Below the pieces are notes generated by a model. It saw only the letters and a list, made by a program, of their open reading frames with translations, was not told where the DNA came from and searched no databases. A stretch of 64,000 nucleotides of DNA from Erodium maritimum. Lineage: Eukaryota > Streptophyta > Magnoliopsida > Geraniales > Geraniaceae. The translations under genes and the position numbers were made by a program. This document shows, in pieces, positions 1 to 64,000 of the stretch (position 1 is its first letter; every line of letters starts with the position of its first letter). The stretch spans positions 59,257,675 to 59,321,674 of the forward strand of contig OY997594.1 of the NCBI GenBank assembly GCA_963921825.1. Direction: 5' to 3'.

Positions 1-1781
1 CCTGCCACGAACCAGCGGTACATCGATCACCTGATTGTACCCCGTGGCACAACCAGTCATACTCGATCATCCGTTCACACAATAAATAATTCAATACGTA
101 ACCACTCAACAAATCAAGCAATCATGTGAACAATAAATTAAACACTCGAACATGCTAGCTAACTAGTTTCGTTAGACCTTTAGTTTAACCTAGTACTAAC
201 AACCAAGCATGTGAACCTAGCACACAACTAATCCGAGAGCTCTTCACAGCCTCTCTACCAGTAAATCAATTCCCAAGTATTGAAAGCAAGCTTCACTAAT
301 CATCTTCGTCCTAAGCATGCATTCTAGACATTCCGGTTATTAATAATTGAAAGACAATTATTCTATTTATTCGCATCCTATAGGCAAATCTAGGACCTTT
401 CCGATTTTATTATCCTAATCCTGCACACTAAGCGTTAATTAAGAAATTAAGACTTTCCCTACCTCGTGGTCTTCCTCTAATACACTCTGCTGAAAAGACG
501 GTCAGTCGCTCCTCCGTTCTTCACACGGATACTGGGGTGGTCTTCGTCTCTTCGAGCGAAGTCCAAGCTCTCCGAGCGAAGCCCAGTCTGGGTTAACAAA
601 TAAAATACCCTAATCAGTCCCGGGATTGCCCAAAGTCCCCTGATTCAACAGGTTCGTCTTTTAAATCATCTGATAGTTCATGAATTATCCAAATTCAATC
701 CAAAATAATTAATTCTTTAATTTCAGTTCTGACCCGGTTCAGACCCGGATCCGGCCCAACCCGGATCCAGACTCGGATCCAAACCTGAACCACGCCTGAC
801 CCGGGCCTGGTTCTAGACCCGGTCCAAACTCGGTTCGGACCCGAGTCAAACCCAGTCCAAGGACTTGGGCCTGAATCAAGTCCGGCCCAGTATCTGGCCC
901 GAGCTTCAGTTCCGGCCCAGGAACAGCCGGCCCAAGGTACAACCCAGTCTTCCCTCAGGCCCGTAGCCTGATGAGTCCGAGGTTGAGCTCGTCCCAGCTC
1001 CGGTGAGCTGGAGCTACTCCGGCGACCTCCACGGTGTCAGGTGAGGGTCAGAAAGGGAAGGAGAGGTTGAGCAAGCCGTCCGGTGGCGAGGGAGGGAAGG
1101 GAAACGGTGGTCCTGGCGGTCGTGGAGGCTCTCCGGCGTAGGAACGTCAGATCTGGCGACGCTCCTCGCCGGCGTTCCTCTCCGACCAGATCCAGCTCAA
1201 CGACCCCAGATCCTTGCGATTTCCAGAAAAAAGAAGTGGGGAAAGGTCGAGAAGGTCGGTGGGGGAGCTCACCGTGGCTGATTCTGACGGTGACGGCTCC
1301 GGCGAGGCTCGATTCGATGGCGGTGGGGATTAAGGTTTTGAATCGAGGCTGAGATCTATCAGGCTTCGGTGGGTTTTGTCGAGGGTGGGTAGAAGTGGAA
1401 GGTGGGGATGGAGAAGAAGGTGCAGAGGAAGAAGAAGGTGGACGGGGTCGAGATCGGAGAACGAGACGAGGCAGTCCGGCGAGGCTCGTTTGGTTCGAGG
1501 AGAGGGAAGACGAAGAGGCAGGCAGAGAGGTGAACAGTACCCTTCTAGGGTTTCTGCTCTCTTTTTATAGCCTGGCCGCGCGACTGAGTGGGTTGGGCTC
1601 GCGTAGGTGGGCTGCGCTTGATGCGAAATGGGCCCGAGGTGGCCCAACCCGAGCTCGGCCCAGAACTTCTGTTTCCCTTTCTTTTCTTTTTTTAACATTT
1701 CCAACTACTTGCTTTGCAAAAAAATACCCCCACATTTTAGATTGCAGTCAGACACCCTGATGAAACGAAGTTGGTTTTAAG
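1..1781 (-). repeat. LTR1 (3' LTR side), partial, cut by window start
   Basis: Base 1 corresponds to base 9818 inside LTR2, so about 1.15 kb of this LTR lies outside the window. It ends just before a pyrimidine-rich stretch at about 1782-1792, which on the minus strand is the polypurine tract preceding a 3' LTR. It contains a run of GACCCGG-like heptamers at about 730-900 and a TATA-like box near its high end. Confidence 0.85.
1561..1570 (-). promoter_or_regulatory. TATA-like box in LTR (also 11378-11387 and 20591-20600)
   Basis: On the minus strand each LTR reads CTATAAAAAG here, followed within about 20 bp by an AAACCCTAG motif. The position, near the transcription-start half of the LTR in the element's orientation, fits a Pol II core promoter. 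The same box is kept in all three LTRs. Function is inferred from motif and place only. Confidence 0.45.
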
Positions 1782-1831
1782 TCTACCCCCCTTAAAGGAA
1801 TTTCGTTCTCGAAATTTAAAACAGACGTACC

Positions 1832-4800
1832 TCAAGTGTCGAACAAGTGAGGATACTTCTCCCGGATCTCGTCCTCGCGCTCCCAGGTCGACTCAGCTCC
1901 CTGGTGCCTCCACTGCACTCGTACCAACGGGATTGTCGTCTTCCGCAAGACCTTCTCTCCCGTATCCACAATCCTGATAGGCTGCTCCTCATAAGAGACA
2001 TCATCGGCCACCTCGATGTCCGCACACTCGATAACATGAGAGGGATCTGTTGTGTACTTCCGCAACTGGGACACATGGAAAACGTTATGCACGTTCCCAA
2101 GCTGCGGTGGCAATGCTAGCCGGTAAGCTACGGCTCCAATCCTCTCTAAGACCTCAAATGGTCCGATGAATCGTGGTGATAGCTTCCCTCCACCGCGGTT
2201 GAACAGCAGTAGGCCCTTCTTCGGGCTCACTCTCAGAAATACATGGTCCCCGACCGAGAACTCAAGTGGCCTGCGACGTCTGTCTGCATAGCTCTTCTGA
2301 CGACTCTGTGCGGTCTTCAACCGCTCTCTGATCAAAGTGACCTTCTCTGTCATCTCTCTGACCATATCGGGACCAAGTATGCTCCGTTCCCCTACCTCCG
2401 CCCAACACACTGGCGACCTACACGGTCTACCGTACAAAGCCTCAAATGGTGCCATCCCAATGCTGGACTGATAACTGTTGTTGTAGGCAAACTCTGCTAG
2501 AGGTAGGTGGTCCTCCCATGATCCCTGAAAGTCCAGCACACAAGCTCGGAGCATGTCCTCCAAAATCTGAATGGTACGCTCTGACTGTCCGTCCGTCTCA
2601 GGGTGGTAAGCTGTACTCAGCAGCACCTCCGTCCCCAATGCCTTCTGTAGGCTCTTCCAAAATCTGGATGTGAAACGCGGATCCCTATCAGATACCACTG
2701 ATACAGGTACTCCATGAAGACGAATAATCTCCCTGATTTATAGACGACTCAACACGTCCACGGTGTCAGTCATCCGCATTGCCAGAAAGTGTGCCGACTT
2801 GGTCAGTCGATCAACCACAAACCAAACAGCATCATGTCCCTTAGACGACCTCGGTAACCCACTCACAAAATCCATAGTCACATGCTCCCACTTCCACTCG
2901 GAAACTGGTAAAGGTTGTAGTAAGCCAGCGGGACGCTGATGCTCCGCCTTCACCTGCTGACAGGTGAGGCACCTCGATACAAAAACTGCGACCGCTCTGC
3001 GCATCCCCCTCCACCAGAACTGTCGTCGGATGTCCCTATACATCTTGGTGCCACCGGGGTGCACTACGAGCCGGGAGTGGTGACACTCTCTCAACACGGT
3101 GTCCCTACATCCTCGGGGTACAAACAACCGTCCCCTAAACCGAAGTCCCTGATCTGCACTCAACTCCCAGTCATCGATCTTGTCACCAGCTACCATTCTC
3201 TCACGAATCTCTGTCGCCTCGGCATTCTCGGCCTGTGCCTCTAGCACCCGAGTAATCAACGTGGGCTGAGCCACCAATGCACATACGGCCAATCCATCCG
3301 TGATCTCCTCGAGCTCAAGTCGGAATGAGCTCAGCTCTTCCAGCATGTTCCACTCTTGGACTGCCATGCTAGCCACATAGTGAGTCGACTTCCTGCTCAG
3401 GGCGTCTGCGACAACATTCGCCTTGCCCGGATGATAGAGCAGCTCGAAGTCGTACTCCTCAAGTAACTCCATCCATCGTCTCTGGCGCATGTTCAGGTCG
3501 CGCTGAGAGAAAATGTACTTGAGGCTCTTGTGGTCGGAGAACACTCTAAACTGCTCACCATACAGATAGTGCCTCCAACTCTTCAAGGCAAAGACCACTG
3601 CTTCCAGTTCTAGATCATGGGTCGGGTAGTTCCGCTCATGCACCTTCAATTGCCTTGAGCCGTAAGCAACTACCTTCCCGGACTGCATCAAAACACAACC
3701 AAGTCCCTCGCCTGAGGCGTCACAGTACACGTCATAGCCCACTCCTCGCTCCGGAACGATCAACACTGGAGCGGTGGTCAATCGAGCCTTTAGCTCTGAG
3801 AAAGAGTGCTCCCACTCACTAGTCCAAAGGAACTCTGCTCCCTTGCGAGTCAAAGTTGTCATAGGTGCAGCCAATCGTGAGAAATCCTGAACAAAGCGTC
3901 GATAATAACCCGCCAAACCCAGGAAACTACGGATCTCAAAGAAATTCTTGGGCCTTGCCCACTTCGAAACTGCATCGATCTTCGGTGGGTCGACTAAGAT
4001 ACCATCACGGGACACTACATGTCCGAGGAATTTCACCTCTGCAAGCCAGAATTCGCACTTCTCCAGGTTCCCATACAGCTGGTGAGTGCGTAACAAGGTC
4101 AACACTATCCTCAAGTGTTCCTCATGTGCCTCTTCACTAGCCGAGTAAATCAAGATGTCGTCCACGAAAACTACGACACACTGGTCCAGGTACAGCCTGA
4201 ATATGCCATTCATCAGATCCATGAAGGCTGCTGGCGCGTTCGTCAACCCGAACGGCATCACTAGAAACTCAAAGTGTCCGTAGCGCGTCCGGAACGCGGT
4301 CTTCTCCACATCCTCCTTTCGGACTCTCAACTGGTAGTAGCCTGACCTCAAATCAATCTTGGAAAAGCAAGTCGCTCCTCTCAACTGGTCGAACAGATCA
4401 TCGATCCTCGGCAACGGGTAGCGGTTCTTCACCGTAACCCGGTTTAGCTTCCGATAATCGATGCACATCCTCAAAGCGCCACCCTTCTTCTTCACGAAGA
4501 GGGCGGGTGCTCCCCACGGTGAGACACTAGGGCGGATGAAACCCTTCTCCTGTAGCTCTTCGAGCTGGCGCTTCAATTCCACCAACTCAGCTGGAGCAAA
4601 TCGATAGGGAGCCATCGAGATTGGCGTGGTGCCTGGGATCAAGTCGATCCGGAACTCTATCTCTCGTGCCGGCGGTAAACCTGATAACTCCTCCGGAAAC
4701 ACGTCCGGGAACTCACACACTACTCTCGGCAAGTCTCTGTCACTCTGCACCACCTCGGCCTCCACTCCCGTAGTCAAGGCGGATAGAAGGACTCCACTCC

Positions 4801-5272
4801 TGCTACCCAAAACACAGGTGATAACTCTATCACTAGATCGCACAGTCACCTGACGTCGAAAGCAATCGATCGTCGCTCGGTATCTCGAAAGCCAGTCCAT
4901 CCCTAAGATCACGTCGAAAGCAGTCATCTCCAGGATGAGTAGGTCACCCAGGAATGGGGAATCTGCCACTCAAACCTCACAATCCCGACAAACAGTGTCC
5001 AACACTACCTCCCCCGTAACTGGGGTCTCAAGACACTAGGGTCTACTAAGGGGCTCCGTCATCAAACCCAAAGAACGAGCAAAAGAAGAAGAGATAAACG
5101 AATGGGATGCACCCGTGTCGAACAAAAAAGACGCCCACGAATGAAACAATAAACACGTACCCTGTAATGTCTCACGGTCGGCGTACTGTCCCTCAGCTCT
5201 AGCATCTGCAACTGCATAAACTCGGCCCTGCCGTGCCAGTGGTCCTCCTCTCGGTGGCGGTGGTAATGCCAC
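1832..5272 (-). mobile_element. pol region of body A (protease, RT, RNase H, integrase, chromodomain-like end), broken
   Basis: Reading on the minus strand: an aspartic protease motif LFDTGASHS near 5090-5130; a reverse transcriptase with the catalytic FVDDILIYS near 4144-4170; an RNase H with [11 protein letters not shown] near 3700; the integrase zinc site (HH...CLTCQ) near 2950-3080; the integrase core with MDFVSGLP and SDRDPRF; and a C-terminal tail with [11 protein letters not shown], which looks like a degenerate chromodomain. These are the standard parts of a chromovirus polyprotein. The region is a fossil spread over several frames. Confidence 0.9.
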
Positions 5273-5461
5273 CTGCTGCTGAGGCCTAGCCTAGTGTCTC
5301 GGGGCTGCCGCTCCCGCCGCCTGACGCGGAGCTCTCTGTTGTAGTGCCGGTCGTGGTCGGCCGGGAGGTGCTTGACGAGGCTGTGCCTGCTGGGGCCTCG
5401 GTGGATGTGCAACTCCAACTCGATCGGGACAAACGAAAGCCATGTGCCCCGGTCGGCCGCA

Positions 5462-6610
5462 CTAGAAACAAGTCCGGTCATCAACACGCTGCCTCTCAAC
5501 AAACCCCTGTGGACGATCCATATGTCGCTCTGCGGGTCCTCTGCTCCTCGGGCAGTCTCGGGCCAAGTGTCCCTGCTGTCTGCATGTAGGGCAGAACTGT
5601 GTCAGTGGGGCAGGTCCAACTGATGCCACTGCTGCTCTTCTGCGCATACCGCTCTGCTGAAACTGCGGCTGGAAGTGGCCAGAAGTCCTCTGTCGTCTAG
5701 CATCACGCCTCTCTGATGGCCTGAGGAAACCACTCGGCATCGACCTGATCTCTCGCTCTCTGGCGGTGTCTCGAAAATGTCTCTCCACTGCCAGAGCCCG
5801 GTCAAGTAGAGTAGAGTACACCTCTGTCCTCAAAGCAATAATCCGATCTGCAATAGCAGGGAGGAGCCCACGCTCGAACCGTCTGCAACGACTGTACTCA
5901 GTCTGCACCAGCTCGGGTGCGTAGCGGGACAAGGCTAAGAACCTCGCCGCATACTCGGCTACTGTCAAGCCCCTGTGTCGTGGGTCCATGAACTGTTGGC
6001 GTCTATCATCTCGAACCGAACGAGGAAAATACTGCTCTAGGAACAGTTGACTGAAAAGCTCAAAATCCTCACCAACCCTGGTCTGCACAGACTGCCACCA
6101 GTAAAAAGCCTCACCCTCAAGCTGGAAAGTGGAGAAGGAAACTCTCAAACGTCCCTCAGAAATACCGGACGTGTCAAGGTTGCGAGTGATCCGCTCCAAC
6201 CATAAAACTGCTGCCTCGGAGTCAGCACCCCCAGAGAAAGTCGGTGTACCCAAACGACGGAAATCATGAAGCGCCTGTGCTGTGGAACTATCCCTTTGTC
6301 CTGTCCTCTCGACGGCGACTGTCTCAGTAGCAGGCACGGGCTCTGTCGCCGGTGCTGTGGCCCCCTGCTGAGCACTGAGGGCCGCTAGTACTGCGCGTAC
6401 CACCTCATCAATAGGGGTAGCCTGAGTCGGCTCTACGACTGGAGTATCTCTCACTGGTGACCCTGATGGCCCATCCTCAAAGCTCTGGTGCTCTGTGGGA
6501 GCAGCACCCTGGGCGCTAGCTGGCCCTGCCAGTCCAACCGCTGGTGACTGGCTCTGTCCCAAAGCTGGGCGACTCCTGGTACCCCTCGGGACGTAAACAC
6601 GAGACATCAC
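5462..6610 (-). mobile_element. gag region of body A with CCHC zinc knuckle
   Basis: A 382-residue reading frame on the minus strand with the layout of a plant Ty3/gypsy Gag. It has a low-complexity head and then a capsid-like core (FYWWQSVQTRV, LFLEQYFPRSVRD, YAARFLALSRYAPEL), typical of the plant retrotransposon gag domain. An arginine-rich stretch follows, then the zinc knuckle CPTCRQQGHLARDC. Gag binds element RNA and forms the particle. It lies immediately upstream of the protease and RT motifs in the element's orientation. Confidence 0.9.
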
Positions 6611-8668
6611 GAAAGATCGCTGCAGTAGTACGTACAGTTCAACTCAGTTTAACACAATCGAAAAGAATTAAGCAAAAAGGGACGATCTCGTTCGTCTCGA
6701 CGGATCCTAATTGGATCGAGGGTAAGTAGATAAGTTGTATGTAGTACTTATATAGACAAAGAAGTCCGCACCTCATGCGTCTCACACAGCAAACGAGTAA
6801 AGCAACCAACTCCCACAGGAGGCAAAGTTCACACACAAGCACACCCATCTCTGGGGTTCAAAGCACAAGCAAACCGTTTGGAAGGAGATAGTCTTTCGTC
6901 CTCTTAACAAGCCTTTATCTTTCCTCAAATTTCTTAACTTTAATCAAAATTATCAAGTCGATCTCACATCGTTACAACTTGATTCAGGCGTCCTCGAACC
7001 TCGTTGTAACCATTTGACATCTAACCATCACGTTCGACTACAGTGGCGCCCCTGAGTCAACCCGTGACAGAACAACCAAATTTAGTTTTACAGAAAAAAT
7101 CGGCATGACCTATCCGTATTTCCCACTAACCCTCCGTTTAAACGGGACATTTACCACTCAATTTTCACCAGTTAAACAATACAAGGAAATTCTCATGCTC
7201 TACAATTGCAAATACAATCAATACATAGATTCTCAGCTTCGCAAAGTACACACGCAATAAAAGGGATGCAAGAAAATCCGAGTTCTATTCTTTTCTCAAA
7301 AGTCGTCCCGATTGGATCATCCTTCCAATTCTGATTCCTTAAACAATTCTCAACGTCAAAACCGAGTCAACACTCAACAGTTCCCAAAATCTCAACGTTC
7401 CAATTCTTCCTTAAGTCCACCATTCGATCACTTCCCATTCCGACAAGTCACACTCCAATAACTCCAATCTTCCACGTCATCACTACTTCAATCAACTAAT
7501 CCTTCAACCTTAACAACATGGAACGACTAACACGGTGGTAACCCCTTAACAGATAATCTATTCAACAATAAACGATACGGTTCCATCATTGCTTGTCATC
7601 CCAATACCGATCTCAACCATTTGGTTTCCCCGATCACTGTACATTACGTGATTCAAGGTTCCCCCCCAAGAAAAGTCTATGAATCTCTGCTCACTAATCA
7701 TTGATCATGCAAAAAAGAAATCAGATAAAATGAAAAGACCCAATCAATTAGCCTGATCCAAAATCGAGAGAGGGGTCGAGGAGGGTGTCAGGGTAAAGGC
7801 CAGGAGATGGACGCGCCTGTGATGGCCTCAAAGACGCCGGGGGTTGCTCAGGAGGGATAATCCGATACAGTTTGTTCCAATGCAAGCTGAATCTGCAATA
7901 GGTATAGAAAACATGGGTACATCGAATCTGTACGCTTTTCGCATGCATCGATGGAGGCCAAGGAGGGAGGGACATCGAAAGCGGTGCCTGTGGCGGTTTA
8001 GAGACAGCGGGGGTGCACAAGTGAGATGATCTGATACAGGGAGATCAAGGGGCTCCGAGACAGTAGGGTCGATGGATATCGAGGTGAGCCAGACAACCAC
8101 CACTAGAGTTGCACATGAGGGACCGATAAGATCAGGGGACACGTCGTTGGTGGCGGGAGGGAGCCAACATTGCGGTGACTGGAGGCAGCTCGAAGGAGGA
8201 CCTAAGAGAAAAAACCTTAGAGCTCATAAGGAAACAAAAAGCCGCATGTTAATTAAAATGTGTTGTGAGTTATTTATTTATTTATTTAGGAAATATAGTA
8301 GTTTGATTGATCGTGTAACTTAAACATACATAAGTAGATATAAAGTGGAATGGAAAAGAGCGAGACCTAGTTATAATCCGTACATATCAAACACTAACTC
8401 TGTAACAGGATGTTCGGTTATACCAGGGAGAACGGTTGGGAGGCAAGTGCCTCGATTGTAGTGATAGATGAAAGAGCGTCGGTGGTGATCAGTTCCTGAC
8501 TCGATCTGAAAATGCTCGTTGTAGAGAATTAGGGGGCACTAGAGGGGATGGCGGACATCCAGGGAGAACACTAGGAAGTGGGGGAACCATGTGATTAGAT
8601 TTTCATCGACCTTGGTAGGGTGCGGTGTGCGTCCCCACACACATCTCGTTGCTGATGGAGGACTCATG
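6611..8668 (-). other. Leader plus probable target flank between gag and LTR2
   Basis: About 2 kb without a recognisable gene. The part next to gag (to about 7740) is AT-rich and resembles an untranslated leader; it includes a TGGCGCCCC stretch near 7044. From about 7741 the composition shifts to a G-rich, purine-biased style. No tRNA-iMet-like primer-binding site (TGGTATCAGAGC) lies where a 5' LTR would demand one, next to base 8669; instead the last bases are GACTCATG. The TCATG (8664-8668) matches the 5 bases after LTR3, so at least the right end looks like target DNA rather than element body. The exact leader/flank boundary is not visible to me. Confidence 0.5.
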
Positions 8669-11598
8669 TGTCACGCCCCAAATCCAGTTTGGACCGGACT
8701 TGAGACGTGAATAGAATTTGTAAAGAAAAACAATAACTAATAATTATAAACCTTTAAATAGACAAGTAAATCTCATCAAATCAACAGTAAAATAGTTTAA
8801 AATCTTCAGTGAGTCACAGCTCAACAACCATAAGGTGAAATATATAAAATGTTTAGTGCGACAGACCAACATAAGTCTATGACAATCCCCAAAATAAGCT
8901 GAAGCTCCCTAGCCTCGAACTCTCTAGAAATCGAGCACTCTTGTAAAACAGTAAGAGAAACAAAGGGGATGAGCTTACGCTCAGTAGGAAAAATCTCAAT
9001 GACTCCACCTTTTGATCAATACTTAAACTGTTTAAACGGATGACAAAAGTAACAGTAAATACGACTACAATGAATTAATATAAAACAAGATAGAAAAAGA
9101 TAAGTACGATAATATAGACACATAGACAAAAATAGCATAAGATAAGTTCGTACTCTTGGAAATAACATTAACTTGAAGGTTCCAAGACAGAATAAATATG
9201 AAGTATCATAACGATTAAATGGGAGTATTTGATATTACGCCAACCACTTGCTTTCTCAAGCCTCCGATCCATGAATAGATTCTAGTGTCACCTCGGTTCC
9301 CATATACCGATCCACTAGAGTATTCATATCACATCAGATTTTCCCTCGGTCCAGAGGACGCACATGCATTGGGGCACCGGAAACAATCCCAACTGGGCGC
9401 TTATCATCGGGATTCCCAGAAATACCTCCAAAGGACCATATGTCATAGGGAACCAAGGTAGTGCTCCACTGGGACGCACGCCCTTGGGTGAAGCCTCAGT
9501 AACCATCTCTCATGAAGTAATTCACTCAATAACCACTCAACAACCCGTAGGATCTGCCGAGCTCTCATGCACCAATAGCCACTCAATAATCACTCAAATA
9601 TCACTCGATGATCACTGTCTCTGCCAAACTCCAACCACCACAACGGCACCGGATTACCCCACCCCCCCACCCCGGTGTAGTACCGAACCAAACAAACAAC
9701 ATTCAAGAATAAAAGTAAACACACAAGCATTAAATTCATACAACAATGGACATTTCTCAAATCACACTTTCAGCAAGCAAAGACATCCAATAATACCTCA
9801 CACTTACCGCATACTTACCTGCCACGAACCAGCGGTACATCGATCACCTGATTGTACCCCGTGGCACAACCAGTCATACTCGATCATCCGTTCACACAAT
9901 AAATAATTCAATACGTAACCACTCAACAAATCAAGCAATCATGTGAACAATAAATTAAACACTCGAACATGCTAGCTAACTAGTTTCGTTAGACCTTTAG
10001 TTTAACCTAGTACTAACAACCAAGCATGTGAACCTAGCACACAACTAATCCGAGAGCTCTTCACAGCCTCTCTACCAGTAAATCAATTCCCAAGTATTGA
10101 AAGCAAGCTTCACTAATCATCTTCGTCCTAAGCATGCATTCTAGACATTCCGGTTATTAATAATTGAAAGACAATTATTCTATTTATTCGCATCCTATAG
10201 GCAAATCTAGGACCTTTCCGATTTTATTATCCTAATCCTGCACACTAAGCGTTAATTAAGAAATTAAGACTTTCCCTACCTCGTGGTCTTCCTCTAATAC
10301 ACTCTGCTGAAAAGACGGTCAGTCGCTCCTCCGTTCTTCACACGGATACTGGGGTGGTCTTCGTCTCTTCGAGCGAAGTCCAAGCTCTCCGAGCGAAGCC
10401 CAGTCTGGGTTAACAAATAAAATACCCTAATCAGTCCCGGGATTGCCCAAAGTCCCCTGATTCAACAGGTTCGTCTTTTAAATCATCTGATAGTTCATGA
10501 ATTATCCAAATTCAATCCAAAATAATTAATTCTTTAATTTCAGTTCTGACCCGGTTCAGACCCGGATCCGGCCCAACCCGGATCCAGACTCGGATCCAAA
10601 CCTGAACCACGCCTGACCCGGGCCTGGTTCTAGACCCGGTCCAAACTCGGTTCGGACCCGAGTCAAACCCAGTCCAAGGACTTGGGCCTGAATCAAGTCC
10701 GGCCCAGTATCTGGCCCGAGCTTCAGTTCCGGCCCAGGAACAGCCGGCCCAAGGTACAACCCAGTCTTCCCTCAGGCCCGTAGCCTGATGAGTCCGAGGT
10801 TGAGCTCGTCCCAGCTCCGGTGAGCTGGAGCTACTCCGGCGACCTCCACGGTGTCAGGTGAGGGTCAGAAAGGGAAGGAGAGGTTGAGCAAGCCGTCCGG
10901 TGGCGAGGGAGGGAAGGGAAACGGTGGTCCTGGCGGTCGTGGAGGCTCTCCGGCGTAGGAACGTCAGATCTGGCGACGCTCCTCGCCGGCGTTCCTCTCC
11001 GACCAGATCCAGCTCAACGACCCCAGATCCTTGCGATTTCCAGAAAAAAGAAGTGGGGAAAGGTCGAGAAGGTCGGTGGGGGAGCTCACCGTGGCTGATT
11101 CTGACGGTGACGGCTCCGGCGAGGCTCGATTCGATGGCGGTGGGGATTAAGGTTTTGAATCGAGGCTGAGATCTATCAGGCTTCGGTGGGTTTTGTCGAG
11201 GGTGGGTAGAAGTGGAAGGTGGGGATGGAGAAGAAGGTGCAGAGGAAGAAGAAGGTGGACGGGGTCGAGATCGGAGAACGAGACGAGGCAGTCCGGCGAG
11301 GCTCGTTTGGTTCGAGGAGAGGGAAGACGAAGAGGCAGGCAGAGAGGTGAACAGTACCCTTCTAGGGTTTCTGCTCTCTTTTTATAGCCTGGCCGCGCGA
11401 CTGAGTGGGTTGGGCTCGCGTAGGTGGGCTGCGCTTGATGCGAAATGGGCCCGAGGTGGCCCAACCCGAGCTCGGCCCAGAACTTCTGTTTCCCTTTCTT
11501 TTCTTTTTTTAACATTTCCAACTACTTGCTTTGCAAAAAAATACCCCCACATTTTAGATTGCAGTCAGACACCCTGATGAAACGAAGTTGGTTTTAAG
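8669..11598 (-). repeat. LTR2, full length, 2,930 bp
   Basis: In plus orientation it starts TGTCACGCCCC and ends next to the PPT complement of body B; on the minus strand the right end is GGGGCGTGACA, typical of plant chromovirus LTRs. Bases 9818-11598 match LTR1, and 8669 to about 10530 match LTR3. It is shared by the two units. Confidence 0.88.
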
Positions 11599-11648
11599 TC
11601 TACCCCCCTTAAAGGAATTTCGTTCTCGAAATTTAAAACAGACGTACC

Positions 11649-14600
11649 TCAAGTGTCGAACAAGTGAGGATACTTCTCCCGGATCTCGTCCTCGCGCTCC
11701 CAGGTCGACTCAGCTCCCTGGTGCCTCCACTGCACTCGTACCAACGGGATTGTCGTCTTCCGCAAGACCTTCTCTCCCGTATCCACAATCCTGATAGGCT
11801 GCTCCTCATAAGAGACATCATCGGCCACCTCGATGTCCGCACACTCGATAACATGAGAGGGATCTGTTGTGTACTTCCGCAACTGGGACACATGGAAAAC
11901 GTTATGCACGTTCCCAAGCTGCGGTGGCAATGCTAGCCGGTAAGCTACGGCTCCAATCCTCTCTAAGACCTCAAATGGTCCGATGAATCGTGGTGATAGC
12001 TTCCCTCCACCGCGGTTGAACAGCAGTAGGCCCTTCTTCGGGCTCACTCTCAGAAATACATGGTCCCCGACCGAGAACTCAAGTGGCCTGCGACGTCTGT
12101 CTGCATAGCTCTTCTGACGACTCTGTGCGGTCTTCAACCGCTCTCTGATCAAAGTGACCTTCTCTGTCATCTCTCTGACCATATCGGGACCAAGTATGCT
12201 CCGTTCCCCTACCTCCGCCCAACACACTGGCGACCTACACGGTCTACCGTACAAAGCCTCAAATGGTGCCATCCCAATGCTGGACTGATAACTGTTGTTG
12301 TAGGCAAACTCTGCTAGAGGTAGGTGGTCCTCCCATGATCCCTGAAAGTCCAGCACACAAGCTCGGAGCATGTCCTCCAAAATCTGAATGGTACGCTCTG
12401 ACTGTCCGTCCGTCTCAGGGTGGTAAGCTGTACTCAGCAGCACCTCCGTCCCCAATGCCTTCTGTAGGCTCTTCCAAAATCTGGATGTGAAACGCGGATC
12501 CCTATCAGATACCACTGATACAGGTACTCCATGAAGACGAATAATCTCCCTGATTTATAGACGACTCAACACGTCCACGGTGTCAGTCATCCGCATTGCC
12601 AGAAAGTGTGCCGACTTGGTCAGTCGATCAACCACAAACCAAACAGCATCATGTCCCTTAGACGACCTCGGTAACCCACTCACAAAATCCATAGTCACAT
12701 GCTCCCACTTCCACTCGGAAACTGGTAAAGGTTGTAGTAAGCCAGCGGGACGCTGATGCTCCGCCTTCACCTGCTGACAGGTGAGGCACCTCGATACAAA
12801 AACTGCGACCGCTCTGCGCATCCCCCTCCACCAGAACTGTCGTCGGATGTCCCTATACATCTTGGTGCCACCGGGGTGCACTACGAGCCGGGAGTGGTGA
12901 CACTCTCTCAACACGGTGTCCCTACATCCTCGGGGTACAAACAACCGTCCCCTAAACCGAAGTCCCTGATCTGCACTCAACTCCCAGTCATCGATCTTGT
13001 CACCAGCTACCATTCTCTCACGAATCTCTGTCGCCTCGGCATTCTCGGCCTGTGCCTCTAGCACCCGAGTAATCAACGTGGGCTGAGCCACCAATGCACA
13101 TACGGCCAATCCATCCGTGATCTCCTCGAGCTCAAGTCGGAATGAGCTCAGCTCTTCCAGCATGTTCCACTCTTGGACTGCCATGCTAGCCACATAGTGA
13201 GTCGACTTCCTGCTCAGGGCGTCTGCGACAACATTCGCCTTGCCCGGATGATAGAGCAGCTCGAAGTCGTACTCCTCAAGTAACTCCATCCATCGTCTCT
13301 GGCGCATGTTCAGGTCGCGCTGAGAGAAAATGTACTTGAGGCTCTTGTGGTCGGAGAACACTCTAAACTGCTCACCATACAGATAGTGCCTCCAACTCTT
13401 CAAGGCAAAGACCACTGCTTCCAGTTCTAGATCATGGGTCGGGTAGTTCCGCTCATGCACCTTCAATTGCCTTGAGCCGTAAGCAACTACCTTCCCGGAC
13501 TGCATCAAAACACAACCAAGTCCCTCGCCTGAGGCGTCACAGTACACGTCATAGCCCACTCCTCGCTCCGGAACGATCAACACTGGAGCGGTGGTCAATC
13601 GAGCCTTTAGCTCTGAGAAAGAGTGCTCCCACTCACTAGTCCAAAGGAACTCTGCTCCCTTGCGAGTCAAAGTTGTCATAGGTGCAGCCAATCGTGAGAA
13701 ATCCTGAACAAAGCGTCGATAATAACCCGCCAAACCCAGGAAACTACGGATCTCAAAGAAATTCTTGGGCCTTGCCCACTTCGAAACTGCATCGATCTTC
13801 GGTGGGTCGACTAAGATACCATCACGGGACACTACATGTCCGAGGAATTTCACCTCTGCAAGCCAGAATTCGCACTTCTCCAGGTTCCCATACAGCTGGT
13901 GAGTGCGTAACAAGGTCAACACTATCCTCAAGTGTTCCTCATGTGCCTCTTCACTAGCCGAGTAAATCAAGATGTCGTCCACGAAAACTACGACACACTG
14001 GTCCAGGTACAGCCTGAATATGCCATTCATCAGATCCATGAAGGCTGCTGGCGCGTTCGTCAACCCGAACGGCATCACTAGAAACTCAAAGTGTCCGTAG
14101 CGCGTCCGGAACGCGGTCTTCTCCACATCCTCCTTTCGGACTCTCAACTGGTAGTAGCCTGACCTCAAATCAATCTTGGAAAAGCAAGTCGCTCCTCTCA
14201 ACTGGTCGAACAGATCATCGATCCTCGGCAACGGGTAGCGGTTCTTCACCGTAACCCGGTTTAGCTTCCGATAATCGATGCACATCCTCAAAGCGCCACC
14301 CTTCTTCTTCACGAAGAGGGCGGGTGCTCCCCACGGTGAGACACTAGGGCGGATGAAACCCTTCTCCTGTAGCTCTTCGAGCTGGCGCTTCAATTCCACC
14401 AACTCAGCTGGAGCAAATCGATAGGGAGCCATCGAGATTGGCGTGGTGCCTGGGATCAAGTCGATCCGGAACTCTATCTCTCGTGCCGGCGGTAAACCTG
14501 ATAACTCCTCCGGAAACACGTCCGGGAACTCACACACTACTCTCGGCAAGTCTCTGTCACTCTGCACCACCTCGGCCTCCACTCCCGTAGTCAAGGCGGA

Positions 14601-15089
14601 TAGAAGGACTCCACTCCTGCTACCCAAAACACAGGTGATAACTCTATCACTAGATCGCACAGTCACCTGACGTCGAAAGCAATCGATCGTCGCTCGGTAT
14701 CTCGAAAGCCAGTCCATCCCTAAGATCACGTCGAAAGCAGTCATCTCCAGGATGAGTAGGTCACCCAGGAATGGGGAATCTGCCACTCAAACCTCACAAT
14801 CCCGACAAACAGTGTCCAACACTACCTCCCCCGTAACTGGGGTCTCAAGACACTAGGGTCTACTAAGGGGCTCCGTCATCAAACCCAAAGAACGAGCAAA
14901 AGAAGAAGAGATAAACGAATGGGATGCACCCGTGTCGAACAAAAAAGACGCCCACGAATGAAACAATAAACACGTACCCTGTAATGTCTCACGGTCGGCG
15001 TACTGTCCCTCAGCTCTAGCATCTGCAACTGCATAAACTCGGCCCTGCCGTGCCAGTGGTCCTCCTCTCGGTGGCGGTGGTAATGCCAC
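11649..15089 (-). mobile_element. pol region of body B, broken
   Basis: Second copy of the polyprotein region, offset 9,817 bp from the first and, to my reading, the same in sequence. The same protease, RT (FVDDILIYS), RNase H, integrase and chromodomain-like motifs are present in the same order. It is a fossil with the same number of interruptions as body A, so the interruptions predate the tandem duplication. Confidence 0.9.
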
Positions 15090-15278
15090 CTGCTGCTGAG
15101 GCCTAGCCTAGTGTCTCGGGGCTGCCGCTCCCGCCGCCTGACGCGGAGCTCTCTGTTGTAGTGCCGGTCGTGGTCGGCCGGGAGGTGCTTGACGAGGCTG
15201 TGCCTGCTGGGGCCTCGGTGGATGTGCAACTCCAACTCGATCGGGACAAACGAAAGCCATGTGCCCCGGTCGGCCGCA

Positions 15279-16427
15279 CTAGAAACAAGTCCGGTCATCA
15301 ACACGCTGCCTCTCAACAAACCCCTGTGGACGATCCATATGTCGCTCTGCGGGTCCTCTGCTCCTCGGGCAGTCTCGGGCCAAGTGTCCCTGCTGTCTGC
15401 ATGTAGGGCAGAACTGTGTCAGTGGGGCAGGTCCAACTGATGCCACTGCTGCTCTTCTGCGCATACCGCTCTGCTGAAACTGCGGCTGGAAGTGGCCAGA
15501 AGTCCTCTGTCGTCTAGCATCACGCCTCTCTGATGGCCTGAGGAAACCACTCGGCATCGACCTGATCTCTCGCTCTCTGGCGGTGTCTCGAAAATGTCTC
15601 TCCACTGCCAGAGCCCGGTCAAGTAGAGTAGAGTACACCTCTGTCCTCAAAGCAATAATCCGATCTGCAATAGCAGGGAGGAGCCCACGCTCGAACCGTC
15701 TGCAACGACTGTACTCAGTCTGCACCAGCTCGGGTGCGTAGCGGGACAAGGCTAAGAACCTCGCCGCATACTCGGCTACTGTCAAGCCCCTGTGTCGTGG
15801 GTCCATGAACTGTTGGCGTCTATCATCTCGAACCGAACGAGGAAAATACTGCTCTAGGAACAGTTGACTGAAAAGCTCAAAATCCTCACCAACCCTGGTC
15901 TGCACAGACTGCCACCAGTAAAAAGCCTCACCCTCAAGCTGGAAAGTGGAGAAGGAAACTCTCAAACGTCCCTCAGAAATACCGGACGTGTCAAGGTTGC
16001 GAGTGATCCGCTCCAACCATAAAACTGCTGCCTCGGAGTCAGCACCCCCAGAGAAAGTCGGTGTACCCAAACGACGGAAATCATGAAGCGCCTGTGCTGT
16101 GGAACTATCCCTTTGTCCTGTCCTCTCGACGGCGACTGTCTCAGTAGCAGGCACGGGCTCTGTCGCCGGTGCTGTGGCCCCCTGCTGAGCACTGAGGGCC
16201 GCTAGTACTGCGCGTACCACCTCATCAATAGGGGTAGCCTGAGTCGGCTCTACGACTGGAGTATCTCTCACTGGTGACCCTGATGGCCCATCCTCAAAGC
16301 TCTGGTGCTCTGTGGGAGCAGCACCCTGGGCGCTAGCTGGCCCTGCCAGTCCAACCGCTGGTGACTGGCTCTGTCCCAAAGCTGGGCGACTCCTGGTACC
16401 CCTCGGGACGTAAACACGAGACATCAC
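15279..16427 (-). mobile_element. gag region of body B with CCHC zinc knuckle
   Basis: Second copy of the 382-residue Gag frame, unchanged from body A (capsid-like core, arginine-rich stretch, CPTCRQQGHLARDC). Confidence 0.9.
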
Positions 16428-18485
16428 GAAAGATCGCTGCAGTAGTACGTACAGTTCAACTCAGTTTAACACAATCGAAAAGAATTAAGCAAAAAGGGAC
16501 GATCTCGTTCGTCTCGACGGATCCTAATTGGATCGAGGGTAAGTAGATAAGTCGTATGTAGTACTTATATAGACAAAGAAGTCCGCACCTCATGCGTCTC
16601 ACACAGCAAACGAGTAAAGCAACCAACTCCCACAGGAGGCAAAGTTCACACACAAGCACACCCATCTCTGGGGTTCAAAGCACAAGCAAACCGTTTGGAA
16701 GGAGATAGTCTTTCGTCCTCTTAACAAGCCTTTATCTTTCCTCAAATTTCTTAACTTTAATCAAAATTATCAAGTCGATCTCACATCGTTACAACTTGAT
16801 TCAGGCGTCCTCGAACCTCGTTGTAACCATTTGACATCTAACCATCACGTTCGACTACAGTGGCGCCCCTGAGTCAACCCGTGACAGAACAACCAAATTT
16901 AGTTTTACAGAAAAAATCGGCATGACCTATCCGTATTTCCCACTAACCCTCCGTTTAAACGGGACATTTACCACTCAATTTTCACCAGTTAAACAATACA
17001 AGGAAATTCTCATGCTCTACAATTGCAAATACAATCAATACATAGATTCTCAGCTTCGCAAAGTACACACGCAATAAAAGGGATGCAAGAAAATCCGAGT
17101 TCTATTCTTTTCTCAAAAGTCGTCCCGATTGGATCATCCTTCCAATTCTGATTCCTTAAACAATTCTCAACGTCAAAACCGAGTCAACACTCAACAGTTC
17201 CCAAAATCTCAACGTTCCAATTCTTCCTTAAGTCCACCATTCGATCACTTCCCATTCCGACAAGTCACACTCCAATAACTCCAATCTTCCACGTCATCAC
17301 TACTTCAATCAACTAATCCTTCAACCTTAACAACATGGAACGACTAACACGGTGGTAACCCCTTAACAGATAATCTATTCAACAATAAACGATACGGTTC
17401 CATCATTGCTTGTCATCCCAATACCGATCTCAACCATTTGGTTTCCCCGATCACTGTACATTACGTGATTCAAGGTTCCCCCCCAAGAAAAGTCTATGAA
17501 TCTCTGCTCACTAATCATTGATCATGCAAAAAAGAAATCAGATAAAATGAAAAGACCCAATCAATTAGCCTGATCCAAAATCGAGAGAGGGGTCGAGGAG
17601 GGTGTCAGGGTAAAGGCCAGGAGATGGACGCGCCTGTGATGGCCTCAAAGACGCCGGGGGTTGCTCAGGAGGGATAATCCGATACAGTTTGTTCCAATGC
17701 AAGCTGAATCTGCAATAGGTATAGAAAACATGGGTACATCGAATCTGTACGCTTTTCGCATGCATCGATGGAGGCCAAGGAGGGAGGGACATCGAAAGCG
17801 GTGCCTGTGGCGGTTTAGAGACAGCGGGGGTGCACAAGTGAGATGATCTGATACAGGGAGATCAAGGGGCTCCGAGACAGTAGGGTCGATGGATATCGAG
17901 GTGAGCCAGACAACCACCACTAGAGTTGCACATGAGGGACCGATAAGATCAGGGGACACGTCGTTGGTGGCGGGAGGGAGCCAACATTGCGGTGACTGGA
18001 GGCAGCTCGAAGGAGGACCTAAGAGAAAAAACCTTAGAGCTCATAAGGAAACAAAAAGCCGCATGTTAATTAAAATGTGTTGTGAGTTATTTATTTATTT
18101 ATTTAGGAAATATAGTAGTTTGATTGATCGTGTAACTTAAACATACATAAGTAGATATAAAGTGGAATGGAAAAGAGCGAGACCTAGTTATAATCCGTAC
18201 ATATCAAACACTAACTCTGTAACAGGATGTTCAGTTATACCAGGGAGAACGGTTGGGAGGCAAGTGCCTCGATTGTAGTGATAGATGAAAGAGCGTCGGT
18301 GGTGATCAGTTCCTGACTCGATCTGAAAATGCTCGTTGTAGAGAATTAGGGGGCACTAGAGGGGATGGCGGACATCCAGGGAGAACACTAGGAAGTGGGG
18401 GAACCATGTGATTAGATTTTCATCGACCTTGGTAGGGTGCGGTGTGCGTCCCCACACACATCTCGTTGCTGATGGAGGACTCATG
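16428..18485 (-). other. Leader plus probable target flank, second copy
   Basis: Repeats 6611-8668 with at most a couple of base differences and again ends in GACTCATG directly before an LTR (TCATG at 18481-18485). No gene or primer-binding site recognised. That this flank is repeated together with the element is the key oddity of the array. Confidence 0.5.
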
Positions 18486-20807
18486 TGTCACGCCCCAAAT
18501 CCAGTTTGGACCGGACTTGAGACGTGAATAGAATTTGTAAAGAAAAACAATAACTAATAATTATAAACCTTTAAATAGACAAGTAAATCTCATCAAATCA
18601 ACAGTAAAATAGTTTAAAATCTTCAGTGAGTCACAGCTCAACAACCATAAGGTGAAATATATAAAATGTTTAGTGCGACAGACCAACATAAGTCTATGAC
18701 AATCCCCAAAATAAGCTGAAGCTCCCTAGCCTCGAACTCTCTAGAAATCGAGCACTCTTGTAAAACAGTAAGAGAAACAAAGGGGATGAGCTTACGCTCA
18801 GTAGGAAAAATCTCAATGACTCCACCTTTTGATCAATACTTAAACTGTTTAAACGGATGACAAAAGTAACAGTAAATACGACTACAATGAATTAATATAA
18901 AACAAGATAGAAAAAGATAAGTACGATAATATAGACACATAGACAAAAATAGCATAAGATAAGTTCGTACTCTTGGAAATAACATTAACTTGAAGGTTCC
19001 AAGACAGAATAAATATGAAGTATCATAACGATTAAATGGGAGTATTTGATATTACGCCAACCACTTGCTTTCTCAAGCCTCCGATCCATGAATAGATTCT
19101 AGTGTCACCTCGGTTCCCATATACCGATCCACTAGAGTATTCATATCACATCAGATTTTCCCTCGGTCCAGAGGACGCACATGCATTGGGGCACCGGAAA
19201 CAATCCCAACTGGGCGCTTATCATCGGGATTCCCAGAAATACCTCCAAAGGACCATATGTCATAGGGAACCAAGGTAGTGCTCCACTGGGACGCACGCCC
19301 TTGGGTGAAGCCTCAGTAACCATCTCTCATGAAGTAATTCACTCAATAACCACTCAACAACCCGTAGGATCTGCCGAGCTCTCATGCACCAATAGCCACT
19401 CAATAATCACTCAAATATCACTCGATGATCACTGTCTCTGCCAAACTCCAACCACCACAACGGCACCGGATTACCCCACCCCCCCACCCCGGTGTAGTAC
19501 CGAACCAAACAAACAACATTCAAGAATAAAAGTAAACACACAAGCATTAAATTCATACAACAATGGACATTTCTCAAATCACACTTTCAGCAAGCAAAGA
19601 CATCCAATAATACCTCACACTTACCGCATACTTACCTGCCACGAACCAGCGGTACATCGATCACCTGATTGTACCCCGTGGCACAACCAGTCATACTCGA
19701 TCATCCGTTCACACAATAAATAATTCAATACGTAACCACTCAACAAATCAAGCAATCATGTGAACAATAAATTAAACACTCGAACATGCTAGCTAACTAG
19801 TTTCGTTAGACCTTTAGTTTAACCTAGTACTAACAACCAAGCATGTGAACCTAGCACACAACTAATCCGAGAGCTCTTCACAGCCTCTCTACCAGTAAAT
19901 CAATTCCCAAGTATTGAAAGCAAGCTTCACTAATCATCTTCGTCCTAAGCATGCATTCTAGACATTCCGGTTATTAATAATTGAAAGACAATTATTCTAT
20001 TTATTCGCATCCTATAGGCAAATCTAGGACCTTTCCGATTTTATTATCCTAATCCTGCACACTAAGCGTTAATTAAGAAATTAAGACTTTCCCTACCTCG
20101 TGGTCTTCCTCTAATACACTCTGCTGAAAAGACGGTCAGTCGCTCCTCCGTTCTTCACACGGATACTGGGGTGGTCTTCGTCTCTTCGAGCGAAGTCCAA
20201 GCTCTCCGAGCGAAGCCCAGTCTGGGTTAACAAATAAAATACCCTAATCAGTCCCGGGATTGCCCAAAGTCCCCTGATTCAACAGGTTCGTCTTTTAAAT
20301 CATCTGATAGTTCATGAATTATCCAAATTCAATCCAAAATAATTAATTCTTTAAATTAATTCTTTAATTTCAGTTCTGACCCGGTTCAGACCCGGATCCG
20401 GCCCAACCCGGATCCAGACTCGGATCCAAACCTGAACCACGCCTGACCCGGGCCTGGTTCTAGACCCGGTCCAAACTCGGTTCGGACCCGAGTCAAACCC
20501 AGTCCAAGGACTTGGGCCTGAATCAAGTCCGGCCCAGTATCTGGCCCGAGCTTCAGTTCCGGCCCAGTACCCTTCTAGGGTTTCTGCTCCCTTTTTATAG
20601 CATGACCGCGCGACTGAGTTGGTTGGGCTCGCGTAGGTGGGCTGCGCTTGATGCGAAATGGGCCCGAGCTGGCCCAACCCGAGCTCGGCCCAAAACTTCT
20701 GTTTCCCTTTTTTTTAACATTTCCAACTACTTGCTTCGCAAAAAAAAAAATACCCCCACGTTTTAGATTGCAGTTAGACACCCTGATGAAACGAAGTGGG
20801 TTTTACA
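18486..20807 (-). repeat. LTR3, right end of the array, bounded by TCATG on both sides
   Basis: Starts TGTCACGCCCC and ends GGGTTTTACA, giving clean TG...CA ends. TCATG precedes it (18481-18485) and follows it (20808-20812), the signature of a 5-bp target-site duplication around a single LTR. It is about 0.6 kb shorter than LTR2. Its last 240 bp differ from LTR2 much more than the rest does, so its outer end keeps an older, separate history. Confidence 0.85.
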
Positions 20808-21468
20808 TCATGGACCCTGGTGAGGCTTCTTGACAGTGTTCTAAATCTCGGCGATATCGCGGCAGGAAAGGGGTAGGCGCGAAAGAGATGTTGTCTCGGC
20901 TGAGAAACTCGGTCAACCCGAGTTGACTCGGTTAACTCGTCAAAAAGGTTATTCTGAAGGGAAAAAAATTAACGGCGAGTGGACGATGAGTCATGGAAAA
21001 ATCCGGCGACCGAGGACAAGATGGGATGGGCAGCTCCGCAGAAAGAAGGAAGAAGAGATGGGTGAGAGAGAGAAAGAAGGAGAAGGGATAAAGGAGAAAG
21101 AGAAAAAAGAAGAAGAGGTGAATGAGAGAGAGAAAAATAAAAAGAGACGGTTAATGGTTGGGTGTGGAGTATTAGAGTTTTTACATTTAAGTTACTTTAT
21201 TTTTGTTAGTTAATGGGTTGGGTTTTTACTATAGTTGGGTTGAGTTAACTTGGATTTGGTATAAATTAATTGTTGGGTTAGTTTAATTGGATAAGGACTA
21301 AAGTCAATATAACTTTATATATATTTTTTAATTATTAATAATTAAAATTAAAAATCTGAAAATATATTAATATATATATATATATGTATTATTTATTCAA
21401 AAATAATATAATTTATATTTAAATGTTATTATTGTCATATTTTGCATAGTATTTAGTTATATATATAT
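20808..21468. other. Intergenic; purine-rich then AT-rich, no gene seen
   Basis: Right flank of the array. 21030-21160 is a GA-rich run (AGAAAGAAGGAGAAGG style) that translates to lysine/glutamate-rich low-complexity peptide in one frame; I do not take it as a gene. From about 21300 the sequence is very AT-rich and runs into a TA microsatellite. Confidence 0.6.
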
Positions 21469-21718
21469 AGGGGAACTTTCAGGTACAAACCTATCTTATG
21501 GTACAAAATAAGCACCAATCTATGTCATTGATTACTCAGATCGGACGGCCACTGAAATTCAGGGGGGGTGGTGATTGATTACGAAATCAATTACAAGATA
21601 TGCATTAATTATAAAGATATGCATTTAAATCTGGGCCTTTAATTCTACGATCCAAGGGCCCAGATTAATAGTTTGTATTTCTGACGAAAGATACAAGTTT
21701 GTACCTGAATGTTATCCT
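21469..21718. mobile_element. MITE, about 250 bp, in a TA microsatellite
   Basis: Inverted ends: AGGGGAACTTTCAGGTACAA at the left and, inverted, AGGATAACATTCAGGTACAA at the right, matching at about 17 of 20 positions and continuing a little inward. Flanks on both sides are (TA)n, which hides the exact target duplication but allows about 9 bp, as for Mutator-like elements. There is no coding capacity. Confidence 0.7.
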
Positions 21719-21753
21719 ATATATATATATATATATATATATAGGATTGGTAT

Positions 21754-22088
21754 CAGGTAAAAACCACCCCTTATTGTGCAAACTACGAACTCACCAGGTG
21801 CTGACACGTGGACGCGCGCGCTGCTGATGCGCGCGCACAGTGCTGACACGTGGCGCGCACGGTGCTAATAGTTTGGGCGCACAGTGCTAATAGGTTGGCC
21901 TATTAGCACTGTGCGCGCCAAACTATTAGCACCGTGCCCACGCGTGGTCAACACGTTCACGCGCGCGGGCAGAGGCGCGCGCGCATCTGCCACGTGTCAG
22001 CATCGCGCGCGCTCTGCTGACGTCACTTTGACCGCATCCTGTGGCTTAGATTGGTTCGTAGTTTGCACAATAAGGAGGGTTTTTACTG
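21754..22088. mobile_element. GC-rich foldback/MITE element with long hairpin
   Basis: Outer inverted ends read CAGGTAAAAACC at the left and CAGTAAAAACC inverted at the right, followed by a shared CTTATTGTGCAAACTACGAA. At the centre, 21858-21894 and 21899-21936 are inverted copies of each other with one extra base and a 4-base loop. The body is rich in CGCGCG and ACGTGT/CACGTG words, unlike its AT-rich surroundings. It sits in the same TA microsatellite as the neighbouring MITE. No protein is coded; such elements move using another transposon's enzyme. Confidence 0.8.
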
Positions 22089-23455
22089 TATATATATATA
22101 TATATACATATTTATTTAATACAAAACGCGATTTGCCAAGATCTCCTCGATGTATTCAAATATCTTTACCGGTGACCTTATCGATATTTCACCGTGACCG
22201 GTATTTAGAACCTTACTTCTTGACAAGTCTCGCCTTAATCATAGTCGGAGCAACTGTATCCTCACTCAGAAGTGGGGCTGGGAGAAGGGGTGGTAGTCCT
22301 CATCCTAGGGTGATAGATCATAGGGGAAATGAGTGTGCCACGAGGATTGCAAGGGCCTTGTGTCACCCTGAGGTGGACTCGGGTAAGAGCTTTGCCTGGT
22401 CTTGTGAACCGAATCCCATCGGAGGACGGGTTGGAAAGAAATGACACAAATAGCCTCTTCTATATTGGTGGCGGTGCTTTAAGGAGAAAGTCCTGGACCA
22501 AAATCAAGGGTGAGAGGGCCATTGGGACGGATCCTAAGGGGACAGAGAATCTCGGACGTGAAGATGCAGGGGTGCCAAGCTTACTCCCAGGTGGTGGCTA
22601 TTGATGGTGCCGCTATATGGGTCTCTCCAGTGCTTTGAGTGTAAGATCAAAGCGTGGTGGAGGTAGGAGGTTGGTAAAGACTCTTCTGCGACGTTCAAAT
22701 CTCTCGTGGGGAGCCCAATGATTCGTCATCGAAGGTGGCTACGTGGTGATTCCACCCTCCTCCTCCCTCGGATCCCCCCGCCTAAGGTTTTCCACAGGTT
22801 AGAGATCCGTTGTAGAGCTTGTATGGATCCTCGGACGACCTCCAAATCATGCCAACTATGTTCGTTGTGGTAGCAAGAGAGGTCCACCCCAGCCAAGGAG
22901 CATGGTGACTGTAGGAGAATCCAACGACATCAAAAGGTCGCATGAGGAGAGGGGGCATAAGAAAGCGACTGATGGTGGCACCTTTATTCCTAGTGGTGGT
23001 AGCATCGTTCCTAAGGGAATCTGCAGTACTAGTACAATGGGAGAGTCATGTCCTTTCCGGAGATCGTGGGTGGTATGAGGTGGCATGAGAGAGAATGGAC
23101 AGAGAGGAAGATGAAGATGTCTCTCCTTCTTCTGGTAGCGCACCGGTTTTAAAAATCCTAATCTCGATGTTGAGAGCATAAACCTAGGCGACAAGGCCTC
23201 GTGGGGGATAACATCGGTATCAATGCCAAGAGGCACATGGGAGAGTGACGGGTGGACAGTTTTCTCAAAGTGAATGGAATGAAAGCCTTCACGTGGTGCA
23301 TCAGGGTGGTAGGGGCCATGGGTGAAGGAAAGGGTTCGGTATGAACAACAAGGATGAGAGTCGCCGAAGCAGAAGAAGGCGCAAAAGACTTTAGAAAGGA
23401 GAGATAACAGAAACCCTAAAGGCCGATTCTAGTTGCTACTATTGTAATGGTCATT
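22089..23455. other. Unresolved G-rich stretch, possibly decayed LINE 5'/ORF1 sequence
   Basis: No frame stays open for more than about 190 codons and none reads as a known protein. The style (GGTGG, GGAGG words, ending in AAACCCTAAAGGCC and a TGTTGTAA motif) resembles the flank inside the left array around 7741-8260 and the LINE ORF1 remnant further right. I can only suggest old non-LTR sequence. Confidence 0.3.
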
Positions 23456-23468
23456 AAATGTGTTGTAA

Positions 23469-24343
23469 TTCTTTTTTGATAGGCGATGAAATTATTATTA
23501 CAGGAATCCAGAGTGAATCCCTGAAAAAAAAACCCTGAAAGGCTACACCAAAACAACTAAACCAAAAGAATACAGGTGAAATCAAAAACAGCTAATAAAA
23601 CCGAGTTACCCCCTTCCAAGCCTGCGGCGCATCACAAGACACGATCTCAGGGACACCTTCCACTGCTCAAACGATACATTCTGCAAAAAGTCACATGCTA
23701 AAGCAACTACACTGAAGACATGAGGCTTGATCTTCTCAAACACCTCCGAACCCGAAAGAACGGTGCTCCTGAAGACTACACTGCTTCTCTGCAGCCAGAT
23801 ATGCCAACAGGTAATGTAACAAACTTTCAACCACTCTGAGCTATTCAACGAGTTTGCCAATACTGCCCAACTCTCACAAGCGACACGAACCGATCCTGGC
23901 ATCACGAAGGGTATTGACCACCACGAGAAAATATGCCCCCAAATTCCCCGAGAATACTCACAATGTAGAAGTAAGTGGTCTAAGTCCTCAAAATTCTTTG
24001 AACACAGGGAGCACAACATGTCATTCAAAGAGATCCTGCAACCCCATATGTGATTCAAGCACCACCGTCTTATATCGGATAGTTGTCTCGGTAGAGTCTT
24101 CTGAGTCAAATTTATACCAGGAGCACCCCACCAGAAACTCCTACAGAAGATACAAAGGCCGAATCCCAGTCTCCCCCAAAACCGCAGCTTCGTAAAATAA
24201 AAAGCGGCATATCTTCCCTCTTCGTTTCTTGTAACAGCACCATATTCGGGTTTTGCTTTGCAAGCGCCACCCTAATACTCCGTCTCTTCTGGACGACATT
24301 CATCCCCCTCAAGTTCCAAGAGATGAATTTCACCATCGTACAA
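23469..24343 (-). mobile_element. Short internally deleted LINE (L1 type) with 13-bp target duplication
   Basis: On the minus strand it starts a few bases before an ATG and reads the first 74 codons of a LINE ORF2 endonuclease (ISWNLRGMN, QNPNMVLLQETKRED). After a stop it continues at once with the C-terminal zinc-finger domain of ORF2 (CSLCSKNFEDLDHLLLHCEYSRGIW), about 167 codons. The whole reverse transcriptase is missing. The 3' end reads TTTCATCGCCTATCAAAAAA, a typical plant LINE tail. AAATGTGTTGTAA flanks it at 23456-23468 and 24344-24356. This is one insertion of 875 bp, so the gap arose before or during insertion. Confidence 0.88.
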
Positions 24344-24489
24344 AAATGTGTTGTAAGTTAGTAAGGTGTGTTTTAAAGTTTTGACACAATGAGTAAAAAT
24401 GTTGAAAAAACGAAGGAAAAATATATTTACTCCAAAAAAATAAAAACATTTAATATTTCCAAATTTTAAAAATGAATTTCTTTGTACTT

Positions 24490-26270
24490 TTAACTTTTAT
24501 ATACAAGTGAATTTAGGTATCTTGGAGTCATAAATATGTTGGGTCGAAACCGGACTCAAGCTATCTCATACCTTCCTGATAGAGTCGTGAAGAGGATTCA
24601 CTCCTAGAATGGAAAATTATTGTCCCTTGCAGGTAAGGAAGTTATGATTCGATCGGTCTCGATGTCACTTTCAGTATATGTCATATTTGTGTTTCGGGTC
24701 CCAAGGCGGATAACTAACACATCCATATCGCCTTGGCTAAATTTTGGTGGGGGAGTAAGACCCTGGAGGCCATAGCGATCATTTGGCAGGGTTGAGAAAA
24801 ATTATGTACTCTGAAGGCTCAAGGGAGAATGAGTTTCCGGCACCTCCATGATGTGAATGTGTCCCTCTTAATGAAGAAGGTACGAGGACTTATCCTTCTC
24901 CCAGAATATTTGGCTTCCTTGGTCCTTAAGGCTAGGTACTTTTCACACATAGATTTTTTTATTGTTAGGGCTGGGGTTAACCCGAGTTTCATATGGTCCA
25001 GTAACTGTGCTTCCAAACCTCTTATTCGTGAGGGTTTAATAGTGTCTATTGGCCCGAGTACATCCACCATTATCTCGCGATCCCTTTAGCTTATAGGGAC
25101 GAAGGAATGGATCCAAACCACCTCCCGGTCCTAGAGGGGGCGGTGGTGGCTGGACTTATGGTTCCAGGAACATGTATCTGGGATGTCGATCTAATAAAGG
25201 TCACCCCCACACACACAAGATCAGGTGAAAATCATGGCCGTTCCCATATCTACATCAAAGGGGTCAGGTGGTTGGTACTGGTCAGACAATAAATTTGGCC
25301 ATTATTCCACCAAGACAAGATATCGCCTTTTGGCCCATCGTCGGCATCAGGCGAGCTAGGTGGGGGAGCCACCTGATTGGGCTGATATTTGTAGTACATC
25401 GATATAGCCTAGAGTGCACTTATTTCACTATAGAGCATTTATTGACAATCTTCAGGTTGTTGATAACATATGTCGGCGATTTGTCCCTATCTCACATATG
25501 TGCTTGATCTATGAGTGACACGTGGAAACAACGAGTCATATGCTGGTCTATTGTGAGTTTTCCCAAACTTACTAGAGTCGATTTGGTGGACTGCGCATAG
25601 CGGGTGTGGGCCTGTCCTTCGCTGATTAGTGGGGCGATGTCACGGTAGGGGCATCCTAGGCTTGGTTTGGTGAGATCAGTTGATACTGATGAGAAATTTG
25701 GAAGGAGAGGAATACTAACCCTCTACTATCGGAGTGGAGTCGGCTACCATGTTCAATCTCACAGTGTGGAAGGAGGATAATTCTCAGCGTCCACTGATGT
25801 TCACGGGGCGATCGTTCAGGACACTAACCAACCGCATGGGGAATTATGGGTAGAACAACTACTGGAAAGGTGAGGATTGCAGGCAATGAGGGTAACGCGT
25901 GGAATATGGACTCCCTTAATGATAAAGGCTTGGGCTATTTCCACGGCTCTGTGCAATGTCTGGGCTATGAGACCATACCGTATCATTATCAAGTCAAACG
26001 CACATGTACTATTTATTATGATCCAATCTATCAGTATCCCCACGTACTTGGTGGGTACCATCATTAAAGATATATATACTTCTCTTAACTCAAAGATGTT
26101 AAAATCAAATGTGTAAAAATAAATACGACTTCTCAATGGCTTGTTAAGGAGGCTTATTCTATGTTTGTTCTTCACTGGTCAGAGGCACTTTTCCCTGATA
26201 CAGGCAAGTGTATTATTCTCTCAGGAATAAAGGATAACACTCTTTCGCTCAAAAATAATAATTAAGAGTA
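24490..26270 (+). pseudogene. Decayed LINE ORF2, C-terminal half
   Basis: Plus-strand pieces read like the region after the catalytic part of a plant LINE reverse transcriptase. Near 24510-24680 they resemble YLGV...GR..TQA.SYL.DRV.KRI and KLLSLAGKEVMIRSV. Near 24680-24740 comes VYVIFVFRVPRRI, and near 24830-25040 FRHLHDVNVSLLMKK, LVLKARYF and IREGL. Many stops and shifts separate the pieces. Beyond 25300 the match fades but zinc-finger-like and ISL words remain. It is broken, of a different copy from the neighbouring short LINE, and in the opposite orientation. Confidence 0.75.
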
Positions 26271-26700
26271 TCTTATATTTTTTTTTTAAATATAGAGACA
26301 AAATTGGTATTTCGAAAATTTATATACCATGCATGTGATTAAATTTACCGATTTTCGGTGTAAAAAATTCGAACTTTTGACGATGCTTACTTAATGAAAA
26401 AACAGTTTTTTCCGCAATTATCTAAACATAAATTAAGGTACTTGTCAGTAAAAATCAAGTTGACATACACGAAACGAAATAATGTCAGTTTCAAAACTTA
26501 CATTAAGTGATCTCCCCATTCTCGTGTGCCCTACTCCTCTTCTAGTGAGTCTTTATAGCCCTATCCCTACCCACCTGTTGATGTCGACCGCTCCTTCCGC
26601 CTCTGCATCTGCATCATCGCTTACTCCACCATGGTGATCACCACGCCTTCCTTTCCACCAATGGTGGTCACCAACCCACCTGGGCTCATCATGCCCCTAT
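26271..26700. other. Intergenic, AT-rich then C-rich; no gene seen
   Basis: 26280-26500 is AT-rich without features. 26510-26700 is C-rich (CTCCACCATGGTGATCACC and a near repeat CACCAATGGTGGTCACC) and probably the untranslated leader of the following LINE ORF1 remnant. Confidence 0.4.
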
Positions 26701-26769
26701 TACAAAGTTGTCCAACCGGTTAAATTTAGGAGGAAGAGGAATCCAAGCCATTTCTTTCTGTTTTAACTC

Positions 26770-28140
26770 TGAAGTTGGTCTATCCGGTTGAGCAAACAAC
26801 CATCAAGGAATCTGCTCTGTTAGTCTTCTCCCCGGGTTTTCCCTTGGCGGCGTCTATGCCGACCAAACAAAAAAGGATACGCCCGTCTAGGGTTTCCTAT
26901 CACACGCCACCGCAAGGGGTTGCGCAACCGCTACCGAAGTATGGTCATGAATCCTTGATGACAGAGGCCTCTAGGGTTAGGGACGAACAATAACGACCCT
27001 CCGATACTCCTCTCAACCAAATTAGGGTTTCCACCACCCTAGAAACGTCGCCTCAACGGGCTCCGCCGCCATCAATGGAAACCCTCCAAGACGGGTTCTC
27101 GGCCCGCTCCATCACAAAGGACGAGGAGATGGAGATCGTGGTCCCTTTCCCTTCGGTGGATCCAATAGTCCTTGCCTGCCATCGTTTTGGCATGATGGGA
27201 AAGCTATTGGCACCGAGCCATCCTCGGAATAACTTTGTGCTGAACATCATTACGAGGGAATGAGGACGATCGACTTCGGGTCTGGTGGTTAAAGACTTGG
27301 TACCAGGTGTCTATGCTTTTTATTTTGAATCCTAAGAGGCTAGGGTTTGGGTTCACAAGAACGAACCTTGGTGTTTCGACATTTACTTATTGATGTTGAG
27401 GGATATTATGAATCCAATGGAAAAGGATCTTCCCAACTTGGATCACCTTCAGTTATGGGTACATGCAAAGGGCCTCCCATCGTTGGCTCGAACGAAGCTA
27501 TTGGGGGAGGTCATTGGAGCAACACTAGGGAATGAGTGGATGCCTTGTGTGACTAGTGGGGCTCTTGTTGGGGAGGGACGGTGAAGGTTCGATTCTGGAT
27601 GGATCTCCACCGTCCCCTGCGCCGGACAATGGTAATGCATTTCTAGGAATTCTCGAAATTGATTCGAGCTACACTAACTTATGAAAAACTGCACGCTTTG
27701 TTACAACTGCTTTCAAATCGACCATGTGGCACAAGATTGTGATCGGGGATGCCATGGATACCTAAGTTTCATAAAACCCTCGTGGAATTCAAATCGGACT
27801 AGTTTGGGGAGCACTATGCCACTGATTGGGGTACGGAAGCAACGGGGCCAGTCAACCCTCCAGGTTTTGTCTCGTTGATCTCGAACACTATTCCTAAGGC
27901 CCCAACATCTCGAGGAAGGGGGCAATTGTAACCCCGAACACTCTACCTAGCATTCAGGTAAGGGAGACGGGGATTCAAGAGCATGGGGTTGCTCCCCTGG
28001 AGGAAGGCCATAGCTCGGGAACTTGGTCCACTAGTCCGTCATGGATTGTTCCATCTAGGACAATGGGAAAGAAAAGAGAGCATGTAGGAGAACCCCGTGA
28101 AGCTCAGGCAAGTGCTGAGAAGCACCCTCGATAATAGGAA
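26770..28140 (+). pseudogene. Decayed LINE ORF1 (DUF4283-like plus zinc knuckle)
   Basis: Plus-strand fragments in several frames. An N-terminal stretch with PTKQKRIRPSRVSYHTPP lies near 26850; EEMEIVVPFP...CHRFGMMGKLLAPSHPRN lies near 27120-27240; PNLDHLQLWVHAKGLPSLAR lies near 27430-27490. That last part is the conserved core of the plant LINE ORF1 RNA-binding domain. A CCHC knuckle, CYNCFQIDHVAQDC, lies near 27700-27740. ORF1 packages LINE RNA. It is broken in many places and no ORF2 follows it. Confidence 0.72.
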
Positions 28141-28740
28141 TGTTAGAAGCTCGAGGCTTCAATGAATTTTTTGGGGAGGGTCCTTGGTGCAAACCCATCC
28201 TCCCATTACTACTATTGAGTTCAGGTTCGGTTCGATCGCGTTCCTCATGACGAAAAGAGTCTTTCTCATGGGATCAAACAACATTTAAGCACCATCTTAA
28301 ACGATTCTTTCCAGTTTTGTCAATTTTATAGAGTTACATATTTTTCAAAAAACCGTCTATGGTTACGATCAATTTCTCTCAAAGTTTGCTGAACAAAGAC
28401 TTTCTGAGGCCCTATTCTTTATAATGATCTCCTATCAATAAAATATCGTATCTTTTGCTAAAAACATAAATTAAGGTGCAGACTTGTTGTAACCAGTTTC
28501 TGCACTCACCAATTAACAGATTACTTACTGATCTCTTCACTCCTGCGTCCTGCCAAGGAGTGATATGATGGGCCGTCAGTTGTCTCGGGTGTTTTATTGG
28601 GTTACGACGGGTCTCGATCAGACTCTTATAGCCCATAGCCTATGTTTCAGGAACGGCCCAGGATCCAGGATCATGCAAAGAGTTCCGGGCCGTTAGGGCC
28701 CAATACGAATGTCAAAAAAGCGTAAATTAGAGAAAGGGCG
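28141..28740. other. Intergenic and SAP-gene promoter region
   Basis: No gene seen. GGGCCC and GGGCCGTTAGGGCCC words at about 28685-28700 lie roughly 150 bp before the likely transcript start of the A20/AN1 gene and could be TCP/Site II-type promoter elements; this is a guess from motif and place. Confidence 0.35.
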
Positions 28741-28829
28741 AAAGGAAAAAAAATGACCACCGACTCAATGTGGAAAGCGTTCGTTGGCAGAGAAAAAGTA
28801 AAGTCTTAAATAGAAGAGAAAGAGAGAGA

Positions 28830-29865
28830 CGGAGAATTCATACGCTTTCTCTCTCCCTTCCCTTTTCTCTTCGTTTTTTTTCTCATCTCGATTTCTCCGA
28901 TCATCCACTCGATTGGGGTAAGAAGTTTTCAATTCCCTCTATAAATTTTGTGTGGAATTGTTGTTTGTGCTTTTGAACTCGATTAGCGATTCATGTATTT
29001 GAATTTTGAAATTGGGGTCTTTCGTTTTATGCGACACAGGAATCGCCTGGTTCGATTTCGTGACTTAGGATCGGCCAATTAAGCAGGTTAGGCGTGTCTC
29101 TATATCTTTTTGGTTTAGGTTTCAACTCTAAACTCCTGGTGTTGCTCAAGGCAATATTTTGCCATAGGTCGATGGTGATACACAGCCATGATTTTTGTAT
29201 TTTTCCTTTGTGGCTTTATGGAGGTTATTAGTTATGTAGCTTGAAATTTGAACATTCCCTTTTTGGTGGATTGTATGTATTACCTGTTGAACCTTTTTTC
29301 CCTTATGATTGTGGGAATTGTTTCTGGATATTTCTATGCCAAGGATACATCGTTGGGTTGCAGGAAAGTTGGGATTTTGGAATCCATTAGTGCTGTCGTG
29401 AAATCATTTTAAACTGCCCCCCTTTTCTTTTTCTTTTTCTGGAAGACAATGGGCGATTTATTTGGATTCAAATGTAGTTAATGACCGTGATGAAAATGAT
29501 TATCCTTTACCTTTGAATGTGTGATAGTTTGGCATCTGCATTCATCTTTGAGATGCAACTATGGTATAGCCAATTGGGTAGGCGATGTGACCTTTATTTG
29601 TCCCATTAACTTGACATCCCTTGTTTGTCAGAAATGGCTTGTGTTTAATGTTTATGCTAACTTGCTATGTTCTCCTTTGGCCTAATCACTGCTACGGAAC
29701 TTGCATATGACTGTTATTAGGCAGCTTGTGTAATGATTTGCTGCTCTTTGTATTTTTGAAGCATATATCTTCTTCCTTGCAATTGCTCTATGGATTTGTC
29801 TTGGTGGGAAAGTGAGGTTTAAGTATATGTTCATATTAGAATTTTTGAAGACAATCTTATTGCAG
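28830..29865 (+). other. 5' UTR exon(s) and intron of the A20/AN1 gene
   Basis: A pyrimidine-rich leader (CTTTCTCTCTCCCTTCCC style) runs to 28917, where TTGGG is followed by a GTAAGA donor. A TTGCAG acceptor lies at 29860-29865, 14 bases before the start codon, preceded by a T-rich tract. A 5' UTR intron just before the ATG is common in plant SAP genes. A shorter alternative exists: an acceptor near 29039 and a donor near 29085 would make a small middle exon. Confidence 0.65.
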
Positions 29866-29879
29866 GATATTTAGAGACG

Positions 29880-30398
29880 ATGGAATCTCACGATGAGACA
29901 GGATGCCAAGCGAGAGAAGGCCCCATCCTATGCGTTAACAATTGTGGCTTCTTTGGAAGTGCAGCTACAATGAACATGTGCTCCAAATGTCACAAGGACA
30001 TGATGATGAAGCAGGATCAGGCTAAACTTGCAGCATCTTCCATTGGAAGTATTGTGAATGGCAACCAAAACAGCAATGGAAAGGAGCCGGTTGTGGTCAG
30101 TAATGTTGAAGTTAAAGCTGTACCTGTGGAGGCGAAAATCGTATTGACAGAACCATCCAGTGATTCATCCGCAAGCTCTATTTTGGAGGTGAAGCCGAAA
30201 GAGGGCCCAAATCGGTGCACCTCTTGTAGGAAGCGTGTCGGTTTAACTGGGTTCAATTGCAGGTGTGGGCTCCTTTACTGTGCAACTCATCGGTACTCTG
30301 ACAAGCATGATTGTCCCTTTGATTATCGGACTGCTGGCCGCGATGCTATAGCTAAAGCAAATCCGGTGGTCAAGGCAGAAAAGCTGGATAAAATCTAG
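29880..30398 (+). CDS. A20/AN1 zinc-finger stress-associated protein (SAP)
   Basis: The 172-residue intronless frame has the two domains of plant SAP proteins. The N-terminal A20 finger has Cys18, Cys22, Cys34 and Cys37 ([20 protein letters not shown]). The C-terminal AN1 finger has Cys113, Cys116, Cys127, Cys129, Cys134, His137, His143 and Cys145 ([19 protein letters not shown]...[12 protein letters not shown]). All expected zinc ligands are present and the length is usual for the family. A low-complexity acidic/serine linker joins the fingers. Members are induced by cold, salt and drought; A20 fingers bind ubiquitin and some members act as E3 ligases, in cytosol or nucleus (family knowledge). 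The start is the first ATG after the 3' splice site of the UTR intron. The gene is intact; its exact member number cannot be told without a tree. Confidence 0.95.
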
Positions 30399-31293
30399 GA
30401 GCCATGGATTGAGTTAAGGGCGAATTTACCAAAGTATATGGTGCTTGTCTTTTTTACGAATTTCTCCATGTAAGATGGCTGCTTGTCTTGTTAGGTGTCC
30501 TTCATTGATGCAAATGGCTTAGCCATGATAATGAGGACATCATTGCAGTGCAAGGAGTACTGTGTTTCTTGTTGATTTGTGAGAATTCCTTTCTTGGTTC
30601 TATTGTGCAAGTATTTATTTCTGCTGGTTTGATGGACATCGTCATAGTTTCATTGTAATATGATTGATATGCATTTCTCTACTAGTACATGATAAATGAT
30701 ATTTGCAAGCTTGGTACTCACATAACCACTATTTTTCTTCAGTATTTACAGGTGATGTATACTTGTATGGATGTGTTACCATAACGCCAGAGTTTTTTTT
30801 TTTTTGTATGTAGAACTAAGTTGTGTTACGTCACATCATGACTATGGTATTCTGTTGTTATATATGAGTCAGACTAATGATTCATCTACTTTACTATTTA
30901 GGAGACAGCCTGCGGGAAATCGGATTTGTTTTTGTTGTGAGATATTTGAGATAGCTGACCAGCTTTAGACAGCATGCTGAAAATCGGGTTTGTTTTTGTT
31001 CAGAGATATTTTAGATAGTTGATGAGATCTGGAGGGCAATTTGTGCTATATGATAGCTGTCTTTGATTATTTTTTCAGCTCGTTATTGGAAAAAGGTTAT
31101 ATTTTTAATTAAATATAAATATTCTAAATATTTTTTTAGCTGTTTTGAAAAAGTTTTATTTTCAATTCAGTCATGCTTTTGTACTAAACACATACCAAAT
31201 GTTTTTGAAAACGACACAAGTACCTCAAGTTTTAAACCCTCTTTTTTTTCCGTCTCCCGGAACTATCTTCATCTCCAAACCATCTCTCTCTCC
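30399..31293. other. 3' UTR of the SAP gene and intergenic sequence
   Basis: The 3' UTR probably ends within about 300 bp, around the TTCATTGTAATATG stretch near 30650. Nothing else coding is seen. A short tandem duplication lies at 30904-31022. Confidence 0.5.
30904..31022. repeat. Tandem duplication, two diverged copies, period 64 bp
   Basis: GACAGCCTGCGGGAAATCGG starts the first copy and GACAGCATGCTGAAAATCGG starts the second at 30968; both continue through TTTGTTTTTGTT and GAGATATTT. About 85 percent alike by eye. Confidence 0.75.
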
Positions 31294-32500
31294 TTTTTTT
31301 TTTGATCAGCAAAGCAGTATATAAAACCTGCTCTTTAAATTAAAGAGCATGGGATGAAGATGAACAGACAAGACCATTCCACTCTAATAGGAATGTCTAT
31401 GAACCAGCCTCAACATGAAGAGGGATTACAATACCAGATGAAGAACCCAACATGGAATGAACATGAATTGGGCAATAAAATGATCTAAAATCTGGATTTG
31501 TCCACCATTAAGCTCACAAATAACAGGTCTTAAACACCTAGATTTCTCAACCCTTAAGCTCAAATAAAACAGGTCTTAGACACCCAAAATTAGCAACCAA
31601 TAAGCCCAAAATACAGTAGCACCAGCAACCCGACCTCAACAACCTTAACCAAATCTGGACAGTTTAATCCTAGCTCAAAGATCAGATCCCACAAAGGGGA
31701 TCGAAATCTTGTTAACACCGGCGGCCAACACCGCTACGGCAGAGGCATTTCGGCGGAATCCACCAGAATCCACATATCCAACCACTAAGGCCGAAGGTCT
31801 TCCGATGGCATAGATGACTGAGACTCGCCGGTGGCCAACACCAAATCCGGAGAGCCCGAGCCACAAAGTGGTCGGGAAATCGAACTAACCAGACAGCCCG
31901 AGGAAGAACATGGGAGGGAGAAAAAAGCCGCCAATGGAAAGGGAAGAAGAGAAGTCAAACCTCCACATCACTGAGGAGAGAACACATGAGCCGCATATTC
32001 AAGATCTGTCGACGACGCTACAGAGCAGAAGCCACCGTCTTTAGGAGCGATTTTGACCTAGCACCGGCCGATCCATGAGCCGGAAATGGGTCCTACTGCC
32101 GGAGCTAAATCGAGTCGACTGGATCTGAAGAGAGGATCCTCCACCGCGACACCGCGAGAGCCACCGAGCAAGAAGCGAACAGGGGCCGGAACCGCAACGA
32201 TCCTCACCGTGGACGGTGGGGAATGTCGTCCCACGGCCGGATCTGGCCCCAGACGCCCCAAAAAGTCACCGGTGAAGAAGGGGAAAGGGAGATCTGAGGC
32301 GATCGAGATGAAAAGAGGAGGGGTAAGGAAGATCGGATCGATCTGGACTTGAAGGAGCGAGGAAGGGCCACCACCGGCTAACTCGAAGGTCGTGAGACCC
32401 TGAGCAGGACCGGCGATGGCTAGAGGTGAGCGGCGACTGGCTTTGAGAGGGTAGGGTTTCGAAGTTCTAGAGAGAGGACTCTCTCTAGACTTTAAATATT
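31294..32500 (-). mobile_element. Probable non-LTR retroelement, minus strand, no intact frame
   Basis: A T run at 31294-31303 (a poly-A tail on the minus strand) begins a block of changed composition. The block goes from AT-rich tail sequence to a GC-rich head (CCGGCGGCC, CACCGGCGAC style words) and ends near a short palindrome CTAGAGAGAGGACTCTCTCTAG at 32467-32488. A poly-A tail with a GC-rich 5' region fits a LINE with little coding left. I found no clear target duplication, so the limits are approximate. Confidence 0.45.
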
Positions 32501-32759
32501 AATTTTACAACATCTCCATCTCCTCTTGCATTCATCTCCATCTATACTAGAGCAACTTTATTTACATTAACATTTCTATTTCGATCCATTGATTTGTTCA
32601 TGAGCAAAATATAAATAAAATGGGTTCCATATTCTCACAATAATAGGGGTGATTTTGTTTTTATTCACGAGGATTATCGGTTTATAAGTTTTGATTTATG
32701 AGAAACGTTTTATGGATTTTGGATTCTCATGAGATCTATAGTTTCATGGACATATATGG

Positions 32760-35700
32760 TGTCACGCCCCAAATCCGGGTTTGGCCAGACTCGAGACATG
32801 ACCTAAAACAAACGAGGTAAAAGTAATAAAACTGTAATAAATTCCTTTACAACTGAAAACTAGTTCAAGTATTTCTCAATAATCCAAAAAGATGTCAAAA
32901 CTTGATAAGTAACATAAGGTAAATAAAGTTCAACAATGTGGACCAACACATCTCTAATACAATCCTCAAGACATCCGGAAGCTCCCGAGCCTCGAATTTC
33001 CCAGATCCCAAGCACACCTGTACACACAATAAGTAAACAAATAGGGATGAGCTTACGCTCAGTAGGGAAAATTCGTAAATAACTTTAGTCTCCGAGTTTA
33101 ATATTAAATCTGCTTTGAATCGATGTCACAAAAGTATTTAAAACCTTTAGACCAAAAAGTATAATAAACGAATAAGAAGCAGCGGTAACAATAACGCATT
33201 CTCGAGGATAACGACGAGCTCTCAGAGAATAAACAGATAACATTATACTAACATAGAAAAACGACATAACGGGAACGAGTAAATTCTATAAATCACTGAA
33301 ATGTTATAGAATCCAGATAAGGAAATAGTATCGTTTTTTCCCAAGATAATAGTAACTTAAAAGAAGTTCATAATAAATACTTTAACGGATCAATAAGAGT
33401 AAAATGGGAGTAATCAATATCTTGCCAACCACTTGCTTTCTCAAGCCTCCGATCCATGGATAGGTTCTGGGATCACCTCGGTTCCCATATTCCGATCCAC
33501 CAGAGTATCCATATCATATCAGATTTTCCCTCGGTCCAGAGGAAGCACATGCGTCGGGGCACCGGAAACAATCCCAATTAGGCGCTTATCATCGGGATTC
33601 CCAGAAATGCCTCCAAAGGACCATATGTCATAGGAGACCAAGTAGTGCACCCACTGGGATGCAGTTCCTTGGGGTGAAACCATAAGTAATCCTTTCCCCG
33701 CAGGGTAAACTGTCCAATTGCCCGCATGCCCAATAACCAATGCCCCGCAGGGTCCAATAACCAAATGAATATCCCGCAGGATCTGCCAATACTCAACTCT
33801 CATAATATCCATTAACCAACGAATATCCCGCAGGATCTGCCAATACTCAATTCTTATAATATCCAGTAACCAATACCCTCAGGCTCTAAACTCAGTCATT
33901 AACCAATTGTATCTGTCCAACTCCAACCACCTCATCGGCATCGGATTACACCCCCCCCCCCCCCCCCGGTGTAGTACCAAACCAAGCAAACGAACAGACA
34001 AACCAATAACGAACATACATTCAAGAATAAGAATAAAAGAACAAGCATTTCATTCATCTGTCAAGCAACACACATCGGAACACACTTTCATCACAACGAA
34101 GACAACCCACACCATTTCATACCTACCGTGTACTTACCTGCCACCAACCATCGGTACATCGATCACCTGATTGTACCCATTTGCCACAATCAGTCATACT
34201 CGATCATCCGTTCAACCAACAATTATAGCAACATAAATACTCAATCACCAAGTATACAATCAATCATACAAACATCATGTGAACGAACAATTAGTCATTC
34301 GATAAGGGAAGTTAATCTAGTTTCATTAGACTCTTAAGTTAACTCAACAATTATCAATCAAGCATGTGAACCTAGCACACAACTAATCCGAGAGCTCTTC
34401 ACAGCCTCTCTACCAGTAAATCAAGTTCCCAAGTATTGAAAGCACACTTCACTAATTGTCATCGTCCTAATCATGCATACTAGACTCATCCATTTATTAG
34501 TAACTGAAATACGATTATTCTAGTTATTCGCATCCTATAGGCAATTCTAGGACATTTCCGATTTTATTATCCTAATCATGCATACTAAGCGTTAATTAAG
34601 AAATTAAGACTTTCCCTACCTTGCGGTCTTCTTCTAATAAAACTCTGATGAAAAGCTCGAGTGGCCACAACTCCGTTCTTCACACGGGTTCCGGCGTGAT
34701 CTTCTGTCTTCTAGCTCGGTTCCAAGCCCTTGATCTCGGGCGAAGTCCCGTCTAGATTTGACAAATAAAAAGTCCAAATCAAACCCAGTAATTGTCCAAA
34801 GTTTCACTGAAATATCCGAAAATCTCTTTTAAATCTCACCTTTAATTAACTTAAATCAATTAAATGAAGTCTGATTTTAAAATAATTTCTGTCAAACCGG
34901 GTTGACCCGGATCCGACCCGGACCCGACCCGGACCCGACCCGGATCCGTCCCAGATACGGCCTGACCCGGACCCAGATCCGGCCTGACCCGGACCCATCC
35001 TGATCCGGACCCAAGCTTTGGGCCTACCCCGTCCTCGGTTCTGCCCGGCCCAGGGTCGAGTTCGCCTGGTTTAGTGGCCCAAGGCCCAGCCTTCACCGGC
35101 TCTGGTTCGGTGCCCGTACACGCCGGCGAGGGTTTGTCCCGGTGACGATGGTAACGACGGCGGCGAGCTCGGAGGGACATCCGGTGACAGTCGGGGAAGA
35201 CGGAGGGGCGTCTGCCTGACCCAGACGAGGGTGGTGGTCGTCGTGGTGCGACCAAGACCGCTCCCGTTCCAGATCTGGCGAGAGACGCGGTCTCCGGTGT
35301 TATTTCCGATGGTGCTCGCTTACACCTGTGACGTCGCGAATGGGTTTCGGTCCGGCCGTGGGCGGAGGAGTCAAGAAGGGACGGCGGGGCACGAACCCTT
35401 ACCTTCCCTTCCGTCGCCGTCGTGGCACAACTCAAGTTCGAGGGAGAGGAACTGGGCGAGGGTCTCCGGCGGCGTCTTCTCGTGCCCGTTACCAGTGAGC
35501 GTCGATCTGCACGAGGAGGAGAAGGCTCGGCGAAGCTCGCTTTGTGGTGGAGAGACAGGGAAATTTCAGAGGGGAGGCTCGAGAGAGAATCGAAGGAGAA
35601 GGGGGAAAGAGGCGCTGCCTCGGTTCGCGTGCCAACACGCTGAAGAAGAAGGGCGTCGTAGGGTTCGGCTTGGGCTTCCCCTGTGGTGGGCCTGGTTCGC

Positions 35701-35875
35701 GAAGTTGGGCTGGGCCCGACTCTCTGACCGGCCCATACCTCTCTTTTTCCCTTCTTTTCCTTTTGTCCTCTTTTTTTTTTTTTGATTTTTCTTCTCAAAA
35801 TTCACTCGATGCAAAAATCCACCTCGACGTTTCCTACTTCAAATAATATCCTTTTTGAAAGAGCGGGGTTTTACA
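32760..35875 (-). mobile_element. Solo LTR, 3.1 kb, same family as the left array, TSD TATGG
   Basis: Starts TGTCACGCCCCAAATCCGGG and ends GGGGTTTTACA. TATGG stands immediately before it (32755-32759) and immediately after it (35876-35880). Inside are blocks shared with LTR1-3, for example GAACCTAGCACACAACTAAT near 34370 and the run of GACCCGG heptamers at 34900-35000. No internal region is left, as expected after LTR-LTR recombination. It is clearly diverged from the array LTRs, hence an older insertion. It holds long accidental frames on both strands that I do not regard as genes. Confidence 0.93.
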
Positions 35876-35948
35876 TATGGAATTGAGCCATTAATAGTAG
35901 CAAATCTTGAAGAAGATGATAAAAATGGAGACGTTCTAATAAAAAGAT

Positions 35949-36141
35949 TGAAATGAAATGAAAAGAGGTATTAGTCTTTTTTTTTGAAACGAGTAACCGG
36001 AGATTTCATTAATGCCAAAAGGCAATCAAGCAAGATTGAATAATATGAGTTTTTAAAGATTTAATGGAATAATATGAAATGAAATGAAAAGAGGTATTAG
36101 TCTTAACTGAGATTAAAGATTGAATAATATGAGTTTTTAAA
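35949..36141. repeat. Interleaved direct repeats around a tiny LINE tail
   Basis: A 29-bp word starting GAAATGAAATGAAAAGAGG occurs at 35949-35977 and 36076-36104. A second word, GATTGAATAATATGAGTTTT, occurs at about 36033 and 36118. Between the first pair lies a T run followed by GAAACGAGTAACCGGAGATT, which looks like the last ~50 bp of a LINE inserted on the minus strand. The order A-tail-B-A-B suggests a small duplication combined with a LINE insertion. Confidence 0.6.
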
Positions 36142-37111
36142 AAATCAAGGGCATGGTTTCGAAAATTTGACTGTTAATGACGAGTGTTATGGATTTTTTA
36201 CAGGTAGTGGAAAACAATTATGATACTAGTATGAAAATAAACTTTTTTTACGGGTATGAGCTGAATTTTTTTCTACTAATCCATTTGTCAATATAGAGTC
36301 GACTGAGCTTTGCTTTTGGATTTTTTATTATCAGCGAATACAAATTTAAATTAAAACCTCTCAAGAGGTAAGAGAAGAGTACAAACAAGTCTACCTACAG
36401 ACTTGAGAGTGACACCATGAATCAAATACAGACTGGAGCGTTGGTATAAAAACACAACCTCATGAGAATCCCAACAAGGGGAGTGAACAAATGAAAGAGT
36501 AACAAGATCCATTTAAGACGGGGTGACAATTTAACTTAGTAGGTTCTGGAAGAGATTTGTATCTCTTGGTTTTATCTGTCGATATTGACTAATCCCAAAT
36601 TATTCAATTACCATTTACCAAGGAGAGAGAGATTGAGTTCAAGTCCAAATAGGTTTGTGTAGTTACTTTAAGGATGCAGAGATGAAGTCTAAGACCATGT
36701 ACAACGGGTAACTCGTGTACCAATCTACGACTTACGACTTGCGATTTAGTGGATCGCGAGTCGCTATATTGTTTGCCTACGACTTGCGACCCCTAATCGT
36801 GAGTCATGATCAGCCAGCCAAAACGTGTCATGTGACCTTTAAAAAACTCGATTTTATACAAACGATGTTCAAAATTTACAAATTTGTAATCATTAGGTTC
36901 ATATTGTTCTAAATAATTTATTAAATGTCTAATCACAAAAAAAACATTAATTTACATTTTAAATTGAGAAAATAAACAAAAACTCAGAATATAAGTCTTA
37001 TAAATGAGTCGCACACTGTAAAACACAATTTAACTATTCAAGGGGTTCAACTCATACTTCTGTACTGGGCATACATAAATCCCATGATAACCAAATCTTG
37101 ACTTTTGAGAG
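36142..37111. other. Intergenic with one probable LINE 3' tail at about 36318-36520
   Basis: The stretch starting TTTTTTATTATCAGCGAATA at about 36319, with AAAACCTCTCAAGAGGTAAG after it, resembles a 5'-truncated plant LINE end on the minus strand. The rest is AT-rich without genes. Confidence 0.4.
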
Positions 37112-37285
37112 AAAAAAAGTATACAAACATTATAATACTTCTTGAAAAACCGTGCTCTCCTAAACCCTGTTAGGGTTCAACCACAACCCTGTTAGGGTGC
37201 TGTCATCGACCTCCTCATAGGTGTGCATGGACGACTGCAGCAACTCGCGCCCCTGTGCCCACCGCTGCACCACCTTCCTGTCTCC

Positions 37286-37396
37286 GATCAACCGCTCGGG
37301 CTGCACCACCGGCCCGCCTACAATCGGCCGCTTGGGCTGCACCACTGGTCTGTTCCCGATCAGCCGCTCGGGCTGCACCACCGGCCCGTCTCCGGT
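37286..37396. repeat. Minisatellite, three copies of 36 bp
   Basis: Copies start near 37286, 37322 and 37358, each with CCGCTCGGGCTGCACCACC or a close variant. The period is divisible by three, so on the plus strand it would read a 12-residue repeat (DQPLGLHHRP then variants). It lies inside the non-LTR element. Confidence 0.8.
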
Positions 37397-38090
37397 CATC
37401 TGCCCTGGCATCGCTGCCCGGTACCGACATGACACTTGATCGAACCTTACCGAGGCTATCTTCTCAATCCATTGGTTTCCACTTTTCTGCTGGGACGGGC
37501 CGGCCAACGGCCACATGCAATGGCGTCTACACCGGGTCTCGCAGAGCCATCGCCGACACCTCTTCAAATATATGTCGGTCGATGGAACCAATGGAACCCT
37601 ACTAGGGTTCCCCTGCCATCGCCACCGCTGGCCAAGCGACGAGGCTCGAAGCCTCCGAGGTCCAGGACAGTGACGATGATCGTTCCGATGGAAGAATCCA
37701 CTGTACCGGCAATGCTCGCTTTGACTGAGGTGGGAGACCTTGGATCGCGACCTCAGGAATAGATGTCGAGCCTTCATAGGGTTCCAGTGCGCCGATATAC
37801 TCATGAGTGCATACCGGCGAATTTTCGAGGTCTGCTGAAGTACAATCCCGGAATCAGTCCTCGACCCCAGAAGACCAAGGTGGGAACTGGGATAAGGCAT
37901 CCGATGGAGCATCCCGCACACAGGAGCCAAACGAAGAGACCAGGCTGGACCAGGACCAGGAAATGCAAACGGGGGGCATGGCTCCCCGATGGGAGAATGA
38001 TAGCCCTCGGCGGGGGTGTGATGGTTTTCTTGGGACCTATATCCACAGACCCGGGAATACTACTGCCGAGAAGTCTCGAGAAATCCCCAC

Positions 38091-38391
38091 TCAAGGCATT
38101 TTTTTCCAGGTTTTTATTATGTTTTAGGTCGAATAAACTGTTGGGTAGCTAGGTTTAGGACTTTGGGTTTTAGATTTTTTGAAATGTCGGTAAGAGGAAC
38201 TCCTAAGTTCGGATATGCGATTCAAAGTATACTATTTTTACTCAAGGCATTTTTTTTCCAAGTTTTTATTATGTTTTAGGTCGAATAAACTGTTGCGTAG
38301 CTAGGTTTAGGACTTTGGGTTTTAGATTTTTTGAAATATCGGTAAGAGGAACTCCTAAGTTCGGATCTGCGATTCAAAGCATACTATTTTT
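38091..38391. repeat. Tandem duplication, two copies of 151 bp, in the element's 3' tail
   Basis: TCAAGGCATTTTTTTCCAGG at 38091 and its partner at 38242 start two almost identical copies, each ending ATACTATTTTT. Duplicated 3' tails are seen in some plant LINE/SINE-like families. Confidence 0.9.
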
Positions 38392-38676
38392 ATGGATCCA
38401 TGAGCGCCTAATGGGCTATGGTCGATCGGGACAAATATCTAGAATCCTGAACAGTTATGTTCTACCCTGTAAAATTGTTATTCTACAGTAATACAATACC
38501 TCTATACTCGTTTAAAAAAAAAGTATACAAACATTCATTTCAACTTTAAGCTTATTATTATACTTCATTTCACAAAATCATATATAATTAAAAGAAAAAC
38601 AACCTAGCTGTCATACGTATAAGGTTCTGGTGTCATTAGATGAACTCAGAAATGTACAAAATCATTGCACCAATAT

Positions 38677-41558
38677 TTACACAGACCAAACATCTCGAAG
38701 GAGCTCGTACCTCGCATTGGAGCCAGCATGACCAAAATTTCCATTTCCATTAGGTATGGTAGAAGATGGAGAAGGTGGCAATTTGTCAATGAAAGCCGTA
38801 AGAGGCGAATCCAGTTCTTCATCACTCGTATATCCATTCCTTTGAATTACAGACCCATTCCTCAAATAATCTGATTTTCCTCCGGCCTCCGCAAATTTTC
38901 CGGCCACATCAGCTGAGGACGGCCGGGCGTACACAACCGGTGCTGCTGTGTAAGGGAAGCTTCTCGCCGTCTCCCCCGACAGCCTCCTTTCCACAATACT
39001 CTGCAGAACCGAAATAACCGTCAATCAAAAATAGCATTGTTTACCTGACAACAATCAACCTGAGAGCATCCACAATGGTCTGCCATAACTAGTGTCAAGA
39101 AACATTGTTTAATACCTCAGCGTTCACAGCCTCTAGCACAGCTCCGGGCACTGCATCTGGACAGAACTCATCTGGAGTGAAGTTGCAAAGTATCCGCCGA
39201 ACCAGTGGAAGGGTTATGGATGGGCACACCTATAGAACAAGATGATATACTAATTTATCTCTATCATAAATAAATTATCAAGTTTAATTATTATGTGACT
39301 ATGAAATGTACCTCCTTTCGGATAGAACGGTCCATGAGCATGTCTTTTGGAAGCATCAAGAGATCACTCAAGGAATTGAGGAGGACGAAAGATTTTGGTT
39401 TGCCACCTTGACTTTTGTCTTCCTCGATGATGTCTTGGTCTCCTTCTGAGTAATCATCAGTATCCATGTCAAACATATCAGTGAGCCATCTTGACCAATT
39501 CCCAATCTGGCATGGAGATCACCCTCAAATTTAAGATCCCTTCCTAAACAAAGAAGCTGAAGTCATGCAAAATAAATTATGTGACCGTGAGACATACAGA
39601 GTTTTTCAGCTGTGCACCGGATCCAAAGCTCAAATCACCAGCTGGTATAGGCAAAACCCTGGAGTCAAGAATAGGATCTGACACAGGATCTGTTGGGACT
39701 TCATGGATTGATTCCCGTAGGATAGCATTGAACATGGCCACATCTAGTCTGGAAACACACTGTTCCATAACCTAACATACAAAACAATAACTACTTAAGC
39801 TACAGGAATGAGAAACAATTCATGTCTAAGGCACAATATTGCAGATAGAGAGGTGGGAGTTGTGAGCTACATACCATTCTTGCTAGCACCGGCAAGCATC
39901 CACATTCGTGTCCCCCTGCTCGAACAGGACAAAGTCGTTGAAGCGCATCTTGGAATGCATTTTTCCAAAGGTTGATGGAAAAACTACCCTGTTGATGATC
40001 ACCTAAAGCTGGGCCTGACACTCTTCCTGAATTGTTCTTTGAGGACCCATCATTTGGAGAATGCATATTTGGTGTCAAGGCCTGAAAATACGTTATTACA
40101 TCATTTAACAAACAATGACCTGTTATTGAAAGAGAGAACTAAAAGCGAATAAACATGACCAGTAACTTCGATGTACTTTGTCTAATTGATGAACTAAACA
40201 GCCTGAACAGCTCTTACCTGCCACCAAACTGACTCAACTATCCTAGAGAATATCCAGGATGCAACTTTCTCTAATGCAGCAGTGAAGGTTCCCGTTTCCT
40301 GCCAATTATCAATGAAGTGCATAGAACCGTTTATTTGTCTATTACCAGCACTAGCCTTCCCGTTCTGATCCGTAGATTTTAATTCACTTCCCTTGCTACC
40401 CCCGTTTATCTCGGACAATCTTGTCATTGGACCTGAGTGGCAAGAACTGCCAAATGCCTGACAAATGATCTCCCTCAGCATCATGGTGTTTGACAACCAG
40501 AAGGTTAACCTTGATTTAAAGAAGAAAAAAGGATATTTCTCAGACCAAAATTGTTGAAAAGAAATTTGTAAGATAACTCGAATGAAGAAAAAAAAAATCA
40601 TGTTTATGTACCTTGGGACATCATTTCCACAGGATTTGGCAACCAAAATAAGCCCTGATACGGTATTTTTAGCAATTGAAGCACGCTTGTCTTGAGTCCA
40701 ATACTTGGCAGCATGAATGTAGAGTCTTGAAAGGCGTCGAGCAGGAGTGTGCACCTTATGAGCTGAGCTCCCATGCTCTGGTACCACAGAATAGAGTGAA
40801 ATTTCAAGAGCAGCAACCTCTCTCAGTTCCTCTTCAAGTTTGCCAATTCTTGCCTCCATTTCTTCTACCTTATGAGCCAAAGCACCATCTTTTTCATGCT
40901 CACCATTTTCTTCATTATCAACAGTTTCATCATCACTTCCTAGACTGTGACTATTATTTGAGGTCTCATCCAAGACATCAATATCCTTCACTTCTTCAAT
41001 GGGCTTGTCGTCAGAAGATTCTGATGAAGATTTATGAGGAACTCTCATGACACCGGAATTATCAGAAGAATTCTTGGTAACTTGAGTTGTACCTCTACCA
41101 GTTTTTGTTACTTTCTTTGGATTGTTAGGTAACACCTTGGACCTCAATCTATTTGTTTCAGGATCAGGCCTCATCCTAGATCCACGAGGCCCGTTCTCCG
41201 CTGAGTTCTTCTTGGCAATACTTTTGGAAATTCTAGGTGTTCTTACTACCTTCTCATCCTCAGCTTCAGGGAAATCTCCTTGAGATGATACTGAATCGTT
41301 CACCGTTTCGGAATCTGATTCCTCATCCACATAATGTATAACCAAACTTTCATATTCAGAGGGCTCCATGGACACATTTAGATCACTCACTAAGATACTG
41401 GAATCTGTTTTAGCTTGTGAAGCTTTGGAATCAGTTTCTTTAACATTTGAAACTTTCCGAGCATTATCTTGGCGTGGTTGAGGGTCTCTCCTAGTGGGTT
41501 TCCCAGAACGTTTTGCCTGGTTATTGTTTGTGGTTCTCTTCTTGTCCATTTCTTTCAT
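38677..41558 (-). CDS. Nucleolar gar2-like protein with DIL-like C-terminal half, 750 aa, seven coding exons
   Basis: Exons, in coding order: 41558-40612, 40509-40218, 40081-39875, 39771-39598, 39506-39312, 39229-39116, 39000-38677. All introns are GT-AG and phases join, giving 751 codons with the stop. Residues 1-225 are basic then acidic/serine-rich and disordered. Residues 229-252 form a coiled coil (KVEEMEARIGKLEEELREV). The rest is a conserved helical region with RRLSRLYIHAAKYW, TVSGLILVAKSCGNDVPR, LTFWLSNTMMLREI and LLNSLSDLLMLPKDMLMD. It resembles the cargo-binding dilute (DIL) fold of class V/XI myosins. I recall the Arabidopsis relatives as AT3G57780 and AT2G42320, called gar2-like. 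No molecular role is established to my knowledge; the name gar2-like rests on acidic low-complexity and should not be over-read. The ATG at 41549 is an alternative start. The gene is intact. Confidence 0.88.
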
Positions 41559-43330
41559 AACTCTATCGCTTCACCTCTTCCAACAACAACCAAATAGAAA
41601 AGTGTGATGAAACAGAAAGACATCAACCAATAACAAAGAGTACAATTCTTCAAAAGAAACAATACCACTTAAGGTCTTCGACAAGAGGTAATTTTCTCCA
41701 TATCTGAAATTTTCTTCCTACTCCTCTGCTCAGGTATACAGAATTGAATCTGCAATACAATAGAAGTTTGAAGGGATGAGTAATTAATGGTCCTAACTTC
41801 ATAAGACAAGACTGCAATGGCAGAGCTAAGTACAACAGATAAAAATATAATGATTTATACTTCCATTATAGAAGGATGTGAAGGAAAATAACTATTCAAG
41901 GTTAGGCCATCATACTGGATTTAGAAGAAAGAAACAACAGCAAGATGATGATTAAAAATGAGTAGTAAATTCATCTGGAACCTTGTATCAGTATGTGTAA
42001 GAGAAAAGAGAACAAAAAGGACAAATAAGAAGGGTACAACATAACTCTGATGAAAGAACTAATACATTCCACATGTCATGTCTACATAATGGAGAAATTT
42101 AAGCAAATAGCTACATAGATCAAAAAACAGAAGTTTATATACCATATAAAAGACGTGAAAATGGTGACCAATCATCAAACATGCTATGAGTTACAAACAT
42201 AATAACTAATAGAAAACCCCTTCCTTGTATGGGAAGCTCTATACTAGTTGGCCACAGATGATTGCTCAAGTCTTCCACAGAACCTTGAGTTATAATCACA
42301 TTCATAGACATAGCTCAATTATATGGTTACATTGGCAGTAAATTTGGAAGATCATGTCACATGGTGGCATTAAGGGTACTTTCGACATTTAATAAATGTT
42401 GGCGTGGTTTTGTATTAAGATAACATGTTCAAAATAACAGTAGTGGTCACTATTCACTAATTACCCTTTAAAATGAAACAAAGAAACGGCAAAATGGGGA
42501 CAATTTGGCGGAGAAACTCAAGAATTTATCTGTTTTCACAGGGCAATTTTAACGAGAAAAGAACAATCAAATGGGCGGCAAAAGTATTTTTTGGGAAGCA
42601 GCAACATAAAAAGAAAGAAATGAAGAATCAAAGTCAACAACAAAAACCCAGAAAATATAAAAATAGCAGTTGTGCAGGAAATTATTATACATCACAATCA
42701 CACATGAACAAAAGCAAACTAAAGGTATAGAGAGCATCAGTCCTCTTAAGTAGCCTACCGTCCATATTAATATCTAGATTTCACCATCAAACACAGATGG
42801 TCACAGAACATTACCACATAATGAGCTCAAAAACCAGCTAAGCAAGATCATGGCCACTCTTAGATCTCTGGCTCAGCAGAGACCAACCAGACTCAATTAG
42901 ACATGAGTGGCGTGTAATCAAAATCGGTCTCCACCACATAAAAAATCCAGCCTAATCATCGAAAAAATGAATCCTACTTACACATATACACAATAGTCGA
43001 TAACGAAGTCGGGACGAGGAGAAAACGTAATTGAAATATTAATGGACAAGATCTGAGCAAAAAAAAATGGTTCAGATCAGATCATGGAATGATTCTCAAA
43101 AGTAAGGTTGATTCCCGAAGTAGTAGAGAGCAATTGAATGCATCTGCTCTGGGGTTGTCTGTTGTCAGTAAAAGTTGCAACACAGAGGTTGAAATGAGTA
43201 GAGAGTTGGACTTACCGAAGCTTGTCTCTTCCGGTGGGCGGAGGAAGAAGAAGACGAAGCGGCTTTTCCGGAGAAAGATGGTTCGGGATCGACAAATCAC
43301 GATCGCTCTGTTCAAGTTTCAAGGATGTAA
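41559..43330 (-). other. 5' UTR and large 5' intron(s) of the gar2-like gene
   Basis: On the minus strand a first exon ends at 43216 with CTTCG followed by a strong GTAAGT donor. A TTGTATTGCAG acceptor at about 41750 opens the exon that leads to the start codon; an additional small intron before the ATG is possible. The intron (about 1.46 kb) is AT-rich and holds no gene. A GA repeat at about 43394-43408 lies just upstream of the likely transcript start. Confidence 0.55.
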
Positions 43331-43781
43331 ATGTGTGTATGTAGTGGAATTGTAGTATGAAGATGAGAAGGAGTAACGGCAGTTGGACGAGTTTCTCTCT
43401 CTCTCTCTAGAATAGGGATTAGGGAGTGTTGGTGGCAGTAGAAACTGAAAATGGCGGTTCGGAGGGATGGAGTTGGAAATGGAATAGTGAAGAGAACAAG
43501 TGGTATGCATTTTAAAAAGGGACGTGTCGGTGGAGGAGAAAGTGACCGGATACAACCGGTTACGCGTCATGTCCAAGTAAAGTTATGTGATGCCATTTTC
43601 TGTGCACACCAATTGCAATGGGCCAATGGCAATACAGAGATCATATAGTCCTTTGATATTGGTTTTGGTCTTTTTCTCTACTTTTGAAACTACACCATCA
43701 ATCAATGTGATTACCATTCACAAATACTAAAATTTATAATTGGTTCAAAATTAAGGATCAATTATTTATACTCAAATGGTT

Positions 43782-44377
43782 TTTTTAATCAACTTAGAGC
43801 ATCCACAACCATACAGCCGGTTGCTGGCGGAGAGGATTAAATTAATATATTTTTGTCTCTCTGCCAACGGGAAACGCCAGCAGCCTAAAGTGGATGATTT
43901 TTTGCCGACGGAGAGACGCTGACGGTATGAATAAAATATTCTCAAAATAAGAAATTTAAAAAATTTATATAACAAAATAATTTTTAAAAAGAATGTATGA
44001 AAAAGAATTTATATAAGAAAGAATTTATATAACAAAAGAATTTTAGAAAAACGCATTAAAAAGAATTTATATAAGAAAGAATTTAAATAAAAAATTTAAG
44101 AAAAATTTATATAACAAAAGAATTTTTTTTAAAGAATGTATTAAAAAGAATTTATATAAAAAGAATTTGTATTGAAAAGAATTTTAAAATAGAATGAATA
44201 AAAAAAATTAAAAAAACAAAAAGGTACGAAAAAAAAATCTTAACGCTGCCGACGAGCGCTGGCTATGAGCTCCCCACCAGCTCTCACGACCAGTGACTTT
44301 TTATTACTTTCTCTTTCTTACTTTTGATCTCACAGCCAGCTCCCCGCCCATAAACAATGGATGCTTTTAGAGGTTGA
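43782..44377. mobile_element. MITE-like element with AT-rich repeats inside
   Basis: Left end TTAATCAACTTAGAGCATCC and, inverted, right end TTAATCAACCTCTAAAAGCATCC form imperfect inverted ends about 25 bp long; GAGCATCCACAA is a frequent start of plant MITEs. The subterminal parts are GC-rich and related (GCCGACGGAGAGACGCTG, GCTGCCGACGAGCGCTGG). The middle (43930-44220) is a loose array of AAGAATTTATATAA words. There is no coding capacity. The target duplication is not clear, so the family is open. Confidence 0.5.
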
Positions 44378-46250
44378 TTAGTAAATATAAGGAGTGGTAT
44401 GTGCCATAAAACCGAAATTTAGCTCAAGATATGATAGAGAACTAGAGAAGAGAAACCCATAGGATTTAAAAGGCAAATTAAAAAGGAAGGAATGTGACGA
44501 ATTAATTGTTGGTAGATTTGGTTGGGGGTAGCATCTCTTTGTGTCATCATAAATGCTTAATTGAAAGGTAAAGAAGCGTAGGGAAGTCATTTTCTGCTTG
44601 CCAATGCCATCATAGTTGGTTAGCAATAGTCCGAGGAGAGAAGTGATGGCTAAAGGGAAGGGGACTTGTTAACAAACTGGAGTTAAGTTGATGCACCACA
44701 ACTGAAGCAACATCATAAAATTAAAGATAACATTAACAACGATTTACACATTTGCATGTCTTATTAATACGAAAGAATTGGAAATGTGGGTGAGATCAGT
44801 GGTCAAGACACACACCTACCCCCACCATCCACATTCCTTTTTTTTTCTCAAACATTAATTTCACAGAAGATTTAAATGTTGGGAGCTTCCTTTAAGAAAA
44901 CTGACCCAACCATCTTGGGCCGCTTGACTTTTGAATTTTGCAAAATGTCAAGTTTGTCCTTCAACATTTTAATTGTTTATTTATTTTCCTCCCCTTTTGA
45001 TACTCAATTACTCATAATTGACATGTGAGTGAGTGACCAAGAAGCTGCAGGTAATGTAATAAAATAAAATGGAATCATCATCACCAACAACAACATGTAA
45101 TAGCACCGTCTTGCACTGTTGAGCCTTCCTCACCGACAATAGCGCGGCTACATCATGATTCACTCAGACACTCGTTTTGTCTGCAAGCAATCAACAGAGA
45201 GAACTACTTTCTTTCTATTTTATTCTACCATCGATCCATCCAAAACAAATATATATAGTCTGCAACTACACTACACAGTACATGTTCCAAGACTTTACTT
45301 TCTCACACATGAGATTGAGATCCATTTATGTCCCTTCTCACATATATATATATACACGTAAAACAGGTAAGTATTTACCAGCTTTCAAATCTAACTTGTG
45401 ATCACTTTTTATCCGCAATAAAGGAAATATCATTGAAAGGAGGGCGAGATCCAGAAATCGGAACAAACAACACACTCATCCGTCAAAACGGAAAAATACA
45501 AATGAACCTTGAAAGAACAGAAAGTCACCAAAAAAATTGAATGAAAGAGAAAAAAAATAACTTCAAATCATGCTGGGGATAAAAAAAGGCGGAAAAATAG
45601 TTAGGATCTCACAAGGACAAGACATCCCCCAGAAACCAGAATGCATTCAATCTTATATCAAGATTTGGGATGCTTACAGTATCATAAACCAACCCATTAT
45701 TGGGTTGTAAGCAAATCCATACAGCTTATAGCTCAAAACAGCAATGTAAAAAACAGGAGTCGATGCTATTATCTTCATAATCAAAAGGAAACAAGTTAGA
45801 TCAAAGATACAAGTTTTCTTGGCTTATACAATACTAAGGATGAATTCTAGTCATGCAGTTGAATATAGAATTGATCTATAACCATTTCCTATGATATTAA
45901 AAGGAAGATTCTGCTTGTCACCCTTTCCCCGTATTCCATGCTATTATCTTTACATACATGGAAACTTAATGCCCAAGCCCCATCTTAATAAATATGGACT
46001 GCTTTCCTATAGCTTTTCAATACAGTAAATTGGAAATTGAAACTACACAATTACTATTGTTTTCACAGATAAATATTATAAACTTTACCAACTTATTTAC
46101 CATTCCAACATGGGAGAGACCGCCTACCAACCAGCATAACTCAGACAAGGATAAGAGGACTCCAGATTTTTGTTGCTTGGAGATCTGACAGCTTGGCTGG
46201 CAAGACTGGAATCGACTCATCATGAGCCTCCCTCAAATATACACTTATTC
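44378..46250. other. Intergenic; nothing recognised
   Basis: AT-rich, short frames only. A short TA/CA microsatellite lies at about 45340-45358. No RNA gene seen. Confidence 0.5.
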
Positions 46251-46259
46251 CATTTTTGC

Positions 46260-46634
46260 TCACAACTGCTGATGAGTACAAGTGTTCTTCATGATGAAGA
46301 TGATCAGAATAATAACAATAATTATTCCTAGGCCCGACACAACAACAAACACATAGCAAATCAATAATAAACAAATGAACCCTTACTGATCATGAACTGA
46401 GGACAGGCCCTTCCCCTTCCAGGGTCTAATGAGTAAGTCATCTTGATACGAAAGCACAATATTAGCATTTCTCTGCTCTAGAGCTAGTTCAATATGTAAA
46501 GACCCTAGGCTCCTATTTCTCACAGAATGCAGTGCATAAACTGTTTCAGTAGACTGAGTGAACAATTCTGCACCATCCCAACTCGACAAAGAGGGCATGG
46601 AATGATAAGAAGCATTGACTATAAACATGACTGC
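46260..46634 (-). pseudogene. Possible last exon(s) of a single-pass membrane protein, decayed or unrecognised
   Basis: On the minus strand a good acceptor (CTCTTGAAGCAG) at about 46635 is followed by an open stretch: VMFIVNASYHS, ELFTQSTETVYAL, LGSLHIELALEQRNANIVLS, IRPWKGKGLSSVHDQ. After a TAA the same frame runs on through a very hydrophobic run (YVFVVVSGLGIIIVIILII) and a short basic tail (MKNTCTHQQL) to a second stop near 46260. A hydrophobic helix plus short tail is the typical end of a type I membrane protein. Either the TAA is real and this is a relic, or a short intron starting at CAGTAAGG removes it. No upstream exons were found up to the ESSS gene. I do not recognise the family. 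Confidence 0.3.
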
Positions 46635-46679
46635 TTCAAGAGACGAGTTACCAGAAACGGAAGAAGCACACAAATGACA

Positions 46680-48682
46680 ACAAAATAGGAGGTTATAACC
46701 ATGATTGTTTTTTACTACTGTTCAATTTCATTTACTTAGACTGCAAGAAGACTCACAACCTCAATGGTGGACTTTCAAATGATAGGATTATAAAAATTTG
46801 ATCTTGCATGCTGATGAGGTAATTCTCTCCACTGGTAGAAAGTGATAAGATAGTTTCTGGGACAGCATGCTATCTCCTGGTATTACTAAAAGTTTCACCA
46901 AAATTTGTTTTCAGAATGTAAAACATAGGGGTCTGGGTGGGGTGCTTTATTTTTCTGGAGCCTCTAATTCCATTCCTTACTTGAACCAAACATGGGGATA
47001 GAAATAGTGAAACTTCCATTACTAAATGAGTCCGTACCAACCATATGAATTGAAATGGAACTCTAGAATATATTCTATCCATTCTCAAAAATGTGGATTA
47101 AATTTATAAATGAAAAGTTCATAACCTGCCCCTTTCCACATGTATTTGCCCACACACAAAAGGAAGTATAAAGTTCGGAATTGAGGAAGAGGCTTTCAAA
47201 CATCAAAGAGATAACCTTAAACTCATTGTGCTTCTAACGTTGTGCAACATTGAGTTCTTCATTCAAAATCTTCACATCAGTTGGATTGCATATACCAAAG
47301 CTAATCAATGGTTTAGCAGAACAACAAGTTCACGCACATTTTTTTATATTTCATGGGAATGAAACTGAAAAGGCAGACTTGAAACACTGCCCCATGTCTA
47401 GACAAAAGTTCAGAGTTATGCGATTGTAAGCCAAATGTCTAAATTTGGGAATGCATAAGAAAAATCTGTTTCGTAGAGCTGAGTGGATTAATCAAAACTA
47501 TGAACTATACACCTTTGGCACGGAGAGGGAGAGAGAAAATACTAGAACCGCACTCAACAATTTAAAAGCACCTAATGTAAGGCAGCATGCATGTTCTATT
47601 TACAAAAGTTCAATATGATATGCATCGATGAGGTAGGACTACAAGTGTCCGAAGTACCTTTTAGGACTTGGCTGAATTAGAAAATTACTAACTAGATTTA
47701 ATTTCCAAGACATCAAATCTATCTTTCATGATAAAGACCAGATATGACGGGGCAAAAAACAAACACCTAAGATTTAACAACATACTAATGAGATAAAGGG
47801 CGGTCCACAGTCAGTGCAAAGGCTTGGGGTCTGGAGAGGACTGTTTATGTAGTATCATTCCTCCCGCTTTTGCAGTTAGAGTTTTTTTTCATGACCTAAA
47901 ATTATGACACCTCAAATTCACACAGCAACCTTACAATTGCACCTAGGCTCACTCTAGTTTCAAACATATTAATTGCAATAGAGAACTTCAGAAGGCTTGT
48001 ACAAGACCAAGGACGGGATGTAAGCATCTAGATGTCATTATGGTGGAATTAAAGACTATCCACCTTTGAAGGTCTAGCAATCCCCAGAACAATTGAGCTT
48101 AAAACAATTATCAAGCCACATACATAAACAGCAGCTGACTAACAAGCCAAGTATTATACAACTTCCTACCTCATCATCTATAAAACTGCATTCATCGAAA
48201 CCTAAAGGTGTTAACCTAGGCATTTCCCCCATAGAATCATAGAACGATCAAAGAAACAAACCTAATTCAACACCCAACTTCCAAATAAAATTAGATAGCA
48301 AATCAAAACAGTAAATGACACAATGGTTAAACTAGATACCAAATCATAAACAGGAAATGACACTGCTTTAAGAATTGCACGGTCAAGCCTCACAATAAAA
48401 CCTAAAATGCATATAAATAGCAAATTATCCATTGCACTGCCAAGCCCATAGCATTCCAACATTAAGACTAGAACAGAAAGAGAATACATCAAAATACTAT
48501 GATTCCAAGGATCCGAAAAAACATTGAATCTGAGAAGATGAAAAGAGGTAACGAAGGTCCAAAGGTACCCAAATTCAACAGCAGATACATTATTGACCAG
48601 CAACATATGAACATAAGAAGGTCCATAAATCCGATTAACAGAAGCGCAGAAAAATTAGTAGAATCCATACCAAGATCAGGAA
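46680..48682. other. Long intergenic stretch or 3' UTR introns; nothing recognised
   Basis: No frame looks coding. A TTGGTATGG donor-like site 15 bases after the ESSS stop would allow a spliced 3' UTR, which could extend transcription into this stretch; this is unproven. Confidence 0.35.
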
Positions 48683-49033
48683 TCAGTCAGATTCACCCGA
48701 CCCAGCCAATTTCTCCAACTCGAGCCTCTCGAGAGCCTTGTTGTGGGCCCAGGTCTCGATGGTTAGATCAGGCTTGGCGTTGAGACCGACGCCGAGGATC
48801 ACGATGGTCAAGACGCTGGTGACGTAGCAAGGAAGCTCCCAATCTTCCCATTTGCGAGATTGGCCCGGCGGTGGCGGGGTCCGGTTGAAGAGGTAGCCGT
48901 TAGCCCGCTCCTGATGGCCCGGGCTCGTCCATCGGCTGGGACCGTCTCCGGCGCCGCCTCGTGTGCGCAGGCTGGGGAGGAGGCGGTGGCGTAGCATGGT
49001 AGAGGCCGTCGCGAAGGGTTTAGTGGAGGCCAT
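48683..49033 (-). CDS. Mitochondrial complex I ESSS subunit (NDUFB11-type), 116 aa
   Basis: Single-exon frame starting MASTKPFATASTMLRHRLLP, an arginine-rich, acid-free N-terminus as in mitochondrial import signals. A glycine-rich stretch follows, then RTPPPPGQSRKWEDWELP and one membrane helix at about residues 67-85 (PCYVTSVLTIVILGVGL). The tail is polar (KPDLTIETWAHNKALERLE). This matches the plant ESSS subunit, an accessory protein in the membrane arm of NADH:ubiquinone oxidoreductase, as I recall from Arabidopsis AT2G42310 and AT3G57785. In Arabidopsis these sit beside the gar2-like genes, as here. The start is the first ATG and the length is normal. Four Site II motifs lie upstream. Confidence 0.9.
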   Translation of the reverse strand: MASTKPFATASTMLRHRLLPSLRTRGGAGDGPSRWTSPGHQERANGYLFNRTPPPPGQSRKWEDWELPCYVTSVLTIVILGVGLNAKPDLTIETWAHNKALERLELEKLAGSGESD

Positions 49034-49168
49034 GGATGTTTCTCTTCTTCTTCAGCTACAGAGACACTGAAGAGTGTTACAATGTTAGCTTAGAGGAAGA
49101 CCGCGTAATACGACGTCGAAGTTCGTCCTCTCCTTCGTTGCACAAGCTGAAAACTGTGATGAGAAAAA

Positions 49169-49241
49169 TGGGCCTTATAGCCCAATTTCATTCTTGTCCA
49201 CAGATAGAGATACCCAGGTGGGGGTGTCCATGGGCTGGGCC
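49169..49241 (-). promoter_or_regulatory. Cluster of Site II elements (TGGGCC/T) upstream of ESSS
   Basis: TGGGCC at 49169-49174, its inverse AGCCCA at 49179-49184, TGGGCT at 49231-49236 and TGGGCC at 49236-49241. Site II elements bind TCP factors and are enriched in promoters of plant genes for mitochondrial respiratory proteins (established). They stand about 140-210 bp from the start codon, the usual place. Confidence 0.6.
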
Positions 49242-49419
49242 CCGGTCCTATAACCGAAAGAATTTTAAGCCATACCCAACCCCAGACCCAAAATGACATA
49301 GGATTTGACCCGTCCGGATTATGGCTTGGTTTATTGATTTGTACCAGATCACCCGATTTTTTTTATATAATTATATCATTTGTATTTTTAATTTCAAAAT
49401 ATTCAACACATTGACTCAA

Positions 49420-50266
49420 TGCACTTGTCGCCGGTGGCGATGTCTTCTTCCCCCCATTTCTCGTTTGTACTCTCTCTCTTTGGTTCGACTCTCTTCGACA
49501 TCCACTCGTTTGTAGATCTATTCATGGTGCGCCTCGCTTTTTTGCTCAGTTTGTGCTGAGAAGAAGCCGCTCTCCGGATCCCGTGGCTCTGTTCTGCTTC
49601 CCTAACTGGATTTAGATCGAGTTCGGGAAGTTTGAGCATCGTCGGTCCCATCTACTCGGCTCTTGACCTCTTCATCCTCTGATCTGGAAGTTCATCGTCT
49701 GTAAATCTGCATGTGGTCAGTGCGCCTCGTCTGAGAAGAAGCTACTCACCGGAGCCCGAGGCTATGTCCTGTTTCGCTGGCTGGATTTAGCTCGAGTTTG
49801 GGGAATTTGACCTTCCTCGGTCCCTCTCCTCGATCCTCTGACTTCTCACCTCTTCGTCTCCGACGACTTGGTCTAGATTCGGCGTGGGAAGATTTTTTCG
49901 TGCAGATTATCGTGGATCTGGAGAGTTTCTCCTGCTCGTTGGGAGCTCACATTTGTGGTGCTCGAAACTCTGGTGTGTCTCCGACGACTAGGATTGTGTG
50001 GTCGTGACCGATACTCCCCTTGCTTCCCTTCTCATATCTAGATGTTGGCATGGTTCTACCACCGGTGGTTCCGGGACCGTGTGGAGCTCTCGTCGCGGTC
50101 TGATTGTGGTCAACCTCTGCTCCTCCCGGCTTGGATTGAGATTTAGTTTCAGATCTACCAGCATTTCTAGTTTGGCCTCCGGCGCAGTACCCTTTGCTCC
50201 AAACCAGATTTGTTGGTCTCTAACCCCCGCTACTTGCACATCCTATACTTGAATATAATCTTTTTG
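49420..50266 (+). repeat. GC-rich stretch with an old internal duplication; LTR target
   Basis: The part starting GTGCGCCTCG at about 49528 is repeated in diverged form at about 49720 (GAGAAGAAGC, GGATTTAG.TCGAGTT, CGTCGGTCCC against CCTCGGTCCC). No frame is convincing on either strand. Composition and CTCTCTTTGG words would fit the untranslated head of a retroelement or gene. It is interrupted at 50266 by an LTR and seems to resume at 55347. Confidence 0.4.
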
Positions 50267-50331
50267 TGTAAGAACCGCTCCGGTCAACGCTAGTCAAATC
50301 GGCGAAAAACAGGAAAATGGGCCCGTTCGGG

Positions 50332-50492
50332 CCCCGAACGGGCCCATTTTCCAAGAAATTACGAAATTTCACGTGCTACAAGGAAACGGCCCAACTAAGA
50401 CCGTCAGTCAGTCGTTACAACGGTCTTAGTTGGGCTGTTTCCTTGTAGCACGTGAAATTTCGTAATTTCTTGGAAAATGGGCCCGTTCGGGG
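50332..50492. repeat. Long inverted repeat, two 72-bp arms, 17-bp spacer
   Basis: 50332-50403 and 50421-50492 are reverse complements with a single mismatch by eye. The left side adds a nested palindrome around GGGCCCGTTCGGGCCCCGAA. In the inner LTR only the right-arm sequence exists (near 51190-51270), so in this copy the arm was duplicated in inverted form. Confidence 0.92.
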
Positions 50493-52689
50493 CCCGAGAC
50501 GGCCGAATTTCGCGAATCTGACTGAAAAATATCTAGAAAGATATTTTTCCAAGCAATGGGACCCACTTGACACTTGTCACACATTTGGTGGTTGGTTTTT
50601 AAAATAAAGAAAAGGAAAGGAGAATGGTAGTTTTGTAAATAAGGGGTAGTTGGTAGTTTTAAAACAAATTAAAAAAGGAATGGATGAGAGTGTCTCGGCA
50701 ATTTCTCGACGATCCGACCGACGGATCGTCTCAATTCTTGCGTATTCGTCATCCCCTCGTCATTCCCTACGGTGTCGTATGATACGTGAACGTATCGAAC
50801 AATAGAAATGCATGTGACACTTAGTAGTGTCGTAGGATAAGTGAAATTATCGAACAATGGAAATACTGGCGGCATTTGGTTGTGCTCGGAGGTTGATTGA
50901 ATTGTTTGTGTAATAACCACTCCCGGTCAACGCCAATCAAATCTGCGAAAAACAGGAAAATTTTAAAAAATTTAGCAGACACTTGATTGAACCTAAATTT
51001 GACCCCGAGGGTCATCTCGGACTTAAGTTGACCCCGATATCGACCAAGGTGAGTTCCGGGGGACTCAGGGCAACTTTCTGATCAGTTTGGAAAATGTTGA
51101 CTTTTCGCTAGAAAAGTCAACCAAGCGACGTTTTGGTCCATTCGAGGACTGTTTCGGATCCAAAAAGCTTAGTCGTCGTCGCAGCGGTCTTAGTTGAGCC
51201 GTTTCCTTGTAGCCCGTGAAGTTTTGTAATTTCTTGGAAAAAGTGCCCGTTCAGGGCCCGAGACGGCTGAATTTCGCGAATCTGATTGGAAAATATCTAG
51301 AAGATATTTTCCAAAAAGGGATGGGACCCACTTGCCACATGTCACCAATGTGGTGGGGTTAGATTTATTGGACAAAACAAGACAAGACCACATGATGGTT
51401 AGTTTGCTTTTTAAGTATTATTTTGTTACTTTTTAAAACAAAACAAAAGGGAGCAAATGTGATGTTCGGCCATTGCTTCAAAATTAGAAAAGATGATAGT
51501 TTTTAGAGAGAGAAAATAAGAGAGAAGAAAGGGAGAGAAAAGAGAAGAGGGTTGGGGGGGTTTGCCACTATTCACGAGCATCAAACCGTTGGATCGTCTC
51601 AACGATAAAAGAATCGAGCTCACATCGACATTCTCTATGGTGAGCACCTAACCGATTTTCGTTTTGGTACGTTTGAATTTTAGGGTTTGAGTTTAAATTA
51701 TTCAAATATGGTTGGGTTTTGGTCAGAATTGGTTTAAAGATGAATGGTTGAGGTTTGGGGTTCGTTAGGAACGTTTTGGGGCGAAAAGGAAATTTTCTTA
51801 TTATGGCCGTGTGGGGCCCACATGCTCGGGTGCTCGGGTTTCGTGTTCGGGTGGTTTAGAACGTTCCCCAAGTAATTAATCTACAACCGGATCGAAATTT
51901 GGGATTAAATTGCGAGAGTTGTAATTATCGGGTTTGGAAAATTTAAACGTTAATTAAATTACTCGGAAGTCGGAATTGGATTCCGTTGAGTGCATAGGAA
52001 CCCTTGAATTATTCTAAGACCGTAGAAATGAAAACGGGAATTTTCGGAGCCCCGAAAGGGCGTTTCCAAAACCTGGGCAGATTCACCATGTCGGGCGAAT
52101 CGGGCCTTTTCGGGTCCAATATCGACAATGTCGAGTAATTGGGGAGTTTGGGAGTGATCGACATTGTCGGGGTTACTTTTGGGCGTCGGGTTTATTAAAA
52201 TTCAGTTTATGCCTGCAAGCTTAAAAGAGTTTAAATTTGTGTTCTTGTTAGATCGTGCTGCAGACCGAGGAAAGGGAAAGCTAGGCGAGTGACCGGGATC
52301 ACGCCGGAGCTTAATTGTGCGCTTTTGGAGAAAGCATACGAGGTAGGGAAAAGTAGCCGGATCTCGGCCCTGACTAGAGAAAGTTAACAGTAGAATTGCA
52401 TGTGACACCGGGGTGTCGTGGGTTAAGTAGGTTTATCGAATATTAGAAAGGCATGATACGGGAACGTAGCGAATATTAGAAAAGCATGTGACACTTAGTA
52501 GTGTCGTAGGAGCAGAGAACTTATCGATGTTAGAATTACTGGAGGCATATGACCATGCCCGGAGGTTGATTGTGAACTTATCGATATTAGGAGTACTGGA
52601 GGCATATGACCATGCCCGGAGGTTGATTGTGAAACTGTTGATATTAGGATTGTTGGAGGCATTGGTTATGCCGGAGGTTGATTGTGTAT

Positions 52690-53220
52690 TTTGTGTCTTG
52701 GGTGGCCATGAGAGCTCGTGTTTTACTGTTGTGTCTTGGGTGGCCATGAGAGCCCATGTTTTACTGTTGGTGTGTCTTGGGTGGCCATGAGTGCCCGTGG
52801 GGTTGTTGAACCCGTGTCTTTATTGTCGGTGTGTCTTGGGAGGCTGTGAGTGCCCGTGGGGTTGTTGAACTCGTGTCTTTACTGTTGGTGTGTCTTGGGT
52901 GGTCGTGAGTGCATGTGGGGTTGTTGAGCCCGTGAGTTACTGTTGGTGTGTCTTGGGAGGCCGTGAGTGCCCGTGGGGTTGTTGAACTCGTGTCTTTACT
53001 GTTGGTGTGTCTTGGGTGGTCGTGAGTGCATGTGGGGTTGTTGAGCCCGTGAGTTACTTTTGGTGGTTTTGAATGGTCGTGAGTGCCCGTGGGGTTGTTG
53101 AGCCCGTGAGTTACTGTTGGTGTGTCTTGGGAGGCCGTGAGTGCCCGTGGGGCTGTTGAGTCCGTGTTTTACTGTTGGTGTCCTGTGTGGCCATGAGTGC
53201 CTGTGGAGTGTTGAACCTGT
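52690..53220. repeat. Minisatellite inside the inner LTR, about 58-bp unit, roughly eight to nine copies
   Basis: Units are built on GTGTCTTGGGTGGCCATGAG / GTGCCCGTGGGGTTGTTGA / CCCGTG...TTTACTGTTG. Some copies alternate in pairs. The same unit forms a block of about seven copies in the outer LTR at 54107-54480. Confidence 0.85.
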
Positions 53221-53319
53221 GTTGTTGCTATTTGTTGAACTTGCTTGTGATTGTGATTGTGGTTACCTGAGTGAGAGAGGTTACTGAGACAGGTCGACCG
53301 CCTGGCCCGACTTTGTGTC

Positions 53320-53535
53320 GGGGAAGCGCGTGAGTGAGAGAGGTTACTGAGACAGGTCGACCGCCTGGCCTGAGAGGTTCGGCAAAGCGCGTGAGTGAAA
53401 GAGGTTACTGAGACAGGTCGACCGCCTGGCCTGAGTGGTTCGGCAAAGCGCGTGAGTGAGAGAGGTTACTAAGACAGGTCGACCGCCTGGCCTGAGTGGT
53501 TCGGCAAAGCGCGTGAGTGAGGGAGGTTACTGAGC
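53320..53535. repeat. Second minisatellite in the inner LTR, about 61-bp unit, about four copies
   Basis: Units of GTGAGTGAGAGAGGTTACTG / AGACAGGTCGACCGCCTGGC / CTGAG.GGTTCGGCAAAGCGC. Only single equivalents of ACAGGTCGACCGCCTGG occur in the outer LTR (near 54690), so the expansion is specific to the inner copy. Confidence 0.85.
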
Positions 53536-54106
53536 AGCTGGTATGCGATCCTTTGTGATCTTGTTTGGTGTGCGATCCTTTGTGATCTTGGGTGTTGCGT
53601 GGTGGTCTTTTGAGTCCTGGGAAGAGGTCGTGATCGTGGTGTTGGGTCTACTTTACGTGTTCAAGTGTTGAGTCGGTTGAGGAAAGTAACTGTGGGTGTG
53701 TGTCAGTCGGAGTACTTGAGTTGGGGATAGTGATCCCCGGTGTTGAGTTTGTTGTTGGTGTTACCGGCATTGTCTGCTAATTATGCCGTAGTCAGTCTGT
53801 TATCCGTGGTGGTGAGCGAACGTTCACCCCTAGCTGCTTTTCCTACAGGTACTGATCACAGGACGGACTAGGTGAGCTCTCGAAGCTTGTGGAGCTAGGA
53901 GCGGAGTCTGGGTTTATCTTTTGAGTCTAGTGACGGATACCTTGTGTTTTGTCCATTTGTTGGGACGTTTTTGAGTTGTAAATATTATTTTGATTAACTA
54001 AATGGTGATTTTAAAGTGTTTATTCAAAACAAGTTTCTTTTGTTTTATTATTTTAAACGTTCGCGTCCCGAGTTCGGTTTTACTGAAATTGGGGCGTGAC
54101 AGTTTG

Positions 54107-54480
54107 TGTTGTGGGTGGCCATGAGTGCCCGTGGGGAGTTGAAATCGTATTTTATTGTTTGTGTTTGTGGGTGGCCATGAGTGCCGTTGGGGTATTGAAC
54201 CCGTATATTACTGTTGGGGTGTCGTGGGTGGCCATGAGTGCCGTTGGGATGTTGAACCCGTATATTACTGTTGGCGTGTCGTGGGTGGCCATGTGTGCCG
54301 TTGGGGTGTTGAACCCGTATTTTACTGGTTGTGTGTCGTGGGTGGTCAGGTGTGCCTTTGGGGTGTTGGACCCGTGTGTTTACTGTTTGTGTGTCGTGGG
54401 TGCCTTTGGGGTGTTGAACCTGGGTGATACTGTTTCGTGTGTCGTGGGTGGCCATGTGTGCCGGTGGGGTGTTAAACCTG
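54107..54480. repeat. Minisatellite in the outer LTR, about 60-bp unit, about seven copies
   Basis: GTGTCGTGGGTGGCCATGAG followed by TGCCGTTGGGGTGTTGAACC and CGTATATTACTG recurs. Copies differ from those in the inner LTR. Confidence 0.8.
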
Positions 54481-55346
54481 TGTTGTTGCTATTTGTTGAA
54501 CCTTGGGTGTTGATTGTGATTGCCTGAGGTTGGGGGCCCGCCTGACAATAAAGGGGTCCTGTGGTCGCGCGCTTGGGGGTTTGCTAGCCTTCCGACTAAC
54601 CATCGGTAAAGTTGTGCATTCTTCGGCGATGTAGGGCGGCTCCCCTTCCGACTAGCTATCGGATAAGTATTGCGGAATATATCGCTAACAGGTCGACCGC
54701 CTGGTCCGATTGCGTTCGGGGAAAGTTGCGTGGGGCAGGCTCGAGCCCAGCCAGTTAGCAACCGGGATTGAGCAGCTGGAGTGCGATCCTTTGTGATCTT
54801 GTTTGTCGTGTGCGATTCTTTGTGATCTTGGGTGTTGCGTGGTTATTATTCGCGTTTTGGGTTGAGGTCGTAACCGTTGTGTCGGGTCTACATTACGTGT
54901 CTGGGTGTTGAGTTGGTTGGGGAAAGTAACAGTTCGGGTGACAGTCGGGTTACTTGAGTTTAGGGATGGTAGTCCCCGGTGTTTGTTTGTTGTTGGTGTT
55001 TCCGGCATTTTCTGCTAGTATGCCGTAGTCAGTCTGGTATCCGTGGTGGTGAGCGAACGCTCACCCCTAGCTGTTTTTCCTATAGGTACTGGTCGCGAGA
55101 CGGACTAGGGGAGCTCTCGAAGCTTGAAGAGCTGGGAGCGGGAGTCCGTGTTTTGGGGAGTTTTAGCGACGTACGCTTTGGTTTTCGTCCGCTTGTTTTG
55201 GACGTATTTTAAGTTATAAAATATTATTTTGATTAACTCAAAGTGGTGATTTTAAGCGGTTTTATTAAAGTGTTTGAAAATTGTTTTATTGTTTCACCGT
55301 TCGCATTCCGGGTTCGGCCTTACTTAATTCGGGGCGTGACATTTTG

Positions 55347-56408
55347 TTCTTCAGCTCTTTGTCGGAGAAGAGATCGTAGTCAAATGGGTCTAACTCTCCT
55401 CTTGAATCCATGGGTTGTGTTGGAACTCGATGAGTTACCTATGGTAACTGAGCAATAAAATGGAATTAATGAAAGTTTATGGTACTGAGGTGACACAAAA
55501 AAGATTTAGAATACTGCAAATGAATTAATAAAAGTTTAAGGTATTGAGCTGATACAAAAATTATTTAGGGTAATCTAAATGAAATATAAAATATTTAGGG
55601 TACTGAGGTGGAATTACTACTAAAAAAATTATAATTTGTAAAGTTATCACCTTGCTACTCTGAAAAACTTTTATTTTCAATTTAGTATTTTTCTCGTTAT
55701 TTTTTCATCCAAACATCTAAAAATCCATAATACTCTCTAATAGTCAAATTTTCTAAATTATTGAAGTCAATTTTGTGATGAAATCAACCTTGATTTCAAT
55801 CACAAGATTGTATCCCAATTTATGATCTCTTTCCTTTTATCAGATATTGTAATTGCTAGAATATCTTTATTTCCTTTTTCGACATGTATCCTCTTATATA
55901 AATATGTAAAATTACATATCAATAAACAACAAGTAGGGATCCACCATGTAAATTTGGGCCACTTATATCGGGTCGGGCTTCCACAACTAAAAGGTCAAGC
56001 TTGTTAGTTGGGCGTGACCCTAGCCTTTATAAGTAGCATTTTATCCTTATATTTTTCCGATGTGAGTTTATACTTCAACATAAATCATGTCATTTGGAGG
56101 GTCATCGTCACTATCTTCTTTTATGTCTCAACACTGTACATATGGGTTCTTCAGCCTTTCAATTTGACCCAAGCTAAGAACTCTTGCTCTATAAAGCTTA
56201 ACCCTCTCAAACTCCGCAGGCTTAAATGGTGTTTGATCAATGGACAACTCCACAACCATAACGAGAACAATGATTGTAGTAGTTCCAAGTTGCAATTAGC
56301 CCCAAGTCCCGAATTCTCCATCTCATCAAAGATGTCGAAGAAATGGTCATCTGCCTTGGCTTCGTACGACGTGTGGATGCGAGTTTCGAAGCTCGTAATT
56401 TGCAGATG
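55347..56408. other. Intergenic; no gene recognised
   Basis: AT-rich to about 56040. 56140-56408 is less AT-rich and keeps a 139-codon frame on the minus strand that reaches into the LTR behind it; I do not recognise it. The sequence seems to continue beyond the LTR element at 61021. Confidence 0.4.
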
Positions 56409-56785
56409 TGTCGCGATTGGATCGTGACTATAAGGAGGAGAGCAGTACGACACCGTTTGGGTAAGGAGAAGGAGAGTGTAAAACGTTGTTGTTTGGGTTA
56501 AGTTTGGGTATGAATGGTTTGGTCGATACGATACCGTTTCTTCTGGCACTGTGCTTCTTCTCCAAAACATACCTCATATATAAACCGGAGTTATTGCAGC
56601 ATAGAGCTGGACTTGAATATTGATATTCTTACTTATAGTGTAGCGAGTAGCTGGTAGTGTAGACCGTAGAGTAGAAAGGGCTCGATAGGAGTTGTCTTGC
56701 TGAATTTGTGTATTCAGAGTTGAATCAAGATTATTTCTTCTTTGTTTGCTATTAATTACTCCTTATTACAACATAAATCGTTACA
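56409..56785 (+). repeat. 5' LTR, 377 bp
   Basis: Starts TGTCGCGATTGGATCGTGAC (an imperfect palindrome) and ends ATCGTTACA. Contains a TATATAAACC box near 56576-56585 that could be its TATA element. Confidence 0.93.
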
Positions 56786-56786
56786 G

Positions 56787-56803
56787 TGGTATTAGAGCCA
56801 CCG
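56787..56803 (+). other. Primer-binding site, tRNA-iMet type
   Basis: TGGTATTAGAGCC starts one base after the 5' LTR and matches the common plant PBS TGGTATCAGAGCC at 12 of 13 positions. Confidence 0.85.
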
Positions 56804-59689
56804 ATTTAACGACCTAGAGATGACCAACATAGATGTGGTGAGTGTGAGCTCGAAAAAAGAAGCCATGGAAGAAGTCTGAACTGAAATGCAAATTCTGAAG
56901 CATATGGAGCAAAAAGCTCGAGAAGAAATGGAGTGCATTAGGAAGAGTCTTTAGCTCTTGTTGCAAGCTCAAGGACAAAGCTTAGGACCTCCGTTCTATG
57001 AAGGTTCTACTTGCAACCCCGAGAGAAATCCATGACCCAGGATTTAAGTTTGGTTCTCGAGGAGGCAGAGCAAGCTCAAAGGTTTCGGAGCTGAGAAGAC
57101 ATACCCAGAGGCATCTCGGAGGAAGGGAAGAAATAGCCAGCAACCTTGTGACTCCCATGGCTGACTCCACGATGGTAGCCGGAGAGGTGGATCTCCGACC
57201 CATAAAATGTCTGCCATAGCAGCTTAAAGATGGGAGAATTGAGTTCCGAATTGGGAAAAGGCTTCAGGAGAGATTCTGGGTGGAGCAACAAAATTGGGTG
57301 CAACAACAATCAACTATCGATAAAGAGATAGAGGAACAACAAGATGCCTTGGAGAGACAGGAGATGGAACACTGGAATGAGAGTGAGAGACATGAAGCTT
57401 CAGTCACAATCAATGGTGGTCGAATGGGCTGCTATTCTACTGGTATGTGTGCCTTTTACAGTAAAATTTCAGATGCTAATGAGTTAGCTTTCTGTTGCTT
57501 AATTTATTATAGCTCATCTCTAAGTAAAAAGGTTGGGAGGGTTGTGTTTGCTGAAGATAAGAAAGGGATTGGCACATTACATTTTGTTGGGTTGTTGAGT
57601 AGTCAAAGCATAAATTATAAAATGGATATGTTACCGTTGTTATCAAATGGGGTAGAACCGTTTATTGATGATGGTAAAGGTGTGGGTTTAAAGGAGGAAA
57701 TATTTTTCAGGCAACAAGTGGTTATTTGGTATGGTTTGGCTTGCTATTAATCTCATTAGACCTTGTGTTGGTTGCTAGTATTAGGAAAACGCTTCGAGGT
57801 TTTGAAAGGAAAGTTTAGCAAATGGGTATTAATACTCTTCTCAGTAGTATTAACGAGGGTATTGTCAGTTTTCAGTTTCATTGTTGTTGTACTATACCTT
57901 GGAATGGGTTGAAGACAAGATTTATTAGAATGAGTATGGACGATTATACCTTGTCACTCTATTTAATATTGATGGGGTCTCAAGTTCCTCTTGATAATAA
58001 TAGACTTGCTCATAAGTTCAAGTTTTGGAGAGAGTTGCAAAGCATGAGTCTGGTATTTCATTCAGTTGATGACCTGAGAAACACATTGAGTCAAAAAAGG
58101 CTTTGGATGAAATTAAAGGAGGTACAAGGAAAAGGTCTACAAAAATTTCAGCTAGAAGCTTGACTTAGTGGGATTTTGTTCATGCGTGGTATACTCTAGC
58201 ATATACAAGACGCAAACAATTAATTCAGTGGTTATGGAAACCCATAGCTCATATGGTCTTGGGAGCTTATTTGCTTGTTGTGCCACAACGTGATAATTTG
58301 TCTGTAAACATGAATTGGAGGCATGTTTCTTATGTCAACCACCAAGGTGCATGCCTAAATTTGAAGAAGTGGTGTGATTATTATGTCGAGCAGAAGATTG
58401 GGGCTGTAAGTTGTGAGAATAATGATTCTTCTTAGAGTTGGTTGATCTCCTACTATGATCAGAATGAGAATGGGGGTTGTGCTAGAACTATAATAATCAT
58501 GCATGTATGACTTGTAGTTCACTTCCAAGAGTAGGTCACTATATGGATTCTCATTATGAAGGAGCTTATAACTACTGGTCATGAGGAGCTAAGTACATTT
58601 TTTGCTGCACATGTTATACTCCTTGCAAATCCCAAAACACTATGGTTTGACAAAATTGAGGTAAATTCTTTATTGACTGATTTAATCTTACATCTCCTAG
58701 TGTTGCACTATAATGGCGTGGTAGAGTTGTGTACTAATATTGACACTTTAACTAGACTACATGAGAGTTTGCAATGTTCGAAATTGTGTATAGTGTTGGA
58801 GTTTGGTATCTTGAAAAATGGATCTTGTTATGAAGAGAGGAAACATGATTATGGAAATTATAGACAGGAGGAGAAGTCATGTTTATTGAAGAGGGTGATA
58901 TGTGGTTTAGAGCTTTTGAAAATAAGTTTAACATGTATGGTAAAGATAGGAGTTGTGGGAGTGCAATTTCTTATGTTACAATAAATATATGAGAGTGGAA
59001 ATGAAAGGGGTTTGAGTTACCATCATGAGATACATTGTGGTTTGGGTAGCATGAGGTTTTAGGAATGATGTTTGGCACTTGAAAAATGGCTCTGGGAATT
59101 ATAGGTTGGGGAAGTTGTCATGTTTATTAAAAAGGGGTGATGATGGTTGTGGTCTACTTTGTGGGTGTGTTAAAAAGAATAATGTGGCTAGATGATCTGG
59201 GATCACGTATTCAAATGAGAAGAGGGCTTGGGGAGGTTCTAAGAATGAGAATTTGATGCATGGATCGAGCAATGGTATTAGTACAAGTAGTATAACCGAG
59301 TTTTAGATTTTAGAGTATGTAGTGTATTCATCAATTGCAAACCAGGCAAGCAAGGTGTATGCACTGGCTCTATCCATGATTGAAGAAGAAGGTTGCAGTT
59401 ATGAAGGCAAGACACAAATGGGTATCTTGAATCTTAGTGAGTTTGCTAGTGGTTTAAGTATGAAGCAACATATTTTTTTTCCTAGCAGCTATGATTTATT
59501 TGATGTTGCTGATACTAATGCTTCTTACTTGATTTGGGAGGTTTGGGTTGAGAGGGGAGTTGATTTTGAAGACCCTATCGTTATGGTTCTTGATCACATG
59601 CCAATAATTGATGATGATCTGATTAAATTTGAAGTGTTTTTGGGAGTGAGAACATTGTATTTTTTCAATGTATCGAATGGTAATGTGGA

Positions 59690-60190
59690 GTTGAGTTACA
59701 AACTGTACAATGAAAAATCAAGGGCACATCTCCTTCAAATACTATCAGATATTACATTTGAACTTTCAATCTTTCTATTAGCTCTGAGAGAAAAAGACTT
59801 CTGTTGGAACTCCCTGTGATACTACCAGCACTATCAAGGAACAACTCGTCGCGATAACATCTGCACTTGGACGGCTTTTCAAACAAAAAGAGGATAGAGT
59901 GAAGAATTTCTTGGATATACAGTGTCAACTACAAAAAACGCGTGGAGAAATAGTTGGGAATTTGAACATGAGTGCGCAGGGTACTTTTTCAATTAATGAG
60001 TATGTTCTGAAGTTGAAGAAGTCTAATGCAAATCATGCCCAACCCCAAGAACTTCAAAGGAAAAAAGGATGTTGGTTTGCACAAGGTCCTTAATTATATA
60101 AGCACGGTGAATGCTCTATGTGTTGGGATAGACTTCTTCAACAATGTAGCACAGGTTCATCCAAGCCTACATGAATTTACTAGTATGTAA
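59690..60190 (+). pseudogene. Captured MAP65 (microtubule-associated protein 65) fragment inside the LTR element
   Basis: Consecutive stretches read like the N-terminal coiled region of plant MAP65/Ase1 proteins. KSRAHLLQILSDITFEL corresponds to KSRAELLQTLSDANAEL in Arabidopsis MAP65-1 as I recall it. TIKEQLVAITSALGRLFKQK and EDRVKNFLDIQCQLQKTRGE correspond to TIKEQLAAIAPALEQLWQQK and EERVREFSDVQSQIQKICGD. IDFFNNVAQVHPSLHEFTS corresponds to LDFLSTVTEVHPSLDEDTS. The order is kept and there is no obvious intron, which would fit capture from a spliced transcript. MAP65 crosslinks antiparallel microtubules; this fragment covers roughly residues 60-200 and cannot do so. It is broken and lies in more than one frame. 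Confidence 0.85.
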
Positions 60191-60624
60191 TACAAGAGAT
60201 TCTTGACTACGACAAGTTTTGTTGCCACTACTATTTTGTGGACAACAGTTTTGGAATGGAATTTCATGTGGGGATTTCGTGCTTATATCTATGGTGGGTC
60301 TTTGTCATGAATTGAAGCTTTTTAGTGCTTCGGCAATTACTTATGGGTATAAACACATTTTGGAGAAAATGATGAGTTTGCATCAAGATCTTGTAAAAAT
60401 GTTCTGTTCACATTTGAAGCAAAAGAGGACACTAAAGATGAAGCTAAGGCTGAAGACAAAGTTGTAACATGTCTTGGATTGCTCCTTTGGCCTACAGGAA
60501 TTGACAAACAATGTCCGAAATTTATTTCTACTACTTGGTCGAGAAGAAGTCTGAAGGTTTGCCATCATATGGTGCTTGAATTGTTAGTGGACGGTTCAAC
60601 CAAGCTTGAGGATAAGCTTGGTTT

Positions 60625-60637
60625 AAGGGGATTGGTT
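60625..60637 (+). other. Polypurine tract
   Basis: AAGGGGATTGG directly precedes the 3' LTR. Confidence 0.7.
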
Positions 60638-61015
60638 TGTCACGATTGGATCGTGACTATAAGGAGGAGAGCAGTACACAATCGTTTGGGTAAGGAGAAG
60701 GAGAGTGTAAAACGCTGTCGTTTGGGTTAAGTGAGGATATGCATGGTTTGGTTGATACAATATCGTTTCTTATGACATTGTGCTTCTTCTCCAAAACCTA
60801 CCTCATATATAAACCAGAGTTATTGCAGCAGAAAGCTAGACTTGAATATTGATATCCTTATTTATAGTGTAGCTAGTAGCTGGTAGTGTAGACTGTAGAG
60901 TAGAAAGGGCTCGATAGGAGCTGTCTTGTTGAATTTGTGTATTTCAGAGTTGAGTCAAGATTATTTCCTCTCCGTTTGCTATTAATTACTCCCGATTACA
61001 ATAGAAATCGTTACA
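60638..61015 (+). repeat. 3' LTR, 378 bp
   Basis: Starts TGTCACGATTGGATCGTGAC, a near-perfect inverted repeat, and ends ATCGTTACA. Aligns end to end with the 5' LTR. Confidence 0.93.
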
Positions 61016-61020
61016 AGATG

Positions 61021-61861
61021 CAACCTTGATCGTTTGCGACCCATCCGGGGGGCAAAAACTATGTTGAAACCCTCCAGGACATGTTGATTCCGGCTTCCAA
61101 TTGTCTGACCAAGGTTGGCTTCATGTTCATCCCTGGCGAAGAGATCAAGTCCGACCAAACCGGATATATGGCCGCCACTTTCGTCTTTCAGTCCTTACTT
61201 CTCGTTGCTGCTAGAATTAGGGCGACGATAGACACAGGGTCGAGGATGAGATTTCACTATCATGATATTAAACTCTAGCTTTAATCGATGGTAATGATTT
61301 TGTAGTTGTATTGTTTATCCATCTTGTATTGTGCTCTTCAAACTAATTTGAAGAATTCCAATGGTTTGGAAAGAGAATCAAAAGGTTTGAAAAGGGAAGA
61401 ACAAATCGAGGATATTTTTTGAAAAAATATGATAATGTGTCCAACACATGACTATTTTTCGTCCAAAATTGAACGGAAAGATACAAAATTAAAAATTAAA
61501 CTTTTTTAAAGGTCGCAAAAAAAGATTTAGGACACTCATTTGAAAATAAAAGTTCCCCAAACTAACGGGATGATAATTTCCCTTGTAAGTTTTATCAACA
61601 ATAAAGCAAAAATACAAATTGAACTTAGTTTAAATTAATCTGAGGTTAATTGCTATCTAACTCCTACTTCATCATGTCTGTTCCAAACAGATGATCCACC
61701 GGCATTCGAATTTACATCATGAAATGATAAAAACTCATCCCTAGAGCTGACATCATATGAACTCCAAACCTGAAAGTGAAGATCTCTTGTGCAAATCTTC
61801 TAAACCAAATCCGGACATAACAGTCATATGACTGATAACAAACATGTTTCAGAGCTCACCA
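61021..61861. other. Intergenic; no gene recognised
   Basis: 61080-61278 holds a 65-codon plus-strand frame (MLIPASNCLTKVGFMFIPGE) of unknown nature that starts just outside the element; the same sequence upstream of it was cut by the LTR insertion. The rest is AT-rich. 61680-61860 is the 3' flank of the PPR gene. Confidence 0.4.
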
Positions 61862-62045
61862 TTAATCTCCACAAGAACAGATTCCTCCAACAATATGATA
61901 GAACCTATTCAGAAACCCTTGTCTTCCATAAACCTTGAACACAAACTTAGCAAAGTTATGGCAATCAACACAGATCCTCAACTTCTTTACAACTCCATCA
62001 ACTGTGACTGAGCAGCATCTTCTCCTTCTGCTCCTGCTCCACATC
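61862..62045 (-). pseudogene. Decayed DYW domain of the PPR gene
   Basis: Directly behind the PPR stop the same frame continues as DVEQEQKEKMLLSHS, the normal start of a DYW domain. A deletion and frame change follow: the HSE motif loses its Glu and the segment up to the zinc site is gone. Another frame then gives LRICVDCHNFAKFVFKVYGR, a shortened NRFYHIVGGICSCGD, TAA and TGG. The final Asp-Tyr-Trp triplet thus reads Asp-stop-Trp. The DYW domain is the C-to-U RNA-editing deaminase of such proteins; this one cannot be active. Confidence 0.9.
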
Positions 62046-63968
62046 TCACCTCACATCAGGAGCGTAACCAGTTCCCTTTAACTTGATGGACATATCCTTA
62101 ACCCTTGTGAATACTTCCTCTATTCTTGGAGGTGACTGATCACAAGTATGAAAAGTATGGAGGCTCTGATTAAGATCAGTCCAGCTTCTCCCTGGCTCCT
62201 TCCTCACAACCTTCACTTCCATCAGATCCCTCAATTTTTTCACATCTTCCCATCTTCCTGCAGAAGCGTAGAGATTTGAGAGAATCACATAGTTCGCACC
62301 ATTTTCTGGGTCAACTTGTAAAAGTCTCTGCCCTACAATGCTACCAATCTCAATATTGGAGTGAACCCTACATGAACCAAGCAATGACCCCAAAATTGAA
62401 GCAGTTGGTTCAAAAGGCATCTTTGTGATGAACTCAAAAGCTTCTTCAACTTGACCACTACGCCCCAACATATCAACCACACACCCATAATGCTCCATCT
62501 CTGGCTCAACCCCATCCTCCCCTTTCGCCATTTCATCAAATATGCCAAGACCCACATCTTCCATTCCTCCATGGCTGCAACCAGACAAAACAGCTAAAAA
62601 GCTTATATTATTAGGCTTAACATTGTTTTCTTTCCTCATTGATTCAAAAAGCTCAACCACTTCTCTCGCCATCCCATGTTTACTGTACCCCATGAGCATT
62701 GCATTCCAAGTGACAACCGTTCTTTCTGACATGCCATAAAAAATCCGTCTTGCATAAACAAGACTACCGCATTTAGAGTACATATCAATCAAAGAGTTTT
62801 GGAGGACTACGTTAGAGGGCAACCCAGAACGAATGATATGGTTATGAACTTGCTTGCCATGATCTAATGCAGATAGGCCAGCCAGTGCGTTCAAGACACT
62901 GGCATATGTAACATAATTTGAAACCATTCCTTCATTATGCAACCTACGGAATAGCTTTAACGCTTCATCATCAAACCCCAATTGGGCATATCCTGATATA
63001 ATAGCGGTACAGGTAACGACATCCCTTTCTGGCAAGCACTCAAAAACTCCTCTAGCTTCATGGATTTTACCAGATTTTGCATACATGTCAAGGAGGGAGC
63101 TCCCAACAAAGATATTTGAATCAAAACTACACTTCATTATGAGGGCATGGATTTGACTTCCAAGGCGAAGGTGCGAAGCACCCATACAGGAAGCAAGTAC
63201 AGTAGCAAAAGTGAACTCGTTAGGCTTAGTACCTGCCGAGGCACAATTTATTATCATCAGAAAGATGAATTCAAAACACAATCAAAACAGACAAGGGAGA
63301 TTCCTATCATGTCATGATTAATGTGCCCCAATTAGCCAAATTGCTCAAACTTAACTACAGCTTACTAATAAAACAAGTTCACATTTAAAGTTTAAACAGA
63401 TACATACACACACAGACATAAACAGAAGATTAAAACCCAGAGAGTTACCTGATCTTAGCAGCTCTACAAAAAGATTCAAGCTTTCAGATGAATACCCCCT
63501 CTGGGAATAAGCCGACATCATGGCCGTCCACGACACCACATTCCTTTCAGGCATTTCATCGAGCACCTTCTGTGCATCGTCCAAACAGCCACATTTACCG
63601 TATAATACCACCAACCGGTTCCCCAGATCCACCGGCCAGTGGTTTAGGGTTTTGATCAGGTGGGTATGTACTCTTCTGCCTTCCCCAATCGCTCTCCGTC
63701 TCGCACACTCGTCCAATAGCAGCTTGTAACATTCAAAAGAGACTTGCGAGCCAAGCACGGCCATCTTAGTCAAGGACTCTCCCAATCGACCGTTGACGCA
63801 TAAGGTTTCCAAATCTCCGGGAGCTGACGGGAACGCATGAACGTTTAGTTGACGGCTAATTTGTTTGGGATTGTAGCATAAGCTCCGCATTTGGCGGAGC
63901 ATCTTTGTGTTCATAAACCTGCAAATTTTGTCTGTGACTTCGACATGGTAGCTTATAAAAGTGAGCAT
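62046..63968 (-). CDS. PPR protein, PLS class, E-type end (relative of At3g13770), two exons
   Basis: Exon 1 63968-63449, intron 63448-63233 (GT-AG, 216 bp), exon 2 63232-62046; the junction reads LLRSG then TKPNEF, giving 568 residues. The ATG at 63914 (MNTKMLRQMRSL) gives 550 residues and a better mitochondrial signal, so it may be the true start. About ten PLS repeats are visible (MPERNVVSWTAMMSAYSQRG, SSLLDMYAKSGKIHEARGVF, LPERDVVTCTAIISGYAQLG, NSLIDMYSKCGSLVYARRIF, MSERTVVTWNAMLMGYSKHG). The E/E+ region follows (EPENGANYVILSNLYASAGRWE-like, KEPGRSW). Order and wording follow Arabidopsis At3g13770, a predicted mitochondrial PPR protein, as I recall it. PLS proteins bind organellar RNA next to edited cytidines. 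The protein stops at GYAPDVR, where the relative continues into a DYW domain, so it now ends like an E+ type. Confidence 0.92.
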
Positions 63969-64000
63969 GCGACTGGTCGTTCCATTATCACAACGAATGG

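Follow-up and report, generated by a model that had tools for sequence, protein, structure and literature searches.

The maize LTR element Bs1 is non-autonomous. It carries pieces of genes for a proton membrane ATPase, a xylan endohydrolase and a beta-1,3-glucanase, and the resulting chimera is reported, in the available text of the source, to be transcribed and translated (PMC13317346). Spliced mRNA has also been captured in LTR retrotransposons in the case of the retroduplicated NLR genes of pepper and other plants, and the available part of that study places ~72% of these captures in non-autonomous elements that lack gag or pol coding potential and need steps to be supplied in trans, and notes two or three genes within one LTR element (PMC5664825). 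LTR-captured genes number 672 in rice, 1,343 in sorghum and 424 in maize in the accessible portion of a survey of these genomes, some having been multiplied by later transposition (PMC3726574). Among the additional reading frames (aORFs) of plant LTR retrotransposons, the antisense ones lack similar genes outside the elements, and transduced genes are described in the same accessible text as usually lying in the sense orientation (PMC7264820).

The element and its ends

The window, by which we mean the whole 64,000-nucleotide stretch of Erodium maritimum DNA analysed, contains at 56409-61015 a defective, non-autonomous plant LTR retrotransposon of 4.6 kb, with these structural features:

56404..56408, plus strand: left copy of the target-site duplication (TSD) AGATG, read directly
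56409..56785, plus strand: 5' LTR, TG...CA, from self-alignment; K2P against the 3' LTR 0.1033
56787..56799, plus strand: primer-binding site (PBS) TGGTATTAGAGCC, read from the sequence
60625..60631, plus strand: short polypurine tract (PPT) AAGGGGA, read from the sequence; identical in the sister copy
60638..61015, plus strand: 3' LTR, from self-alignment
61016..61020, plus strand: right copy of the target-site duplication AGATG, read directly

The LTRs, 377 and 378 bp long, both start with TG and finish with CA and are 89-91% identical (91% over 300 bases and 89% over 73; 90% over 377 in a separate alignment), their K2P distance reflecting 25 transitions and 11 transversions over 377 sites. 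The PBS is clear and presumably of the initiator-Met tRNA type, with TGGTATCAGAGC at the PBS position in 11 of 14 related loci; the PPT is weak, with seven purines six bases upstream of the 3' LTR. The initial annotation had claimed the full set of end signals, and all are there: paired TG...CA LTRs, a short TSD of 5 bp, a PBS at the 5' LTR and a PPT at the 3' LTR, as in an LTR retrotransposon. Its further claim that no pol is visible agrees with the absence of any gag or pol Pfam domain from the nine interior plus-strand stop-to-stop frames of at least 60 aa; gag capsid, protease, RT, RNase H and integrase are all missing from these frames, as in a non-autonomous element. Pfam gave no match in the four frames of the insertion flanks.

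Host gene pieces between the LTRs

The element interior holds sense-strand pieces that we assign, from their sequence, to at least three host genes, OST48 (oligosaccharyltransferase 48-kDa subunit), MAP65 and leucine aminopeptidase (LAP):

~59481..59699, plus strand: OST48 fragment, from DNA match, alignment with the sister copy L010, and PF03345
59714..59811, plus strand: MAP65 fragment, part of exon A, from DNA alignment to the genome's MAP65
59812..60067, plus strand: MAP65 fragment, exon B, with the preceding 480-bp intron gone, from DNA alignment
60068..60198, plus strand: MAP65 fragment, part of exon C, with the preceding 85-bp intron gone; it stops mid-exon, without poly(A)
60268..60346, plus strand: LAP fragment, 79 bp aligned, from DNA match

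We find that 59714-60198 aligns with sequence from three successive exons of the genome's own MAP65 gene at C7:68.535-68.538 Mb, with 79.7% identity over 482 bases, and that a genome search matches the three exons of this nearest gene at E values of 4.9e-49, 2.3e-27 and 1.7e-17. The MAP65 origin first claimed is thereby upheld over a non-MAP65 coiled-coil protein; of the "four successive blocks" then described, the in-order match stands and the number does not, there being three exons instead. The identity rests on DNA comparison with the genome's own MAP65 genes, which bear Pfam MAP65_ASE1, since the protein libraries missed the broken fragment: neither Pfam nor PDB named MAP65 from its 101 aa. 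The best Pfam match of the raw frames, ULT1 SAND (E 0.0049, below its cut-off), and their PDB match, a viral fusion protein (E 0.068), were taken as chance. Set against the species' own gene, the fragment also proves to be without introns, as had been surmised, both parent introns being absent precisely at the splice junctions in the element and in its sister.

This sister copy, L010 at C3:54.666 Mb, has its own LTRs and its own TSD, TTGTG (the LTR ends ...ATTACA, then TTGTG), and carries the same intron-free MAP65 fragment between those LTRs, with OST48 and MAP65 joined in one 249-aa frame. The expectation that the fragment would lie between the LTRs in other copies is thus borne out; that of a multi-copy family with the same interior holds insofar as a second copy exists, and fails on number, the window element and L010 being the only two MAP65-bearing copies in the genome search. 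The capture would predate the split of these two copies. With identity at about 80%, small RNAs from the element's MAP65 piece would not be expected to silence the MAP65 gene in trans.

The OST48 piece is named from PF03345 and from in-order DNA matches in two genes carrying OST48_N. In the window, 59492-59572 matches an OST48-like exon directly at 83%, the closest single-exon match being C6:36576994-36577074 (83%), where no second exon was found. A two-exon match was made on L010 and transferred to the window by alignment: L010 matches, in order, C7:1498970-1499086 (74%, E 1.8e-12) and 1498724-1498794 (82%, E 1.4e-10), and the intron between these two C7 exons is missing in L010, its loss exact or nearly exact. 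The window fragment has deletions relative to L010, and its DNA-level support reaches ~59645, the remainder to 59699 being a weak protein match of L010. OST48 was first pointed to by an exon match, L084, that is weak alone (E 0.036); the protein matches of L010 to OST48 are individually weak (E 0.06 to 5.8), and OST48 was not named by PDB searches with window 59307-59816 and with the L010 ORF, nor by Pfam on the L010 ORFs. The OST48-MAP65 junction is blurred and revealed no clean microhomology. The LAP piece is short, and scores 86 in the window and 78 in L010, compared with 56 for the best of 200 shuffles of the window piece. The earlier reading had overlooked OST48, LAP and the wider family with its other captures.

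Gene pieces are taken from DNA by some transposons, Pack-CACTA being an example in the available text (PMC13317346), and capture here could likewise have been at the DNA level, by transduplication or by recombination between LTRs flanking a gene, instead of from mRNA. We give this next to no probability, since the pieces are sense and have lost both MAP65 introns, and one from OST48, with exact or near-exact precision; for MAP65 the intron loss refutes it unless an intronless parent existed, yet the three nearest MAP65 genes each retain gaps between the corresponding exons, and no intronless gene is among the MAP65 matches listed by the genome search. Intron loss is compatible with any mRNA-based copying, including LINE-type processed pseudogenes of MAP65 (and of OST48 and LAP) inserted successively into an existing LTR element, but the OST48, MAP65 and LAP pieces represent three different mRNAs lying head to tail, all sense, within ~900 bp, and L010 repeats the arrangement, OST48 and MAP65 sharing a frame there. 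There is, moreover, no poly(A) or A-run after 60198, the MAP65 fragment is truncated at both ends and so lacks both gene ends, and the combination of a poly(A) tail and duplications around the gene copy that marks a processed pseudogene is not found; successive LINE-type insertion is quite improbable.

In the window copy the MAP65 piece is frameshifted, with a single stop interrupting the aligned MAP65 frame; L010 has two stops. The dN/dS of the piece against the parent is 0.74, compared with 0.11 and 0.14 for the parent gene against its two nearest paralogues, and dN/dS between the two element copies is 0.70. Because of the frameshifts, the stops and a dN/dS of ~0.7, the piece appears to have been a decaying passenger since insertion. 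A Bs1-like chimeric gene with a function in the host, its OST48-MAP65 fusion translated and under selection, could account for the 249-aa frame of L010 and for a dN/dS between copies below 1 (a point estimate); such a gene is very improbable given the frameshift and stops, a dN/dS far higher than between real MAP65 genes, and the existence of two copies only.

The leader family and its other captures

Upstream of the host gene pieces, the interior contains two features common to a wider set of loci:

56820..57900 (limits approximate), plus strand: family leader, comprising a gag-N-terminus-derived leader and the family coiled-coil-like ORF, stop-broken here
58559..59115, plus strand: family segment common to L010, L020 and L022, from DNA alignment

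The 5' interior has matches longer than 500 bases, of 72-80% identity, in 15 other loci, and segment 58559-59115 is 86-87% identical to L020 and L022, the copies diverging past it into different 3' contents. The open leaders of L013 and L012 match the gag of locus L083 (E 2e-16 over 74 aa and 2e-15), which carries Ty3_capsid and Retrotrans_gag; about 80 aa at the N-terminus of the L083 Gag match the family leader. At the DNA level, L083 is 68-73% identical to L012, L018 and L013 in the region of the leader and the LTR end; its match to the window is weak, at 65% (E 0.034). We assign the 5' interior on this homology to a larger non-autonomous family with a leader from the Ty3/gypsy Gag N-terminus, and the element itself to the Ty3/gypsy lineage via the gag kinship of the L012 and L013 leaders, the window leader being broken and DNA-homologous to them; the autonomous L083 is taken to be only a relative.

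Other family members carry MFS_5 + DnaJ-X, HSP70 and AUX1 pieces. Pfam searches of 110 sense ORFs of related loci returned MFS_5 (two ORFs), HSP70, UTP20, DnaJ-X, PTP-NADK (two) and Myosin_head, as well as retroelement domains in two loci, and 69 antisense ORFs gave no family at E ≤0.001. These ORFs were hand-picked from 170 sense (at least 80 aa; 60 dropped) and 108 antisense (39 dropped); the choice was meant to exclude frames that overlap longer ones, lie in flanks or precede the leader. Because some ORFs had been scanned earlier, the sense ORFs were not a blind set. The DnaJ-X match in L082 is below cut-off (23.2 vs 29.4 bits), as is UTP20 in L078 (24.3 vs 27 bits, with PDB support at E 7.6e-4), and the UTP20 stretch, being preceded there by 46 bp that match the 3' end of the window element, may fall outside the L078 element. 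Two further candidates count as unproved captures: PTP-NADK, seen in 2 of the 110 ORFs with every displayed score short of its cut-off, and a stretch of L020 resembling a myosin head, which at E 8.4e-4 misses the curated cut-off. An ORF in L022 that looked myosin-like by its motifs matched nothing in Pfam or PDB, and a PDB search with an L014 frame of LAP-like appearance gave nothing. A copia gag in L016 and RT + RNase H in L020 were set aside as neighbouring or nested elements, itself unproved, and not counted as family parts.

Judging from related copies, such as the one whose 96%-identical LTRs enclose MFS_5 + DnaJ-X, this same lineage seems to have shuffled host exons repeatedly, and up to fairly recent times. 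Long open frames in the family reach 859 aa, and dN/dS at the start of the family ORF was computed for 40 of the 45 pairs of 10 loci (at least 100 codons, 50% identity), these pairs being non-independent. The leader family might be a standing exon-shuffling vehicle, its non-autonomous elements retaining of Gag only the N-terminus, which together with the coiled-coil-like ORF would be repeatedly fused to sense-strand pieces of unrelated host mRNAs, and long frames being kept because the chimeric protein or leader aids packaging. We consider this unlikely; if true, the family would parallel Pack-MULEs and Helitrons at the RNA level, its leader protein being selectable.

Origin of the mosaic and comparison with known systems

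The element is, very probably, a non-autonomous Ty3/gypsy derivative and a mosaic of the family leader with at least three spliced host mRNA pieces, formed via trans packaging and template switching. An LTR-driven element RNA retaining leader, PBS and PPT would be packaged in trans, together with spliced host mRNAs, in particles of an autonomous relative; reverse transcriptase would switch template between element RNA and host mRNA; and the chimeric cDNA would integrate, making the 5-bp duplication, the MAP65 piece having since decayed as a passenger. The LTRs, the TSD, intron loss, orientation, the second copy and the gag-derived leader are the observed part of this explanation. Template-switch joining to trans-packaged mRNAs, as proposed for other LTR elements, would by analogy be Bs1-like. 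The locus documents mRNA capture by an LTR element cleanly and in a form open to checking: the parent gene is known, its introns are lost, the element exists in two copies, and three unrelated genes are joined in it. It is thereby a good system for mapping template-switch junctions and for asking if packaging is biased in favour of cellular mRNA by the gag-derived leader.

As in Bs1, several host-gene pieces lie between the LTRs, here sense and spliced (two introns of MAP65 and one of OST48 are gone), with pieces of three different host genes and a chimeric reading frame in one element; unlike in Bs1, the host genes are OST48, MAP65 and LAP, and the window copy is broken, whereas transcription and translation are reported for the Bs1 chimera (PMC13317346). 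The leader here comes from a Ty3/gypsy Gag N-terminus, and the likeness to Bs1 is one of description. The NLR retroduplications share the spliced mRNA inside a non-autonomous LTR element; that study, in its available part, concerns one gene family, whereas short unrelated gene pieces adjoin here with a common gag-derived leader (PMC5664825). Host genes in LTR elements are common to the rice, sorghum and maize captures, a survey that starts from gene annotation and whose accessible portion describes neither a shared gag-derived leader nor multi-gene mosaics (PMC3726574). The aORF elements likewise contain extra reading frames; for the antisense aORFs similar genes outside the elements are lacking (PMC7264820), whereas the pieces here are sense and have identifiable parent genes. 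No MAP65 capture by a retrotransposon appeared among the titles and abstract openings listed from the open-licence PMC literature. Gene capture of this kind is known in plants, and the OST48-MAP65-LAP mosaic is a clear new example.

Structure of the element and its MAP65 fragment

Within the 763-Mb genome searched, the window occupies C7:59257675-59321674, and the element in it has the end signals that the initial annotation described, with LTRs of 377 and 378 bp that start with TG and end with CA, AGATG on both flanks, TGGTATTAGAGCC directly after the 5' LTR and AAGGGGA six bases upstream of the 3' LTR. The LTR pair shows 36 differences over 377 aligned sites (K2P 0.1033), placing insertion about 4 million years ago at 1.3e-8 per site per year, a rate taken from a pepper paper (PMC5664825). 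No pol had been visible, and indeed none of the 9 interior plus-strand stop-to-stop frames of at least 60 aa matches a gag or pol family. The flanks (56151-56408 and 61021-61194), when joined, hold one minus-strand frame that is open across the empty site; Pfam finds no family in the flank frames. The features in window coordinates are as follows.

56409-61015, plus strand: LTR element, by LTRs and target duplication
~59481-59645, sense: OST48 piece, by DNA matches (to ~59699 by a weak protein match)
59714-59811, 59812-60067 and 60068-60198, sense: MAP65 exon stretches, contiguous, by alignment to the spliced gene
60268-60346, sense: leucine aminopeptidase piece downstream of MAP65, by exon match

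A DNA search of the genome with 59690-60200 returns eight stretches (5 of 5 candidates scored), and these lie only in the window element, one sister element (L010) and three MAP65 genes, bearing out the proposed identity of the fragment. In the closest gene (C7:68.535-68.538 Mb, minus strand), Pfam MAP65_ASE1 is spread over separate exons; exon A closes with the donor GTGAGT, a 480-bp intron ending in the acceptor ...GTAG leads to the second exon, and 85 bp separate that from the third. The alignments of the window and L010 to the spliced gene run across both junctions, and the suspected loss of introns is thus confirmed for both the 480-bp and the 85-bp intron. Over 482 bases, identity to the C7 gene is 79.7% for the window and 80.9% for L010, compared to 72-75% for the two other MAP65 genes and 83.6% between the two copies. 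Capture thus most simply predates the split of the two copies, and the C7 gene, or an ancestor close to it, is the likely source. The window copy's reading frame is broken, and a single in-frame stop falls late in its aligned MAP65 part; L010 has two stops. There is little selection on these pieces, and dN/dS to the C7 gene is 0.74 and 0.65 for the element copies and 0.70 copy versus copy, against 0.11 and 0.14 for the C7 gene versus the two other MAP65 genes, which give 0.24 mutually.

The sister element starts at C3:54665952 and has LTRs of its own, the second with an internal deletion; TTGTG precedes the first LTR and recurs after the ...ATTACA that ends the second. The MAP65 piece is therefore between LTRs in both copies found, rather than outside them, the arrangement that the initial annotation had named as contrary to capture. 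The search for further copies with the same interior that it proposed did yield a second copy, L010, but just this one besides the window element.

Further host gene pieces

Immediately 5' of MAP65, L010:2400-2760 matches two consecutive exons of a C7 gene (1498970-1499086, 74%, E 1.8e-12; 1498724-1498794, 82%, E 1.4e-10) and the same two exons of a C3 paralogue (72% and 90%). Pfam OST48_N lies just 5' of the matched exons in both genes, and the 175-bp gap between the C7 exon matches shrinks to ~20 bases in the element. Protein matches of L010 to the two exons of each OST48 gene are in order and individually weak (E 0.06 to 5.8); a single 249-aa frame of L010 spans OST48 and MAP65. The window piece carries deletions, and its 59492-59572 directly matches an OST48-like exon on C6 at 83%. 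That exon stands alone (C6:36576994-36577074) and may belong to a third copy of OST48 or to a pseudogene; the same exon in the two OST48 genes is 72-74% identical to L010.

In a genome search, 60268-60346 matches at 81% over 68 bp (E 7.4e-9) an exon of a gene encoding leucine aminopeptidase 1 (PDB E 2.3e-42). The window piece scores 86, where 200 shuffles of it reach at most 56, and the L010 piece scores 78. The element thus holds pieces of several mRNAs, all three in sense orientation.

A family with a Gag-derived leader

Searching with the window element interior gives at least 54 matching stretches, self and MAP65 exons counted (40 of 68 candidates scored), and at least 15 other loci align with its 5' interior at 72-80% along stretches longer than 500 bases. 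A protein search with the open leader of one related locus, L013, gives at least 37 stretches, self and window counted (150 of 194 candidates scored). One of these, at C8:53472889, sits in a 1,179-aa open frame, of which 488 aa, from the autonomous relative's locus L083, contain Ty3_capsid and Retrotrans_gag. The L013 leader matches the N-terminus of this frame (74 aa, 49%, E 2e-16), so the non-autonomous family retained the Gag N-terminus and lost the remainder; window DNA matches L083 weakly (65%, E 0.034).

Captures recur in other members. The element at C5:44720396-44726848 (limits by reading the sequence; target duplication GAATC) is young, with LTRs 96% identical (K2P 0.039), and carries within one frame a spliced MFS_5 piece (E 1.6e-37) together with a DnaJ-X-like piece (E 5.7e-5, under cut-off). 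Its MFS_5 is one match to model positions 67-215 with one TAA within, a span over which host MFS_5 genes are exon-split. A copy at C9:34639037 is 84% identical, and MFS_5 matches in or beside L012, L016 and L024 are 32-35% identical to the C5 one. Diverged MFS_5 pieces lie in a long sense frame of L012 (C6:20326883) and in an 859-aa open frame of L024 (C7:14204615), long for a non-autonomous element; L017 (C6:54610609) has an HSP70 piece in a long sense frame (PDB E 1.1e-8), and a 352-aa frame of L078 (C7:54034177; 3' limit outside what was read) contains a piece of the auxin carrier AUX1 (PDB E 1.2e-15) and one resembling UTP20 (E 7.6e-4). At L012, L013, L016, L017, L024 and L078 an LTR pair was not seen, and we infer that these captures sit inside elements. 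Paired LTRs and target duplications also mark two further elements in the wider group (GTGAG, K2P 0.041; CAATG, K2P 0.049).

Pfam finds ten families at E <=0.001 in 110 sense ORFs, comprising MFS_5 (2 ORFs), PTP-NADK (2), HSP70, UTP20, DnaJ-X and Myosin_head from the host; the other four are retroelement domains found at two loci. In 69 antisense ORFs it finds none. In 22 of 23 family loci, sense frames reach a greater maximum length than antisense ones (medians of these maxima 314 and 132 aa; Wilcoxon p 1.6e-5). This comparison includes flanks and counts separately some loci that are parts of the same element; the frames of L016 and L020, among the longest, are probably those of other retroelements, and gene pieces yield long sense frames regardless. 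Median dN/dS at the start of the family ORF is 0.65 over 40 non-independent pairs, with some bootstrap ranges below 1 and many including 1, and constraint on the chimeric protein would be mild at most. The family ORF also contains a repeat, seen in the window as a 56-bp imperfect direct duplication (58840-58895 and 59081-59136, 75%) and similar to one in L010 (73% over 59 bp).

Proposed template switching and known captures

The closest relative of the window element changes along its length, from L011 (80%) for 56776-58091 to the interior of L010 (83%) for 58559-60659, and a segment common to L010, L020 and L022 stops near 59108-59115, with different contents beyond. From these patterns, the window element seems to have arisen by template switching both among members of the family and with host mRNAs. 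Element RNA would be transcribed from the LTR, packaged in trans and joined to host mRNAs by template switching, with integration performed by a helper.

For LTR elements, PMC13317346 and PMC5664825 describe switches of template from one packaged RNA to an unrelated one, and the supply of steps in trans; capture of host mRNA pieces is already well documented. In searches of open-licence PMC text we find no capture of MAP65 by an LTR element. The repeated captures by a family whose leader derives from Gag are of greater interest than the MAP65 case itself.
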